A DNA stretch of 61,229 nucleotides from assembly GCA_009840285.1 (NCBI GenBank), contig VXOF01000045.1, forward strand, positions 1 through 61,229, read 5' to 3'. The DNA comes from Nitrospira sp. SB0662_bin_26 (GTDB taxonomy: Bacteria; Nitrospirota; Nitrospiria; Nitrospirales; UBA8639). Positions 1 to 61,229 of the stretch are shown piece after piece (positions within the stretch are counted from its first letter, which is position 1; each line of letters starts with the position of its first letter). The translations under genes and the position numbers were made by a program. Under the pieces are notes generated by a model that was given only the letters and a program-made list of their open reading frames with translations, searched no databases and was not told where the DNA came from.

Positions 1-3000
1 GGTCAGGGTTTCCCGTTTCAGCTCGATCTTGTGTGCGATTTTTCCGTTTCCCTGGCCGTTTCCATTTCCAACGTCCCCTTTAATTCGTTGCCGAGCGGGA
101 AACAGTTCCGGATCGATGGCCGTCGTCGTGATGGTGCGGGGATCGGCCGGTTCGTCGTCCGTGCATTCGGGGTCCTGTTTGACGGAATCCCCACGCAGGT
201 CATCCTGGTTGACCTGGGCGAGTTCCTTTTTGTCCAGATAGGTAATGGCCAATTCACGGAAAATGTAGTCGATGATCGAGGTCGACATTTTAATGTGGTC
301 GTTGAGGTTGACCGGGCCGTTGGGTTCGAAGCGGGTGAACAGGAACGCTTCGACGAATTCTTCAAGCGGCACGCCGTGTTGGAGGCCTAATGAAATGGCG
401 ATGGCAAAACAGTTCATCAGGCTGCGAAACGCCGCACCTTCCTTGTGCATGTCCAGAAAGATTTCTCCGAGCGTCCCATCCTCGTATTCCCCGGTGCGGA
501 GATAGATCTTGTGACCGCCGATCATGGCCTTTTGCGTATAGCCTCCTCGTCGTGAGGGAAGAGGGCGACGTTTGGCGAGATACCGGACCAGCACCCGTTC
601 CGTCACCTGTTGGGCCGCCTTCATGACGTCGTCATGACGTTCGGATTTTTCGGTCGGGTCCGTCGAGGCGTTGAGGGGCTGGCTCAGTTTGGACCCGTCC
701 CGATACAAGGCCACGGCCTTGAGCATCTGCTGCCATCCCATGAGGTACGCGTCTTCCGCGTCTCTGACGGTGGAATCCGAAGGCATGTTGATGGTCTTGC
801 TGATGGCTCCGCTGATGAACGGCTGGGCCGCGGCCATCATCCGGATGTGTGCCTGCGTGGAAATGAACCGTTTCCCGATGCGACCGCACCGGTTGGCGCA
901 GTCAAAAATCGGAAGATGTTCGTCTTTGAGGTGCGGCGCCTTTTCTATCGTCATGGTCCCGCAGCAAAAATCATTGGCCGCGAGAATTTCTTCCTGGGTA
1001 AAGCCCAACGCGTTGAGAATCGTGAACTGGGGATCGTTGAGTTGGTCGTCGGAGAAGCCGAGGACGTCCCGGCAGAACTCCTCACCCAACGTCCATTTAT
1101 TGAAAGCGAATTGAATTTCAAAAACCTCGTCCAACGTCGCTTCCAGGCGATCGAGCACTTCCGGGGTAAACCCCTTGGCGCGGAGTGATTCGTGATTCAG
1201 GTGCGGAGCCTGTTTCAGGGTCCGGGTGCCCGTGGCATAGGTGATGATGTCGTGGATCTGCTCCTGGGAATAGCCGAGTCCCTTTAACGCCGGGGGCAGG
1301 CTTTGATTAATGATTTTGAAGTAACCGCCGCCGGCCAGTTTCTTGAATTTGACGAGCGCAAAATCGGGCTCGATCCCCGTGGTATCACAGTCCATGACCA
1401 ACCCGATGGTGCCCGTGGGGGCGATCACCGTGGCCTGCGCGTTTCTGAAACCGTGGGCTTTGCCCAATTCGATGGCGCGGTCCCAGGTCTCCTGCGCGGC
1501 CTGTACCAGTGCGGCGGGAGCGGAAGCCTGGTCAATGCCATTCGGCGTCATCGTCAGGCCTTCATAGTCGTCGGGTTTGGCCTGATACGCCGCCCTTCGA
1601 TGGTTTCGCATGACCCGCAGCATCGGCTCGCGGTTCTTCTCAAACCCGGGGAACGGGCCGAGTTCCGCCGCCATCTCCGCTGAAGCGGCATAGGCCTCGC
1701 CGGTCAGGATCGCGGTCAGGGCTCCGCAGATCGCCAATGCCTCGGGAGAATCGTAGGCAATACCCTTTCGCATGAGCAGGGATCCGAGGTTGGCATAGCC
1801 CAGCCCCAACGTGCGAAAGCGAAAACTCTTTTCGGCAATGGGCCGGCTCGGGAATCCCGCCATGAGTACGCTGATTTCCAGGACGATCGTCCAGAGCCTG
1901 ATGGCGTGTCGATACGCCGGGATGTCGAATTCACCGTCAGGCGTCATAAAGGCGCCCAGGTTCAGAGACGCCAGGTTGCACGCGGTATCATCCAGGAACA
2001 TGTATTCGCTGCACGGATTGGAGGCGTTGATGCGTCCGTCCTCGGGGCACGTATGCCATTCATTGATCGTGGTATCGTATTGAATCCCCGGGTCGGCGCA
2101 CATCCAGGCCGCCCAACAGACGCGATCCCACAGATCCTTGGCTTTGAGCGTTCTGGCCACGGCTCCGTCCGTCCGGCGGATGAGCTGCCACTCGCCGTTC
2201 TGCCGCAGCGCATCAAAAAATCCGTTGGGCACGCGAATGCTGTTGTTGGAGTTTTGCCCTGATACCGTTTGGTAGGCCTTGCTGTCCCAGTTCGTATCAT
2301 ATTCATGAAACACGAAATGGGTATAGCCTTCTTGTGCATAGGCAAAGACCCGTTGGATATAGGCCTCGGGCACGCTGGCTTGACGAGCCGCGCGGACGGC
2401 CTCCTTGAGCGGGCGGTTGCGTTCGGGGTCGATTTCGACCGTATCGGGACCGCCGACATTTTTTTGATGACAGGCCTTCAGGACGGCGTTCAACTGACCG
2501 GCGCAGATCCTGGATCCGGTCACCATGGCGGCTACCTTCTGTTCCTCAATCACCTTCCAGTCGATGAACTCTTCGATATCGGGATGGTCCAGATCCAGGC
2601 ACACCATTTTGGCGGCCCGCCGGGTGGTACCGCCCGATTTGATCGCGCCCGCCGCCCGGTCCCCGATCCGAAGGAAGGACATCAGCCCGGAAGATTTTCC
2701 TCCGCCCGACAACGGCTCGTTTTCTCCCCTGAGCCTGGAGAAGTTGGTTCCGGTGCCCGACCCGTATTTGAACAAGCGGGCCTCGCGGACCCACAAATCC
2801 ATAATCCCGCCGTCGTTGACGAGGTCGTCATCGACGGATTGGATGAAGCAGGCGTGAACTTGAGGCCGTTCGTAGGCGTTTTTGGACAGTTTTAGTTTCC
2901 GGGCGTGGGGATCGACGAAAAAATGTCCTTGCGAGGGGCCGCTGATGCCATAGGCATAGTGCAGACCCGTATTGAACCATTGCGGTGAATTGGGGGCGGC

Positions 3001-3396
3001 CATTTGTCTGGCCAGCATGTAACACAGTTCGGCATAAAAAGCCCGGGCGTCCCGGTCCGTGTCGAAATACCCGTGGGTCTCGCCCCACTGCGTCCAGCAG
3101 CCCGCCAGGCGATGAAACACCTGCCGGGCATCACGTTCGCCGCCCGTGACCGGGTTCCCTTGCTCATCCTTGATGGGTTGGCCATCGGCATCGACCTGTG
3201 GCACCCCGGCTTTCCGGAAATATTTTTGGGCCAGAATGTCCACGGCCAGTTGGGACCACTGATCCGGGACCTGAATGTCATCAAGCTGGAATACAACGGA
3301 GCCGTCCGGATTCCTGATTTCCGAAGACCGGGTGGAAAACGGAATACCTTCGTATGGAGATTCTTCGACTCGGGTGAAACGGCGTTCGATCTTCAC
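1..3396 (-). CDS. nrdJ: Adenosylcobalamin-dependent (class II) ribonucleotide reductase, 3' end outside window
   Basis: Reduces ribonucleotides to deoxyribonucleotides in the cytoplasm with a B12-generated thiyl radical. The minus-strand frame is open from the GTG at 3396 to base 1, giving 1132 codons with no stop, so the C-terminus (usually a Cys-rich tail in the ~1200-residue form) is lost. The start is fixed by an in-frame TAA two codons upstream; a GAAGG lies 10 nt before the GTG. Recognisable stretches include [55 protein letters not shown] and, near residue 830, [20 protein letters not shown] followed by [11 protein letters not shown], all typical of long NrdJ proteins. No small subunit or activase lies beside it, as expected for class II. 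A good promoter lies about 95 bp upstream. Confidence 0.95.
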
Positions 3397-3797
3397 CGTT
3401 TAGCAACCTTCAAAGTGTAATTTATACCTTTTAGTTGGAATTTATTTGCTCAAGATGACACTATCCTTAGAGCCTGACTTGAGCTGCCAATACTAAATAT
3501 TGTGCTTCTTGTTGTCAAGACTGGAATACAGTGTATAGCCTGGGAACAACGAAAACGCTTGTGATTCAGAAATTTATAAGGAAACATTTTGTGTTATGCA
3601 CAGGATGAGAAGGGCGTTTTCCAGTCATCCACAGGATTCTTTCGGCTCGCGTGGCGATGACAACGAGGATCTCTCTGGTCGTCGAGTCTCGATTTTTGCC
3701 GGCATCCATACTATTCTACCCGTTGCATAAGGGGGACAGTGCTTCAACCAAAATCACATCCGGACCTTGATTCATTCTACAAAAGGAGGCGTGCCTC
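3397..3797. other. Intergenic region between divergent genes
   Basis: About 400 bp between nrdJ (minus) and the small membrane protein gene (plus). It is more AT-rich than its neighbours near 3420-3600. Apart from the nrdJ promoter, the two short palindromes around it and the ribosome binding site of the downstream gene (AAAGGAGG just before 3798), I see no ORF, RNA gene or B12-box-like riboswitch motif. Confidence 0.5.
3490..3518 (-). promoter_or_regulatory. Candidate sigma70 promoter of nrdJ
   Basis: On the minus strand TTGACA (3518-3513) is separated by 17 nt from TAGTAT (3495-3490), a near-consensus promoter about 95 bp upstream of the nrdJ GTG. A 5-bp-arm inverted repeat CAATA-N5-TATTG (3488-3502) covers the -10 box. 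A second one, ATACA-G-TGTAT (3526-3536), lies just upstream of the -35 box. These could be operator sites. Confidence 0.55.
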
Positions 3798-4088
3798 ATG
3801 TACGTGTGGAGCAAACGGATTGTCATCACCCTGTTGGTGACGTTTGGCGTCCTGCAGGCGCTCTTTTGGAATGCCGCGACGGGTGGGAGCACGAGCGAAC
3901 TCACCACGCGCACCACGCACTGGTTGGGGATCAACTACTTCCTGCTGGTGGTGTGGGTGTTTGTCTGGATCTACGACCAGGCGCGCGTCCGTGGGAAAAA
4001 TGCGTGGGGCTGGCTGCTCCCCTTGCTGGTTGCCCCGCTGCCCACCCTGGTGGCGTTTGTTCTGGTCCTGCAGCGCCGGCTGAAATAA
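3798..4088 (+). CDS. Small integral membrane protein, unknown function
   Basis: A 96-residue protein with a strong AAAGGAGG ribosome binding site. Three hydrophobic segments are visible: about residues 7-25, 42-60 (YFLLVVWVFVWIY) and 70-90 (WLLPLLVAPLPTLVAFVLV). A short polar stretch with GSTSELTTRTTHW precedes the second helix, and the protein ends in basic QRRLK. The layout suggests an inner-membrane protein. I do not recognise the family. It converges on the TrkH gene with a 9-bp gap. A soluble or secreted role is unlikely. Confidence 0.75.
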   Translation: MYVWSKRIVITLLVTFGVLQALFWNAATGGSTSELTTRTTHWLGINYFLLVVWVFVWIYDQARVRGKNAWGWLLPLLVAPLPTLVAFVLVLQRRLK

Positions 4089-4097
4089 CGAGGCCTC

Positions 4098-5492
4098 TTA
4101 TCCGATCATCACCCTGGATTCCGGATAGCGGTACCGGGGGGTGGTGGTGGTGTAAACGGCGAACAGGCCGATGAGGAGCGGCCCGAACCGGCCGATCAGC
4201 ATCGAGGCGATAATCACCAGCTTGCCGAAGTCGGTGAACAGGGCGGAGAAGCTTCGCCCGTCTCCGTCTCCGAGGGACATCCCGACGATTCCCATCGCCG
4301 ACGTAACTTCGAACATGATGCTCAAAAACGGGCGGTCTTCCGTAAAGTCGAGGACCAGCGTGAACAGGGTGATGGCCGTGAAGGCCAGGATCGCCAGGCA
4401 AAACGCGCGGACCACCAGTTCTCTCGGTATTCTCCTATGAAAGATTTCGACGTCGTGCCGGCGTCGAAGCACCGCCCAGATCGTCACCCAGATGATGGCG
4501 AACGTCGTCGTCTTGATCCCTCCCGACATACTGCCGGGTGAGCCGCCGATGGTCATCAACAGCAGCAGAAAATACAGGGTCGCGTCATTCATGGCGCTGA
4601 TATCCATGGTCGTAAACCCCGCGGTCCGGGACATCGCGTGGAAATGCGCCGTGGCCAGGCGTTCTCCGATGCTCAAGGGCTGAAACGTCTGTGGATTGTT
4701 CCATTCCAGGACCGTGATGCCGAGCGTGCCTGACACGAGGATGACCAGGGTGACCACGATCACGAGTTTCGTGTGCGTCTGAAGCCGAAAACGTCGGCCC
4801 TTGAGATTGTCCTGCACGTCTTGAAAGACAAGGAAACCGATACTGCCGAGAATGACCAGGACCGTCACGATGAGATTGATGGACAGGTCGGATCGATAGG
4901 CAATCAGGCTGTCGGAGAACAGAGCGAACCCCGCGTTGTTGAAGGCGGAGATGGAATGGAAAAGCCCGGAATACAGGGCTTCACCCCACGGCATGTCTTG
5001 TGAAAAGCGTAAAGCAAGAAAGAGAAACCCCAATCCTTCCAACGCCACGGTCGCGATGGCCACGATTTTGACGTAGCGAATCGAGCCGGCCATGTCGAAC
5101 GTGCTCAGCGTTTCGGCCAGCATCATCCGGTCCCGTAGGCCGATGCGATGCCCCAGGGCCAGCAGGATAATCGTGGCCAGCAAGGCGTAACCCAGCCCGC
5201 CGATTTGGATCAGCAGTAGAATGACGATTTGCCCGAAGGTGGTGAATTCATGCGGGGTGTCCATCACGATCAACCCGGTGACGCACACGGCCGAGGTCGC
5301 GGTAAACAGGGCGTCGATGAACCGTAATTCCATGCCGTCCGGGGTGGCAAACGGGAGCATGAGGAGGGCCGCGCCGATGAAGATCAGGGCCGCGGCGGCT
5401 AACGCCACGACCTGACCGGGCAAGAGGCGAACGGACGCCAGCCGGCTGCGAAGGGAAGATGGGGCTGTTTGGGACCGTTCAAGAAGTGGCAT
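4098..5492 (-). CDS. TrkH/KtrB-family potassium uptake channel subunit
   Basis: Inner-membrane K+ translocating subunit of Trk/Ktr uptake systems. The 464-residue length fits KtrB/TrkH. The four pore-loop repeats can be read: SAVCVTGL (about 67-74), SAFNNAGF (about 186-193), SRTAGFTT (about 290-297) and a fourth around SAMGIVGMS (about 401-409). Each contains the selectivity-filter glycine. Hydrophobic membrane-spanning pairs flank each loop. No cytoplasmic KtrA/TrkA regulatory subunit lies next to it, so the partner must be elsewhere. The gene is monocistronic here, followed on the same strand by nothing before the convergent small membrane gene. Confidence 0.92.
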   Translation of the reverse strand: MPLLERSQTAPSSLRSRLASVRLLPGQVVALAAAALIFIGAALLMLPFATPDGMELRFIDALFTATSAVCVTGLIVMDTPHEFTTFGQIVILLLIQIGGLGYALLATIILLALGHRIGLRDRMMLAETLSTFDMAGSIRYVKIVAIATVALEGLGFLFLALRFSQDMPWGEALYSGLFHSISAFNNAGFALFSDSLIAYRSDLSINLIVTVLVILGSIGFLVFQDVQDNLKGRRFRLQTHTKLVIVVTLVILVSGTLGITVLEWNNPQTFQPLSIGERLATAHFHAMSRTAGFTTMDISAMNDATLYFLLLLMTIGGSPGSMSGGIKTTTFAIIWVTIWAVLRRRHDVEIFHRRIPRELVVRAFCLAILAFTAITLFTLVLDFTEDRPFLSIMFEVTSAMGIVGMSLGDGDGRSFSALFTDFGKLVIIASMLIGRFGPLLIGLFAVYTTTTPRYRYPESRVMIG

Positions 5493-5581
5493 GGGGCCGG
5501 TATCGCGTGAGTCTGAGGGAGGCTGTTCGCATCCGGGAGAGTGCCGCTATCCCCTGAAGGGCATGCGGAGGCCGGAAGCGT

Positions 5582-5986
5582 TCAGCAGCGTTGCCCGTTA
5601 AAAAGGCAGGGTTTGTAGCGGGTCGCGTCAAAATCAACGTCTTCTTTATAGACGAGTTCGTTCCCATTGACTCCGTCCTGTTCGGGATCATTCCACATCG
5701 TGTGGTTCCACCAGTAAAACAGGGGATAGGATTCAAGATAGTACACGGGATTGCCATACACGCTTCGCTGGTGCTCCCAGACTTTTCGCCCGACCACGTA
5801 ATCGACTTCTTCCGTCCCTTTCAAGGAATACAAAAAGATGACCATGCGCGTTTCATGGTCGTAAATTTCTTCCAGCCGGGTTTCTTCGTCCGGCTCCACG
5901 GGCAGGGTAGGCTGCGCTACGCTCAAGCCGGGCAGGGCAAGCAGCAATGAGAGGACGATCGGTGCAATCGCAAACGGGTGGGTCAT
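5582..5986 (-). CDS. Secreted hypothetical protein
   Basis: A 134-residue protein starting at the ATG at 5986, which has a TAGGTG ribosome binding site; the frame stays open upstream but lacks signal-peptide character. Residues 1-24 form a classical signal peptide ending in GLSVAQP. The mature part is acidic, then aromatic-rich (YLESYPLFYWWNHTMWND). It has only two cysteines, at the C-terminus (PCLFNGQRC), which may form a disulphide in the periplasm. No family recognised. It lies upstream of the TrkH gene on the same strand with an 89-bp gap; a functional link is unproven. Confidence 0.7.
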   Translation of the reverse strand: MTHPFAIAPIVLSLLLALPGLSVAQPTLPVEPDEETRLEEIYDHETRMVIFLYSLKGTEEVDYVVGRKVWEHQRSVYGNPVYYLESYPLFYWWNHTMWNDPEQDGVNGNELVYKEDVDFDATRYKPCLFNGQRC

Positions 5987-6184
5987 ACGGCACCTAAGAC
6001 GAGACGTTGAACAACCATGCCTTCGGCAACTCCTGTTCATTCTACTCCTAACTATGCCCTTGGGCAATTCGTTTTTGTGATTGACATAGATTTGTCCTTT
6101 TTATGGGACTAGACACAGGAATCTTTCATGCAGGCTTGCCGCCTGCACACCAAGTGATGAAAATGGGGCACATCACGCCACTCT

Positions 6185-6283
6185 GTCATCCTCGACATTT
6201 TTAATCGAGGATCCAGCGTCGTTGTTTTTTCGTTCGTGAAGACAAAAGACACTGGATTCCCGATTACTAACGTCGGGAATGAC
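6185..6283. repeat. Dispersed hairpin repeat, copy A (two half-elements)
   Basis: A 99-bp element bounded by GTCAT...ATGAC. The left half, 6185-6216, is itself a hairpin (CCTCGA ... TCGAGG) ending in ATCCAG. The right half, 6252-6283, begins CTGGATTCC and contains CCCGA ... TCGGG. The left half is the exact reverse complement of the right half of copy C (32100-32131). Related copies are at 24630-24657 and 35795-35840. Confidence 0.8.
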
Positions 6284-6320
6284 GGATTCGGGGATTTATT
6301 TTCATACCAATCGTCAACGG

Positions 6321-6350
6321 TTGTGGGCATGCGGGCGGGTTCTCTATAAT
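6321..6350 (+). promoter_or_regulatory. Candidate sigma70 promoter of mtaB
   Basis: TTGTGG (6321-6326), 18-nt spacer, then a perfect TATAAT (6345-6350), about 29 bp before the mtaB ATG. The implied leader is short, about 20 nt. Confidence 0.6.
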
Positions 6351-6378
6351 ATTTCTCTCCAAACGGGATCCTGGACGC

Positions 6379-7755
6379 ATGAAGAAAAAAGTCGCTTTTT
6401 ACACGGCCGGGTGTCGTCTCAATCAATCGGAGACCGCGGTTCTGACCGACCGGTTTACGAACATGGGTTACGAACAGGTGGCCTATGGAGAGCCGACCGA
6501 CGTGCTTGTGTTGAACACGTGCAGCGTGACGGAGAATGCCGAGGCCGATTGCCGGCGGGTCATTCGCCGGACCTTGCGCCACTCGCCGCGGGCGTTCGTG
6601 GCGGTGACGGGATGCTATGCACAGACCGGGCTCAATACTTTACAGCACCTTCCGGGGGTGGACCTGGTATTGGGCAACCAATACAAAATGTTGCTGCCGG
6701 ACTATCTGGAAGAGATGCCTCACGTGCAAAAACGAGCGTCGACGTTTGTCCGGCATTCGGGATCCATGAGCCGGGAGGATTTCGTTCAGGACGGGGTGGG
6801 GGAATACGCGACGACGCGAGCTAATTTGAAGATCCAGGACGGCTGCAATTTCATGTGTTCCTTTTGTCTGATCCCGTTTGCCAGGGGCCGGGAACGAAGC
6901 CGGCTAGCCGACGACGCGGTGCGAGAGGCTGAACGACTGGTGGAACGAGGCCACCGGGAACTGGTCCTGACCGGCGTGAACGTCGGGCGATTCGCCAATG
7001 GGTCCGAAGGACTTCTCGACCTGATTCAACGGTTGGAACGTATCCCCGGATTGGCCCGCATCCGAATTTCTTCCATCGAGCCCACGACCATCCCCGACGC
7101 GCTTCTCGAGTATATGAGCACCTCGAGGAAGCTGTGCCGGTTTTTACACGTTCCCCTGCAGAGCGGGCATGACGGAATCCTGTCGGCGATGAACCGTCGT
7201 TATACCGTGAGCGAGTATCGGGCTTGGGTGGAAGACGTCGTACAAAAGATCCCTGACGTCTGTGTTGGCACCGACGTGCTCGTCGGGTTTCCCGGAGAAA
7301 CCGATCGTGAGTTTTCGGCGACCTGCGACGTGGTGCGTGATCTGCCATTGGCTTATGCTCACGTGTTCAGCTATTCCACTCGACCGGGGACCCCGGCCGC
7401 TCGTTTGGGCAATCCCGTGCCGCCGGCGGTCATCAAGGCCCGGAGCCGGTTGCTTTCGCGGCTGTCTGCGACGAAACGTGCGCAGTTCTACCAGCGATTT
7501 CTCGACAGGGATTGCCTGGTGTTGTTTGAATCCATGGGCAAGGACGGTTTATGGACCGGCCTGACGGATAATTTTATCCGGGTGAGCGTGGCCGGTTCCG
7601 GCTCGTTGGCCAATCAGATACGGCAGGTCAGACTGACCGGGGTCATGGACCATGCGGCCTTGGGGAAATTGGCGGATGAGGAACCGCCGCGGCCAAGGCG
7701 ATTTCCGATTCCGGTGTTTCAATCCTTTGACAAGGAAGCTGCGTTGCCGGCGTAG
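6379..7755 (+). CDS. mtaB: tRNA t6A37 methylthiotransferase, MtaB type
   Basis: Radical-SAM enzyme that adds a methylthio group to C2 of t6A at position 37 of ANN-decoding tRNAs. The 458-residue protein has the UPF0004 domain with cluster cysteines C12 (TAGCRLNQSE), C48 (NTCSVT) and C79 (TGCYAQ). The radical-SAM motif follows as C156-x3-C160-x2-C163 (DGCNFMCSFC). A TRAM-like C-terminal region with FESMGKDGLWTGLTDNFIRV follows. The AGCRLNQSE start and GCNFMCSFCLIP motif are more like MtaB than MiaB or RimO. miaB begins 34 bp downstream, so the two are probably co-transcribed. Confidence 0.9.
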   Translation: MKKKVAFYTAGCRLNQSETAVLTDRFTNMGYEQVAYGEPTDVLVLNTCSVTENAEADCRRVIRRTLRHSPRAFVAVTGCYAQTGLNTLQHLPGVDLVLGNQYKMLLPDYLEEMPHVQKRASTFVRHSGSMSREDFVQDGVGEYATTRANLKIQDGCNFMCSFCLIPFARGRERSRLADDAVREAERLVERGHRELVLTGVNVGRFANGSEGLLDLIQRLERIPGLARIRISSIEPTTIPDALLEYMSTSRKLCRFLHVPLQSGHDGILSAMNRRYTVSEYRAWVEDVVQKIPDVCVGTDVLVGFPGETDREFSATCDVVRDLPLAYAHVFSYSTRPGTPAARLGNPVPPAVIKARSRLLSRLSATKRAQFYQRFLDRDCLVLFESMGKDGLWTGLTDNFIRVSVAGSGSLANQIRQVRLTGVMDHAALGKLADEEPPRPRRFPIPVFQSFDKEAALPA

Positions 7756-7789
7756 CAAAGTGCCGAGCAACGGTTCAAGAGGTTCCCAA

Positions 7790-9118
7790 GTGTCCTATCG
7801 CGTCTACGTTCAAACGTTCGGCTGTCAGATGAATGAATATGACACCGAATTGGTGCGGTCGTTGTTGAAAGACCGGGGGTTTGCGTTTACGGAGCATCCG
7901 GAACAGGCCGACGTGGTGCTGATGAATACCTGCGCGATCCGGGAAAACGCGCATAACCGGGTCTACGGCCATCTGGCCGAGTGGAAGGCGATGAAGCAAT
8001 CACGGCAGGTGGTCATCGGCGTCCTGGGGTGCATGGCCCAGAATCTGAAAAAAGAATTGATGGAGTCGCAACCCGTCATCGACGTGCTCGCGGGACCGGA
8101 TTCCTATCGGCAACTGCCGGACCTGCTGACGAAGGCCCTGGAACTTCGCGAACCGTCGATGGCCGTGGATCTGTCGGAATACGAAACCTACGAAGCGATT
8201 CTTCCGGAACGCAAGCCCGGGGTCAACGCCTGGATCGCGATCATGCGGGGCTGTGACAATTTTTGCAGTTTCTGCGTGGTGCCCTACACCCGCGGGAGAG
8301 AACGGTCTCGCCCTGCGCAGGGGATTCTGGAAGAAACGCATGTCCTCGCGGCTCAAGGGTACAAACAGGTCACGCTTCTGGGGCAGAACGTCAATTCGTA
8401 TCAAAGTGACGAGGTTGCGTTCGCCAGGCTCCTGTCGGATGTGGCCGACGTGCCGGGTATCGAACGCGTCCGCTTCACGTCCCCGCACCCCAAGGATTTT
8501 CCGCCTGACCTGATCGAGGTGGTGGCGCATCACCCGAACGTGTGCAGGCAAATTCATCTTCCGCTTCAAGCGGGGAGCGATCGCATCCTGGACCTGATGG
8601 GACGGTCGTATACGCGGGCGAAGTACCGGGCCTTGGTGGCCGAAATCCGGAGGCAGGGAGACATGACCCTCAGCACGGATATCATCGCGGGGTTTTGCAC
8701 CGAGACCCACGAGGAATTTCTCGAAACCTATGAGCTGGTGCGGGAGATCGAATTTCAATCGGCTTATATTTTCAAGTATTCGGAACGAAAGAACACGATT
8801 GCCTATCGAAAATTCCCCGATGACGTCCCTGAATCCGTCAAATCGGAGCGGGTGACGCAGCTCGTCGAACTCCAGCGAACGATTTCCTCCGGGAAAAACC
8901 GGCAGTTGATCGGAACGGAGGTGGAAGTGCTGGTGGAAGGCAACGCGAGAAAATCGTCCCGGCAATGGATGGGGCACACGGAAAGCAACGTGACCGTGGT
9001 CTGGGACAAAGACGCGCTTTCTCTCTCACTCGGAGACCGGATCACGATCAGGGTTGAGGATGCCTCGGCCTCCACGCTCTTCGGGACCCCCGTTCCCTCA
9101 CTCGCCTCCGTCGGCTGA
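7790..9118 (+). CDS. miaB: tRNA i6A37 methylthiotransferase MiaB
   Basis: Converts i6A37 to ms2i6A37 in tRNAs reading U-starting codons. I place the start at the GTG at 7790, with AAGAGG 7 nt upstream, because VSYRVYVQTFGCQMNEYD matches the usual MiaB N-terminus; the frame is open further up inside mtaB but that part has no family character. The protein is 442 residues. N-terminal cluster cysteines are C12, C48 and C81. The radical-SAM CxxxCxxC is C155/C159/C162 (RGCDNFCSFCVVPYTRG). A TRAM domain follows (residues about 375-435, EVLVEGNARKSSRQWMGHTE). It sits directly behind its paralogue mtaB. Confidence 0.95.
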   Translation: MSYRVYVQTFGCQMNEYDTELVRSLLKDRGFAFTEHPEQADVVLMNTCAIRENAHNRVYGHLAEWKAMKQSRQVVIGVLGCMAQNLKKELMESQPVIDVLAGPDSYRQLPDLLTKALELREPSMAVDLSEYETYEAILPERKPGVNAWIAIMRGCDNFCSFCVVPYTRGRERSRPAQGILEETHVLAAQGYKQVTLLGQNVNSYQSDEVAFARLLSDVADVPGIERVRFTSPHPKDFPPDLIEVVAHHPNVCRQIHLPLQAGSDRILDLMGRSYTRAKYRALVAEIRRQGDMTLSTDIIAGFCTETHEEFLETYELVREIEFQSAYIFKYSERKNTIAYRKFPDDVPESVKSERVTQLVELQRTISSGKNRQLIGTEVEVLVEGNARKSSRQWMGHTESNVTVVWDKDALSLSLGDRITIRVEDASASTLFGTPVPSLASVG

Positions 9119-9168
9119 GATCATTCCGACGATCCAATGCGGCATGGGTGCTCACCCGACCGGCCGAG

Positions 9169-9197
9169 TTGACCGGCTCCGCAAGGACTTGTATAAG
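9169..9197 (+). promoter_or_regulatory. Promoter of tRNA-Arg
   Basis: TTGACC (9169-9174), exactly 17 nt, then TATAAG (9192-9197), followed by the tRNA 45 bp downstream. Close to consensus, as usual for stable RNA genes. Confidence 0.7.
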
Positions 9198-9241
9198 ATT
9201 GAGTCCTTCAGGAGATCACTTCCATCGCACAGCCAGAACGC

Positions 9242-9317
9242 GCGCCCGTAGCTCAATGGATAGAGCATTTGACTACGGATCAAAAGGTTAGAGGTTCGAC
9301 TCCTCTCGGGCGCGCCA
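9242..9317 (+). tRNA. tRNA-Arg (anticodon ACG)
   Basis: A 76-nt cloverleaf can be folded by eye. The acceptor stem is GCGCCCG/CGGGCGC, the D stem GCTC/GAGC, and the anticodon stem TTTGA/TCAAA with loop CTACGGA (anticodon ACG). The T stem is AGAGG/CCTCT with TTCGACT in the loop. The discriminator is G and CCA is encoded. A34 would be deaminated to inosine by TadA to read CGU/CGC/CGA. It has its own promoter and a hairpin just downstream. Confidence 0.97.
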
Positions 9318-9336
9318 TTTCGGCACTTCGCCGAAA
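9318..9336. terminator. Hairpin between convergent tRNA-Arg and HEAT-repeat gene
   Basis: TTTCGGC-ACTTC-GCCGAAA forms a perfect 7-bp stem with a 5-nt loop, starting one base after the tRNA CCA and ending 7 bp before the stop codon of the opposing gene. It has A/T at the stem base rather than a long T-run, so it may be a weak bidirectional terminator. Confidence 0.5.
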
Positions 9337-9343
9337 ACGGAGC

Positions 9344-10423
9344 CTATTCGTCGGTATGCGCGGTGGGGTTGATCTGCCACATGCTCCAATCCACGGCTTC
9401 CCTGAGTTCCTGCATGAGTGGATCGTCTGAACGGGCAGTCCATACCTTCAGGGCGAACCGTTCAAGCGGTTCGAGTGACCGCAGGTCCGGCGTTTTCCCG
9501 ATGGCTCTGACGATTTCCGTTTGAACGCGAAGATGAACGTCAGGCGCCTCCATCTTGGCTAGCAGAGGCGGCAGGATTTCGATGTTGCCGCTGTGCGCTC
9601 CAATTTCCCCGAGCGCTTGCGCGGCGGCGGCTTGGATATCCACTAATGGATCGGCCAAGAGGTCCATGAGAGTCGGAATGGCCGGTTCGCCCATGAACCC
9701 CAAGGCGACCGTGGCCGGGACGGCGAAGTCGGCCTGGGTTCGGATTTGTTGCAGGGCCTGCAGCATGGTGTCTCCCGGCACGTGACCGGCGAGCGAGAGG
9801 ATTTTGAGCTTGACGGCCTTGTCGGTTTGGGGATCGGTCAAAAGGGAAGAAAGCCGCTTGGCCTGTTTCCATTCCGCTGCCAGATCAAGCGGGAAGTCAC
9901 TGTCCCGCAAGGCCTGGCCGAGGTGCTTCAACGCGAATTGGCCTGCGTCGCCGTGCCCGTTGGCCCGTGACGCCTCCCACGCATTGTCGAAAGTGGTCCG
10001 GACCTCATACTGCCAGGGTCCCTTCCGGCCGTCGAAGAAGTAGCTCAACTGGCAGGCCGGTCCTTTCCAATTGCGGGACGGCGCCCCCGGCTGCTGCATC
10101 TCTCCATCGGATTTCCTGACTCCCCCCCACGGCTTTCGCTCATCGCACCTCACCTTCAGCACGACGTCATGCGGCTCATTCCCGGCAGTGACGACGGCGA
10201 ACCCGGTTGCGGTCAGCCGGTCGGACACCGCCTTCTGGATCAGGATCGGATCGACCATCCCCTTTTCCGTCAGCGTGACCGTTTTGGCGAAAATTGTCCG
10301 GACTCGTTGAAGCTGCGCCTTCTGCTGCGCGTTAAAAAGAATCCGCTCGGCGGAGACGGGTTGCGGAACGTAACAGATTCCTAACAGGACGAGACTGATA
10401 AGACAGGATAATGGAATACGCAT
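9344..10423 (-). CDS. Secreted HEAT-repeat protein
   Basis: A 359-residue protein with an N-terminal signal peptide (residues about 1-25, LVLLGICYVPQPVSA). An N-terminal domain of about 150 residues carries two Cys (VRCDERKPW and GPACQLSYFFDG). From about residue 190 on there are alpha-helical HEAT-type repeats, for example AVPATVALGFMGEPAIPTLM and DIQAAAAQALGEIGAHSGNI, which usually act as protein-protein scaffolds. It is the last gene of the minus-strand run comF-mraZ-rusA-HEAT, 89 bp after rusA. Binding partner unknown. The N-terminal domain is not recognised. Confidence 0.75.
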   Translation of the reverse strand: MRIPLSCLISLVLLGICYVPQPVSAERILFNAQQKAQLQRVRTIFAKTVTLTEKGMVDPILIQKAVSDRLTATGFAVVTAGNEPHDVVLKVRCDERKPWGGVRKSDGEMQQPGAPSRNWKGPACQLSYFFDGRKGPWQYEVRTTFDNAWEASRANGHGDAGQFALKHLGQALRDSDFPLDLAAEWKQAKRLSSLLTDPQTDKAVKLKILSLAGHVPGDTMLQALQQIRTQADFAVPATVALGFMGEPAIPTLMDLLADPLVDIQAAAAQALGEIGAHSGNIEILPPLLAKMEAPDVHLRVQTEIVRAIGKTPDLRSLEPLERFALKVWTARSDDPLMQELREAVDWSMWQINPTAHTDE

Positions 10424-10512
10424 GCCCGGTATGCTCCGTTTTGAGGTTCAGGACGAACAATTCTGCATACCAAGGAGAATCGACGAAAAGCAAGGGAACG
10501 CTTCGAGGGGGA

Positions 10513-11178
10513 TTACCGCTTGCGGCTTCGAGGTTGAGCTTTGCGAAGAGATTTGACCAGGACTTGCTCAGAGCGCTTGGAGGCTTTGCGAATCCCGGGG
10601 CTCAAGGGACGCGCCAGTTCCAGGATGCATTCAAGTCGGGGGTTGTCCCGGTCCAGAGTCTTATACAGGTGAATTTCCATGATCCGATTGTCATTGAGGT
10701 TCATGGCTTCACAGAGGGCGTCTTGAGCGATTTTCAGCCCCCCATCGATATCCCGTCGTAACAGTGTCGGAAAGTAAAAATGGATGGTTAGTGTCAGGAA
10801 GTGTTCCTGGACCTTCTGCAAGAAAGCGGTCCATTCGGATGAAGATGGGGCCGTCATGAGCAATTGGCCGACCGTGACCTTGTAGCGACGCCCTGTTGCC
10901 GACAACACGCGGCGTCCGTTGACCGTGGCATATTGCCGGTTGATGCTCGGGGGAAGGGGCAGGGTGAGCGAAAGGGCGTTGCCGGTCAGGGAGAAACGCG
11001 TGGCCTGCAAGACGGCTTCGGCGGAAAGACGCGGCCATCCGGGTTTCTTGCGGGATCGTGAGAAAGCGTTAATGGCCGTGTCTCGTAAGAGATGGACGTT
11101 GGAGACGCCAACCGGGCCACCTCTGCCGTTTCTTAACACGTATTGAGGCAGGTCAATCGGTCGATCCGATGGAGGCAC
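10513..11178 (-). CDS. RusA-family Holliday-junction resolvase
   Basis: RusA proteins are small Mg2+-dependent endonucleases that cut four-way junctions. In this 221-residue protein the RusA fold begins near residue 66, with LSLTLPLPPSINRQY as the first strand. The catalytic set is visible: D143 and D145 with K149 in RRDIDGGLK (the DxDxxxK pattern of E. coli D70/D72/K76), and an acidic residue, D163, in LNDNRIMEI at the place of D91. About 65 N-terminal residues of unknown function precede the domain. The start is the GTG at 11178, with no clear ribosome binding site; the frame stays open upstream to a TAG near 11240 without a better start. RusA is usually prophage-borne, but no phage genes are nearby. 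A basic C-terminal tail follows. Confidence 0.8.
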   Translation of the reverse strand: MPPSDRPIDLPQYVLRNGRGGPVGVSNVHLLRDTAINAFSRSRKKPGWPRLSAEAVLQATRFSLTGNALSLTLPLPPSINRQYATVNGRRVLSATGRRYKVTVGQLLMTAPSSSEWTAFLQKVQEHFLTLTIHFYFPTLLRRDIDGGLKIAQDALCEAMNLNDNRIMEIHLYKTLDRDNPRLECILELARPLSPGIRKASKRSEQVLVKSLRKAQPRSRKR

Positions 11179-11254
11179 GGGTTTGGTTCGTAGGGTGTGT
11201 AAAGAAATGCCAACGGGCGTTTGGAATATGTGGATGCCGGTGGCCTAAGGTTCT

Positions 11255-11689
11255 CTAAAGCAGGTCGAGCATTTTGCCAAGGTTTTCTTCCAATTGCTCA
11301 TCATGCTGCATGAGATAGCGACGCCATTCGGAAGGATTCCAGATTTCCAACCGGTGAAACATGCCCACGACCACGATTTCCAGGTCGTCTTCAAGCGGGA
11401 TGACTTTTCTCAGCCGTCCGGGGATGAGGACCCGGCCCGTCTTGTCGATTTCAGAAGACGCGGCTTCAGCCACGACGTAGTGCATGAAGAGCCGGCTTTG
11501 ATCCTCGTCAAACGATTCTTTGACGCGCGCAAGGACTTTTTCCCACTCTTGCACCGAATAGGCGGACAACGGAAGATCCTGCCCCTTGACGAAAATTACG
11601 CGGTCTCCCTCGACCTGCTCGCGCAAAGGAGTCGGGAAAATGAAGCGACCTTTTTCGTCGAGTTTACAGTGATACTGTCCGGCAAACAT
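11255..11689 (-). CDS. mraZ: MraZ, cell-division cluster transcription regulator
   Basis: DNA-binding regulator with two SpoVT/AbrB-like half domains. The start is the ATG at 11689, preceded by GGAGG 9 nt upstream; MFAGQYHCKLDEKGRFIFP is the canonical N-terminus. Length 144 residues. The second repeat carries SEIDKTGRVLIPGRLRKVI at about residues 79-97. In most bacteria mraZ heads the dcw cluster (rsmH, ftsL, ftsI and so on). Here it is followed by a RusA-type nuclease, so it is detached from that operon. A candidate promoter is at 11748-11776. Confidence 0.93.
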   Translation of the reverse strand: MFAGQYHCKLDEKGRFIFPTPLREQVEGDRVIFVKGQDLPLSAYSVQEWEKVLARVKESFDEDQSRLFMHYVVAEAASSEIDKTGRVLIPGRLRKVIPLEDDLEIVVVGMFHRLEIWNPSEWRRYLMQHDEQLEENLGKMLDLL

Positions 11690-11747
11690 GATATTTTTCC
11701 TCCACAGAGGCCACGGATCCGAGCCAAGCATCTATACTCAGGTATTT

Positions 11748-11776
11748 AGACTAGATAAAACCATCTACAAAGTCAA
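11748..11776 (-). promoter_or_regulatory. Candidate promoter of mraZ
   Basis: On the minus strand TTGACT (11776-11771), 17 nt, TAGTCT (11753-11748), 58 bp before the mraZ start. The -10 box is weak (3/6), and no clustered TGGG-type MraZ boxes are seen. Confidence 0.35.
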
Positions 11777-11798
11777 GAGGTTCATTTCTCGCGGCTCA

Positions 11799-12572
11799 CT
11801 ATTCATGGGCGTTCATCCTGGCCAGGGTCTGAACGTAGACGGCCTCCGCGCCGGCTTTTCTGAGCGCCTTGGCGCATTCATTGACCGTCGTACCCGTGGT
11901 GAATACGTCATCCACGAGCAGCGTGGTTTTTCCCTCGACCGCGGAAGGGGTCGCCACGGCAAAGCATCTTCGAAGATTCTTGAGCCGCTCCCTTCGCGTG
12001 AGGGACGTTTGGGGCGTGGTAGGCTTTGTCCGCCTGAGCACGTCGATGAGAACGGGAAGATTCCATTGTCGGCCCAAGTGGTGGGCCAACAGGAGCGCCT
12101 GATTATATTCCCGTTCCCGCAGGCGGTCGGGGTGCAACGGGACGGCGATCAGGACATCGACGTTCGTGGGGGCAGGGTGGGTTTGGGCGATCAGTCCGGC
12201 CAGGGCCGGGGCCAACTGAGTCTTGCCCCGGTACTTCAAGAGCCCGATGGCTTCCTTCAAGGGAGATTGGTAGGCATAGGGCGTCCAGACCCGGTGATAG
12301 GCCGGCGGGTGTTTTCGACACGGGCCGCACAGATGTTCGGGACTATGAGCCAGCGCATGCGGAGAAGGAAAGGGTTGCGCACAGCGAGGGCAGCTCGGCG
12401 AACGGATGGGCTCAATCCGGTTCCAGCAGCGTTGGCAAAAAAAGGGAACAGGGTCCTCCTCCAGGGCATTGTCGCACGTCCGGCAATTCATGGGAAACAC
12501 CATGTGGAGGAATCGGCGAAGCAATCGGGCGGTCATGTTTTTCCCGGTCCGGGACGTGAGCGGCAATCTCAC
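11799..12572 (-). CDS. comF: ComF-family phosphoribosyltransferase-like protein
   Basis: ComF proteins combine an N-terminal zinc finger with a type I phosphoribosyltransferase fold and are linked to DNA uptake and single-strand DNA handling. Four Cys pairs are visible in the first 90 residues (CRTC, FCQRC, SCPRC, CGPC). The PRPP loop LLVDDVFTTGTTV lies at about 219-231. I favour the GTG at 12572 because GGAGG (12582-12578) overlaps the alternative GTG at 12578 but lies 5 nt before this one. Length 257 residues. It is divergent from the ABC ATPase gene and upstream of mraZ, with 109 bp between them. Confidence 0.88.
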   Translation of the reverse strand: MRLPLTSRTGKNMTARLLRRFLHMVFPMNCRTCDNALEEDPVPFFCQRCWNRIEPIRSPSCPRCAQPFPSPHALAHSPEHLCGPCRKHPPAYHRVWTPYAYQSPLKEAIGLLKYRGKTQLAPALAGLIAQTHPAPTNVDVLIAVPLHPDRLREREYNQALLLAHHLGRQWNLPVLIDVLRRTKPTTPQTSLTRRERLKNLRRCFAVATPSAVEGKTTLLVDDVFTTGTTVNECAKALRKAGAEAVYVQTLARMNAHE

Positions 12573-12694
12573 GATCACCTCCGATGTTCCGCACGTCCCG
12601 TCAGCTCGTGTTGTTGGACGTTTCCATCATGTGCTATACGGAATCGTGATGGCAAGGCCGCCGTCACGCGCTCGCAACGTCGAAAGAGGTATCG

Positions 12695-13390
12695 GTGTCT
12701 ACGATCACCTTGGATCGCGTCTGCAAAGTCTATGAACGGGGCAGCGTCACGGTCTCCGTGCTTCGGGACGCGGACCTTCACGTTGCCTCCGGAGAATTTT
12801 GTGTGATCATGGGCCCGAGTGGAAGCGGGAAAAGCACGCTTCTGAACCTGGTTGCGGGTCTCGATACCGTGACTTCCGGGGCCATTCGTCTCGATGACCA
12901 GCCCACGCACGGGTTTTCCGATGCGGAATGGACCCGGTATCGACGGGAGATGATCGGCATGGTCTTTCAGGCATTCCATCTGGTTCCCGGGTTGACAGCC
13001 GCCGAAAACGTCGGGTTGCCCTTACGGCTCCAGAAGACGTCGTCGACGGTCATTCGAGAACGCGTGGCAGAGACGCTCGAGCGGGTGGGGGTTTCCCACC
13101 GGGCCGGGCATCGGCCCTGGGAATTATCCGGTGGAGAACAACAACGCGTGGCCTTAGCCCGCGCTCTTGTTCATAGCCCGCGCATCCTGCTGGCGGACGA
13201 ACCCACGGGCAATCTCGACTCCCGGACCGCCAAAGAGATCGTGGCGCTGATCCGGCGCGTGTCCAAGGAAGCCTCCCAGACCGTGGTTTTCGTTACGCAC
13301 TCGGAATCCGCCGCACGGGTCGGGGATCACGTGTACGAACTGGAAGGCGGACAAGTGTATCCGGTGTCCCATGTCCCCGGAACGACCTGA
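12695..13390 (+). CDS. ABC transporter ATPase, LolD/MacB (MJ0796) type
   Basis: 231-residue ATP-binding subunit starting at GTG. Walker A is GPSGSGKST (about 36-44), the signature LSGGEQQRVALARAL (about 146-160) and Walker B ILLADEPTGNLDS (about 168-180), followed by VVFVTHS with the switch His. This class energises FtsX/MacB-fold permeases that move lipoproteins, peptides or drugs outwards. The only such permease nearby on the same strand is the 876-residue protein at 15818-18448, separated by pyrD, a cation exporter and a minus-strand regulator; pairing is inferred. The stop codon is immediately followed by pyrD. Confidence 0.9.
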   Translation: MSTITLDRVCKVYERGSVTVSVLRDADLHVASGEFCVIMGPSGSGKSTLLNLVAGLDTVTSGAIRLDDQPTHGFSDAEWTRYRREMIGMVFQAFHLVPGLTAAENVGLPLRLQKTSSTVIRERVAETLERVGVSHRAGHRPWELSGGEQQRVALARALVHSPRILLADEPTGNLDSRTAKEIVALIRRVSKEASQTVVFVTHSESAARVGDHVYELEGGQVYPVSHVPGTT

Positions 13391-13391
13391 G

Positions 13392-14318
13392 ATGGATCTT
13401 TCGACCACGATTGCCAACGTCCGTTTTTCAACCTGCCTGATGAATGCCTCGGGGGCCTTGTGCGTCACCCGGGAAGAACTGGAAGCCTTGGGCCGGAGCC
13501 GGAGCGGGGCGATCGTGACCAAGTCCATGACGCCGGCGTTCCGGCAGGGCAACCCGGAGCCCCGGTATTACAGTTTTCCCGGGGGCTCCATCAATTCCAT
13601 GGGGCTGCCCAATCTTGGCTATCCGGCCTACGCCACCATTATTCCAATCCTTCGGCAGTTCGGGAAACCCATTATTGCAAGCGTTGCCGGTCTTAGCCCC
13701 CCTGATTTTCTCGAAGCGGCCCGGGCGATCACGGCCGCTTCGCCCGATCTCATCGAAGTCAACCTCTCATGTCCGAATATTCCGGGAAAACCGCAGATCG
13801 GCTATGACGTGGAGGCCTCCCGCGCGTTACTCCTGGAATTGAAGGACATCGTCACCGTGCCGATTGGCGTCAAGCTGCCTCCGTATTTCGATCCGGTGCA
13901 CCATGAGTCCGCGGCCCGGATGTTGCAGGACGTCGGAGTCGATTTTCTGTCGCTCATCAATTCCGTGGGCAACGGGTTGGTGGTCGACCCGGACGAGGAA
14001 CGCGTGGTCATCAAGCCCAAAGGCGGGTTCGGCGGCCTGGGCGGCGCGATAATCAAACCCGTGGCCTTGGCCAACGTGCGGGCCTTCTGGAAGTTATTTG
14101 ATGGCCGGATGCCCATTATCGGGACCGGGGGGATCGTCTCGGGCGCGGACGTATTCGAACATATTTTATGCGGAGCGTCCGCCGTGCAAATCGGAACGGC
14201 CCTCGTTGACGAGGGGGTCGGCGTGTTTGAACGCTTGGAAAAGGAACTCGGCGAACTCTTGCAACGGAAAGGCTACGCCTCGCTCATGGACTGTCGCGGA
14301 GCGTTACAGGAACTCTGA
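13392..14318 (+). CDS. pyrD: Dihydroorotate dehydrogenase, class 1 (1A-like)
   Basis: Oxidises dihydroorotate to orotate in pyrimidine synthesis; class 1 enzymes are cytosolic FMN proteins. The 308-residue frame from the ATG at 13392 gives MDLSTTIANVRFSTCLMNAS, the standard N-terminus. An upstream ATG at 13371 would overlap the ABC ATPase gene. FMN-binding IVTKSMTP and the active-site loop NLSCPNIPGKPQ with catalytic Cys127 are visible. Cys rather than Ser marks class 1, and the GKPQ context matches the fumarate-linked 1A group. GTGGI and SAVQIGTALV bind phosphate near the end. No PyrK electron-transfer subunit is adjacent. Confidence 0.92.
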   Translation: MDLSTTIANVRFSTCLMNASGALCVTREELEALGRSRSGAIVTKSMTPAFRQGNPEPRYYSFPGGSINSMGLPNLGYPAYATIIPILRQFGKPIIASVAGLSPPDFLEAARAITAASPDLIEVNLSCPNIPGKPQIGYDVEASRALLLELKDIVTVPIGVKLPPYFDPVHHESAARMLQDVGVDFLSLINSVGNGLVVDPDEERVVIKPKGGFGGLGGAIIKPVALANVRAFWKLFDGRMPIIGTGGIVSGADVFEHILCGASAVQIGTALVDEGVGVFERLEKELGELLQRKGYASLMDCRGALQEL

Positions 14319-14342
14319 TGCGGTTTCGGGAAAGACGGAAAC

Positions 14343-15308
14343 ATGCACGGCGACGACGTCCAGCCCTGGCAACATAGCCATACGTTCGGACAGGACCTGA
14401 AGCGTCCGGGGGAGCGGCGGACGCTGATCGTCATTGCCGTCACCGGCACGATGATGGTCGTGGAGATCATCGCGGGCGTCCTGACGGGATCCATGGCGTT
14501 ATTGGCCGACGGCCTGCACATGGCGTCGCACGCCGGCGCTCTTAGCCTCAATGCCTTCGCGTACGTCTATGCGCGACGTCACGCATACGACGAGGAGTTC
14601 AGTTTCGGTGCCGGCAAGGTCAACGCCCTGGGCGGGTTCACCGGTGCGGTGCTGCTGGCTCTGTTCGCCCTCCTGATGGCCTGGGAGAGTGTGAGCCGGC
14701 TTCTGCACCCGGTGCCGATCATCGTCGATCAAGCCATTCTCGTGGCCGTTCTCGGGTTGGTGGTCAACGGAGCCAGTGTCTTCATTCTCCGGGTGGACGA
14801 CCATCAGGATCACCACAACCCGGACGGCTCCCACCACGCGCACCACCATGACCACAACCTGAAGGCCGCCTATCTGCACGTGCTGGCGGATGCGCTCACG
14901 TCTCTTCTGGCAATCGTGGCTTTGCTCTGCGCGAAGTACCTGGGTTCGACTTGGATGGATCCGGTGGTGGGCATTATCGGCGCCATCCTCGTGTCCAGCT
15001 GGTCGTTCGGCCTGCTGCGCACCACCAGCGGAATTCTGCTCGACAAACAGGGGCCGGAAAGCATCCGGGACAAAATCAGGAACAGTATCGAACAGGATGA
15101 AGACAGCAAAGTCACCGACCTTCATCTATGGTCTATCGGTCCGAATATCTATTCCGTGGTGATCGCTATTGTGGCTCCCGATCCCGCAACCCCCGTGCAA
15201 TACAAGGAGCGCATTCCCAAGAATCTCGGGCTTGTCCATATCGCCATCGAGGTTCATGCATGCCCGTCAGGCGGTTGGATGGAAGGAAGTGAATCCAGGA
15301 ACCCCTGA
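14343..15308 (+). CDS. dmeF: Cation diffusion facilitator, DmeF-like Co/Ni efflux
   Basis: Inner-membrane proton-driven exporter of divalent metals. The 321-residue protein has the N-terminal WQHSHTFGQD typical of DmeF-like members. Six hydrophobic spans are visible, with metal-site motifs LLADGLHMASHA (helix 2, about 54-65) and HVLADALTSL (helix 5, about 179-188). Between helices 4 and 5 is a His-rich loop (DDHQDHHNPDGSHHAHHHDH, about 155-174). The short cytoplasmic C-terminal domain ends HIAIEVHAC plus about 15 residues. Its last codons and stop lie within a 142-bp inverted-repeat element. Substrate (Co, Ni, Zn) cannot be settled from sequence. Confidence 0.85.
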   Translation: MHGDDVQPWQHSHTFGQDLKRPGERRTLIVIAVTGTMMVVEIIAGVLTGSMALLADGLHMASHAGALSLNAFAYVYARRHAYDEEFSFGAGKVNALGGFTGAVLLALFALLMAWESVSRLLHPVPIIVDQAILVAVLGLVVNGASVFILRVDDHQDHHNPDGSHHAHHHDHNLKAAYLHVLADALTSLLAIVALLCAKYLGSTWMDPVVGIIGAILVSSWSFGLLRTTSGILLDKQGPESIRDKIRNSIEQDEDSKVTDLHLWSIGPNIYSVVIAIVAPDPATPVQYKERIPKNLGLVHIAIEVHACPSGGWMEGSESRNP

Positions 15309-15439
15309 TTTATTGTGATAGCGGGATGCAGGGCAAGGCGTCCCGGAGCGAAACCCGAGGCTTATCAGAGAGATAGGTGAGGGTTGAGCGAGGACACAAC
15401 GCAGCCATACGCCCGATAGTGCAATAAATCAGAGGTTCC
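15298..15439. mobile_element. 142-bp element with 18-bp terminal inverted repeats (MITE-like)
   Basis: The left end 15298-15315 (GGAACCCCTGATTTATTG) and the right end 15422-15439 are inverted copies differing at one base. Weaker matching continues inward (TATCGGG versus TAGCGGG). The 106-bp core encodes nothing. The left end supplies the stop codon of the dmeF gene and the right end abuts the stop codon of the LuxR-type gene, so the element sits exactly between two convergent genes. No clear target-site duplication. It may also act as a bidirectional terminator. Confidence 0.7.
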
Positions 15440-15440
15440 C

Positions 15441-15731
15441 TCAGTGGGCTTTGCCGGTGGGGATAGTATTCTTCGTGATAAGCCGTAGGGTCATGGCTTG
15501 CCGGAGAAGTTGGGCCACGTTTCGCACGCGGAGTCGTCGCATCAGATTAAACCGGTGGACTTCAACCGTCCGGACGCTGATGTTCAGTTGTTCGCCGATT
15601 TCCCGATTCGTGTGACCTTGGGCCACGAGACGAAGTATTTCCTTTTGCCGGGCAGTCAGCGAAAGCACTTCGCCGGATTTTTCCTTGGAATGGTTCTTGC
15701 TCTCTCGAGAAGCCGATTTGACTTTGGCCAT
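15441..15731 (-). CDS. LuxR/GerE-type HTH protein, DNA-binding domain only
   Basis: A 96-residue protein with a basic N-terminal tail (about 22 residues, KSASRESKNHSKEKSG) followed by a full LuxR-type helix-turn-helix: LTARQKEILRLVAQGHTNRE, IGEQLNISVRTVEVHR, NLMRRLRVRNVAQLLRQAM. There is no receiver or ligand-binding domain, so it resembles single-domain GerE-like regulators. It is divergent from the FtsX permease gene, and a direct repeat AGTTCTTAT (two copies between about 15760 and 15780) lies in the shared upstream region. Control of that permease is a reasonable but unproven guess. Confidence 0.88.
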   Translation of the reverse strand: MAKVKSASRESKNHSKEKSGEVLSLTARQKEILRLVAQGHTNREIGEQLNISVRTVEVHRFNLMRRLRVRNVAQLLRQAMTLRLITKNTIPTGKAH

Positions 15732-15817
15732 AAGAGACTCGCGCGTGCTTTTTGACGGAAGTTCTTATTTGGAGTTCTTATACGTTACCACAACTGGATT
15801 TTAGGAGACAACATTTT

Positions 15818-18448
15818 TTGGAACGGATATTCCTATTTGGCACCTTGGCCTTCAAACATTTGACGAGCCGGCCTTTCAGAACCACGCTCACGGTAGTCGG
15901 GGTTGCCGTCGGCGTGGCGGCCGTGCTGGCCATCTACCTGGCGAATCAAACCGTCTTCGAATCGTTTCAGCGAGCCGTCACGCGGGTTGTCGGCGAGGCC
16001 ACGATTCATATCTCGGGGGCGGAACGTCGACTCGACGAAACGCTCATCGAACGAATCCGCCGGCATCCTGACGTCCAGGCAGTCCATCCGTATCTTTCAC
16101 AGTCCGTCACACTCGAATCGGCTGACGGAGACACCCGCGCCGGCATGGTGTGGGGGCTGGACCTGTTGGACGTACTCGGCAGGGAGACGGGTATGCGGCA
16201 AGCCTCCGGTGACGAGGAATTCTCGCTGGATCCCTTGCTCAGCCCGGAAACGATTTTTGTGGATCGCGAGTTGGCGAGCGGCTTGGGCGTGTCCCGAGGC
16301 GATCCCGTGACAGTCCACGTCGGGCCACACCATTTCGAGACGACCGTGAGCCGGGTGTTGGCGTTTTCCGACGATGAAACACGATGGGATTTCATGGCCG
16401 TCATGGACATTGCCGCCGCCCAGGTGCAATTGAATCGACTCGGCCAACTCGATGGGGTGGATGTCGTGACTGCACCCGGCGTCTCCGTGGACCGCGTGAT
16501 CCGGGAACTGCAAGGGCAGTTGGGGCCTTCCGTTCTCGTCAATCGTCCGTCCCAGCGCGACGCGCAGGTACAACGGATGCTGACCTCCTTTCAGTTGAAC
16601 CTCACGACGCTCAGTATGGTCGGGCTCTTCGTCGGCACGTTCCTGATCTACAACGCGGTCGGATTTTCCGTTGTCCAATATCGACGGGAGATCGGGATCC
16701 TGCGGGCGATCGGCATGGTTCGGGGCCACGTTGCCCTGTTGTTTCTTGGGGAGGCGATCATCGTCGGCATTGCCGGCGGAGGCCTGGGGTCCGTGCTCGG
16801 CAGCGGGTTGGCGCACTGGCTTGTGGGGCTCGAACGGGAAACGGTTTCCGAACTCTATGGCATCGCGACTTTTGGAGAACTGCCGTTTACTTTGCCTGTG
16901 CTCTTGGGAGGAGGCCTCTTGGGCATGGTCCTCTCCGTGATCGGGGCGTTGGGCCCGTGCCTGGAGGCGAGCCGGACCTCGCCGGCGTTGGCCATTGCGC
17001 CCGGACAATATGAAACCGCGCGGCATCATCATGGCCGGTGGACCTTCCTGGCCGTGATGGTGCTGGGTCTGGCCGGGCTTCTCTCGTTGCCTGGTCCGGT
17101 CAACGGTCTTCCCGTGTTTGGATATGCCGCGGCGTTTTGCGTCCTGTTGGGATGCACGCTGCTCTCTCCTTTGGGCATTCACCTGCTGGGTTTGGCGGCC
17201 TCTGCCCGATCACGCCGGAATCCCGGTCGCTTTGGGATCGAACGGCGGGGAGATCCGTCGGGGACAGGCTTGAAGGCAGGGTCCATGACTCGCCTGGCCG
17301 TGGATCAGATCGCCAGGTCTTCGGGCCGAAACAGCGTGACGCTCTCGGCTTTTATGGTCGGCATTGCGATTGTCGTGGGTGTCGGGGTGATGATCGAGAG
17401 TTTCCGGGATACCGTCGAGCGGTGGATCGATCAGACCTTGATGGCGGATCTGGTTGTGACGCCACACGAAGAAGGGTTGGATGCCGACGCGCACGACAAC
17501 GTCTTTCGCATTTCCCCTGAAATGGTCAGACTTGCCGGGGAGGTGCCGGGCGTGGCAGCCGTGGACCCCTACCGTCAGATGCGCATGCAGGTGGGATCCA
17601 CCCAGGTTTACCTCGCGGCGCGCGATCTGGCCCTGCACGCGGAACGGAGTCGCTACTTGTTCGTGGACGGCGATTCTTCCCGCAGGCTCCGCCAGGCCAT
17701 TGCCGAACGGGGCGTGGTAGTTTCGGAAGTGTTGGCCCGGCGGCTGGGCGTCAACGTGGGTGACGTGCTGTCTTTGCCGACCGGCGCCGGGCAGAAGGAG
17801 TTTCCCGTGGCCGGCATCTTTTACGATTACGCCACGGACGGCGGAAAGATCGTGCTGGACCGGTCGCTTTATGAACGATGGTGGGGTGATCGCACGTCCA
17901 CGGTGTTGGCGGTGTACCTCGAGCCGAACGCGAGGGCTTCCCGCGTGCGGGGCGACCTGAAAAAGGCGCTTGGTCCGCTCATACCGGTGTCGGTCGTCAG
18001 TAACACGGAACTCAGGACGCATATCCTCGAAATCTTCGACCGCACCTTTCGGTTGACCTACGGGTTGGAACTCGTCACGGTGATCGTCGGCCTGTTGGGA
18101 ATTATCAATACGCTCCTGACGACCGTGGTCGAACGACAACGTGAGTTTGCCACGTTTCGCGCGATCGGCGGCAGTCGCAGGCAAGTCCGGGGATTGGTGG
18201 TCCGCGAATCTCTCTGCCTGGGTTTCCTGGGGTTGGGTCTCGGGTTGCTCGCCGGGGTCCTGCTTGCCACTCTCTTGATCAGCGTGATCAACAAACAGTC
18301 CTTCGGCTGGACCATTCACATGACCGTCCCCTCCAAGACCATCCTGGAAGCCTTTCTGGTCGCAGGATTTACCGGGCTGTTAGCCGGGTATCTTCCGGCC
18401 CGCTGGGCCACCCACGGCGCCATTGCCGACGGGTTACGGTACGAGTGA
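15818..18448 (+). CDS. FtsX/MacB-fold ABC transporter permease, two FtsX domains
   Basis: Large inner-membrane permease, 876 residues from the TTG at 15818, which has AGGAG 10 nt upstream; the frame remains open to another TTG at 15752. N-terminal helix FRTTLTVVGVAVGVAAVLAI, then a periplasmic MacB-like domain (about 60-240). A first FtsX domain follows with four helices (about 255-410, including YRREIGILRAIGM). A second half repeats this: helix near VTLSAFMVGIAIVVGVGVMI, periplasmic domain, and a second FtsX domain at about 750-870 (ERQREFATFRAIGGSRRQV). This duplicated layout matches permeases of the ABC-type lipoprotein or hydrophobic-compound exporters. The ATPase at 12695-13390 is the likely partner. 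Confidence 0.85.
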   Translation: MERIFLFGTLAFKHLTSRPFRTTLTVVGVAVGVAAVLAIYLANQTVFESFQRAVTRVVGEATIHISGAERRLDETLIERIRRHPDVQAVHPYLSQSVTLESADGDTRAGMVWGLDLLDVLGRETGMRQASGDEEFSLDPLLSPETIFVDRELASGLGVSRGDPVTVHVGPHHFETTVSRVLAFSDDETRWDFMAVMDIAAAQVQLNRLGQLDGVDVVTAPGVSVDRVIRELQGQLGPSVLVNRPSQRDAQVQRMLTSFQLNLTTLSMVGLFVGTFLIYNAVGFSVVQYRREIGILRAIGMVRGHVALLFLGEAIIVGIAGGGLGSVLGSGLAHWLVGLERETVSELYGIATFGELPFTLPVLLGGGLLGMVLSVIGALGPCLEASRTSPALAIAPGQYETARHHHGRWTFLAVMVLGLAGLLSLPGPVNGLPVFGYAAAFCVLLGCTLLSPLGIHLLGLAASARSRRNPGRFGIERRGDPSGTGLKAGSMTRLAVDQIARSSGRNSVTLSAFMVGIAIVVGVGVMIESFRDTVERWIDQTLMADLVVTPHEEGLDADAHDNVFRISPEMVRLAGEVPGVAAVDPYRQMRMQVGSTQVYLAARDLALHAERSRYLFVDGDSSRRLRQAIAERGVVVSEVLARRLGVNVGDVLSLPTGAGQKEFPVAGIFYDYATDGGKIVLDRSLYERWWGDRTSTVLAVYLEPNARASRVRGDLKKALGPLIPVSVVSNTELRTHILEIFDRTFRLTYGLELVTVIVGLLGIINTLLTTVVERQREFATFRAIGGSRRQVRGLVVRESLCLGFLGLGLGLLAGVLLATLLISVINKQSFGWTIHMTVPSKTILEAFLVAGFTGLLAGYLPARWATHGAIADGLRYE

Positions 18449-18481
18449 GGAGCGGATGACGAAACCCGCCCTGATTTGCTT

Positions 18482-19492
18482 TTAGGTGGTCGAAACAGCG
18501 GAATCAGTGAGAGCAGGGTTTTTACCTGATACTTCAAAGCCCATGTCAGCGAGCATCCGTTCGACTTCACGGGCGGGGTCGCCCGGTGTCGTCAGATAGC
18601 CGTTGACGAACAACGAATCCGCCACGTACAGGGCCATGGGTTGCAGGGACCGGAGATTGAACTCCCGCCCGCCCGCCGCGCGCAGTTCTCTTTGCGGATG
18701 AACAAAGCGGAACAGGCAGAGGATTTTCAGGCACCGTTGTGGGGTCAGGTGTCTGGCGTCGGCCAAGGGGGTGCCCGGAATCGGGTGCAGCATGTTCATC
18801 GTGATCGAGTCGGGATTGACGTCCCGCAGGGCAAAGGCCAAGTCCACCAGATCTTCGTCGGATTCTCCCATGCCGACGATGCCGCCCGAACACAATTCCA
18901 GGCCCGCGGCGCGCGCGTTTTGCAAGGTGGTCATCCGATCCTGGTAGGTATGGGTCGTGCAGATGGAGGAGTGATAGGCCTCGCTGGTGTTCAGGTTATG
19001 GTTGATGCGATCGACGCCGGCGGCTTTGAGTCGTTTGGCCTGGGGTTCGGTCAGCAGTCCCAGGGAACAGCAGACCTGCATCGGAAGTTCCTGCTTGATC
19101 CGCTGCACCGCGGAGGCGATGTCGTCCACTTCCTTTTCAAGCGGGCTTCTTCCGCTGATCACCACGCAGTACCGCTCCGCTTTGGCTTCATGGGCCCGGC
19201 GGGCGGCCTTGAGCATGTCCTCCGGTGACACCAACGCATAGCGGTCGATGGGAGCCGTGGAAATGCTGGATTGCGAACAGTAATGGCAATCCTCCTGACA
19301 GGCGCCGCTCTTGGCGTTGAACAACATTTGGATGGTGACTTTTCGACCGAAATAGGCGTGGCGAATCGTATACGCGGCGTTGACGAGGGGTAAGAGTTGG
19401 GCGTCGCCGGTTTGGAGGAGTTCCAAGCCTTCTTCACGGGTGACCGGATGGCCTCCCAGCACCTGTTCCGCGAGCACGTCGAATCGAGTCAT
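18482..19492 (-). CDS. bioB: Biotin synthase
   Basis: Radical-SAM enzyme inserting sulfur into dethiobiotin. Length 336 residues, close to the family norm. The 4Fe-4S motif is C65-x3-C69-x2-C72 (GACQEDCHYCSQS). Further conserved parts are YCVVISGRSP, VCCSLGLL, DRINHNLNTS, GGIVGMGES and NMLHPIPGTPL. The 2Fe-2S ligand Arg is probably in the EFNLRSLQP region. GGGAG precedes the ATG by about 7 nt. It starts 33 bp after rsfS ends, so it is probably the last gene of the rplU-rpmA-obg-proB-nadD-rsfS run rather than part of a bio operon. Confidence 0.96.
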   Translation of the reverse strand: MTRFDVLAEQVLGGHPVTREEGLELLQTGDAQLLPLVNAAYTIRHAYFGRKVTIQMLFNAKSGACQEDCHYCSQSSISTAPIDRYALVSPEDMLKAARRAHEAKAERYCVVISGRSPLEKEVDDIASAVQRIKQELPMQVCCSLGLLTEPQAKRLKAAGVDRINHNLNTSEAYHSSICTTHTYQDRMTTLQNARAAGLELCSGGIVGMGESDEDLVDLAFALRDVNPDSITMNMLHPIPGTPLADARHLTPQRCLKILCLFRFVHPQRELRAAGGREFNLRSLQPMALYVADSLFVNGYLTTPGDPAREVERMLADMGFEVSGKNPALTDSAVSTT

Positions 19493-19525
19493 GCGTTTAC
19501 TCCCTCGGCAATTGAAACTACGGTG

Positions 19526-19945
19526 TCAGCTTGCTTGATGCAGCATCTTCGGCGATTCGGGGGCCCGCGACAACAGCGTGCTCAGGGCTTGCGAATCATA
19601 TTCCGTTGACGGGATTTGCGGGGCGTCTCTCCACATGTTTTCGATGCCGTAATAGACGCGGCTCTCTTCACGGAAAATATGCACGATGACGTCTTGATAA
19701 TCGAGAAGGACCCAGTTCGCCGCGGTTTCTCCCTCTATGGCGCCGTGGTCCCCGAAGCGATGAGCCATTTCCTGCCGGATGGCTTCGGCGATGGCTTTGA
19801 CCTGCCGTCCTGAATTTCCGGAGCAAATGACAAAATAATCGGCAATCGAGGTGAGGTGTCCTATTTGCAGGACCATGACGTCGGAGGCTTTTTTATCGAG
19901 GGCGACTCCTCCGATAACCAAGGCTTTGCGTTTGACGTCTGAAAT
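19526..19945 (-). CDS. rsfS: Ribosomal silencing factor RsfS, probable ATT start
   Basis: RsfS (Iojap/YbeB) binds L14 and blocks subunit joining under nutrient stress. The core is clear: LDKKASDVMVLQIGHLTSIA, DYFVICSGNSGRQVKAIAEA, NWVLLDYQDVIVHIF, REESRVYYGIENMW. No ATG or GTG start fits. A TTG at 19921 exists but has no ribosome binding site. An in-frame ATT at 19945 has AAGGAG (19958-19953) 7 nt upstream, and that site overlaps the nadD stop codon, so I extend the gene to ATT (139 residues). It is translationally coupled to nadD. The order nadD-rsfS is common. Confidence 0.88.
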   Translation of the reverse strand: MSDVKRKALVIGGVALDKKASDVMVLQIGHLTSIADYFVICSGNSGRQVKAIAEAIRQEMAHRFGDHGAIEGETAANWVLLDYQDVIVHIFREESRVYYGIENMWRDAPQIPSTEYDSQALSTLLSRAPESPKMLHQAS

Positions 19946-19956
19946 AGGGCGGCTCC

Positions 19957-20637
19957 TTAATGCGGGACGTACAAGTTGTGTTCGATTATATAAGAATGTA
20001 CCGGGGGTGGCAACCAGTCCGTGACGTCCGCGTCCGTTCGGATTCGTTCCCGCACGTCGGACGAGGACACCTCGCAGGGGTCGATTCGCAGGAACGTGAT
20101 CGTGGTTTGCGGGCCGATGGGGTGATCCAAGCGCTGTTGTCGTCCTTCATCCAAACGTTCAAGTTGCAAGGGCGGCGGGGGAGGGAGCAGCGTCAGCGAG
20201 GCCATCCGGGAAAAGGGAACGCGAGGCCGCGACAATACCAGAAAGTTCGTCGAGGCCAACAGGGTTTCGGCTGATTTCCACCCCGCAATCTCGAGAAACG
20301 CATCAAGGCCGATGATAAACCAGAATTCGCCCTCCACGGTTGCCCGAAGCGTCCGGACCGTATCGATGGTATAGGACGTCTCCGGCGCGTTGGCTTCCAC
20401 GTCGGAAACCGCAAAGTCCGGCAGATCCGCGACGGCGCGTTGCACCATGCTCAAGCGATGGTGCGCCGGGGCCAACGATTCACCCGACTTGTGGGGGGGG
20501 GCTCCCGAAGGAATGAAGATCACCCGGTCGAGCGCCAATGCCCGTTGCGCCTGTCCGGCAATCGAAAGGTGGCAGTTGTGCACGGGGTTGAACGTGCCGC
20601 CCAGCAAACCAATTCGAGTAAGGGGGGTGTCGCTCAC
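19957..20637 (-). CDS. nadD: Nicotinate-nucleotide adenylyltransferase
   Basis: Adenylates nicotinic acid mononucleotide in NAD synthesis. The 226-residue protein starts at a GTG. The nucleotidyltransferase motif is IGLLGGTFNPVHNCHL (about 9-24), with PSGAPPHK for substrate binding and the C-terminal ISSSxVR-equivalent VSSSDVRERI (about 191-200). An atypical Pro-rich loop, TLLPPPPPLQLERL, lies near residues 148-161. It begins 33 bp after proB and its stop overlaps the rsfS ribosome binding site. Confidence 0.95.
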   Translation of the reverse strand: MSDTPLTRIGLLGGTFNPVHNCHLSIAGQAQRALALDRVIFIPSGAPPHKSGESLAPAHHRLSMVQRAVADLPDFAVSDVEANAPETSYTIDTVRTLRATVEGEFWFIIGLDAFLEIAGWKSAETLLASTNFLVLSRPRVPFSRMASLTLLPPPPPLQLERLDEGRQQRLDHPIGPQTTITFLRIDPCEVSSSDVRERIRTDADVTDWLPPPVHSYIIEHNLYVPH

Positions 20638-20669
20638 CGCGTCACGACGAAGGATCGGGATTGAGGCGG

Positions 20670-21791
20670 TCAGCCCAAGAGGGCAAGGTTGTCCCGGTGG
20701 ATGACTTCTTCATATTCGTGAGTGCCCGCCTCATGGGAAATCTCTTTGGTCCGACGCCCCTTGATGACGGCGACGACGTCCGATGAAAAATTCACCAATC
20801 CCTTGGCAAACTCTTTGCCGTCCGTGTCCACGCAAGAGACAGGATCACCCGCCGCAAACGTCCCTTTCACGTCGACGATTCCGGAAGGCAACAGGCTTTT
20901 TCCTCGGGTGGTGAGCGCCGTGACGGCGCCGGCATCCAGCACGAGTTTTCCCTTCGACCGGAGCGTATAGGCGATCCAATGCTTCCGGCTGGGGAGCTTC
21001 CGGCCTTGGGAAAAGAACAGGGTGCCGTGGTCTGAGCCGGCCAAGACGCTTGACAGCAGGCCCGGGGTTTCACCGTTGAGCAACAACGTGGGGACTCCGA
21101 ATTGCCGGGCCAGTTTGGCCGCCTGGATTTTCGTGACCATGCCCCCGCGGCTTTCCCGGGTCTGCGAGGTTCCCGCTCCTTGTTCGATCTCCGGGGTGAT
21201 GTCCGTCACGTGTGAGATCAACGTGGCCTCCGGGTCGCGTCGCGGATCCGCGGTGAACAGCCCGTCGACGTCCGAGAGAATCATGAAGAGGTCCGCATCG
21301 ACCAGGTGGGCGACCTGTGCCGCGAGGGTGTCGTTGTCACCGAAACGGATCTCGTCCACTGAGACGGCGTCGTTTTCATTGATGATGGGAATAACCCCCA
21401 ATTGGAGCAACGTCGTCAGCGTGTGCCGTGCATTGAGAAAACGCTTGCGATCGGCCAGGTCTTCATGCGTGAGCAAGACCTGGGCGATTTGTTGCCCCGC
21501 TTCCTGAAAACAGGTTTCATAGGCGTGAATCAGATGGCTTTGTCCGGCCGAAGCCGCTGCCTGTTGCAAAGGCAGGGTTTGCGGATAGGACTTGAGCCCG
21601 AGTTTCCCGATGCCGGCCAGGATAGCCCCCGATGACACCAGGACGATTTCTCGTTGTTCCTGCTTGAGCCGGGCGATTTCACCGGAGAGGCGTTGAATGT
21701 GGTCGAGCCGCAAGCCCGCCGTGGCGGCGAGGATGCTGCTGCCGATTTTTATGACGAGCCGTTTGGCGTGTGAGACGATGAGATCTCTCAT
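20670..21791 (-). CDS. proB: Glutamate 5-kinase
   Basis: First step of proline synthesis. The 373-residue protein has the amino-acid kinase fold (VIKIGSSIL at about 13-21, VLVSSGAILAGI, INENDAVSVDEIRFGDND) and a C-terminal PUA domain (about 280-365, GKLVLDAGAVTALTTRGKSLLPSGI). Its ATG overlaps the obg stop by 4 nt (ATGA), implying translational coupling. No proA lies in the window. Feedback by proline is expected for the family. Confidence 0.96.
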   Translation of the reverse strand: MRDLIVSHAKRLVIKIGSSILAATAGLRLDHIQRLSGEIARLKQEQREIVLVSSGAILAGIGKLGLKSYPQTLPLQQAAASAGQSHLIHAYETCFQEAGQQIAQVLLTHEDLADRKRFLNARHTLTTLLQLGVIPIINENDAVSVDEIRFGDNDTLAAQVAHLVDADLFMILSDVDGLFTADPRRDPEATLISHVTDITPEIEQGAGTSQTRESRGGMVTKIQAAKLARQFGVPTLLLNGETPGLLSSVLAGSDHGTLFFSQGRKLPSRKHWIAYTLRSKGKLVLDAGAVTALTTRGKSLLPSGIVDVKGTFAAGDPVSCVDTDGKEFAKGLVNFSSDVVAVIKGRRTKEISHEAGTHEYEEVIHRDNLALLG

Positions 21792-22795
21792 GCCGCCTCG
21801 ATTTCCCGAAGACGTTGAACCATGAACGTCCGTAGGATGTCGAGCCCCTCACCTGTGGCCGAGGAGACGGGAAAGAAGGTCATCTGTCGGTCCCGGCAAT
21901 AGCGCTCGATGTCCCCGCGACGTTGCCCGTTGCCTTGGGCGTCGATTTTGGTTCCGACGACGGCGAAGGCACGCTGCCCCAGGGTGCTATCGAAGGCGGA
22001 CAACTCTTCCTGCAACACGCGTAACGTGTTCACGGGATCATCCGTAGCCCAGTCGGAAACATCAATCAGATACAACAGGAAACGCGTCCGTTGAATATGC
22101 TTGAGAAATTGATGCCCCAGGCCCTTGCCCTTATGGGCACCTTCGATGAGTCCGGGAATGTCGGCCATGACGAAACTGTCGTATTCACCCATGGGGACGA
22201 CGCCCAAATGCGGTTGCAGGGTCGTGAACGGATAGTCGGCAATTTCCGGTCGAGCAGCCGAGAGCGTGGAAATCAACGTGGACTTTCCGGCGTTGGGAAA
22301 TCCCACGAGTCCGACGTCGGCCAGGAGTTTCAGTTCCAGGTCGAGGGGCAATTCTTCACCGGGTGTCCCGTCTTCGAACGTCCGGGGCGCCCGGTTCGTG
22401 GAGGTGGCGAACCGGGCGTTGCCTTTGCCGCCTTTCCCTCCCTTGGCCACGATCACGCGCTGTTCCGGTGTCACCAGATCAGCCAGGAGTTCGTTGGTTT
22501 CCGCGTGCCTGATGACGGTCCCGACCGGCACGGTGATCGTGACGTCGGCGCCGGTACGGCCGTGACGATTGGCTTTTTGCCCGGGCGCGCCGGATTCGGC
22601 CTCATAGTGGCGCCGGTACTTCAAGTCGAGTAACGTGGTGACGCGGGTCGATGCCATGGCCACGACGCTTCCGCCGTTTCCGCCGTCACCGCCGTCCGGG
22701 CCGCCATGGGGCACGAATTTTTCCCGCCGGAAACTACAACCGCCGTTCCCGCCGTTGCCGGACCGGACAAAAATTTTTGCGTGGTCGATAAACAT
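21788..22795 (-). CDS. obg: GTPase ObgE/CgtA
   Basis: Essential 50S-assembly GTPase. The N-terminal Gly-rich Obg fold (about 1-158) begins MFIDHAKIFVRSGNGGNGG. The G domain has GFPNAGKST (G1), DIPGLIEGAHKGKGLGHQFL (G3 and switch region), GTKIDAQG (G4) and SSATGEG (G5). Length 335 residues with a short C-terminus. Its place behind rplU-rpmA is the classic arrangement. It overlaps proB by 4 nt downstream. Confidence 0.97.
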   Translation of the reverse strand: MFIDHAKIFVRSGNGGNGGCSFRREKFVPHGGPDGGDGGNGGSVVAMASTRVTTLLDLKYRRHYEAESGAPGQKANRHGRTGADVTITVPVGTVIRHAETNELLADLVTPEQRVIVAKGGKGGKGNARFATSTNRAPRTFEDGTPGEELPLDLELKLLADVGLVGFPNAGKSTLISTLSAARPEIADYPFTTLQPHLGVVPMGEYDSFVMADIPGLIEGAHKGKGLGHQFLKHIQRTRFLLYLIDVSDWATDDPVNTLRVLQEELSAFDSTLGQRAFAVVGTKIDAQGNGQRRGDIERYCRDRQMTFFPVSSATGEGLDILRTFMVQRLREIEAA

Positions 22796-22857
22796 GCGCC
22801 ACCACGGTTGCCATAGGAAGATGGGAGAGAAAGAGCCCGGGGAGGAAGATGGATCGT

Positions 22858-23115
22858 TTATGTTGAGGAGGGATACACGCTGATCTTCCGGCGCGCTTCG
22901 CCTCCCTCGATTTTCACGATTCCGGCCACTTTGGCAAAGAGGGTATGATCCCTGCCCATCCCGACGTTATAGCCGGGATAAAACTTGGTGCCTCGTTGGC
23001 GAACGAGAATGTTGCCGGCTTGCACCCGTTCATCGGCGTACCGTTTGACGCCCAGATATTGGGGATTGCTGTCGCGTCCGTTTCGAGATGAACCGCCACC
23101 TTTTTTATGTGCCAT
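22858..23115 (-). CDS. rpmA: 50S ribosomal protein L27
   Basis: 85 residues beginning [20 protein letters not shown], the standard L27 N-terminus that reaches the peptidyl-transferase centre, followed by [20 protein letters not shown] and [10 protein letters not shown]. No Firmicutes-style cleaved leader. It lies 14 bp after rplU and 62 bp before obg. Confidence 0.98.
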
Positions 23116-23129
23116 GCCCGGTCCTTTTC

Positions 23130-23444
23130 CTAGCCCGTGACGATGTCATCGACGCGGAGTTGGGTGAATGCTTGACGATGCCCGCGGGTTTTCCGGTAAT
23201 TCTTCCGGCGTTTTTTCTTGAACACCGTGATCGATCGGGTCCGGCCGTTCCGAATCACCGTGGCTTGGACGTGCGCCCCTTCGATCACCGGTTGTCCGCG
23301 AAGGAGCTCCTCACCCGTCGAAATGAACCGAACGGGCTTCAATTCCAGGGTTTGGCCGACTTCGGCGTGCAGCGTTTCGACCTGAAGGATCGAACCACGT
23401 TCGACCCGATATTGTTTTCCGCCGGTTTCCAAGATCGCGTACAT
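23130..23444 (-). CDS. rplU: 50S ribosomal protein L21
   Basis: 104 residues starting [20 protein letters not shown]. The basic C-terminal segment ([20 protein letters not shown]) contacts 23S rRNA. It is the first gene of a seven-gene run ending with bioB. GAAAGGATGAC lies before the ATG, and a candidate promoter is at 23474-23501. Confidence 0.98.
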
Positions 23445-23473
23445 ACGAGCGTCATCCTTTCATCGGCTGCACA

Positions 23474-23501
23474 TGTATCATGCACCAGAAAGAGGTGTCA
23501 A
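23474..23501 (-). promoter_or_regulatory. Candidate promoter of the rplU operon
   Basis: On the minus strand TTGACA (23501-23496), 16 nt, GATACA (23479-23474), about 30 bp before the rplU ATG. The -35 box is perfect, the -10 box only 3/6. Confidence 0.45.
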
Positions 23502-23613
23502 GGCGTGCGGGGAGGTCGAAACAGCCGGATTGACAGGCTGAGACCGCCTCGTTATAAGCTAAGAGTATGAGCACACGTTTCCGGGAATGCAGTCGGGAGC
23601 AGAAAGGTGGGTC

Positions 23614-24594
23614 ATGGTGACGCCGAGTGAAAAAAGCTGGACGGATGGAACTGACGCTTGCGGCGACCCCCATCCCTCGCAGCTGACGCCGAGTGAAAAA
23701 ATCTGGATGGACGGAACCTTTGTGAATTGGAACGAAGCCTCCGTCCACGTGTTGACGCATTCTTTGCACTACGGCATGGGAGCCTTCGAAGGCATCCGTT
23801 GCTACCGGGGGAAAAACGGGTCGATAATTTTTCGCTTGCGCGAGCACGTGGACCGGCTGTTCGAGTCGGCGCACATTATGGCGATGAACGTTCCCTACAG
23901 TCGCAAGGACGTGGCGGAAGCCATCGTGGAAACGGTCAGGATCAACAAATTGGAATCCTGTTATATCCGTCCGTTGTTGTACGTGGGGTATGGGGAAATG
24001 GGGCTGTATCCCGGGAACAATCCCGTCAAGCTGGCCATTGCCGCCTGGTCTTGGGGCACCTATCTCGGAGAGGACGCCCTGGTGCACGGCATCCGGGCCA
24101 AGGTATCGTCCTTTACCCGCCACCACGTCAACGTCTCGATGACCCGCGCAAAGGTCTCCGGATACTACGTGAATTCCATCCTGGCCAAGTGTGAGGCGAA
24201 AAAAGCGGGGTACGACGAGGCCATTCTCCTGGATACCGAGGGCTACGTGGCCGAAGGCACCGGAGAAAACGTGTTCATCGTGTCGAAGGGCGTTCTCAAG
24301 ACCACACCCTTGACTTCCATCCTGGAAGGGATCACTCGTCATTCCATCCTGGAGTTGGCCAGGGAGAAAAACATCCCGGTGGTGGAAGAACGGTTTACCC
24401 GTGATGCATTATACGTGGCCGAGGAAGTGTTCCTCACGGGAACAGCCGCCGAAGTGGCGCCGGTTCGGGAAATCGATGACCGTCAGATCGGAACCGGAAA
24501 ACGCGGCCCCGTCACGGATCTGCTCCAAAAGGCCTTCTTTGACATCGTGAAGGGTGAAGACCTGTCCCACGGCCAATGGCTGACGCCGGTCTGA
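23614..24594 (+). CDS. ilvE: Branched-chain amino acid aminotransferase with duplicated N-terminal segment
   Basis: PLP class IV transaminase for Leu/Ile/Val. Core motifs are HSLHYGMGAFEGIRCYR, SVMTRAKVSG-type SMTRAKVSGYY with the PLP lysine in this region, EGTGENVFIV and ITRHSILELA. I choose the ATG at 23614 (AAAGGTGG just upstream), giving 326 residues. The first 22 residues are an extra copy of the normal N-terminus: TPSEKSWTDGT is followed 22 codons later by TPSEKIWMDGT. The underlying 34-bp segments (23618-23651 and 23684-23717) are 31/34 identical. The second copy is the canonical beginning. It is divergent from rplU. Confidence 0.93.
   Translation: MVTPSEKSWTDGTDACGDPHPSQLTPSEKIWMDGTFVNWNEASVHVLTHSLHYGMGAFEGIRCYRGKNGSIIFRLREHVDRLFESAHIMAMNVPYSRKDVAEAIVETVRINKLESCYIRPLLYVGYGEMGLYPGNNPVKLAIAAWSWGTYLGEDALVHGIRAKVSSFTRHHVNVSMTRAKVSGYYVNSILAKCEAKKAGYDEAILLDTEGYVAEGTGENVFIVSKGVLKTTPLTSILEGITRHSILELAREKNIPVVEERFTRDALYVAEEVFLTGTAAEVAPVREIDDRQIGTGKRGPVTDLLQKAFFDIVKGEDLSHGQWLTPV
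23618..23717 (+). repeat. In-frame direct repeat at the 5' end of ilvE
   Basis: Two 34-bp copies starting TGACGCCGAGTGAAAAAA, offset by 66 bp (22 codons), with three mismatches. The spacer between them (23652-23683) has no counterpart after the second copy. Confidence 0.85.
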
Positions 24595-24629
24595 GCCGCA
24601 GGATTTGTCGCGATCCGCTTTCTTTTCCC

Positions 24630-24657
24630 GTCATCCCCGACCTGATCGGGGATCCAG
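24630..24657. repeat. Dispersed hairpin repeat, copy B (single half-element)
   Basis: GTCATCCCCGACCTGATCGG and onward to ATCCAG: one half of the family seen at 6185, 32035 and 35795, with a CCCCGA/TCGGGG hairpin. It lies between the convergent ilvE and secG genes. Confidence 0.75.
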
Positions 24658-24676
24658 CTTCTTTGCAGGTGTAGCC

Positions 24677-24693
24677 GCCGCATCTAATGCGGC
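24677..24693. terminator. Hairpin between convergent ilvE and secG
   Basis: GCCGCAT-CTA-ATGCGGC, a perfect 7-bp GC-rich stem with a 3-nt loop, 24 bp before the secG stop. No strong T-run on either side, so terminator strength is uncertain. Confidence 0.4.
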
Positions 24694-24716
24694 CGGGCTT
24701 CGTTTTCAGGGAAAAA

Positions 24717-25082
24717 TCAATGTGCAGAGGAGGACGTCTCGGACGAGTCAACGGGGACTCCCGATGCCTCGGGAGGCGCGGCATCCGTGCCGGCCGGAAC
24801 GGAGGAGGTGGCTTCGCCGGACGCGGCGGGCGTGTCGATCACCGACGCGACGTTTTCCTGCTTGGACAGTAACGCCAGCCCGAGCGAAGTCAGCATGAAA
24901 ATAATGGCCGCAGCCACCGTGACTTTGCTAAGAAACGTTCCGGGACCGCGACTGCCGAACACCGTTTGACTGGACCCGCCGAACGCCGCGCCGATTTCGG
25001 CTCCCTTGCCCGCCTGAAGCAGGATCGCGGCGATCATCAAAAAACACACGATGAGATGGAGAATGACGGTGGCAGTATACAT
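24717..25082 (-). CDS. secG: Preprotein translocase subunit SecG
   Basis: Accessory subunit of SecYEG. 121 residues with two transmembrane helices (about 4-21 and 52-72) flanking the conserved cytosolic loop LLQAGKGAEIGAAFGGSSQT VFGSRGPGTF. The C-terminus is a long Ala/Ser/Pro/Glu-rich tail (about 80-121) of low complexity, longer than in E. coli. It follows tpiA by 20 bp; tpiA-secG linkage is very common in bacteria. Confidence 0.96.
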   Translation of the reverse strand: MYTATVILHLIVCFLMIAAILLQAGKGAEIGAAFGGSSQTVFGSRGPGTFLSKVTVAAAIIFMLTSLGLALLSKQENVASVIDTPAASGEATSSVPAGTDAAPPEASGVPVDSSETSSSAH

Positions 25083-25102
25083 GGACGTATTTCGTAACGG
25101 AT

Positions 25103-25858
25103 TTAAGAGGCTATCCGGCAGATCTTAGCAAAGCCTTCAGGATCAAGACAAGCTTTTCCGACCAGAGCCCCATTCACCTCACCCGATCCAAACAGTTCAG
25201 GGGCATTTTCAAGGGCAACGCTTCCGCCATAGAGGATCCGCGTGGTGTCTGCGATTTGCGGCCGTTCGCTCTTCAGGATGCTGCGAAGAAAGGCATGCAC
25301 TTCTTCAATTTGCGGGACGGTAGCGGCGTATCCGGTGCCGATGGCCCAAACCGGTTCATAGGCAATGGCGAGTCCGGTCATCCGTTCGACCGACACATCG
25401 ACAAACGCTCTCAGCATTTGTGCTTTAACCACGTCTCGAGTATGACCGGCCTGCCGTTCCTCCAGTGTTTCTCCCACGCAGAGAATGGGAGCGAGGTCGT
25501 GCTGCAACGCGGCTTTCAGTTTTTTATTGACTTGGGCGTCGGTTTCTCCCAAGAGTCGCCGGCGTTCCGAATGCCCGACGATGACCGATTGGCAGCCCAC
25601 GTCTTTCAGCATACGACCGGAAACCTCACCCGTATAGGCTCCTTCTTCTTCCCAGGCCAGGTCTTGCGCGCCCAGTTTGAACGGATCGCCGGCGCGGAGG
25701 ATTTGCCGGACGCCGTTAAGAGCGGTAAACGGGGGCATGAGCAGGATGTCCGCACGGACGTCCTGCTCCAGGGCTTGCCGGAATCGATGGACAAATTCGA
25801 CAGCTTCGGCCGTCGTCTTGTGCATCTTCCAATTGCCTGCGATGAGTCGGGGGTTCAC
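25103..25858 (-). CDS. tpiA: Triosephosphate isomerase
   Basis: Interconverts dihydroxyacetone phosphate and glyceraldehyde 3-phosphate. The start is taken as the GTG at 25858, because VNPRLIAGNWKMHKT is the family N-terminus with the catalytic Asn/Lys (GNWKMH). The longer frame runs into pgk. Length 251 residues. The catalytic His is in VIVGHSERR and the Glu in IAYEPVWAIGTG. The phosphate loop is LYGGSVALENA. No strong ribosome binding site is seen, which suggests coupling to pgk 49 bp upstream. Confidence 0.95.
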   Translation of the reverse strand: MNPRLIAGNWKMHKTTAEAVEFVHRFRQALEQDVRADILLMPPFTALNGVRQILRAGDPFKLGAQDLAWEEEGAYTGEVSGRMLKDVGCQSVIVGHSERRRLLGETDAQVNKKLKAALQHDLAPILCVGETLEERQAGHTRDVVKAQMLRAFVDVSVERMTGLAIAYEPVWAIGTGYAATVPQIEEVHAFLRSILKSERPQIADTTRILYGGSVALENAPELFGSGEVNGALVGKACLDPEGFAKICRIAS

Positions 25859-25907
25859 GAACGCGGTGACCGTAAGAAAGCAGGATAACAGGAAGGAGCA
25901 GGACCCA

Positions 25908-27101
25908 TCAGCGGGCAGGCAGGGCCGCCAGCCCCGGCATGTTTCCTCCCTCCAACAAGGTGAGGGCCGCACCACCCCCCGTTGAAATAAACGACATGCT
26001 GTCGGTTTCGCCGGCGCGGTGGATGGCCAAGGCCGTTGAGCCGCCCCCGACGATGGTCAGGGCATAGGCATTGGCGACGGCATGGGCCATGGCTTGGGTG
26101 CCCCGGGCAAAAGCGTCCCGTTCAAACAGGCCCATCGGCCCGTTCCAGAGGATGGTCTTGGCATTCTCAACGGCCGCGGCAAAGAGTTTGACGGAGGCCG
26201 GGCCGATATCCAGACCATGCCATCCTTCGGGAATTTCCTGAATGGGAACGATTTTTGTTTCGGCGCCGGGGTCCAGGCTGGCGGCCACCACGCAATCCAC
26301 CGGAAGATAAAATTTTATGCCTTGCTCGACGGAGCGTTCGTACACGCCTTTGGCAAAGTCCAACATCTCGTCTTCGACCAGGGACCGGCCAATTTCCAGT
26401 TTCATGGCTTTCAGAAACGTAAACGCCATGCCTCCGCCGATAATGACTTTATCGACTTTGTTCTCGAGGTTCTTGATCACGCCGATTTTTCCCGAGACCT
26501 TTGCGCCTCCCAACACGGCCACAAAAGGACGGACGGGACTTTCCACGACCCCCTCGAGATACTCCACTTCCCGTTTCATCAAATAGCCGGCCGCGGATGT
26601 CTTGATGAACAGGGGGATGCCGCACGTGGAGGCGTGAGACCGGTGGGCGGTCCCGAACGCGTCATTGATGAAGACATCACCCAGCGAGGCCAATTCCGAA
26701 GCGAACTGCTCGTCGTTGGCTTCCTCTCCGGGATCAAACCGGAGGTTTTCCAGCAGCAGGACGTCGCCCGGTTGGAGTTGACTCGCGAGGTTCTTGACCT
26801 GGGGGCCCACGCAGTCGGGCGAGAACGTCACCTCCTTGCCCAGCAGGCGTTTCAGGCGTTTGGCCACCGGCGCCAAGCTGAGTTCCGGGCAGACCTTTCC
26901 GTTGGGACGCCCCAGGTGGGAACACAGAATCACGCTCCCGCCTTCGTCAACCACGTGATTGATGGTGGGAATCGCCGCGCGAATCCGGGAATCGTCCGTA
27001 ATTTTCCGGTCCTCATCGAGCGGAACGTTGAAGTCCACGCGGATAATGACCCGTTTCCCTTGCAGGTCGACCTGATCAATAGTTTGTTTGGTGATATGCA
27101 C
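25908..27101 (-). CDS. pgk: Phosphoglycerate kinase
   Basis: Phosphoryl transfer between 1,3-bisphosphoglycerate and ADP. I set the start at the GTG at 27101 (GGGAG 4 nt upstream), giving VHITKQTIDQVDLQGKRVII and 397 residues, the usual length; the open frame upstream overlaps gap. Substrate motifs are RVDFNVPL, CSHLGRPNG and FGTAHRSHAS. Nucleotide motifs are VLGGAKVSGKI, WNGPMGLFE and VGGGSTALA. Second gene of gap-pgk-tpiA-secG. Confidence 0.97.
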   Translation of the reverse strand: MHITKQTIDQVDLQGKRVIIRVDFNVPLDEDRKITDDSRIRAAIPTINHVVDEGGSVILCSHLGRPNGKVCPELSLAPVAKRLKRLLGKEVTFSPDCVGPQVKNLASQLQPGDVLLLENLRFDPGEEANDEQFASELASLGDVFINDAFGTAHRSHASTCGIPLFIKTSAAGYLMKREVEYLEGVVESPVRPFVAVLGGAKVSGKIGVIKNLENKVDKVIIGGGMAFTFLKAMKLEIGRSLVEDEMLDFAKGVYERSVEQGIKFYLPVDCVVAASLDPGAETKIVPIQEIPEGWHGLDIGPASVKLFAAAVENAKTILWNGPMGLFERDAFARGTQAMAHAVANAYALTIVGGGSTALAIHRAGETDSMSFISTGGGAALTLLEGGNMPGLAALPAR

Positions 27102-27148
27102 GATACTCCCTTTCCTCCCAGGGTTGCAGGAGGACGAACCCTGAACGC

Positions 27149-28210
<1,062 letters not shown>

Positions 28211-28232
28211 CTACTTATGGGAAATAGTGAAG

Positions 28233-29207
28233 TCAAATTTTCATGGCTTCCTTGACCTCTCCGAGCGTTTGGCGGGAGATCTCGGACGCGCGTTCGCACC
28301 CGGCCTCGGCCACTTCGTCGAGCCGCGCGGGGTTGGCTTCGAGCGAGCCGCGAGCGTCCCAAATAGGCGAGAGTTGCGCCACGACGCGGTCCGCCACGAA
28401 TTTCTTGCAGTCGATGCAGCCGATTTGAGCCGTGCGGCATTCCTGGTTGATCTGCTCAACGACCGCGGGCTCGGAATACATCTTGTGGAATTCGAACACC
28501 GGACAAATCTCGGGGTTCCCCGGATCGGTGCGTCTTACCCGGGCCGGATCGGTGACCATGGTCTTGAGGGTTTGCCGGACCGTGGGTTCGGTGTCCGACA
28601 GGTTGATCGTGTTCCGGTAACTCTTGCTCATTTTGCGACCATCGGTGCCGACGACTTTGGGAAACTCCGTAAGCAGTTCCTGCGGTTCCACCAGCACCGG
28701 CGTATAGAGACTGTTGAACCGCCGGGCGATTTCGCGAGTCAGTTCCAGGTGGGGGAGTTGGTCCTTGCCGACCGGCACGGCGTCGGCTTTGTACAGCAGG
28801 ATGTCCGCGGCTTGCAGAACGGGATATCCCAAAAACCCGTGCGTGGAGAGGTCGCGTCCCTCCAGTTGTTCCTGTTTTTCCTTATACGTGGGATTCCGTT
28901 CAAGCCACGAGACCGGGGTCAGCATCGAGAGGAGCAAATGCAACACGGCGTGTTCTGGCACGTGCGATTGGATAAAGACCGTGGACCGTTCGGGGTCGAT
29001 CCCCGCCGCGAGCCAGTCGATCAGCAATTCTCGGACGTAGGTCCTGACGTGGCCGGTGTCTTCGTAATTGGTGGACAGCGCGTGCCAATCCGCCACGAAG
29101 AAGAAACACGTATGGCTGTCCTGAAGCGTTTTCCAATTCGTGAGGGCTCCCAAATAATTACCCAAGTGCAGGCGCCCGCTGGGCTGCATGCCGCTTAACA
29201 CGCGCAT
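28233..29207 (-). CDS. trpS: Tryptophanyl-tRNA synthetase, likely 4Fe-4S-containing
   Basis: Class I synthetase, 324 residues. The HIGH-type motif is SGRLHLGNYLG (10-20) and the KMSKS motif sits at 192-196. Tryptophan-pocket and dimer motifs include LGYPVLQAADILLY. Four cysteines, C235, C257, C264 and C267, form C-x21-C-x6-C-x2-C. This is almost the spacing of the 4Fe-4S cluster in Thermotoga maritima TrpRS (as I recall, C-x22-C-x6-C-x2-C). It starts 18 bp after the M50 protease gene ends on the same strand. No trp leader or T-box is seen. Confidence 0.95.
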   Translation of the reverse strand: MRVLSGMQPSGRLHLGNYLGALTNWKTLQDSHTCFFFVADWHALSTNYEDTGHVRTYVRELLIDWLAAGIDPERSTVFIQSHVPEHAVLHLLLSMLTPVSWLERNPTYKEKQEQLEGRDLSTHGFLGYPVLQAADILLYKADAVPVGKDQLPHLELTREIARRFNSLYTPVLVEPQELLTEFPKVVGTDGRKMSKSYRNTINLSDTEPTVRQTLKTMVTDPARVRRTDPGNPEICPVFEFHKMYSEPAVVEQINQECRTAQIGCIDCKKFVADRVVAQLSPIWDARGSLEANPARLDEVAEAGCERASEISRQTLGEVKEAMKI

Positions 29208-29225
29208 CGTTCACTCCTTCACAAG

Positions 29226-29942
29226 CTATGATAAGACCAACCTCGAGAGAATACTGCCGGTCATGAATTGGAAGATCGTCCCGATAAAGCCGCTGACTAC
29301 GTGAATCCGCGAATCGAAAAAGATCAGGCCGAGGATCACCAGCATGCCATAGGGCTCCAGGCGGCTGAGCAGGGCAGCCGGTTTGAGCGGGAGGCTGCTC
29401 ACGAGGATCCGGCCTCCGTCGAGCGGGAGAATCGGAAGCAGATTAAACGCAAACAGCAGGGTGTTGATGATAATCGAAAACAGGGCCATGGCCACCAGCG
29501 GCAACAGGAGCATCCCCAACAGGTCGCTTCTGGGGGTCACGCCCGGCTGTGGGGGCCAATGCTCCTGCAGCGTGGGATCGATGGTGAGCAGGACGTTCAA
29601 CAGGATGCCGCTCAGAATGGCCAGGACGAAGTTCATGGCCGGACCGGCCGCCGCCACGAGGGCCATGTCGCGCCGGGGATTGCGCAAACGTCCCGGCGTC
29701 ACGGGAACGGGTTTCGCCCAACCGAACAGGAAGCCTCCGGGCATCAACAGGCAGAGCAGGGGAACGATGATCGTGCCGAACCGGTCGATGTGGACGAGGG
29801 GATTGAGCGTCAACCGGCCGTGTTCCCGAGCCGTGGCGTCTCCGTAATAATTGGCGACCCAACCGTGCGCATACTCATGCAGGACCACGGCCAGCATGAG
29901 CGGAAGGATCACATAGGACAGGGTATGAAAAAATTGGGCCAT
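29226..29942 (-). CDS. Site-2-protease-like M50 membrane metallopeptidase
   Basis: 238-residue integral membrane zinc protease. HExxH is VLHEYAHGW (about 20-28). The third-ligand motif is NLLPILPLDGGRIL (about 168-181). Hydrophobic helices flank both, and GPAMNFVLAILSG marks the M50B subfamily. No PDZ domain is present, so it is the short rhomboid-independent form often found beside trpS or scpA in bacteria. Substrate unknown. It lies 16 bp downstream of the LpoA-like gene and 18 bp upstream of trpS. Confidence 0.92.
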   Translation of the reverse strand: MAQFFHTLSYVILPLMLAVVLHEYAHGWVANYYGDATAREHGRLTLNPLVHIDRFGTIIVPLLCLLMPGGFLFGWAKPVPVTPGRLRNPRRDMALVAAAGPAMNFVLAILSGILLNVLLTIDPTLQEHWPPQPGVTPRSDLLGMLLLPLVAMALFSIIINTLLFAFNLLPILPLDGGRILVSSLPLKPAALLSRLEPYGMLVILGLIFFDSRIHVVSGFIGTIFQFMTGSILSRLVLS

Positions 29943-29958
29943 GAATGCTTAATTCTAC

Positions 29959-31956
29959 TTAATTCAGTTGGACGAACCGGCCATTCTGAATTTGGATCAT
30001 ATACACTTTACGGGTGAGGATGCCACCCTCATCGAATTTTTCCAAACCGCTCAGGGCGGGAAGATCATGCCGGACAAAGAGTTGGATGCGGACGTCGGGC
30101 CCCGTCGTGGCCCCGCGGCGGATCGCATCAAGGACCACGTGCATGGCATCGTACGCCTGGACCGCAAAAATGGATGGATCAGACTGAAACCGTTCACGAT
30201 AAGCGGTGATAAAACGTCGGGTTTTCGGATCGGTGGTCTCAAGGAACAGGGCGTCGCCGAACAGCCCCCCATCAATTGAACTGCGTCCCCACGTCAGGAG
30301 ATTGGGGTGGTTCCAGGTATTCGTTCCCAACAGGGGGACGTTCACGTCGAAAAAAGCGAGTTGCGCGGCCAGAAACGCCACGTCGGTCGGATGGCCCGGC
30401 AGAAACAGGGCGTCGAATCCGGGCGTATACACTAACGGCACATCTTCTTCATTTCCGTCCTCAGGTGCGTCGTCCTCCGTGACCACAGCGTTCTCCGGAT
30501 CGGTCAGCTCCTCGGGTGCCAGCGGCAGCATTTCTCCATAGAGGCTCAAGTCCGTCTCTTTCATGCGAATGATTTGACGTGACGCATCGGTCGTTCCCGG
30601 CTGATACCACTCCGCGGCAATCACCTCCCCTCCATGTTGACCCGCGGCCTGTTGAAAAATGTGAAGCAACGTTTCCCCATGGGGCGTCTGCGGGGCCAGG
30701 ATACAAAAACGCGTATACCCGAAATGCCGCATGGCATACTCCACGAGCCTGTTGATCTGGAGGGAAGGCGTCATGGCGCTGCTGAACCAATACCGTCCGA
30801 ATTGCTTGACGTTGGGCAGGGTCGCGGTGGGTGTAATAAAGGGTACGGACGCGAAATCCGGGGTATCGGCCAGGAGTTGAACTTCCCGGGCCAACAGGGG
30901 GCCAATCAGGGCAATGGGGGCAAATTCGTCGAGCAGTTGAGACACGTCGCGACGGAGTCGGGCCGTCGGAAGGGCGCTGTCTTTGACCACCAGACCGACG
31001 GCGTCGGAACTCCCAAAGGCCTCATCCTCTTCCAGAGCTAATCGGATGCCGTTGAACGTCTCGGTTCCAAAGGGTTTCATTTTTCCCGAGAAAGGCAACG
31101 TCGCCGCAATCACGTGGCGATGGGCTTTGATTCCGGCAGTGACGGTCCGCAGAAGCGCGGTCGCGGTCCGGACATAGGGATGATCGGGAAAGCGTTGAAG
31201 AAAGGCGCGGATGTCCCGTTCGGCCAACGTCTCGTCGTCTCGTGACTTGTGGAATTCAATGAGGCGGATTAAGGCCAGATCGCCGGGAGACGCGCCCGGA
31301 AAGGCGTTGATGACCTCACTGAGGGACGGTTCGCTCATCTTTTCCAGGATGAGATGCCGGACATAGTCCAGGAGATCCCGTCGTTTGTCGGCCCCCGATT
31401 GTTCGGCATGATGCAACGCGGTTTCAATCGCCCGAAGGTACTCGCCGTTCGACTCGTATGCGAGGCACAACCGATAGAGGGCCTCGGCACGCAGGGTGTC
31501 GTCCGAACTCAGATCCAGGACCCGGGACAGGATGGAAACGGCCCGGTTGGGCTCTTGCACTTCGGTATAAAGGGTGCCCAGCCTCAACCGGGCCTCGTGG
31601 ACCAGCGTTGAGCCTGGAAATTCTTCGAGGAATTGTTCGAGGGTGGTGATGGCCTGGTTGAATTGTCCCTCGGCTTCCAGGGCTATGGCATACAAAAAAG
31701 AGAATTGCTCGATGAAAACGGGCGTGTCGGATTGATCGAGAAACCGTTCGATCAATTGAATCGCCTCTCCGGTGTGTTCCTGTTCGAGTTGAGCCTTAAT
31801 CCGGGCGAGACCCTGTTCCTCGGTCAGTGGATGGGGCTGTTCCACGTACGGGTCAGCGGATGAAAATTGGGCAAGCGTCGCCCCCGGCCACAGAACGAGG
31901 CTGATGAGGAGGACCTGAAAAAGCGTGCGGGAAAAAGAGGACGCGGCGACGATCAT
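29959..31956 (-). CDS. LpoA-like penicillin-binding-protein activator / TPR plus periplasmic binding domain
   Basis: 665-residue exported protein. Signal peptide at about 8-30 (LFQVLLISLVLWPGATLAQ), with no lipobox Cys, so probably periplasmic rather than a lipoprotein. Residues about 50-270 are TPR-like helices (EGQFNQAITTLEQFLEEFPG, PNRAVSILSRVLDL). Residues about 285-660 form a type I periplasmic binding fold (VIAATLPFSGKMKPFGTETF, GIRLALEEDEAFG). The TPR plus periplasmic-binding layout is that of LpoA, which activates PBP1a. An acidic insert around residue 500 (DEDxPEDGNEED-like) is unusual. It could also be an orphan ABC binding protein. Confidence 0.8.
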   Translation of the reverse strand: MIVAASSFSRTLFQVLLISLVLWPGATLAQFSSADPYVEQPHPLTEEQGLARIKAQLEQEHTGEAIQLIERFLDQSDTPVFIEQFSFLYAIALEAEGQFNQAITTLEQFLEEFPGSTLVHEARLRLGTLYTEVQEPNRAVSILSRVLDLSSDDTLRAEALYRLCLAYESNGEYLRAIETALHHAEQSGADKRRDLLDYVRHLILEKMSEPSLSEVINAFPGASPGDLALIRLIEFHKSRDDETLAERDIRAFLQRFPDHPYVRTATALLRTVTAGIKAHRHVIAATLPFSGKMKPFGTETFNGIRLALEEDEAFGSSDAVGLVVKDSALPTARLRRDVSQLLDEFAPIALIGPLLAREVQLLADTPDFASVPFITPTATLPNVKQFGRYWFSSAMTPSLQINRLVEYAMRHFGYTRFCILAPQTPHGETLLHIFQQAAGQHGGEVIAAEWYQPGTTDASRQIIRMKETDLSLYGEMLPLAPEELTDPENAVVTEDDAPEDGNEEDVPLVYTPGFDALFLPGHPTDVAFLAAQLAFFDVNVPLLGTNTWNHPNLLTWGRSSIDGGLFGDALFLETTDPKTRRFITAYRERFQSDPSIFAVQAYDAMHVVLDAIRRGATTGPDVRIQLFVRHDLPALSGLEKFDEGGILTRKVYMIQIQNGRFVQLN

Positions 31957-32034
31957 GAGACATTGTTACGCATTGTGGTATATAAAGCCAGGGTCGAGAA
32001 CTGTCAAGAAAAGCTGAACAGGCTGACTCCCTCT

Positions 32035-32131
32035 GTCATCCCCGACTCGATCGGGGATCCAGGGTCTTTCTCTTCGCATCGTAAGGAAAGGCAAAGACTC
32101 TGGATCCTCGATTAAAAATGTCGAGGATGAC
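32035..32131. repeat. Dispersed hairpin repeat, copy C (two half-elements)
   Basis: A 97-bp element bounded by GTCAT...ATGAC. The left hairpin is CCCCGACTCGATCGGGG. The right half, 32100-32131, is the exact reverse complement of the left half of copy A at 6185-6216 (32 of 32 bp). It ends 15 bp before a potential GTG start of xerD. Confidence 0.85.
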
Positions 32132-32182
32132 AGCAGGGGGAGTCGGGTGGAGGCAAACGATCCAAGAAGAGCGCAAACAGGT

Positions 32183-33139
32183 ATGACTGACCAGCCCACA
32201 CCGGAACCGTGGCGCATCGAAGACCTGATCGATCAGTACCTGACCAATCTGCGGGTCGAGGCTGGCGTCGCCAACAATACCGTCCGGGCCTACCGGCGCG
32301 ACCTGGAGAAACTGCACGCCTACCTGGCGTTGGAGGGCAAGACCGATCCGCTGGACGTCCCGCCGCATTTGACCGGGTTTCTGAATCACCTGCGCGCGCA
32401 AAACCTGTCTCCGGCTTCGGTGTCCCGGTGTCTGGCGGCCATCCGGGGGTTTTACCGCTTTCTCAGCACGGAGCATGGAGCCTCGGAAGTCCTGTCACAA
32501 TTACCCGGGGCGCCCAAGCAATGGGCGAAATTACCCAAGACCTTGTCCGAATCCGAGGTCACGGCCCTGTTGGAACTGCCGGTCGGGCCGAGCTTAGAGG
32601 AAATTCGGGATTCCGTCATGGTGGAGTTGATGTATGCGGCCGGGCTCCGGGTGTCGGAACTGATCTCGCTTCCCCTCTCGGCAGTGAACGTGGAAGTAGG
32701 GTACGTGCAGGCTACCGGTAAACGCGACAAACAACGCATGGTGCCCATCGGCGAAGTGGCGCGCCAAAAGCTGGTGGCCTATTGCCGGGACGTGCGGCCG
32801 GTTCTGCTGAAAGGTCGCTCCGCGCCGGCCTTGTTCGTCACGAGACGGGGGGGCGCCATGACGCGGCAGAGCTTTTGGACTATTCTCCGGAGACGAGCGG
32901 TGCGAGCCGGTATTCACAAGCCGATCTCCCCGCACATGTTGCGTCATTCGTTCGCCACGCATCTGCTGGAACACGGCGCCGACCTGCGTGCCGTGCAGAT
33001 GATGCTGGGCCACGTCAACATCGCTACCACGCAAATCTACACGCACGTGGAACACAAGCGGCTGAAACAGGTCCACGACGAGCGATTCCCCAGAAAACAG
33101 CGACGCGGCTCGCAGGGAAAACCGGCCTCTCGAGAATAA
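32183..33139 (+). CDS. xerD: Tyrosine recombinase XerC/XerD
   Basis: Site-specific recombinase that resolves chromosome dimers at dif. From the ATG at 32183 it has 318 residues. A GTG at 32147, with GGGGGAG 4 nt upstream, would add 12 residues and cannot be excluded. The SAM-like N-terminal domain is [20 protein letters not shown] (15-34). The catalytic set is complete: R156 (AGLRVSEL), K180 (TGKRDKQR), H251 and R254 ([10 protein letters not shown]), H277 ([11 protein letters not shown]) and Y286 (YTHVE). The order and spacing fit XerC/D rather than a phage integrase. XerC versus XerD is not certain. Confidence 0.93.
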
Positions 33140-33198
33140 GGGCTCTCGCTTGAGGGACGGCACTGATGTCGGCCTACGTTGCAAAGGAGAAACCCCCT

Positions 33199-33231
33199 AT
33201 GGCAGGCTTGATCGCCGGTCGCATTCGTTGA
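33199..33231 (+). CDS. Possible 10-residue leader peptide
   Basis: MAGLIAGRIR then TGA. The ATG at 33199 has AAAGGAG 9 nt upstream, as good as any gene in the window. Its TGA overlaps the ATG of a second mini-ORF (33231-33254, MAEGGRA), whose TGA in turn overlaps the ATG of the zinc-ribbon gene at 33251. The chain of overlaps suggests coupled translation. Expression is unproven. Confidence 0.35.
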   Translation: MAGLIAGRIR

Positions 33232-33250
33232 TGGCTGAAGGAGGAAGAGC

Positions 33251-33436
33251 ATGAAGTTTAAGCGGCAAGTCCATTACGTCAAAGGGGTCTTTATCTGTCC
33301 CAAGTGCAATCAATCTTTTGTTCAGGAACGATGGATTGAAGAGTGGCGCGTGCGCTGTCATCGCTGTGACTATCGCGGCACCCTCACCCATGTCTCCGTG
33401 GAAGAACACATGGAAGAGGAAACCGAGCGCATGTAA
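33251..33436 (+). CDS. Small zinc-ribbon protein
   Basis: A 61-residue basic N-terminus (MKFKRQVHYVKGVFI) with two Cys pairs, C16-x2-C19 (CPKC) and C36-x2-C39 (CHRC), spaced as in a treble-clef or zinc-ribbon site. The C-terminus is acidic (EEHMEEETERM). AAGGAGG lies 6 nt before the ATG. No further domain. It may bind nucleic acid or a protein partner; the family is not recognised. Its start is chained to upstream mini-ORFs. Confidence 0.75.
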   Translation: MKFKRQVHYVKGVFICPKCNQSFVQERWIEEWRVRCHRCDYRGTLTHVSVEEHMEEETERM

Positions 33437-33629
33437 CGATCAAAACGGCTTCCCGCCGCCTCGTGGCGCACGGATTTTTGCCGTTCCTTCCCCGTGTCTT
33501 CGTATCCATCCATGTCCGTTTCTTTCACCATTCTTTATCGAATCGTCTCCCTTCTCTTGCCCTCATGGGTTTCAGCTTGCGGGTGCGGGCAGTGGTTAAG
33601 CGGGAACCAGACAAAATGGAACCGATGTG

Positions 33630-34328
33630 ATGACCGAACTGCCTGATCACTTTCAGTGGACCGTGTATTGGGAGCGTGAGTACACGACGGCTATTGCGCC
33701 GGAACGGTTAAAACTCGATTTTCATCCCCACCGGCCGTTGATGACCAACATGCCGCTGCACGAGCAGCGGGAACTGGCCGCCGGCGGCTACAAGGTGCTT
33801 CCTGATGATTGCGGGCCGGTGCGCATGGTGGGCCAGTACGGGTGGCTGGTCCGGTGTCCGGTGGATTGCAAGATTCGCCGGACGAAAGACGGTTTGAAAT
33901 GGCAGGCGCCTGAAATCCGCCCCGAGGAACGGCTGCTCGGCTACAAATCCTTTTCCGGGATGTATGTGGACACGATTTTGAACAGCGGTTACGCCAAACT
34001 CTGTTGCGGCATCCGATTCTATTATCCCAAGCAGATCGGCATTATGCTGAAGGATATCCCCAACCACTTTTACCACTACCCGGAACGCACGTTTTCCGTC
34101 TGGGAAGGTATCAAGTCACAGGAATACAAACTTACGCCCAATCTGTATGACTTTCTTCCGGATTACGACGCGTTTGTGGCCAATGTGCTCCTGCAGTTGG
34201 AAAAACCCACGACGCTGAAACGCGGCGACCCGGTAGCCTTGGTGGTCCCGGTCCTGCTCCCCAAGCAGTTTCGTTTGGAGGAACTGACTCCGGAGCGGAA
34301 ACGTTCGGTCCCTCCCGAGGCGCGGTGA
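33630..34328 (+). CDS. Conserved-looking hypothetical cytoplasmic protein
   Basis: 232 residues; the start is ATG 33630 or the GTG just before it, with a weak GGAA site. No signal peptide or membrane helix. The protein is rich in aromatic and Pro residues, for example HFQWTVYWEREYTTAI, GPVRMVGQYGWLVRCPVDC and DIPNHFYHYPERTFSVWEGI. Cysteines occur in VRCPVDCKIRR and AKLCCGIRFYYP. The composition and strong codon pattern suggest a real folded protein, but I do not recognise a family. It precedes the threonine dehydratase by 18 bp, so the two may be co-transcribed. Confidence 0.7.
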   Translation: MTELPDHFQWTVYWEREYTTAIAPERLKLDFHPHRPLMTNMPLHEQRELAAGGYKVLPDDCGPVRMVGQYGWLVRCPVDCKIRRTKDGLKWQAPEIRPEERLLGYKSFSGMYVDTILNSGYAKLCCGIRFYYPKQIGIMLKDIPNHFYHYPERTFSVWEGIKSQEYKLTPNLYDFLPDYDAFVANVLLQLEKPTTLKRGDPVALVVPVLLPKQFRLEELTPERKRSVPPEAR

Positions 34329-34346
34329 TTCGAGTCCGGGCCAGCT

Positions 34347-35294
34347 ATGGCTCTTCCCGATTTTCATGACGTGGAACTCGCGGCGGCCCGCCTAAAGGGC
34401 ATCGCCCGTGAAACACCCATCCGGACTTCCCGGCAACTCGACGCCCGGTCGCACGCCACCGTCTTCCTGAAGTGCGAAAACTTTCAGCGCGTGGGGGCGT
34501 TCAAGTTTCGCGGGGCGTACAACGCCGTAACACAACGCCCGTCCTCGAAGTCCGTGGTGGCCCTGTCGTCCGGGAATCACGCCCAGGGCATTGCGCTGGC
34601 CTGCCGGTTGTCGGGGAAAGAAGCGCACCTCGTGATGCCGGAACCTGTAAACCCCATCAAGCGGGCGGCGGTGCAGGAATACGGCGGCATCGTCCACGTG
34701 CCTCCCGATCCCCGTGATGCGGACTCGTTTTCCCGGGATCTGGTGCGGGAACTGCACGGAGAATGGATTGAAGCGTTCAACGATCCCGACGTGATTGCGG
34801 GGCAGGGCACCGCTGCGTTGGAATTGTTGGGCCGCGTGCCGGATCTCGACGTGCTGTTGGGCCCCATTGGCGGCGGGGGCCTGTTATCCGGTACGTGTTT
34901 GGCGGCTCACGGTCTCAATCCCAAAATCCAAGTCTTCGCGTGTGAGCCGGCCGGGGCTTTGGACGCCCTGTATTCCGTGCGGGAAAATCGCATCGTATCG
35001 CAGGAACATCCACGGACCATTGCGGAGGGGTTGCGGACGAGCGTAGGGACCCTGACATTGCCCATCCTGCGCGACCACCTGGCCGGGTTCTTCGTGGTGA
35101 CAGAGGAGGAAATCGTCGCGGCCATGCGGTTCGTCTACGAACGCATGAAACTGGTAATCGAACCGGCAGGCGCCGTGGCCGTGGCGCCGCTGCTCCGGCA
35201 GGAGCCCGCGTTGCAGGGCAAACGCGTGGGCGTGATCATCTCCGGCGGCAACGTGGATTTGTCTCGCTACTTCGACGGGCTGTCGGGTTTCTAA
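34347..35294 (+). CDS. Threonine/serine dehydratase (PLP fold type II)
   Basis: 315 residues. The PLP lysine is K53 in GAFKFRGAYNA, the substrate loop is SSGNHAQGIALA, the phosphate-binding loop PIGGGGLLSGTC, and the C-terminal IISGGNVDL holds the pyridine-binding residue. There is no C-terminal ACT domain, so it is the short catabolic form (TdcB-like, or serine racemase-like) rather than full feedback-regulated IlvA. Likely reaction: threonine to 2-oxobutyrate, or serine to pyruvate. Substrate cannot be fixed from sequence. Start ATG at 34347. Confidence 0.9.
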   Translation: MALPDFHDVELAAARLKGIARETPIRTSRQLDARSHATVFLKCENFQRVGAFKFRGAYNAVTQRPSSKSVVALSSGNHAQGIALACRLSGKEAHLVMPEPVNPIKRAAVQEYGGIVHVPPDPRDADSFSRDLVRELHGEWIEAFNDPDVIAGQGTAALELLGRVPDLDVLLGPIGGGGLLSGTCLAAHGLNPKIQVFACEPAGALDALYSVRENRIVSQEHPRTIAEGLRTSVGTLTLPILRDHLAGFFVVTEEEIVAAMRFVYERMKLVIEPAGAVAVAPLLRQEPALQGKRVGVIISGGNVDLSRYFDGLSGF

Positions 35295-35299
35295 GTTGC

Positions 35300-35629
35300 T
35301 TATTCAGCGGCGGGTTGCGGCAGCGAATCGCGGAGTTCTTCCAAGTTCTTGATGACAAGCAGGTCGCCGTTGGCGGTGGCGACGTCGATGCCTTGCGCGC
35401 AGACCGTGCGGCAGCGGTCGGGTTGGCCGGCCTGTTTGAGGGATTGCGCCAGGGCCAGGATGGCCGCGGAGTAGGTGGGTTTGACCTTGATGCAACTGTC
35501 GAAGGCGGAGATGGCCTCTTCCCAATTTTCATCCCCCATGTACGCCTTGCCCAACCCGAACCAGAGGGTCTCGTCATTGGGGTCCATCTGTAAGACTTTT
35601 TTGAATTTCTCGATCTTGGGGTCTGCCAT
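35300..35629 (-). CDS. Small TPR protein
   Basis: A 109-residue cytoplasmic protein starting MADPKIEKFKKVLQMDPNDE at the ATG at 35629; the longer open frame upstream has no coding character and includes repeat DNA. About two TPR units are visible: ETLWFGLGKAYMGDENWEEA with AISAFDSCIKVKPTY, then SAAILALAQSLKQAGQPDRC. Probably a protein-interaction adaptor. It converges on the dehydratase with a 5-bp gap. Confidence 0.8.
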   Translation of the reverse strand: MADPKIEKFKKVLQMDPNDETLWFGLGKAYMGDENWEEAISAFDSCIKVKPTYSAAILALAQSLKQAGQPDRCRTVCAQGIDVATANGDLLVIKNLEELRDSLPQPAAE

Positions 35630-35794
35630 GCCGTGTCCTGTCGAATGGGTTGGACGTTCCTGGTGCGCTTTTTGTTCGCTGACTGTAGCAGAGGGGCCGT
35701 CGCGTTGTCTAACCACGGACCCTGTGTTACGATCCGGTTCCCGTTTTCGCCTCTGATATCCTGGTGTGAAAATAAACCGATGAGACCCCAATTT

Positions 35795-35840
35795 GTCATT
35801 CCCGCGCACGCGGGAATCCAGGTTTTTTTTCGAGGATGAC
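35795..35840. repeat. Dispersed hairpin repeat, copy D (shortened)
   Basis: Starts GTCATTCCCGCG with hairpin CCCGCG/CGCGGG and GAATCCAG, then a run of eight T and a remnant TCGAGGATGAC that matches the right end of copy C. It looks like an element with the second half mostly deleted. It lies 28 bp before the deacetylase-fold gene. Confidence 0.75.
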
Positions 35841-35867
35841 AGAAGAGGACAAAGCTGAGGATTCTGT

Positions 35868-36812
35868 ATGGGCCGCGTGGGAATCGTGACGCATCCGGCG
35901 TATCTGGAACATGACATGGGCCGGTCGCATCCGGAGTCGCCGGAGCGGCTGCGGGCCATTGTCGCGCGACTCGAATCCACCGGCACGATGTCCATGTTGA
36001 CCCGGATTGAGCCACGGAACGCCGAACCGGAATGGATTACCCGTGTTCACGATCCGGCCTACGTGGGGCGGCTGGTAGAGAGAGCTCCGACCACGGGCTA
36101 TGCCTCACTCGACCTGGACACGTCCCTGTCGCCCGGTTCGTTGCCCGCCGCGTCTCTCGCCGCGGGCGGGGTCTTGGAGGCCGTTGACGCCGTCATGGCT
36201 GGCCGGGTCGATCAGGTCTTCTGCGCGGTTCGTCCGCCCGGTCACCATGCCGAGGCCAGCCGCGCCATGGGGTTTTGTCTGTATAATAACGTGGCCGTCG
36301 CGGCCCGGTATCTCCGGGAGCGTCATGGTCTCGCTCGCGTGCTGATCGTGGATTGGGACGTGCATCACGGGAACGGTACGCAACACGCGTTTGAGGACGA
36401 TCCCTCCGTGCTGTTCTTCAGCACGCATCAGTATCCCCATTATCCCGGGACCGGGGCGGAGACGGAACGCGGCCGGGGCCGTGGAGAAGGGGCGACCATC
36501 AACGTCCCCCTGTACGGGGGTCAGGGTACGGATGAGTACCGGGACATTTTTCATCAGGTGTTGGTGCCGGCCGCGGCGGCGTTTCGACCCGAGTTCGTGT
36601 TGATTTCCGCCGGGTTTGATGCGCACCGGGATGATCCCCTGGCGAGCATGGGCATCACGGATGAAGGGTACGGTGAACTCACCCGCATCGTGGGGTCCAT
36701 TGCTCAAACCCATTGTCAGGGTCGCATCGTGGCTTGCCTGGAAGGCGGCTACGACCTGCGGGCGCTTGCCGCTTCGGTTGAACAGCATATTCTCGCGTTG
36801 ATGGACACGTAG
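35868..36812 (+). CDS. Histone-deacetylase-fold amidohydrolase (AcuC/APAH class)
   Basis: 314-residue zinc hydrolase removing acetyl groups from lysine or polyamines. Family motifs are in place: SHPESPERLRAI, the catalytic His pair RPPGHHAEASRAMGFCLYNN (about 124-143), zinc ligands DWDVHHGNGTQ (about 164-174) and SAGFDAHRDDPL (about 247-258), and ACLEGGYD near the end. Length and motifs are typical. It is the first gene of a very tight run: the pentaheme cytochrome starts 3 nt after its stop. The substrate is unknown. Confidence 0.92.
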   Translation: MGRVGIVTHPAYLEHDMGRSHPESPERLRAIVARLESTGTMSMLTRIEPRNAEPEWITRVHDPAYVGRLVERAPTTGYASLDLDTSLSPGSLPAASLAAGGVLEAVDAVMAGRVDQVFCAVRPPGHHAEASRAMGFCLYNNVAVAARYLRERHGLARVLIVDWDVHHGNGTQHAFEDDPSVLFFSTHQYPHYPGTGAETERGRGRGEGATINVPLYGGQGTDEYRDIFHQVLVPAAAAFRPEFVLISAGFDAHRDDPLASMGITDEGYGELTRIVGSIAQTHCQGRIVACLEGGYDLRALAASVEQHILALMDT

Positions 36813-36815
36813 ACC

Positions 36816-38171
36816 ATGGCCAAACCGCGAACAAGACGACGACATCCCGGGCGGCTGTTGGCTTTGCTGGGGCTGCTGCTGGCCGTTCCGGGCCTGTTCT
36901 ATTATTTCTATACGGAGGTCCGGCCAACCGTGATTTTCGGATTGCGTGACGATTATGCCCATGCCATTCCGTTCCAGCAGATCCCGGCGGGCCTGGACTC
37001 TTTGACCGCGGAGTCATGCGGGCAATGCCATCAGGCGATTTATGAGGAATGGAAAACCAGTATTCATGCCCATGCCTATCGGGACCCGTTTTTCCAGGCC
37101 TATTGGAAAAAAGACGGGTACGTTTGGGTCTGTCTCAACTGCCATACGCCGTTGGAGAATCAGCAGCCCACGCTCATCAAGGAGATCCCGAACAACCGGG
37201 TGGAAAAGGCGGTCGAGGTCGATAACCCGGACTACGATATGGCCTATCAGGCTGAAGGGGTCACGTGCGCGGCGTGTCACGTGCGCGACGGCAAGATCCT
37301 GGGGCCGTTTGACGATTCAGCGGCGCCTCACCCGACGGCATATGATCCCGCCTTTCGCACGACGGCAATTTGTTATCGATGTCACAACGTGGTCTCCGGC
37401 CCCTTCCAGTTCTATAACGTAGGCCCCTGCGGCACCTACGCGGAATATGAGGGGGAGTTTTTCATGAAGGAGCAGGGGTTCACGTGCCAGCATTGTCACA
37501 TGCCGGAAGTTTCCCGTCCGGTGGCCGAGGCCGGGCCCATTCGGCAGGGCCGCCGCCATCTCTGGCGCGGCGGGCATGATCCTGACATGATCAAACGGGC
37601 CGTTGCGATCCAGGTCCGGTCCGATCCTCCCGACCCCAAGCAAGGCGAAACCGTCAGGATGACCTTGACCCTGATCAACGCCGGGGCCGGGCACAAGATT
37701 CCCACGGGCGATCCCGATCGTCACTTTACCGTGGAATTCTACGTCAAGGATCCGATGGGCGCGATTCTCGCTCAGCAAACCGACACGATGGGGCGATGGA
37801 TTCTCTGGCAACCCGTGATTCTGGAGGTGTATGACAACCGCCTGCTGCCGTTGGCCAGCCGTGATTATGAGTTTTTCTATGACATTCCGGAAGACCGGTC
37901 GGATCTGGTGGTGGAAGCCCGGGTCCGGTATCATATTCTGACCGACGGCCAGCATGCCATGTTGCGGGAAACCTATGGGTTGCGGTCGGATGACCCGTAC
38001 CGGTATACGATCTATACGCGTCAATTTCCGCTGAATGACACATTGAAAACGGCGTTGCATGCGGAAACGCCGGTCGAGACACGGTTGGGATGCGCCGCTC
38101 CGGAGAACGGGGTTCATCCCGAGGAATTCGCCCCCGCGCGGGGTCATCACGATCTTTTAACCATAGGTTGA
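36816..38171 (+). CDS. Membrane-anchored pentaheme cytochrome c
   Basis: 451 residues. A basic N-terminus (KPRTRRRHPGR) and one transmembrane segment (about 14-32, LLALLGLLLAVPGLFYYFY) put the rest in the periplasm. There are five CxxCH sites: CGQCH 68-72, CLNCH 106-110, CAACH 151-155, CYRCH 186-190 and CQHCH 224-228. The arrangement recalls the cytochrome c554 / multiheme nitrite-reductase superfamily. Residues about 260-400 have no heme site and look beta-rich (VRMTLTLINAGAGHKIPTGD). The run of His in HAHAYRD may give distal ligands. Electron donor and acceptor are unknown. A rhodanese gene starts 3 nt downstream. Confidence 0.88.
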   Translation: MAKPRTRRRHPGRLLALLGLLLAVPGLFYYFYTEVRPTVIFGLRDDYAHAIPFQQIPAGLDSLTAESCGQCHQAIYEEWKTSIHAHAYRDPFFQAYWKKDGYVWVCLNCHTPLENQQPTLIKEIPNNRVEKAVEVDNPDYDMAYQAEGVTCAACHVRDGKILGPFDDSAAPHPTAYDPAFRTTAICYRCHNVVSGPFQFYNVGPCGTYAEYEGEFFMKEQGFTCQHCHMPEVSRPVAEAGPIRQGRRHLWRGGHDPDMIKRAVAIQVRSDPPDPKQGETVRMTLTLINAGAGHKIPTGDPDRHFTVEFYVKDPMGAILAQQTDTMGRWILWQPVILEVYDNRLLPLASRDYEFFYDIPEDRSDLVVEARVRYHILTDGQHAMLRETYGLRSDDPYRYTIYTRQFPLNDTLKTALHAETPVETRLGCAAPENGVHPEEFAPARGHHDLLTIG

Positions 38172-38174
38172 TTT

Positions 38175-39044
38175 ATGTGGAGCACGTACCTCATCGATAC
38201 GGAAACCCTGGCCCTCAATCTTGGCCGGGAGGATTTGGTGATTATCGACGTGCGCGGCCAGGGCGCGTACACCTCGCACATCCCCGGGGCCGTGCATAGT
38301 ACCTGGCACGAATACAGTGATCCTGAAGCCACGGCCAAGGGCCTGTTGGATCCCGACGTCGCCCGGTTGGAGAAGCGGTTGCAGGCCCTGGGCGTCAACA
38401 ATTCGAGCGACGTGGTAGTGTACTCCAATCCCTTTGATAATTGGGGCGACGAAGGCCGGATGTTTTGGATGTTGCAGTATCTCGGACACAAGAGCGTCAA
38501 GGTCCTGGACGGAGGCTGGCCCAAATGGACGTTCGAACATCGACGCTATGAACATGACCCGGTTCGTCTCAAGCCGGGCAACTTTACGGCGTCGGTTCAG
38601 CCGGACGTGATGATCGACAAACAGGAATTGAAAAAATTGGTCAAGAGTCCCCATCGGGACACGGTGATCGTGGATGCCCGGAGCGTCGAGGAATACGCGG
38701 GTAAGGAAATCGACGGGTTGCCGAGGCCGGGGCATATCCCGTCCTCGGTCAATATCCCCTGGAACGGTTTTCTCCGTCAGGACGCGACGGTCAAGCCCGT
38801 GTCCGCTCTTCGGGAAATGTTTCATGCGTTCGGCATGCACGAACAACAGGAGGTGATTACCTATTGTTTGGGCGGTCTTCGGTCGGCGTGGGTGTATTTT
38901 TTACTGAAGTTGGCGGGATACGAGCGGGTGCGGAATTATCCGGGATCCTGGTGGGAGTGGAGCCGGGATTTTGCGGCCCCCGCCGAAAAAGACATGCAAT
39001 TGCTCTATCAGGTAACGGGCAAGGCCGAGGGAGAGGCGTCTTGA
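38175..39044 (+). CDS. Two-domain sulfurtransferase (rhodanese, thiosulfate or mercaptopyruvate type)
   Basis: 289 residues with an inactive N-terminal rhodanese domain (about 1-125, VIIDVRGQGAYTSHIPGAVH) and a catalytic C-terminal one (about 150-280). The active-site loop is TYCLGGLRSAW with Cys231; CxGGxR favours thiosulfate:cyanide sulfurtransferase over mercaptopyruvate enzymes (CGSGVTA). No signal peptide, so it is probably cytoplasmic. It is the third gene of the deacetylase-cytochrome-rhodanese run, 3 nt after the cytochrome. It could link sulfane sulfur to the redox module, which is inference. Confidence 0.9.
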   Translation: MWSTYLIDTETLALNLGREDLVIIDVRGQGAYTSHIPGAVHSTWHEYSDPEATAKGLLDPDVARLEKRLQALGVNNSSDVVVYSNPFDNWGDEGRMFWMLQYLGHKSVKVLDGGWPKWTFEHRRYEHDPVRLKPGNFTASVQPDVMIDKQELKKLVKSPHRDTVIVDARSVEEYAGKEIDGLPRPGHIPSSVNIPWNGFLRQDATVKPVSALREMFHAFGMHEQQEVITYCLGGLRSAWVYFLLKLAGYERVRNYPGSWWEWSRDFAAPAEKDMQLLYQVTGKAEGEAS

Positions 39045-39115
39045 AGAAACCCGGAAGGTATGCCAAGATCATAGAAAACATTTGCTTCTCTAACCTTTTA
39101 GCCAGGAGATCTGAC

Positions 39116-39415
39116 ATGATGAAGAATATTCTCTTAGGCGGGTTATTGATTTTGGCAGTGTTTGCATTGGTGGCCACGTCGGGGTGCTCCGAAGAGAAAG
39201 CGCCGGAGAAAGCAGCGCCTGAGAAGGCGGCACCTGCGGAAGCAGCGCCTGAAGAGGCGACCCCTGCGGAGGCGGCCCCTGCGGAGGCGGCCCCTGCGGA
39301 GGCGACCCCTGCGGAGGCGACCCCTGAAGAGGCGACCCCTGCGGAGGCAGCCCCTGCGGAGGCGGCCCCTGAAGAGGCAGCACCGGCAGAGGCAGTAGAA
39401 GGGAAGTCGGATTAA
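39116..39415 (+). CDS. Ala/Pro/Glu-repeat lipoprotein
   Basis: 99 residues from the ATG at 39116 (AGGAG 7 nt upstream). The signal peptide LLGGLLILAVFALVATSGC ends in Cys24 with a usable lipobox. The mature protein is almost entirely a five-residue repeat, A-(A/T)-P-(A/E)-E, about 14 copies, then EGKSD. At DNA level this is a 15-bp tandem repeat. Such A/P/E chains are extended and probably span the periplasm as a spacer, like the Pro-rich part of TonB. No catalytic domain. It comes 71 bp after the rhodanese and 14 bp before the SmbP gene. Confidence 0.8.
   Translation: MMKNILLGGLLILAVFALVATSGCSEEKAPEKAAPEKAAPAEAAPEEATPAEAAPAEAAPAEATPAEATPEEATPAEAAPAEAAPEEAAPAEAVEGKSD
39215..39398 (+). repeat. 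15-bp tandem repeat inside the lipoprotein gene
   Basis: About 12 copies of a unit like GCGGCCCCTGCGGAG, with GCGACCCCTGAAGAG variants, all in frame. The unit length is divisible by three and lacks stop triplets in every frame, so open frames appear on both strands here. Copy number is likely to vary between strains. Confidence 0.9.
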
Positions 39416-39429
39416 CAAGGAGGTGTAGA

Positions 39430-39771
39430 ATGGCGAAGAAGTTTTTCATTGCCGCATTGGCGATGACGGCGTTGTTCGTATTGGCGGCCGCACCGGCGTT
39501 TGCCGATGGGAATCCGCACGTGGCCGAAGCGATCGCGCACGCGGAAGAAGCGGCCAAACATGGCGGCATGGGGCATGCCGATGCCGTGGTCGGCCATGCG
39601 CAGGAAGCGTTGAGCCATGCCGAAATGGCTCAGAAAGAAGTCAAGAATCCTCATCTTGATGAGGGCGTCAGCGAATTGAAGGAAGCCATCGCGCATGGCG
39701 GCCAGGGACATGCCGAGGTGGCGACCAAACATGCGAAGAGCGCCGTCATGCATCTGAAGGAAGTCCATTGA
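39430..39771 (+). CDS. smbP: SmbP-like periplasmic metal-binding protein
   Basis: 113 residues. Signal peptide 1-25 (FIAALAMTALFVLAAAPAFA). The mature chain has 12 His in about 88 residues, placed in a heptad-like pattern (HVAEAIAHAEEAAKHGGMGH ADAVVGHAQEALSH), with an internal repeat KEAIAHGGQGHAEVATKHAK. This matches small metal-binding protein SmbP of Nitrosomonas, a four-helix Cu/Ni/Zn binder. AAGGAGG lies just before the ATG. A strong terminator follows. It is probably co-transcribed with the Ala/Pro/Glu lipoprotein. Confidence 0.88.
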   Translation: MAKKFFIAALAMTALFVLAAAPAFADGNPHVAEAIAHAEEAAKHGGMGHADAVVGHAQEALSHAEMAQKEVKNPHLDEGVSELKEAIAHGGQGHAEVATKHAKSAVMHLKEVH

Positions 39772-39801
39772 TTGTATCGAACAGGTTAAGGTGGTCTGAA
39801 A

Positions 39802-39829
39802 AACGGGCAGGAAGTTCCTGCCCGTTTTT
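39802..39829 (+). terminator. Rho-independent terminator after smbP
   Basis: ACGGGCAGGA-AGT-TCCTGCCCGT, a 10-bp perfect GC-rich stem (39803-39825), followed by a run of five T then GTTTT. It lies 31 bp after the smbP stop and 30 bp before the nitrilase start. Confidence 0.92.
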
Positions 39830-39858
39830 GTTTTGAGGACAGGTCAAAGAGACAACTG

Positions 39859-40650
39859 ATGAAAGTCGGGTATTTTCAAACGCATCCTGAATTCGGGGAA
39901 GTGCAACGCAATATCGATCAGGTGGCTGTTCGCCTGGGTGCGGTGGACTGCGAACTGCTCGTCCTGCCGGAATTCGCGTTTACCGGATATCAGTTTGTCG
40001 ATCAAGAGGAAGTTCGCGAGTTGTCGGAACCGGTTCCGGCCGGCCCGACGACCCAAGCCTGTCTGGAACTGGCCCGCCGGCACCGGATGCATTTGGTTGT
40101 GGGGTTGCCGGAAAAGGCGGGTGGGGAGTGCTACAATTCGGCGATCGTAGTGGGGCCTTCGGGGTTTCTGGGGAGTTACCGCAAAACGCATCTGTTTTGT
40201 GAGGAAACGTTGTTCTTCAGCCCGGGCGACTCGGGGTTCCGGGTGTGGGACATCGGCCAAGCCCGCATCGGGGTCATGATCTGTTTTGACTGGTACTACC
40301 CGGAATCCGCCCGTACCCTTGCTGTACAGGGGGCAGATATCGTGTGCCATCCGTCGAATCTCGTTCTGCCGCATTGTCCTGATGCCATGGTGACGCGGTC
40401 CCTGGAAAACCGCGTTTTCAGCATCACGGCCAACCGGGTCGGCCGGGAAGACAGGGGGGGCAAACCGCCCCTGACCTTCATCGGAAAAAGTGAAGTCGTT
40501 TCACCGACGGGCCGCATTCTTTCCCGGGCTTCCGCCGATACGCCCGAACTCACGGTCGTCGAAATCGATGTCGACGATGCCCGCAACAAGTCCATTAATC
40601 CCTACAATGAGTTATTGAGAGACCGCCGCCCCGGATATTATTGCTCCTAA
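39859..40650 (+). CDS. Carbon-nitrogen hydrolase (nitrilase superfamily)
   Basis: 263 residues. The Glu-Lys-Cys triad is visible: E38 (LVLPEFAFTGY), K109 (YRKTHLF) and C142 (MICFDWYYPES). The Glu in FEGE-like CEETLFF is also present. Members cleave amides or nitriles. The short form resembles N-carbamoylputrescine amidase or omega-amidase relatives, but the substrate cannot be named. Cytoplasmic, with no signal peptide. It starts after the smbP terminator, and its TAA overlaps the uppP stop codon on the opposite strand. Confidence 0.88.
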   Translation: MKVGYFQTHPEFGEVQRNIDQVAVRLGAVDCELLVLPEFAFTGYQFVDQEEVRELSEPVPAGPTTQACLELARRHRMHLVVGLPEKAGGECYNSAIVVGPSGFLGSYRKTHLFCEETLFFSPGDSGFRVWDIGQARIGVMICFDWYYPESARTLAVQGADIVCHPSNLVLPHCPDAMVTRSLENRVFSITANRVGREDRGGKPPLTFIGKSEVVSPTGRILSRASADTPELTVVEIDVDDARNKSINPYNELLRDRRPGYYCS

Positions 40651-41516
40651 ACCACGAGGAGAATGATCATCCCGAGAGCCATGCGGTAATAGCCGAACAC
40701 CTTGAGCGTATGCCGTTTGACGTAGGTGAGAAACGCCGCGATCACGGCCCAGGCCACCAGAAAGGACACCGCCAGGCCGATGCCCAGCGCCAGGAGATCC
40801 TGGACGTTGAAGAGGTGGTACGATTGAACGAATTTGTAGCCGGTGGCGGCGAGCATGGTCGGTAGCGCCAGGAAGAAGGAAAATTCCGTGGCGACTCTTC
40901 GCTCCAATCCCAGGAGCAGTCCTCCCACTATCGTCGAGCCCGAGCGGGACATGCCCGGGATCAGCGCCATGCACTGGGCGAGCCCGACTCCCACGGCCCG
41001 CGACAGGCCGATGTCTTCCAATACCGTACAACGAACCGGTTTGGGCCAGGTTTCCACGATGAGGATCACAATTCCGCCGGTGATGAGGCTTAGAGCTACG
41101 GTTTGAGGGGAGAACAGGTGCTCCTCGATCCACTCATGAGCCAGTAAGCCCACCAACGCCGCCGGCAGAAACGCCGCGCCCAGGCCGATGAGAAACCAGA
41201 GATGCGTGTGAGTGCCGGCCGAAGTTCTGAGCAAATCCATCAAGGAAACGGTGGAGGTTTCGAGGTTGTGACGCAAGTCGCGCCGTTCCTGGTTTGCATG
41301 CCTCAGCAAGGAACGGAGTTTCGTGCGTTCGTAGGCCACGACGGCCAACACGGCCCCCAACTGGATGCAGATTTCGACGCTGATTGCCACGTGACCCGTG
41401 AATCCCAACCCGTGCCCGGCAAGAATGAGATGACCGGTCGACGAGACGGGGAGATACTCGGTGAGTCCCTCCACAAGGCCGAGCAGAACGGCTAAACCAG
41501 GTCCGAATTGTTCCAT
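40647..41516 (-). CDS. uppP: Undecaprenyl-diphosphatase UppP (BacA)
   Basis: Recycles the lipid carrier for peptidoglycan. 289 residues with about eight membrane helices. Catalytic motifs are VEGLTEYLPVSSTGHLIL (about 15-32) and PGMSRSGSTIVGG (about 186-198). A longer cytoplasmic or periplasmic loop (about 60-105, RSLLRHANQERRDLRHNLET) is normal for the family. ATG at 41516. It is divergent from the HhH lipoprotein gene. Confidence 0.95.
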   Translation of the reverse strand: MEQFGPGLAVLLGLVEGLTEYLPVSSTGHLILAGHGLGFTGHVAISVEICIQLGAVLAVVAYERTKLRSLLRHANQERRDLRHNLETSTVSLMDLLRTSAGTHTHLWFLIGLGAAFLPAALVGLLAHEWIEEHLFSPQTVALSLITGGIVILIVETWPKPVRCTVLEDIGLSRAVGVGLAQCMALIPGMSRSGSTIVGGLLLGLERRVATEFSFFLALPTMLAATGYKFVQSYHLFNVQDLLALGIGLAVSFLVAWAVIAAFLTYVKRHTLKVFGYYRMALGMIILLVV

Positions 41517-41594
41517 GAGTGACGGCGGCAGTCCATGCGTGGGTCCGTGGAAAAGAATGCGTTGATGACGCTCGAAGACTCATCGCGTGAATTG

Positions 41595-41623
41595 TTGACA
41601 AAACATACCAAGGGTTTCATAGT
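41595..41623 (+). promoter_or_regulatory. Candidate promoter of the coiled-coil/HhH lipoprotein
   Basis: TTGACA (41595-41600), 17 nt, CATAGT (41618-41623). Perfect -35, 4/6 -10, 110 bp before the chosen start codon. Confidence 0.45.
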
Positions 41624-41732
41624 AAATGCCATGTCTCAAGGCCGAAGCCAATCAGGCAGTCTTCCCGACAAAAAGCCGTTTTTGATACTGAGAAGGACTG
41701 ATGAGGTCCCCGGAAGGGCACGGCGAAACGGC

Positions 41733-42470
41733 ATGCGGGGAGTGAGCCTTCTCTGTCTTGCCGGTCTGTTCTTGGGAGGCTGTGTTGTCCCCAAGGGCAA
41801 ATATGAAGCAACCGTGACGGCCCTGGAAGTTACTAAAACGGAACTGAAAAAAAGACGGATGCAGTATGAGGAGCTTGAGCGGGAAAATGACAAATTACGA
41901 TCCGAGCATGAGCAGGCGGCTTTTGATCTGGAAATGTTGAGCGCTGAAATTCAGCAGATCAAGGACGGCCAAAGAAGTGAACGGGACGTGCTCGCAAATC
42001 GTGAGGCGCAGTTGCAGAGAGATCGTGCAACCATGGTGAGCAAACTGCAGGAAATTCAGCATGTCCATCAGCAGTTGAAAAGCCAGAACCGCACGTTGCG
42101 TGATGCAGCGCGCCGCTATGAAAAAGATCTTAAAGAAGCCCGTGCAGCCGTGGCGCGAAGCGCGGCACAGGCTTCCAGGGCCTCCAAAAAGACCGGCACG
42201 GAGAGTCCGCCTCTGGCATCCAGGACGTCTACGTCCAAGCCGGCCCCACCTCCGGTCGCCGTACCCTTAAATGAGACGGTGACACCCGTCAATATCAATA
42301 CGGCCTCAGCGGATGACCTGGAGTTGTTTTTAGGGCTCACCAAGGCAGAGGCCGACAAGGTCGTGTTGAATCGGCCCTATCGGCTTCGCGGAGAACTGGT
42401 CTCCAAACGAGTGGTGCCCAAAGCCACGTTCGACGTGATCAAAGACAGAATCACGGCGGCCCCTCAATAA
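41733..42470 (+). CDS. Lipoprotein with coiled coil and ComEA-like helix-hairpin-helix
   Basis: 245 residues from the ATG at 41733; upstream in-frame ATGs exist (41535, 41631) but would bury the signal peptide. The signal MRGVSLLCLAGLFLGGC has lipobox LGGC with Cys17. Residues about 30-150 are a long charged coiled coil (TKTELKKRRMQYEELEREND, RDVLANREAQLQRDRATMVS). A Ser/Pro/Thr-rich linker follows (about 155-180). The last 65 residues hold a ComEA/type II HhH motif: VNINTASADDLELFLGLTKA and EADKVVLNRPYRLRGELVSK. HhH modules usually bind DNA, here displayed on the periplasmic side. Unusual combination. Confidence 0.78.
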   Translation: MRGVSLLCLAGLFLGGCVVPKGKYEATVTALEVTKTELKKRRMQYEELERENDKLRSEHEQAAFDLEMLSAEIQQIKDGQRSERDVLANREAQLQRDRATMVSKLQEIQHVHQQLKSQNRTLRDAARRYEKDLKEARAAVARSAAQASRASKKTGTESPPLASRTSTSKPAPPPVAVPLNETVTPVNINTASADDLELFLGLTKAEADKVVLNRPYRLRGELVSKRVVPKATFDVIKDRITAAPQ

Positions 42471-42501
42471 GTCTGACGGTCGAGTGGACTGGACCGGGAC
42501 T

Positions 42502-43329
42502 TCAGAAATACCACGCCAGGCTCATCAGCATGCCGACGTCATCCGCGTCGATCTGCGTCGGGACCCTGACTCCCACCGTGTCGAACAATTCGACCCAACG
42601 TTTGCTGTTGTACTGGGTGTAGCGCGCTTCGATGCGGAGCCCGAGATGTTCGCTCAGCATCTTTTCGACGCCGGCGCCGTACGTCCAGGCCGTATAATCC
42701 AGGTTCCGGCTGTTCGTTCCCGAAACAAACTCGGGTTGGGTGGTCGAGGTACAGTTCATGTCTGACAGGCAACCTCGATAGTGATTCTGAAACTGCGCTT
42801 GGATGAGGCGGATGCCTCCGAGGACGTAGACGCTCGTGTCCCATGACCGCAGCACGCCGGGACTGCCGCCCAGCTTGATCGTGAAGCCGTAACTCCTGTT
42901 TTTTTGAAAGGACCATCGGTCCGGCCAGCTTTCGCCGGGCTGATTGCGTCCGGGGGACTCTCCCTTTCCCGGAAGCTGTCCCTTTGCCTGGCCGCCGTGA
43001 AACGCGATGTCCACCTCGGCGCTCACGTAATATCCGTCCTCCTTGGTGAGCAGCGGGATCCGGTGACCGACCAGGAAACCGATCCCGTACGCGAAGGTAT
43101 CGTCGGAATCATTGTCGTGAAACACCTGGCCGCTTCGCGGGTTGCTTGCGTTGGTATTGTCGACGGTCTTGTCGTAGGAGGTATTGACCCGTTCCACCGG
43201 GACCTGTACTCCGACATAGAACTGGTGCCCCTCGTGGGCGAACGCCGTATTGACCTGGGCCGACATGACCGGAAGCGCCAGGAGCAAGGCCAGCGTGATT
43301 GTGGGTATCCACTGTCGATTGCTTCGCAT
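42502..43329 (-). CDS. Outer-membrane beta-barrel protein
   Basis: 275 residues. The signal peptide (about 1-31) ends in NTAFA and is followed by HEGHQFYVGVQVPVERV, the first strand. Alternating-polarity strands run throughout (YGFTIKLGGSPGV, SVYVLGGIRLIQAQF, LGLRIEARYTQYN). The C-terminus is MLMSLAWYF with terminal Phe, the BamA recognition signal. Two Cys (GCLSDMNC) may form a loop disulphide. It resembles OmpA/OmpW-like 8-strand barrels, but no specific transport role can be assigned. AAGGAG lies 11 nt before the ATG. Confidence 0.82.
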   Translation of the reverse strand: MRSNRQWIPTITLALLLALPVMSAQVNTAFAHEGHQFYVGVQVPVERVNTSYDKTVDNTNASNPRSGQVFHDNDSDDTFAYGIGFLVGHRIPLLTKEDGYYVSAEVDIAFHGGQAKGQLPGKGESPGRNQPGESWPDRWSFQKNRSYGFTIKLGGSPGVLRSWDTSVYVLGGIRLIQAQFQNHYRGCLSDMNCTSTTQPEFVSGTNSRNLDYTAWTYGAGVEKMLSEHLGLRIEARYTQYNSKRWVELFDTVGVRVPTQIDADDVGMLMSLAWYF

Positions 43330-43456
43330 GGGTGTCGTCTCCTTTTTCCCCGGTTTCGCCCCTCTCTGAGGCGACCCGGTGCATGTGACGCCCGTAGGAT
43401 AGTCGAACAGGTCATGCGTGACAAGCTGCCACGTGCTCGCGTCAGGCGTGCCTGCT

Positions 43457-44170
43457 TTATTCGCCGCTGCCGTTCACGATCCGTCCGTCCACCATGTGGA
43501 TCGCGCGATCGGCTTGCCGCGCGAGGCGTTCGTTATGGGTGACGATCACGAATGCGGTCCGGCGTTTCTGATTCAGTTCTCTCAGCAGGGCGAACAGGGT
43601 TTCGCCGGTGTGTGTGTCCAGATTTCCCGTGGGTTCGTCCGCCAGGACCAGATCGGGATCATGAATGAGCGCGCGTGCCACGGCCACCCGTTGTTGTTCG
43701 CCGCCGGAGAGTTCACCGGGTTTGTGATGCAAGCGGTGTTCCAGGCCGACTTGCGACAGCAGTGCGCTCGCTTTTTCGACACACTGTGCCTTCGGCCGTT
43801 TTTGCATGAGGCTGGGAAGGTAGGTGTTTTCCAGGGCCGTAAATTCGGGCAGGAGGTGATGAAATTGAAACACGAACCCGATGCGCCGGTTGCGAAACCG
43901 GGCAAGCTCTTGTTCCGACAATCGGAAGATATCCTGGGATTCATAGCTCACGGTGCCTCGCGTCGGTCGATCCAGGGTTCCCAGAATATGGAGCAGGGTG
44001 CTTTTCCCCGCTCCCGACGCCCCAAGCATGGCCAGAAGCTCGCCTTGCCGGACTTCGAGATTGACGCCTTTCAGGACGTCGACGGTTTGATTGCCCAGGA
44101 CGAACGACTTGGACAGATCGGTCACTTGCAGAAACGGCGATGCTGGATCGGGAGACGTGTTCATGGGCAT
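43457..44170 (-). CDS. lolD: Lipoprotein-releasing system ATPase LolD
   Basis: 237 residues from the ATG at 44170, whose A is the last base of the lolC stop (TAATG). Walker A is GASGAGKST, Q-loop FQFHHLLPEFTALEN, signature LSGGEQQRVAVARAL, Walker B VLADEPTGNLD and switch His VTHNE. The LLPEFTALEN segment is typical of LolD. It powers extraction of outer-membrane lipoproteins from the inner membrane. Last gene of the lnt-prfB-lysS-lolC-lolD operon. Confidence 0.95.
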   Translation of the reverse strand: MPMNTSPDPASPFLQVTDLSKSFVLGNQTVDVLKGVNLEVRQGELLAMLGASGAGKSTLLHILGTLDRPTRGTVSYESQDIFRLSEQELARFRNRRIGFVFQFHHLLPEFTALENTYLPSLMQKRPKAQCVEKASALLSQVGLEHRLHHKPGELSGGEQQRVAVARALIHDPDLVLADEPTGNLDTHTGETLFALLRELNQKRRTAFVIVTHNERLARQADRAIHMVDGRIVNGSGE

Positions 44171-45414
44171 TACTCGTATCGAAGGGCGCTGACCGGCGCC
44201 AGCTTGGCGGCCTGCCACGAAGGATACAGCGTGGCGGCAAAGCTGATCAGAATGGCGGAAAACGCAACCAGGAACACGTCCAGGGCCTTCACGTGGACCG
44301 GAATGCTCGACAGGAAATACACGGTCTGATCGAAGGTAAAATAATTTTCGATGAGGTAGAGAAAGGTGTACCCCAGGGGGATGCCGATCGCCGTGCCGGT
44401 GAGGCCGATGACCACGCCGTTCAACATGAAGATGCGCATGATGGCTTGGGGTGTGGCGCCCATGGCTTTCAGGATCGCGATCTCGCGTTGCTTCTCGTTG
44501 ACGATCATGGTGAGCGTGCCCACGATGTTGAAAGAGGCGACAAGCGTGATCAGGACCAGCAACAGAAACATCATGGTTTTTTCGAGGCGCAAGGCCGAGA
44601 ACAGGTTGCGGTTCAGGAGCATCCAGTCTCTCGCCATGTATCCGGTTCCGAGCCGGTCGTCGATCCGTTCGGCCACGGCGTCGGCGGTAAACACGTCTTC
44701 CACTTTGACTTCAATACCCGTGGCGGTCCTGCCCATGCTGAAAAATCGCTGGGCCTCCTCCAGGGAGATGTAGGCCAGTGAGGCGTCGTATTCGTACATG
44801 CCCGACTCGAACAGGCCGACGACCCGAAACGGGCGAATTTTCGGCGTCATCCCCAACGCGCTGATGGGGCCCACGGGCGAGACGACGTTGATCCGGGAGC
44901 CGATGACGACCCCAAGACGCCTGGCCAATTCCTTGCCGAGGATGATGCCGGGTTTCGGGCCGGTCTGGGCGGAGGCGGCGGGAACGGCCAGATCCTGTAC
45001 GGTGCCGGATTTCACGTTCTTGGTAATTTCCGTGACCTCGGGCTCTTTATCCGGATCAATGCCGCGCAGGACGATCCCGCGCACGCCGGTTTTCGACGTG
45101 AGCAGCACTTGTTGGTAAATATAGGGCGTGGCCGCCACCACTCCCGGTATTTCCTCCACCTGCCGCATCACCTCCGCATAGCCCGCCATGGTTTGCTTCC
45201 CCCGCGGCTGGACCACGACGTGCGAGGTCGTCCCCAGGATCTTCGCCTGCATGTCCTCCTTGAAACCCGTCATGATCCCGAGGGTCCCGATGAGCGCGGC
45301 GACGCCCAGCGTAATGCCGGTGATCGAAATGAAGGTGTTGAGCGAAATGGTCCGGGTTCGACGTTTGGCCCGGAGATACCGGAGTCCCACGAAGATTTCA
45401 TACGGCAAGGTCAC
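44170..45414 (-). CDS. lolC: Lipoprotein-releasing ABC permease LolC/LolE
   Basis: 414 residues. N-terminal [20 protein letters not shown] is the LolC/E signature, followed by helix 1 ([20 protein letters not shown]). A large periplasmic domain spans about 45-265. The FtsX domain has three helices (about 275-405), including [20 protein letters not shown]. Only one permease gene is present beside lolD, so it probably acts as a homodimer, as in bacteria with a single LolF-type subunit. Its start overlaps the lysS stop by 4 nt. Confidence 0.93.
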
Positions 45415-46898
45415 AACGGTTTCTCCGGTCGAAGTTGAGGAAAGAAAATCACGTCGCGGATCGAGGCCTGGTTCGTGAACAACATGACCAGCCGGTCGAT
45501 GCCGATGCCTTCTCCCGCGGTCGGAGGCATCCCGTATTCCAGGGCGCGCAGGAAATCTTCATCGAAGTAGTGCGCTTCATCGTCGCCGGCTTCCCGTTGG
45601 GCGACCTGGGCCTCGAAGCGTTGGCGTTGGTCGAGCGGGTCGTTCAACTCGGAAAACCCGTTCGCCAGTTCGCGTCCGGCGATAAACAATTCGAAACGAT
45701 CGGTGAGACGCGGGTCCGTATCCTTCCGGCGCGAGAGCGGCGAGATCTCCGTGGGGTAGTCCGTAATGAACGTGGGTTGCGTGAGCCGGTGTTCCACGGT
45801 TTCCTCAAAAATCAGGTTCAGGATTCCAACCAATGTGGCGTCTTTCGGCACGTCCAACCCGAGTTTCCGGGCCGCCGCCGTTGCCGTGTTCTGATCTTCG
45901 AGCACGTTCCGGTCAAGGGCATTGCACTCGACGATGGCTTCGAAATAGGACAGCCGGCGCCACGGGGGAGTCAGGTCGATCACGTCACCCTGATACTCCA
46001 GCGTGTCGGCGCCGAGGACGTCCCTCGCGAGCGTGCCGAACAGGTCCTCGGTCAACGCCATGAGATCCCGGTAGTCGGCATAGGCCTGGTAAAACTCCAA
46101 CATGGTGAATTCCGGATTATGGATGGTCGAGATGCCTTCATTGCGAAAATTCCGATTGATTTCAAACACGCGCGGGAATCCGCCGACAATCAACCGTTTG
46201 AGATAGAGTTCCGGCGCGACGCGCAGGTAGAGGTCCGCGTTGAGCGCGTTGTGGTGCGTCACGAACGGACGGGCCGTGGCGCCTCCGGGTATGGGTTGCA
46301 TCATCGGCGTTTCCACTTCGAGGAACCCGTGTTCGGTGAGGTAGGCGCGGATGCCGGCCATGATCCTGCTGCGCGTTTCAAACACGGCATGGACGTTCGG
46401 GTTGGCGATCAGGTCCACGTAGCGTTGCCGGTACCGGGTCTCGATGTCCGTCAAGCCGTGCCATTTTTCAGGCAGGGGCCTCAGCCCTTTCGAGAGAAAC
46501 GTCAGCGTGCGCACTTCAACGGTCAACTCGTCGGTCTTCGTGCGGAACAGCCGGCCGTCCACTCCAATCCAGTCGCCCAGGTCCAATTCCTGGGACAGGC
46601 GAAACGCGTCGTCGCCCAGCACGTCTTTTTTCAAATAGACCTGGAGCCGGTGCGCGCCGTCCTGGAGCGAGGCGAACGCGGCCTTGCCGAAGCGGCGAAG
46701 CGCCACGATGCGTCCCGCGATGCGGCAGTCGACGGCCTGCTGCTCGAGTTCGTCTTTGGCCATGGCTTCGTGCGCCGCCAGGATGCGTTCGACCCGGTGC
46801 GTCGTCTCGAAGCGGGTGCCGTAGGGTTGCACCCCCATGCCCTTGAGCACGTCGAGTTTTTGAATGCGCTGTGCGCGCTGTTCGTTCGATTCATCCAT
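45411..46898 (-). CDS. lysS: Lysyl-tRNA synthetase, class II
   Basis: 495 residues. N-terminal OB-fold for the anticodon (about 60-155, [20 protein letters not shown]). Class II motifs 1 to 3: motif 1 in [20 protein letters not shown], motif 2 [20 protein letters not shown], motif 3 [20 protein letters not shown]. It lies between prfB and lolC on the same strand and overlaps lolC by 4 nt. A short hairpin repeat occupies the 99-bp gap upstream. Confidence 0.97.
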
Positions 46899-46943
46899 CA
46901 GGTCGTTCCTGAATGTGTGCGCTCATTTGTCGAAATTTCCAAC

Positions 46944-46975
46944 TTCCCCTCCTTTGTAAGGAGGGGCAAGGGGAG
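46944..46975. repeat. Short hairpin repeat, family 2, copy 1
   Basis: CCCCTCCTT-TGT-AAGGAGGGG hairpin flanked by TT and followed by AGGGGAG. A nearly identical copy lies at 54594-54627. Here it sits inside the lnt-lolD operon between prfB and lysS. Confidence 0.75.
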
Positions 46976-46997
46976 AGAAAAGATGCACATGCGTCCC

Positions 46998-48105
46998 TTA
47001 TGATGACCCCGCGGCGGCTTGCTTCAGATAGGCTTCGATGAAGGAGTCGAGGTCTCCGTCCATGACCGACGCGATGTTTCCGGACTCGTGATTCGTCCTG
47101 TGGTCCTTGACCATTTGATACGGTTGGAACACGTACGACCGGATCTGGCTGCCCCAGGCGATGTCTTTTTTTTCGCCGACGATGGTTTGAAACTCGGACT
47201 CCTTTTTCCGCTGTTCCAGTTCGTACAACTTCGCTTTCAGGACGCGCATGGCGCCCATGCGGTTTTGCAATTGCGAGCGCTCGTTCTGACATTGCACGAC
47301 GATCCCGCTGGGGATGTGCGTCATGCGAATAGCGGTTTCGACTTTATTGACGTTTTGCCCGCCCGCCCCGCCGGCGCGAAACGTATCGATCTTCAGATCT
47401 TTGTCGTCGATCTCGACTTCGACGTCGTCATCCAGTTCGGGATAGACCGACACGGCGACAAACGACGTATGGCGGCGTTTGTTGGCGTCGAATGGAGAAA
47501 TCCGCACCAACCGATGCACCCCGGCTTCCGATTTCAGGTAGCCGTAGGCATACGGGCCCTCGATACTCAGCGTGGCGCTCTTGATGCCGGCTTCGTCACC
47601 GGGTTGGATGTCGATGCTGCCGACCTTGAAATCTTTGTTCTCGGCCCATCGCACGAACATCCGCATCAGCATCTGGGCCCAATCCTGCGATTCCGTGCCG
47701 CCCGCTCCGGGGTTGATCCCCAGAATGGCGGATCGTCCGTCATGCTCGCCGGCCAGCAACTGCTCCGTGCGCAGGTGCTCCAGGAGCGTTTCCAGCGTCT
47801 CGATGCCCTGGGTCAATTCGGCGTGGAGTTCGGCGTCATCCTCTGCCCCGATCAGTTCAAGCGTGGCTTCCAGGTCAGCCTGCCTTTGCTCGAAGTCGGC
47901 GACGCGAGCGATGTCCCGTTCAATCGTAGCTTTGCGCCGTCCCACCTTTGTCGCGATGTGTGCATTTTTCCAGAAATCGGGTTGGGCGCTTTCCTGTTCG
48001 AGTTCCTCGAGTTCGTGTTGTAGTCGAGGCAGGTCAAAGACGCCTCCGTAAATCTTTGACATGGTTGCCGGTGGTTTGCAGACGGGTTCGAATGTCCTCA
48101 AGCAT
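46998..48105 (-). CDS. prfB: Peptide chain release factor 2, programmed +1 frameshift
   Basis: Reads UGA and UAA stops. Translation starts at the ATG at 48105 (AAGGAG upstream), reads 23 codons ending RRRL and meets an in-frame TGA at 48036-48034. A +1 shift at CTT-TGA-C (skipping base 48036) continues as [14 protein letters not shown] to 46998, for 368 residues in total. The stimulatory GGAGG sits 3 nt before the CTT, as in E. coli prfB. The GGQ motif is in [14 protein letters not shown], with SPF-type specificity region [18 protein letters not shown]. The ATG overlaps the lnt stop by 8 nt. Confidence 0.96.
48034..48046 (-). promoter_or_regulatory. prfB autoregulatory frameshift site
   Basis: The minus-strand sequence GGAGG-CGT-CTT-TGA: a Shine-Dalgarno-like element, 3 nt, the slippery CUU codon and the UGA recognised by RF2 itself. 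Low RF2 slows termination and favours the +1 shift, giving feedback control. Confidence 0.95.
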
Positions 48106-49696
48106 GCCTGGCTCCTTTGCGTCGCGTTGAAAAGCGGGTGTCAACCGCGGATGGTCCGTCGATGAAACGGGCAAACGATAACAAAAACAAGGCCATTATA
48201 ACACAGGCCCACGCAAACACATCGCCAAATCGCGTATAAACCGTCGAGGGCGCGCTCAGGGAGATCGAGCCGATAACGGCGTGTTCGGCAAAAATGGGCG
48301 TCGCCGTCAGAATGCGTCCGGTCGGATCGATCAAGCCCGACACGCCGGTATTGGCGGCGCGGGCGAACGCCATGCGGTTTTCCACGGCGCGGAAGACGAC
48401 CATGCCGAAATGTTGATGCGGGGCCACGGTTTTTCCGAACCAGGCGTCATTGGTGATCGTCACCAGGAAATTCGCACCTTCACGAGCGAGTCGCCGGACA
48501 AGATCCGGAAAAATGACTTCGAAGCAGATCGCGACCCCAAACCGGGTCTGTCGCCCGTCCGGTCCCCGTTCAAAGTCCAGCAGGGTCGGCCCCGGACCCG
48601 GCTGAAAATCGCCGATGCCGACGACCAATTTATCCAGGAAAAAGAGTATCCGTTGCAGCGGAATGTATTCGCCGAAGGGAACGAGGTGTTGCTTGTCGTA
48701 CCGGCCGGAGATTTCCCCGGAGGGGTCCAGAAGATACGCGCTGTTCAACAGGTACGGGGTGCCGTCGCTTTGACGCCGGAGGGCCGGACTTCCGAACACG
48801 AGCGGCACTTCGGCGTTTTTCGTCATCCCGGTCACCAGCGATCGATAGTCCGGCTCCTGTTCGAACATAAAAGGCGTGGCGGCTTCGGGCCACAGGATCA
48901 GATCGGACCCGGGACTGACGGTTTCCGTGAGCCGGCGGTATCGGTCCAAAGTTTCTTCGCGATAGGCTTGGTCCCATTTGTGCGCTTGGTCGATATTGGC
49001 TTGCACGATCCCGACGGTGAGGCTGTCCGAAGGTGGAAGGTGCAGTTGCCCCAGCCCATAGAGCCATGCCCCGAGTAAGGCTGCTGCGGTCGAGGCCAAT
49101 GGAATCCAGGGGATCTTTCGCGGGGTATCGGTGAACAGCCGACGGAACAGGAGGAACAGCGAGACGTTCACCAGCACGATGAGAAACGACACACCGTAGA
49201 CGGCGGTGACGTTGGCGATCTGGATGAGCGGCAGCCATTGAAATTGGGAGTAGCCCAGCAGGCCCCAGGGCAATCCGCTGAACGCGTGGGTGCGCACGTA
49301 CTCCAAGGAGACCCACAAGCAGGGGGCTGCGATCCAGGTTGCGGCGGGCCATTGTCGTTCAAGCCGGACAAAGCCCCAGGCATACAAGCCGACGTACAGC
49401 CCCAGGTACCCCGCCAGGACCAGCATGAGCACGATGCTGATGGAAAGGGGGACTTTGCCGTACAGATGCATGGCGGTCACCACCCAATACATCGTGCCGG
49501 TAAACGCCAGAAAGCCGGCCAGCCAGCCACGCCGTAAGGCTCGGCTCGGGGTGACGCCGATCAGCACCCGGTGCAGTGGCAGGAGGGCCACCCAGGCGAA
49601 CAGACCCCAGGGAATCCCGTCAATCAGATTGGAAACGGAAAGCGAATACCCCGTACCCGCGAGCAAACAATAGAACCACACACGCGTTTTTGACAT
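48098..49696 (-). CDS. lnt: Apolipoprotein N-acyltransferase
   Basis: Final step of lipoprotein maturation in the inner membrane. 532 residues. About six N-terminal membrane helices (about 8-215), then the nitrilase-like periplasmic domain with triad E271 ([11 protein letters not shown]), K335 ([12 protein letters not shown]) and C391 ([11 protein letters not shown]). A last helix (about 495-515) anchors the C-terminus. First gene of the run leading to lolC-lolD, which sort the products of Lnt to the outer membrane. Start ATG at 49696. Confidence 0.96.
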
Positions 49697-49755
49697 AAGA
49701 CGATACAGTAGGGGAAGCTACCAGTCGTTGCAAGCAAGGCAAGATCGGGCTTCCC

Positions 49756-50349
49756 ATGACAGATCGTCTCGTGAATCCGTTTTCATCTTCCGGTAAAGGG
49801 TTCGAAATTTATGCCGGTCTCGAACCGTCACTGGCGGAGCTTCCGCTCGTGCGTCGCCAGTCAACCCATCCCCGTTCATTGATCACGGACCTCCAGACGA
49901 TTTCCCTCGAAGACTTGTTGGGAACCAGCGTGTCCGACCGGCTCATGGCGCAAGCCGTCAGAGCAGGGCTGTTGCTCGTTGTCGAGGCGTGGGATGAAGC
50001 GCATGAGGTGGCCCAGGAGTTGGAGACGGTGGAAGGCAGCTATTGGCACGGCATTGTCCATCGCCTGGAGCCCGACGCGGGAAACGCCAAATACTGGTTT
50101 CGCCGGGTCGGGACTCACCCCGTCTTTGTCCGATTGGGCGAGTGGGACAGCCGGTTGCCCCCTTCCGCGAAGCAGGTCTTCGACACGCTCGTTTCACCAG
50201 GCGCGTGGGATCCCTTCACGTTCATCGATGTCTGCATTAGGAATGCCGATGCCGGTTCTTCCGATCCATATCCCGCTCTTGTGACCCTTCAGGCCCGGGA
50301 AGTCCGAGCATTGCTGGACTATTGCGTCCGGAACGCGACGAACCAATGA
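49756..50349 (+). CDS. Conserved hypothetical protein
   Basis: 197 residues, cytoplasmic, no membrane segment. A striking central block ETVEGSYWHGIVHRLEPDAG NAKYWFRRVGTHPVF (about 91-125) recalls a family I have seen only as hypothetical in Acidobacteria-type genomes, with conserved Trp, two His and Arg-Glu-Pro-Asp-like residues. A C-terminal part (FIDVCIRNADAGSSDPYPAL) follows. ATG at 49756, without a strong ribosome binding site. It is divergent from lnt and convergent with the NSS transporter. No function assigned. Confidence 0.75.
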   Translation: MTDRLVNPFSSSGKGFEIYAGLEPSLAELPLVRRQSTHPRSLITDLQTISLEDLLGTSVSDRLMAQAVRAGLLLVVEAWDEAHEVAQELETVEGSYWHGIVHRLEPDAGNAKYWFRRVGTHPVFVRLGEWDSRLPPSAKQVFDTLVSPGAWDPFTFIDVCIRNADAGSSDPYPALVTLQAREVRALLDYCVRNATNQ

Positions 50350-50371
50350 CTGCCGGGCGACGCCCGCGGCA

Positions 50372-51736
50372 TCAGAACACGTGGACGGCGTGTAGGAGGA
50401 CAATCGTCACCGCGATCGGGGCGATGAAACGGATCAAGGCGTGCCAGATGAAATAGTTGACCGGGCTCTTCATGGCGAGTTCCTCCCGGCTCACGTGTTT
50501 GGCCATCACCCACCCGGCGAAGACGGCCATGCCGATCGCGCCGATCGGCAGCATGAGATTCGACGTGAGGAAGTCGATCTGCTCGAAAAAGGTCAGTCCC
50601 AACACCTTGACGTCCGCCCAGACGTTGAACGAAAAGGCCGTACCGAGTCCCAGAAGCCACGTGACCAGCCCGGTCCAGACGGCGGCCGCGCGGCGCGTCA
50701 TGTTGAACTTTTCGATCATCATGGTCACCGCCGGTTCGATCAATGAAATGGATGAGGTCCAGGCCGCGATGAGGAGCAGGATGAAAAAGAGCGTTCCGAA
50801 CAGCGTTCCCCCGGCCATGTGGCCGAAGGCCACGGGAATGGTTTCGAAAATGAGACTGGGTCCGGCTCCGGGCGTGAGGGCGTTCGCGAAGACAATGGGA
50901 AAGATCGCCATTCCCGCGATAAGAGCCACCATGGTGTCGGAGAGGGCGACGGCCACGGAGGTGCCGGTGATGGAGACGTTCTTGGGGAGATACGAGCCGT
51001 AGACCATGATGGTACCCATGCCCAGGCTCATACTGAAAAACGCCTGGCCCATGGCCGTGAGCATGCTGCTCCTCGAAAAATGGGTGAAGTCGGGCGTGAA
51101 CAGGAAGGCGAGACCTTTCATGAAGTAGCCGGTGGTCATGGCGTAGCCCACGAGTACGAGCAGGAGCACCAGGAGGGCTGGCATCAGATAGGTGACGGCT
51201 TTCTCCAATCCGCTCTGCACCCCCCGGGCCACGATGAACATGGTGATGAACATGAAGGTCGTGTGCCAGCCCACCTGAATCAACGGGCTGCCGACGAAGT
51301 CTCCGAAGAGGCTCGAGGCCCCGTCTCCGCTGAGGCCCGAGAAATCGCCGGCGGCCGCGTGGACAATGTACCCGATGGTCCATCCGCCGATGACGCTGTA
51401 ATACGACAGGATCAGGATGCCGGCCAGGGTGCCGGACCACCCGATGAGTTGCCAGCCCTGGCCGGCGTTGGTTTCCTCCGCCAGCGTCCGCATGGTATTG
51501 ACCGGCGTCTGCCTGCCGCGCCGGCCCAGCATGACCTCGGCCATCATCATGGGAATGCCCAGGAAGGCCACGCAGAGCATGTACGCCAGCACGAATGCGC
51601 TTCCGCCGTGGACACCCGTGAGATAGGGAAATTTCCAGATATTGCCGAGTCCAACGGCGGCGCCGGTTGCCGCCATGACAAAGGTCAAACGGGAGGACCA
51701 TTGGCCGTGCATGGATTGTCGGTCGTGCGTGATCAT
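50372..51736 (-). CDS. Sodium-dependent NSS/SNF transporter
   Basis: 454 residues with 11-12 membrane helices. The LeuT-like Na+/substrate site on helix 1 is AATGAAVGLGNIWKFPYLTG (about 22-41). Later helices include GSAFVLAYMLCVAFLGIPMM and the helix 6 region FFSMSLGMGTIMVYGSYLPK. Bacterial members import amino acids or related amines. Substrate unknown. The start is ATG 51736; an in-frame ATG at 51712 is possible. Single gene, convergent with the hypothetical at 49756. Confidence 0.92.
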   Translation of the reverse strand: MITHDRQSMHGQWSSRLTFVMAATGAAVGLGNIWKFPYLTGVHGGSAFVLAYMLCVAFLGIPMMMAEVMLGRRGRQTPVNTMRTLAEETNAGQGWQLIGWSGTLAGILILSYYSVIGGWTIGYIVHAAAGDFSGLSGDGASSLFGDFVGSPLIQVGWHTTFMFITMFIVARGVQSGLEKAVTYLMPALLVLLLVLVGYAMTTGYFMKGLAFLFTPDFTHFSRSSMLTAMGQAFFSMSLGMGTIMVYGSYLPKNVSITGTSVAVALSDTMVALIAGMAIFPIVFANALTPGAGPSLIFETIPVAFGHMAGGTLFGTLFFILLLIAAWTSSISLIEPAVTMMIEKFNMTRRAAAVWTGLVTWLLGLGTAFSFNVWADVKVLGLTFFEQIDFLTSNLMLPIGAIGMAVFAGWVMAKHVSREELAMKSPVNYFIWHALIRFIAPIAVTIVLLHAVHVF

Positions 51737-52000
51737 GCCCGTGCTCTTTTGATTTTTCCGATGCGCCCTTCGTTGGGACGGGCCTCTGTGCCGGCCCGAC
51801 TTTTCCCGAGGAATTTTCTTGTTGGGGGCGGAGTGTAGCCAGCCGGGCCTCGTGTTTCAAGGGACTTTTGTGACAGTGTCGTGAAGACGTGATGACGGCA
51901 TGCCGACTTGAGATTGGATCGGTTGCCTGACTATAGTGAGTCGTTCGCCACGGGTTGAATATGTAGGGGCGGTGTCTGTCCTTTCGAGCCAAAGAAGAAC

Positions 52001-53494
52001 GTGACCGACGAAGAAAAAAACACACGCCGGGTGATCGTCCTTGCGCCGATGCCGCCCGAGAAAGCGGCCTATGCCCTGGCCCGGTACAGCCGTTCCCCGG
52101 ATTCCATTGAAGACAGCTTGCGGTGGGTCCACGGGCACTCGTCCGAGAAATTTTGGGAACAGTTCTATTTTGCCTACGGGCATGCCTCGATCGCCGACCT
52201 GGGGCACGTGACCGTGTGCCTGGAAGGCATTTCCGAACTGGCGGCCATTCGTCTGGAAGATGAACCGCTGTGGGATGGACAGGCCAAGTCCAGCCGGTAT
52301 CAGAACTTTGCCGTGTCCGGCTGTTACGTGCCGTCCACCATCCGGGATTCCGAGCCCGAGGCGTTCTATCGCGGAATTCTCGGCAGCCTGTTCAATCTCT
52401 ATCGCACGTTCCATGATCCGCTGCTGGAACATTTGCAGCAACGCTATCCCAGACCCGATGGCATGAGCGAGGCGAATTATGGCCGAACGTTGGCTGCGCG
52501 CGTGTACGATATCACCCGGTACCTGCTGCCCCTGGCCTCCACGACGAACGTCGGGGAGGTCGTCAGTATCCGGACGCTGGAAAAACAAATCACCCGCTTT
52601 TTGTCGACGCAACTGCCCGAACTCCAGGCTCTTGGCGAGGAATTGCAGGAGGCCTGTGCGAAACCTCCTTCCAATGTGTGGGGGGAATTGGATGGAGAAA
52701 GCGACAAACCCGCGGAACCGCTGGCCCCGACGCTGGCCCGTCACGCCAAGGCCAACGAGTACCAAACGGAGGTCTATCGGGATTTGTCCAGACACGCCAA
52801 GAAGATTTTTCGCAAGGCGGGCTTGGATGAGCCGTCGGCCTGGACCGATCAAACGGTGCCGGTCGATCTCATTGAGCCGCATTCGCTGATGGACGAACTG
52901 GTCACGAGCGTGTTGTATCGCGTCAGCCAGGCGCCGTATCGCCGCATTCTGGAATTGGTGCGGGAATGGCCGGAGAAGGAAAAGCAGGAAACCCTCGAAG
53001 TGGCCTTACGCCATCGCGGGCCCTATGACGAATTGATCAAGGAGTTTCGATGCGGGTACCCTCTCATCTTCGACGTATTGATGGACATCGGCGGGTGGCG
53101 GGACCTCCACCGGCATCGACGGTGCCAGCAGATCCAACAGAACTTTACCACCGTGCACGGCTATGAGATCCCTGCCCCGTTGTATGAGGCCAACCTGGAT
53201 CGGGAATATCAAATGGCCATGGACGCGGTTCAACAGGATATCGAACGGTTGAGAGGCATGGATCAGGAGGCCTCGATTTACGCGATTCCCTTCGGGTTCA
53301 GGGTCCGGTGCGTCTTTAAAATGGACTATGCCCAGGCGGACTACATGTGTCAGCTCCGGTCGGGGGTCAAAGGCCATTGGTCTTACCGCACGGTGGCCTG
53401 GGAAATGAAACAGCAGATCATGAAACAGTATCCTCATCTGGGTGCAGTAATTACGGCCACTCCACCCGACGTCGAGGACACGCTGACGCGGTGA
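52001..53494 (+). CDS. Tandem ThyX-like (FAD-dependent thymidylate synthase fold) protein
   Basis: 497 residues, about twice a normal ThyX. First half: YFAYGHASIADLGHVTVCLE, then SSRYQNF (97-103) in the position of the ThyX RY motif, then ARVYDITRYLLPLASTTNVG. Second half: SLMDELVTSVLYRVSQAPYR, then the ThyX-type RHR at 371-373 in DLHRHRRCQQIQQNF. In canonical ThyX the motif is RHRxxSxNExSxR; here the serine and NE positions are Gln/Ile and no second Ser-Arg is present. It may be a structural or modified-pyrimidine enzyme rather than a true thymidylate synthase. GTG start at 52001. No thyA in the window. Confidence 0.8.
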   Translation: MTDEEKNTRRVIVLAPMPPEKAAYALARYSRSPDSIEDSLRWVHGHSSEKFWEQFYFAYGHASIADLGHVTVCLEGISELAAIRLEDEPLWDGQAKSSRYQNFAVSGCYVPSTIRDSEPEAFYRGILGSLFNLYRTFHDPLLEHLQQRYPRPDGMSEANYGRTLAARVYDITRYLLPLASTTNVGEVVSIRTLEKQITRFLSTQLPELQALGEELQEACAKPPSNVWGELDGESDKPAEPLAPTLARHAKANEYQTEVYRDLSRHAKKIFRKAGLDEPSAWTDQTVPVDLIEPHSLMDELVTSVLYRVSQAPYRRILELVREWPEKEKQETLEVALRHRGPYDELIKEFRCGYPLIFDVLMDIGGWRDLHRHRRCQQIQQNFTTVHGYEIPAPLYEANLDREYQMAMDAVQQDIERLRGMDQEASIYAIPFGFRVRCVFKMDYAQADYMCQLRSGVKGHWSYRTVAWEMKQQIMKQYPHLGAVITATPPDVEDTLTR

Positions 53495-53540
53495 GCCGGG
53501 CGGCACGCTTTTGAGAGACGAGAGACTACGCGGGTACCGC

Positions 53541-54566
53541 ATGAGCGAAGAACAGACGATCGAACACGCCATTGTCAGAGGGGATTGGGACGCGGTGATC
53601 GAAGCCGCGACGCGCTGGTCGCAGGGTGAGACCGCCGGGCCCCGGGCGTTCTTTGCCTTGAACATCGTGTATCTGTTGAAGGGTGAGTTTGCTCTGGCGT
53701 GGAAGATGTATGCGAAGTCGTTACAGGAGGAGGCGGATATTGCGAACGTCCGCGAATGGGTTGATCGCCTGAGCAAGACGTATCCGGAAGAAGGCTTTGT
53801 GCATCTGATGCATGGGATGTTTCTGGCACAATCCGGTCAATCGGAGCAATCGATCACCAGTTACCACAAGGCAATCGAATTGGCCCCGGACTCGCCCTTT
53901 CCCCATTTTTTTCTGGCTCAGATTTATCAACGGATGTCCCAAACGGATAAAGCCATCAAGGCCTATCGCCAAGCCGTCAAAATGGATCCGGCCTACGCGG
54001 CCGCCCGGTTGAACCTGGGCGCGGCGTATCAGGAACACGGCCAGTTGGAAATGGCCATTCCCCAGTACCGGGAACTGATCAAGCTTGCGCCCGGGGATGC
54101 CTTGGGTTACGTAAATTTGGCCTGCGCGTTGGCCGAACAGGGAAAGATCGACGCGGCCATTCGCGAATATAAAACCGCGGTGCAACTCAATCCTGAAGAC
54201 TTTGAGGTGCACTATGCGCTGGCCGGGGTCTATGAACAAAAAGGCCGGCGCGACCTGGCCATGCGGGAGTATCAGGAAGCCTTGCGCATCAAGCCGGACT
54301 TCGGACCGGCGGCCACGGAAGTCGGGTGGATTCTAATGGACAAGGGCCAGGTGGATTCGGCGCTCGATAGTTTCAGCGTGGCGATCAAGGCCAATCCCAA
54401 CGACGCGAGGGCGACGTTCGGCGTGGGGCGAGTCTATGACCTCAAACGCAAACCCGAGATCGCGGGGGATCATTATCAGCAAGCCCTGCAATTGGAAAAA
54501 GATCCTGCCAAGAAAACCGCCATCCTGAATTTTATCGATAAAATCGTGGGCGGGTATCATGATTGA
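53541..54566 (+). CDS. TPR protein
   Basis: 341 residues from the ATG at 53541; an upstream frame start at 53511 adds 10 residues. No signal peptide, so cytoplasmic. At least six consecutive TPR units from about residue 80: GFVHLMHGMFLAQSGQSEQS, SPFPHFFLAQIYQRMSQTDK, AYAAARLNLGAAYQEHGQLE, DALGYVNLACALAEQGKIDA, DFEVHYALAGVYEQKGRRDL, DFGPAATEVGWILMDKGQVD. Scaffold of unknown partner. It begins 46 bp after the ThyX-like gene and may be co-transcribed with it. Confidence 0.88.
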   Translation: MSEEQTIEHAIVRGDWDAVIEAATRWSQGETAGPRAFFALNIVYLLKGEFALAWKMYAKSLQEEADIANVREWVDRLSKTYPEEGFVHLMHGMFLAQSGQSEQSITSYHKAIELAPDSPFPHFFLAQIYQRMSQTDKAIKAYRQAVKMDPAYAAARLNLGAAYQEHGQLEMAIPQYRELIKLAPGDALGYVNLACALAEQGKIDAAIREYKTAVQLNPEDFEVHYALAGVYEQKGRRDLAMREYQEALRIKPDFGPAATEVGWILMDKGQVDSALDSFSVAIKANPNDARATFGVGRVYDLKRKPEIAGDHYQQALQLEKDPAKKTAILNFIDKIVGGYHD

Positions 54567-54593
54567 CAGGGCCGGGCTTAGGGCACCTCGTTC

Positions 54594-54627
54594 TTCCCCT
54601 CCTTTGTAAGGAGGGGCGTAGGGGAGG
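54594..54627. repeat. Short hairpin repeat, family 2, copy 2
   Basis: Same CCCCTCCTT-TGT-AAGGAGGGG hairpin as at 46944-46975, followed by GTAGGGGAG. It lies between the convergent TPR gene and the small hypothetical at 54670. Confidence 0.75.
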
Positions 54628-54669
54628 TAGAGGTCGTTGTCACGGCCACCTGCCTGCTTGGCTGCAGGG

Positions 54670-54936
54670 TCAGAGTTCCTGAATGGATTGCCGGAGCATG
54701 GCAAGCTGTTCGGACGAATGCCCTATTTTTCCCAATTCTGCTTTGAGTTGATCTTTCAGGTAGGAGGAATAACCGATCCGGTCCATGAAAAATTCCAGAA
54801 ACGCGCCTGACAACATGCTTTCCTTCTTTAAGGCTTCCACGTCCTCGTCGCTGATCGGCACGTACGTGCTTCCGATGTGCAGGATGACTTTGTAATAGTC
54901 TCCTTCACCGCGACGTTCGAATCGTACTCCGCTCAT
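54670..54936 (-). CDS. Small hypothetical protein
   Basis: 88 residues, cytoplasmic: MSGVRFERRGEGDYYKVILH, then a short beta part (GSTYVPISDEDVEAL) and an alpha-helical C-terminus (LKDQLKAELGKIGHSSEQLA). No cysteine or known motif. ATG at 54936, with GAGGAG about 15 nt upstream. It lies alone between the TPR gene and serC. Codon usage fits the neighbours. Confidence 0.65.
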   Translation of the reverse strand: MSGVRFERRGEGDYYKVILHIGSTYVPISDEDVEALKKESMLSGAFLEFFMDRIGYSSYLKDQLKAELGKIGHSSEQLAMLRQSIQEL

Positions 54937-55276
54937 GTCCGTGTTTCCGGCTCCTCAGGTTGGCAAGATGAGTCCCATTGTATGCAATCCGACGATGTCG
55001 TGACAAGGGAGGAACGTGCCTGCGTTCAAAAAGATCCCGTTGCTTCGAAGCCCCCGGTCGTCGCGGTCCCACACGTCGCCGTCCGGGCAACACTGGCGAT
55101 GTCACGACTCCGCCCTCGTGATTCTTGACCCCCCATAGACCATATGATAGCGTACCAATTTTCGATCTTCATCTTCACAACTGATCTGCCAATCTTCAGG
55201 TCCACTACTCTAAGAGCAGTTGACATCCATGATCATTCGGTGAGTCCATTCACGTTTTCTCATCCGGGAGTTTTTC
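54937..55276. other. Intergenic region upstream of serC
   Basis: 340 bp between divergent genes. It contains TTGACC near 55128 and TTGACA near 55220, but neither has a good -10 box at 16-18 nt. I see no ORF with a ribosome binding site, no riboswitch-like conserved motif and no repeat element. The serC promoter probably lies here. Confidence 0.35.
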
Positions 55277-56359
55277 ATGTCGCGAGTGTATAACTTCAGT
55301 GCCGGCCCGGCCACGTTGCCTGAGGCCGTCTTGCAACGAGCCCAGGCCGAATTGACGGATTGGCACGGGGCGGGGGCCTCCATTATGGAGATGAGCCACC
55401 GTGGGAAAGAGTTTGTTTCGGTCCATGCCGAGGCCGAACGGGACGTCCGTGACTTATTGGGCGTGCCCGAGACGTACAAGGTGCTCTTTCTGCAAGGAGG
55501 CGCCACCGGGCAATTTGCCGCCATTCCCATGAATCTGTTGCGCGGGAAAAACAAGGCGGATTACATTCTGACCGGGTCCTGGGGCAAAAAAGCCATCGGC
55601 GAGGCCAAGAAATATTGTGAAGTGAACGTCGCGGCTTCGTCCGAAGGCGAGAAATTTACGACCATCCCCCCGTTTGACCATTGGGCGTTGAATACCGATG
55701 CGGCGTACGTCCATTACACGCCTAATGAAACCATTGAGGGCGTTGAATTTCACTGGATTCCCGAGACCGGTGATGTTCCGCTCGTCGGTGATATGTCTTC
55801 GACCATTTTGTCCCGTCCCGTCGACGTCAGCCGGTTTGGGTTGATCTATGCCGGCGCCCAAAAAAACATCGGGCCGGCCGGCGTCACGTTGGTGATCGTG
55901 CGGGAGGATTTGATCGGCAACGTTCTTTTGATGACCCCCGGCGTGTGGGATTACGCGCAACAGGCCAAAGCCGATTCCATGTTGAATACGCCGCCAACCT
56001 ACAACCTGTATATCGCCGGCCTGGTTTTCAAATGGGTGAAAGAGCAAGGGGGGCTTCCGGTCATGGCCGAACGCAACGAACGGAAGGCCAAGAGGCTGTA
56101 CGCCGCGATCGACGGTTCCGACTTTTATCGGAACCCGGTGGATCCATCATGCCGGTCATGGATGAACGTGCCGTTCGTCCTGGCCGATCCGGAATTGGAT
56201 GGCGAGTTTCTTGCGGGAGCAGCTCAGGCCGGTTTGACGACGTTGCAGGGGCATCGGTCGGTGGGAGGTATGCGTGCCAGTATCTATAATGCCATGCCCG
56301 AGTCCGGCGTGGATGCCTTAATCGACTATATGACGGAATTTGAAAAACGGAAAGCGTAG
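55277..56359 (+). CDS. serC: Phosphoserine aminotransferase
   Basis: Second step of serine synthesis, and also PLP synthesis in some bacteria. 360 residues. N-terminus MSRVYNFSAGPATLPEAVLQ; PLP contacts in LFLQGGATGQFAAIPMNLL; the PLP lysine in IYAGAQKNIGPAGVTLVIV; GHRSVGGMRASIYNAMP near the end. ATG at 55277. serA starts 10 bp after its stop, forming a serine operon. Confidence 0.97.
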   Translation: MSRVYNFSAGPATLPEAVLQRAQAELTDWHGAGASIMEMSHRGKEFVSVHAEAERDVRDLLGVPETYKVLFLQGGATGQFAAIPMNLLRGKNKADYILTGSWGKKAIGEAKKYCEVNVAASSEGEKFTTIPPFDHWALNTDAAYVHYTPNETIEGVEFHWIPETGDVPLVGDMSSTILSRPVDVSRFGLIYAGAQKNIGPAGVTLVIVREDLIGNVLLMTPGVWDYAQQAKADSMLNTPPTYNLYIAGLVFKWVKEQGGLPVMAERNERKAKRLYAAIDGSDFYRNPVDPSCRSWMNVPFVLADPELDGEFLAGAAQAGLTTLQGHRSVGGMRASIYNAMPESGVDALIDYMTEFEKRKA

Positions 56360-56369
56360 GGACGATTCC

Positions 56370-57962
56370 ATGAACATTTTGGTCAGTGACAGTTTGTCGC
56401 CACGAGGAGTGGCGGTTCTCGAACAGGGCGGGTTTCACGTCGACGTAAAAACCAAGTTACCCAAAGAGCAGCTTCTGGAAGAGATCAAAGCGTATGACGG
56501 CATTGTCGTTCGATCCGGCACGAAAGTGACGGCCGAGGTGATCGACGCCGGCAGCCAACTCAAGATTATCGGGCGTGCCGGGACGGGGCTCGATAACGTG
56601 GATTGTGAAGCCGCCACCCGCCGGGGCATCGTCGTGATGAACACGCCCGGCGGGAATACGATTACCACGGCGGAGCACACGGTCGCCATGCTGGTGTCCA
56701 TGAGTCGGAAAATTCCCCAGGCCGTCGTGTCGACCAAGGCGGGTAAGTGGGAAAAGACCAAATTCATGGGGACGGAGTTGTACAACAAGACTCTCGGCCT
56801 CGTGGGGTTGGGGCAGATTGGGACTTACGTCACCAAGTTGGCACAGGGCTTGGCCATGCAGGTCATCGGCTACGATCCTTACCTGTCTCCCGGGCGGGCG
56901 CGGGAGTTGGGAATCCAGACCGTGGCTTTGGACGAGTTGTTCAGGCGGGCCGATTTCATCTCGGTGCATACCCCGTTGACCAATGAGACCCGGTCTTTGA
57001 TTAACGCCCAGGCCATACGACAGATGAAAGACGGCGTCATGATCGTCAATTGCGCCCGCGGCGGTATCATCCATGAGCAGGATATTTACGAAGCCCTCAA
57101 GAGCAAAAAGGTCGCTGCCGCGGCCTTTGACGTGTTCGAAGAAGAGCCCGTGAAGCCGGATCATCCCTTGCTGACTCTGGACAATTTTATCTGCTCGCCT
57201 CATATCGGAGCCTCGACCGAGGAAGCCCAGGAAAACGTCGCCATCTCGATTGCCGAGCAGTTTGTGGACTATTTCAATAAGGGCGTGGCTCGTGGTGCGG
57301 TCAATGTTCCGTCGGTTCCCCCTGACGCCTTGCTTCAACTCCAGCCCTATCTCGGCTTGGCCGAACGGATGGGGTTGTTTCAGGCGCAACTCATCGATGA
57401 AGGCATTGAAGAGGTGACGGTGGAGTATCGGGGAGAAGCGGCGGAGCTCTCTTTGGCGCCCCTGACGGTTGCGATCCTCAAGGGTTTGTTGACGCCGATT
57501 TTACAGGATACGGTGAACGCCGTGAATGCCCCCGTCCTGGCAAAGCAACGTGGCATCGAGGTCAAGGAAGTGAAGTGGAGCGACGCCGGAGACTATACGA
57601 GTTTGATTCGTCTTCACGTGAAAGCCGGCGCGCAGACGCATCAATCGGCCGGAACCTTGTATAACAAGAAGGATCCCCGCGTCGTGGAAACCAATGCCTA
57701 CGGGGTCGAGGTGGTTCCCGAAGGCCACATGCTTTTGATCCAGAACATCGACCGTCCCGGTGTCATCGGCACGGTCGGACGCATTCTCGGGGAACACGAC
57801 ATTAATATTGCCCAGATGCAATGTTCTCGTGGGCAGAAAGGCGGCAATTCATTGTTGATCCTGAGTTTGGACCAGCCGCCGCCTCTTCCCGTGTTGGACA
57901 CCATCAAGGGCGAAACGGACATTGTTTCGGCCCGCTTGGTGGATCTGTCAGGCGTCTCGTAA
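56370..57962 (+). CDS. serA: D-3-phosphoglycerate dehydrogenase with ACT domain
   Basis: First step of serine synthesis. 530 residues, the long bacterial type. ATG at 56370 (MNILVSDSLSPRGVAVLEQG). Substrate motifs are VVRSGTKV and GRAGTGLDNVD. The Rossmann loop is GLVGLGQIGTYVT, the catalytic Arg is in NCARGGIIHE, and the Glu/His pair is in CSPHIGASTEEA. The intervening ASB domain is about 320-450, and the ACT domain (about 455-530, MLLIQNIDRPGVIGTVGRIL) mediates serine feedback. Upstream serC; hisZ follows. Confidence 0.97.
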   Translation: MNILVSDSLSPRGVAVLEQGGFHVDVKTKLPKEQLLEEIKAYDGIVVRSGTKVTAEVIDAGSQLKIIGRAGTGLDNVDCEAATRRGIVVMNTPGGNTITTAEHTVAMLVSMSRKIPQAVVSTKAGKWEKTKFMGTELYNKTLGLVGLGQIGTYVTKLAQGLAMQVIGYDPYLSPGRARELGIQTVALDELFRRADFISVHTPLTNETRSLINAQAIRQMKDGVMIVNCARGGIIHEQDIYEALKSKKVAAAAFDVFEEEPVKPDHPLLTLDNFICSPHIGASTEEAQENVAISIAEQFVDYFNKGVARGAVNVPSVPPDALLQLQPYLGLAERMGLFQAQLIDEGIEEVTVEYRGEAAELSLAPLTVAILKGLLTPILQDTVNAVNAPVLAKQRGIEVKEVKWSDAGDYTSLIRLHVKAGAQTHQSAGTLYNKKDPRVVETNAYGVEVVPEGHMLLIQNIDRPGVIGTVGRILGEHDINIAQMQCSRGQKGGNSLLILSLDQPPPLPVLDTIKGETDIVSARLVDLSGVS

Positions 57963-58018
57963 CGGTCCGCTCTTGTTCGATGGCTCGCCGCCTTCACCCA
58001 CGCTCGGAGCGCCACACG

Positions 58019-59341
58019 GTGACTTCAGGGGCCACGCCCCGTTCCCTGATTCCGATCGGGATGACGACCCTGTTGCCTGATGCGGCCGAGCGCGTGCGTC
58101 AGTTGGAACAGGCCTTGTTCGAGGGGTTCACCCGATGGGGCTATCGCGAAATCATCCCCCCCACCTTTGAATATCTGGATGTCCTCTCCGCCGGCCTGCC
58201 GGCCGATATCCTCGAAAAATGTTACAAGGTCGCCGATTGGACGACCGGACGCATTTTGGTGCTCCGCCCCGACGTGACCGCGCAGATTGCGAAAATCGTG
58301 GCCATGGGAATGGCCGGGCGACAACTGCCCCTGCGGTTGAGTTATCGGTCCACGGTGTTTCGCTATGAGCCCGAACACGCCGGACGGGAACGGGAAGTCT
58401 TCCAGTTGGGTGTCGAACTGATCGGGGTCGACGACGCGACGACGGATGCCGAAATTCTGACCTTGCTCATCGAATCCTTGAAAGCCGTGGGACTGTCCCA
58501 TTTTAAAGTTTCACTCGGACACGTCGGGTTCTACCAAGCGTTGCTGGCGCAGTCGGGACTCTCGGAACAGGGGCGCAAGCAAGCGGAACTCGCCGCGGCG
58601 CATAAAGACTTGCCGAAGCTCGAACGAATCCTGAAAGCGGAACGCGTCTCATCCAAACAGGCCCGGCCGATCCTCGAAGCCCCGGGGCGTTACGGGCGGG
58701 AAGAGGTGTTGCAATGGGGCCGAGCCCTCGCCGGTCGTAATGCGCGGTTGCTGGCCCCCATTGAACGGTTGAGCCGGCTCTATGCGCTGCTCGACGCGGC
58801 TGGTGTCAAAGAGCACCTGCTCCTGGACTTGGGAGAATTTCGCGGCTTCGACTACTACGATGGGGTCGTGTTCGACGTCTTTTCCGACAACGTCGGCTGT
58901 GAACTGGGCGGAGGCGGGCGCTATGACCATTTGATCGGACAATTCGGACAGGATCTCCCTTCTACGGGCTTTGCCTTGGACCTTGATCGCCTGTTCATGG
59001 CGTTAGGGAAGGAGGGAGAGAAATGGGCCCTGGAAACGCCCAGCGTGTTGGTGGCGGCTCCTCATTCTCATTTTGGAGAGGCGTTCCACGTGAGCCGGTT
59101 CCTTCGTTCGCACGGGTTGGTGGTGTATCAGGAAACCGTGCCCCGGTGGGATTCCACCCGACTTCGCAAGATTCGCACGCGCCTCCGGGCTTCCGGCGCA
59201 TCCTGGGCCGTGATGGTGGGCCTGTCCGGCCTCTCGAGCCGGGAAGTCGGGGTGTTGGCCAAACAGGCAAAGACTTCACGAACCGTTCGTATCCAAGACC
59301 TTCCTACCCTGATCCTCAACGGTGCGCATGCCCACGTCTGA
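58019..59341 (+). CDS. hisZ: ATP phosphoribosyltransferase regulatory subunit HisZ
   Basis: Histidyl-tRNA-synthetase paralogue that activates the short HisG in histidine synthesis. 440 residues from the GTG at 58019, favoured because CGGAG lies 9 nt upstream; an ATG at 57980 would add 13 residues. Class II fold motifs: LFEGFTRWGYREIIPPTFEY, VLRPDVTAQIAKIVA, SYRSTVFRYEPEHAGREREV and LGGGGRYDHLIGQFG. The C-terminal half (about 315-440) has lost typical anticodon-binding features but keeps an alpha/beta extension. hisG is not in the window. It lies between serA and dnaB. Confidence 0.9.
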   Translation: MTSGATPRSLIPIGMTTLLPDAAERVRQLEQALFEGFTRWGYREIIPPTFEYLDVLSAGLPADILEKCYKVADWTTGRILVLRPDVTAQIAKIVAMGMAGRQLPLRLSYRSTVFRYEPEHAGREREVFQLGVELIGVDDATTDAEILTLLIESLKAVGLSHFKVSLGHVGFYQALLAQSGLSEQGRKQAELAAAHKDLPKLERILKAERVSSKQARPILEAPGRYGREEVLQWGRALAGRNARLLAPIERLSRLYALLDAAGVKEHLLLDLGEFRGFDYYDGVVFDVFSDNVGCELGGGGRYDHLIGQFGQDLPSTGFALDLDRLFMALGKEGEKWALETPSVLVAAPHSHFGEAFHVSRFLRSHGLVVYQETVPRWDSTRLRKIRTRLRASGASWAVMVGLSGLSSREVGVLAKQAKTSRTVRIQDLPTLILNGAHAHV

Positions 59342-60677
59342 CGTTTCCGATCTCCGGTTGCCGCCGCAGAATCTCGATGCCGAGCAATCCGTCCTCGGGG
59401 CCGTTCTGCTGGAGAATAGTGCGCTCAACAAGGCGCTTGAGGTCATCGTCGAAGAAGACTTTCATCGTGGGGCGCATCGAACCATTTTTGCGGGGATGAT
59501 CGAACTGGCTGACCGCAATGAAGTGGTCGATCAGATCACCTTGACCGAATTGCTGAAAACCAAAGGTCAATTGGAACAGGTCGGCGGTGCGGCGTACGTG
59601 GCTGAATTGGTGCAGGCGGTGCCCAGTGCGTCGAATATCCGGTACCACTGTAAAATCGTTCGGGAAAAATCCCTGTTACGCGGGTTGATCCGCACCGCCA
59701 CGGAAATCGTGACCAAAGGCTATGACGGACTTGGGGAGTCGGAAGACCTCCTGGAATACGCGGAACGGGAGATCTTCAGGCTGGCACAGGGTCGTTTGGG
59801 CCGGTCGTTTGAATCCATGAAACAAGCCGTCATCGAAAGCATGGAGATTGTCGATCGACTCTATTACCGAAAAGAAAAAATTACGGGCGTACCGACCGGT
59901 TATTCCGTCATTGACAATATCACGGCCGGGCTTCAGCCGTCCGATCTCATTATCATTGCCGGTCGCCCGAGCATGGGGAAAACCAGTCTGGCCCTGGGTA
60001 TGGCTGAACATGCCGCGATTCGCGCGAATCTGACTGTGGGGATTTTCAGCCTGGAAATGTCAAAAGTCCAGCTGGTGCTTCGGATGCTGAGTTCCCAGGC
60101 GAGCCTGGATTCTCATGCCCTGAGGACGGGGCAACTCGATCGTCATGCGGAGTGGAGTCAGCTGGTTGATGCGGCAAATCGTTTAGCCGGCGCCAAGATT
60201 TTCATTGATGATTCCGGAGGGATGACGGTCCAACAAATGCGGGGCAAGGCCCGGCGCCTCAAGGCCGAACACGGCCTGGATCTGTTGATCATCGATTATC
60301 TGCAACTCATGCAGGGACGCAGTGATTCCGAATCGCGACAGCAAGAAATTTCCGACATCAGCCGATCGCTCAAAGCGTTAGCCAAGGAATTGGATATCCC
60401 AGTGGTGGCGCTTTCCCAGTTGAGCCGGGCCGTGGAAAGCAGGACGGATAAACGGCCCGTCCTCTCCGATCTGCGTGAATCCGGGGCCATTGAACAGGAT
60501 GCGGACGTGGTAATGTTCATTTATCGCGAGGAGGTTTATAATCCGGATACGGAGGACAAAAGAAACATTGCCGATATTTTGATTCGGAAACATCGCAATG
60601 GCCCGACGGGTGACCGGCAACTGACGTTCCTGGAGCAGTATGCAAAATTCGGCAATCTTGAAACCCAGCATCTCTAA
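59328..60677 (+). CDS. dnaB: Replicative DNA helicase DnaB
   Basis: 449 residues from the ATG at 59328; a GTG at 59322 would add two. It overlaps hisZ by 14 nt. The N-terminal domain starts RLPPQNLDAEQSVLGAVLLE. The RecA-like C-terminal domain has Walker A AGRPSMGKTSLA (about 217-228), Walker B LDLLIIDYLQLMQG, DnaB motif 3 PVVALSQLSRAVESR and the arginine finger region KHRNGPTGD. No intein. Confidence 0.97.
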   Translation: MPTSDVSDLRLPPQNLDAEQSVLGAVLLENSALNKALEVIVEEDFHRGAHRTIFAGMIELADRNEVVDQITLTELLKTKGQLEQVGGAAYVAELVQAVPSASNIRYHCKIVREKSLLRGLIRTATEIVTKGYDGLGESEDLLEYAEREIFRLAQGRLGRSFESMKQAVIESMEIVDRLYYRKEKITGVPTGYSVIDNITAGLQPSDLIIIAGRPSMGKTSLALGMAEHAAIRANLTVGIFSLEMSKVQLVLRMLSSQASLDSHALRTGQLDRHAEWSQLVDAANRLAGAKIFIDDSGGMTVQQMRGKARRLKAEHGLDLLIIDYLQLMQGRSDSESRQQEISDISRSLKALAKELDIPVVALSQLSRAVESRTDKRPVLSDLRESGAIEQDADVVMFIYREEVYNPDTEDKRNIADILIRKHRNGPTGDRQLTFLEQYAKFGNLETQHL

Positions 60678-60685
60678 GGCTTCGG

Positions 60686-61198
60686 ATGGATAAACGGTTC
60701 ATGAGACGTCCGGGACGAACCCAAAGAAGTTGTGCCGGAGGTGCCGGCGGCGTGCGGTCGAGGCCCGGCAGATGGCAGGAACGGGTGTTGGTCACGTTCC
60801 TCCTTATTCCTCTGCTGGTGGTGTCTTGCGCCGCGGTGCCCGAATCCGGGCACGACACCGTCGTCCGACCCGAATCCGTCCCTCTTCCGTCTCCGGCGTA
60901 CTATCATTTTTTGCAAGGCTATCTGGCGGAACTCGCGAATGATGTTCCCAAGGCCGTTGCCGAGTATCGAGCCGCGCTGAAATTTGACCCGAAATCGGCA
61001 TTCCTGCGCGTTCGGTTGGCCGCCTTGCAATCTTTGTCGGGGAACATGCAAAGAGCCACGGCCATGTTGGATCAAATCGAGTCGACGCAGGTGCGGGGGG
61101 CGGCCGCGTTGGTTGAAATGGCCGAGATCTACGCCGGCGGAGGCCGATTTTACCGCGCCTTGGGATTGTATGACGAAGCGGGTAGTTTTAATCCTTAA
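60686..61198 (+). CDS. TPR lipoprotein, possibly interrupted by a stop codon
   Basis: 170 residues to the TAA at 61196. A basic N-terminus is followed by a hydrophobic stretch VLVTFLLIPLLVVSC with a lipobox Cys48, so a lipoprotein. Then TPR units: AYYHFLQGYLAELANDVPKA, AFLRVRLAALQSLSGNMQRA, AAALVEMAEIYAGGGRFYRA. The frame stops inside what looks like a fourth repeat (GLYDEAGSFNP). Reading past the TAA gives RGETYNGKGV, which looks like the next TPR helix, so the TAA may be a nonsense change of a longer gene. It lies 8 bp after dnaB. Confidence 0.7.
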   Translation: MDKRFMRRPGRTQRSCAGGAGGVRSRPGRWQERVLVTFLLIPLLVVSCAAVPESGHDTVVRPESVPLPSPAYYHFLQGYLAELANDVPKAVAEYRAALKFDPKSAFLRVRLAALQSLSGNMQRATAMLDQIESTQVRGAAALVEMAEIYAGGGRFYRALGLYDEAGSFNP

Positions 61199-61214
61199 CG
61201 CGGGGAGACCTATA

Positions 61215-61229
61215 ATGGCAAAGGGGTTT
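61215..61229 (+). CDS. Possible start of a further gene, cut by the window end
   Basis: ATG at 61215 with GGGGAG 7 nt upstream opens MAKGF before the window ends. The frame differs from the preceding TPR gene. It could be a real gene start or chance within the continuing TPR reading frame. Confidence 0.3.

Follow-up and report, generated by a model that had tools for sequence, protein, structure and literature searches.

The pentaheme cytochromes ExtKL of Geobacter and the PHCs of cable bacteria form a family that has an immunoglobulin-like domain and structural homology to cytochrome c552. The PHCs resemble the AvECN nanowire and are possibly catalytic (PMC11976967). In Geobacter the extHIJKLMNOPQS cluster, which codes for the rhodanese ExtH, a porin, and the pentaheme ExtKL, has been tied to selenite and tellurite reduction (PMC5877670). 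A cytochrome of this group was found between the genes for a deacetylase-fold protein and a rhodanese in Nitrospira sp. SB0662_bin_26, on the 61,229-nucleotide stretch of contig VXOF01000045.1 that we analyzed (the window). The three genes lie on the plus strand. HDAC (35868..36812) encodes a class II-like histone-deacetylase-fold hydrolase of 314 amino acids without a signal peptide, CYT (36816..38171) a periplasmic, membrane-anchored pentaheme cytochrome of the PHC/ExtKL type with 451 amino acids, and RHOD (38175..39044) a cytoplasmic two-domain rhodanese/sulfurtransferase. A sequence-only reading of the window had given the same positions, with 3-nt gaps, and had recognized the same kinds of protein; both points were borne out exactly by the open reading frames and by the presence of PF00850 in the first, five CXXCH motifs in the second, and two PF00581 stretches in the third.

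CYT has a transmembrane segment at about residues 14-32 and five CXXCH motifs within residues 68-228. The N-terminal hydrophobic segment has no obvious cleavage site and is a predicted anchor. All five heme motifs were present in 37/37 operon, 18/18 ectopic, and 10/10 outgroup CYT sequences. The ExtKL model NF040886 aligned with residues 65-374 of CYT over model positions 45-402 of 423 (E 2.5e-17) and matched 43/43 relatives, covering both the heme domain and the C-terminal Ig-like domain. The score of 62.6 bits is below the equivalog cut-off of 250 for this model, which places CYT in the PHC/ExtKL group but not with ExtKL itself. A PDB profile search retrieved the pentaheme c552 of T. tepidum (5ze8) and MccSep (9wt8), and a Pfam search gave weak multiheme matches only. 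Assignment as the nitrite reductase NrfA, which is also pentaheme, was rejected, the PF02335 score being 19 bits and below 24.1. CYT is thus homologous to the pentaheme PHC/ExtKL group. It shares with Geobacter ExtKL, the cable-bacteria sPHC, c552, and MccSep the five CXXCH motifs, the CxxCHxxIxxxWxxSxHA sequence at the first heme, a C-terminal Ig-like domain with GHxxPTG, and a near full-length profile match. It differs from ExtKL and MccSep in having no selenocysteine, Asp299 aligning with U325 of MccSep, and from the PHC/ExtKL group in its uncleaved N-terminal anchor.

Outside the CXXCH motifs, His84, His172, His248, His254, His293, and His373 are invariant or nearly so, outgroups included. 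All of 65 cytochromes share a non-heme cysteine, Cys205 (GPCGTY), which is also aligned in c552 and MccSep. As judged from this conservation, the six histidines and Cys205 would be enough for six-coordination of all five hemes. An AF2 model of full-length CYT had pLDDT values mostly below 50 in the heme domain. The model of residues 260-415 showed a sandwich of at least seven strands, most with pLDDT above 84, and Foldseek returned Ig-like and related sandwiches only, albeit as weak matches (TMq at most 0.40). The C-terminal domain (about residues 260-415; 37593..38061, plus strand) is an Ig-like β-sandwich in these models. The domain, unassigned in the sequence-only reading, is therefore assignable, such a domain being known from the PHC family.

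HDAC matched PF00850 with an E value of 5e-105, and its closest solved single-domain protein is 5ji5 (280 bits). The His-126/His-127 dyad, the zinc ligands Asp-164, His-166, and Asp-251, and the catalytic Tyr-295 were 100% conserved in 85 operon HDACs. By its residues HDAC would be a zinc-dependent, class II-like enzyme; it has all zinc ligands, the His dyad, and the Tyr in common with bacterial class II HDAC-like deacetylases, from which it differs in genomic setting. An HDAC10-like acetylpolyamine deacetylase would have an acidic gatekeeper after (G)DP, and this assignment was rejected, as HDAC has a 100% conserved Leu258 at what we take to be the gatekeeper position.

RHOD has its active cysteine, Cys231, in the sequence CLGGLR of the second domain, the N-terminal domain having no cysteine. 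Cys231 and Arg236 were 100% conserved in 88 sequences. In its inactive N-terminal domain and active C-terminal cysteine RHOD is like the two-domain thiosulfate/3-mercaptopyruvate sulfurtransferases (3aax, 8k55, and 1uar). Its active loop is C[TL]GG[VL]R, in contrast to CRKGVT or CGSGVT, presumably the corresponding loops of those enzymes. RHOD is not an ExtH-type rhodanese (44 bits against a cut-off of 200), and SseA-type scores were better. All three proteins keep the sequence motifs of intact cofactor or catalytic sites. No export signal was found in the HDAC or RHOD sequence, and so both are predicted to be cytoplasmic, CYT being predicted to be periplasmic.

CYT was sought in 98 relatives and was present in 88 (74/77 among good-quality genomes). 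Gene order was compared at 110 Nitrospirales loci from two collections, a sample of best-scoring loci in which the operon form is over-represented. HDAC lay directly 5′ of CYT in 108/108 loci with enough flank, and RHOD was downstream of CYT in 110/110, in the same order and on the same strand. The earlier reading had staked its claim on the three genes being neighbors in related genomes, and this they prove to be. The HDAC-CYT gap has a median of 1 nt, is often -4 nt, and is between -20 and 30 nt in 102/108 loci; given this spacing and the same order and strand at 110 loci, the arrangement is not due to chance. The CYT-RHOD gap has a median of 23 nt and is bigger in a few genomes. At two loci (L059 and L123) more than 1 kb separates CYT from RHOD. 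The operon is real, old, and specific to Nitrospirales, and has been kept by almost all of the order. Beyond the block, conservation of the genes PALP, UK233, Xer, and BacA is largely confined to near relatives, whereas the block itself is order-wide; this pattern serves as an internal control for synteny.

Six Nitrospirales genomes were without CYT by search. HDAC and RHOD were side by side, about 50-110 nt apart, in five of them; in the sixth (G263) HDAC and RHOD are at contig ends, and the absence of CYT may be an assembly gap. A further 15 genomes have CYT elsewhere with HDAC and RHOD adjacent, the ectopic gene of one (G056) lying 44 kb off on the same contig. CYT has thus left the operon or been lost in about 20 genomes in which HDAC and RHOD are still adjacent. 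Two genomes (G246 and G079) carry an operon CYT plus an ectopic CYT. The ectopic copies of G079 and G250 are frameshifted. In a tree, 18/18 ectopic CYTs fell into one clade (100/100), a single Nitrospiraceae clade nested within the operon CYTs, so that the operon state would be the ancestral one, and a single relocation is enough to account for the observations. Tree and synteny together indicate that the HDAC-CYT-RHOD trio is ancestral in the order. HDAC and RHOD are a fixed pair, out of which CYT moved once and from which it was lost in some genomes without the pair being broken. CYT seems still to be useful, since most lineages with a CYT-less operon keep the gene elsewhere.

A gene for a VTT-domain membrane protein directly precedes the ectopic CYT in 8/20 loci (for example L144, L153, L155, L158, L169, and L171). 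A comparison of the neighbors of ectopic CYTs and outgroup HDACs revealed no common theme. No HDAC or rhodanese gene was found near the CYT homologs elsewhere in the phylum, which are 37-54% identical. HDAC occurs across the phylum, including genomes without CYT. Outgroup HDAC neighbors include glyoxalase-family or metallo-β-lactamase genes (L182, L186, L187, and L188) and also TPR genes.

The conserved cluster reaches past the trio to a divergent TPR gene, SMBP, and a nitrilase gene in most loci. The gene for the small TPR protein (35300-35626, minus strand; assigned by TPR families) is the neighbor of HDAC at nearly every locus where the flanking sequence is long enough. The SmbP-like small metal-binding protein SMBP (39430-39771, plus strand; PF16785, E 9e-27) is encoded 3′ of RHOD in 98 loci and, given the gap of about 90 nt in relatives, is probably on a separate transcript. 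The carbon-nitrogen hydrolase NIT (39859-40650, plus strand; PF00795), of the nitrilase superfamily, is conserved in position and scored 310 bits against NF040852, below the cut-off of 500. The gaps of these TPR, SMBP, and nitrilase genes are about 90 nt, in contrast to the tight spacing within the trio, and the genes were not seen at their usual positions in the f4 loci L174-L176; the trio is therefore probably the older core. Between RHOD and SMBP, a lipoprotein of about 99 amino acids (39116-39415) consists mostly of APAEAAPEEA-type repeats, and looks like a lineage-specific insertion because RHOD and SMBP are about 90 nt apart in most relatives.

Alignment of TPR-HDAC spacers identified a divergent promoter-like element (35682-35733, both strands) that occurs once in the window. 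Its plus-strand half is TTGTCT (35705)-17-TACGAT (35728) with a TG extended -10, and its minus-strand half, toward the TPR gene, is TAGACA-18-TACAGT. The plus-strand pattern TTGTCTA-N13-TGnTAnnnT was present in 86/100 loci and 0 times in shuffles. Both directions were found together in 83/100 loci, the second extended -10 using the same TTGTCTA core. The element was not found at HDAC loci outside Nitrospirales or at the three f4 loci. It looks like a pair of divergent σ70-type promoters sharing one -35. A perfect palindromic repeat, GTCATTCCCGCGcacGCGGGAATCCAG, present as a single copy in the window, lies at 35795-35821, in what is presumably the 5′ leader of the operon; we would liken this repeat to Neisseria dRS3 or nemis ends.

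The earlier proposal that the three genes are read from one mRNA is supported by the tight or overlapping gaps and by the conserved promoter-like element upstream, and a sequence scan found no plus-strand terminator-like sites between the three ORFs; the trio would thus form one transcription unit. Searches of the literature for the HDAC-CYT-RHOD combination found nothing relevant and no description. Each protein is of a known kind, but the operon, with its order-wide distribution and a promoter-like element of its own, is undescribed as far as these searches reach.

We favor, with a probability of about 0.62, the view that the locus is a Nitrospirales-specific co-expression unit with HDAC and RHOD as its fixed core and an ancestral but removable PHC electron-transfer cytochrome. 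The three proteins would be co-expressed for a shared condition and not as steps of one pathway. CYT, anchored in the inner membrane, would relay electrons in the periplasm to or from a partner via five (probably bis-His) hemes, HDAC would deacylate lysine residues on cytoplasmic targets, and RHOD would move sulfane sulfur in the cytoplasm. A direct substrate link between HDAC and CYT would be neither needed nor likely. The persistence of the trio across the order and the -4 nt HDAC-CYT overlaps nevertheless speak for a functional link that is closer than co-expression, and, with PHCs listed as possibly catalytic (PMC11976967), CYT may act in catalysis instead of electron transfer. We are doubtful of a further reading, in which the locus is a Nitrospirales signature module: a lysine deacylase and a sulfurtransferase would form an obligate pair in the cytoplasm, a periplasmic PHC would be expressed along with them, and together they would tie protein acylation to the handling of sulfane sulfur (or selenium) and to electron flow outside the cytoplasm.

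An equally doubtful alternative is a sulfur/thiosulfate (or selenium/tellurium oxyanion) redox module in which RHOD and CYT act on the same chalcogen under regulation by HDAC. The homology of CYT to ExtKL, the combination of rhodanese and pentaheme genes in one conserved cluster here as in the Geobacter ext cluster for selenite and tellurite reduction (PMC5877670), and an outgroup CYT that overlaps a TauE/SafE gene all speak for it. Yet RHOD is of another rhodanese type and has no export signal, Asp299 stands where MccSep has selenocysteine, and RHOD is kept in genomes without CYT. Where the ext cluster has porin, Rieske, and cytochrome b genes, the Nitrospirales cluster has HDAC, SMBP, and nitrilase genes; none of the former was among the genes identified beside the operon, which is not a Geobacter ext operon. 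The sulfur or thiosulfate redox branch suggested by the sequence-only reading is not supported, given also the predicted cytoplasmic location of HDAC and RHOD as against the periplasmic CYT, the genomes in which CYT has separated, the homologs of CYT outside the order that have neither partner, and the lack of recognized sulfur-oxidation genes among the identified operon neighbors. The further suggestion in that reading, that HDAC deacetylates CYT, RHOD, or their product, draws on the intact HDAC active site and on the probable translational coupling of HDAC and CYT, but it is improbable, the least probable reading of all, given the different compartments of the two proteins, the phylum-wide occurrence of HDAC even without CYT, and the separability of CYT, though RHOD may still be a target. 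Conservation by inertia, with slowly rearranging genomes retaining neighbors to no functional purpose, would fit the departure of CYT from an otherwise unbroken block and the lack of an obvious shared pathway; we consider it rather unlikely, as PALP, UK233, Xer, and BacA are kept mainly in near relatives whereas the block is order-wide, the promoter-like element is conserved, and HDAC and RHOD remain together when CYT goes.

Nitrospirales, comammox included, dominate nitrite oxidation. A tie of the operon to this process was rejected, nxrA being neither necessary nor sufficient: nxrA-like DNA is present in three genomes without CYT (G252, G318, and G092) and was not detected in four f4 MAGs or in G079, all with CYT. 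G079 (L152/L156) is a complete, single-contig Nitrospiraceae genome without detectable nxrA-like DNA. The absence of nxrA from MAGs is weak evidence, since it was not found in the assembly of the window itself although a congener (G010) has it.

To the PHC family, which has until now been considered for Geobacter, cable bacteria, and T. tepidum, the Nitrospirales proteins add an order-wide branch that is anchored in the inner membrane. A cluster that is nearly order-wide, has a promoter-like element to itself, and has been assigned no function is an obvious subject for physiological work on Nitrospirales, for which the genomes without CYT or with an ectopic CYT are natural experiments.
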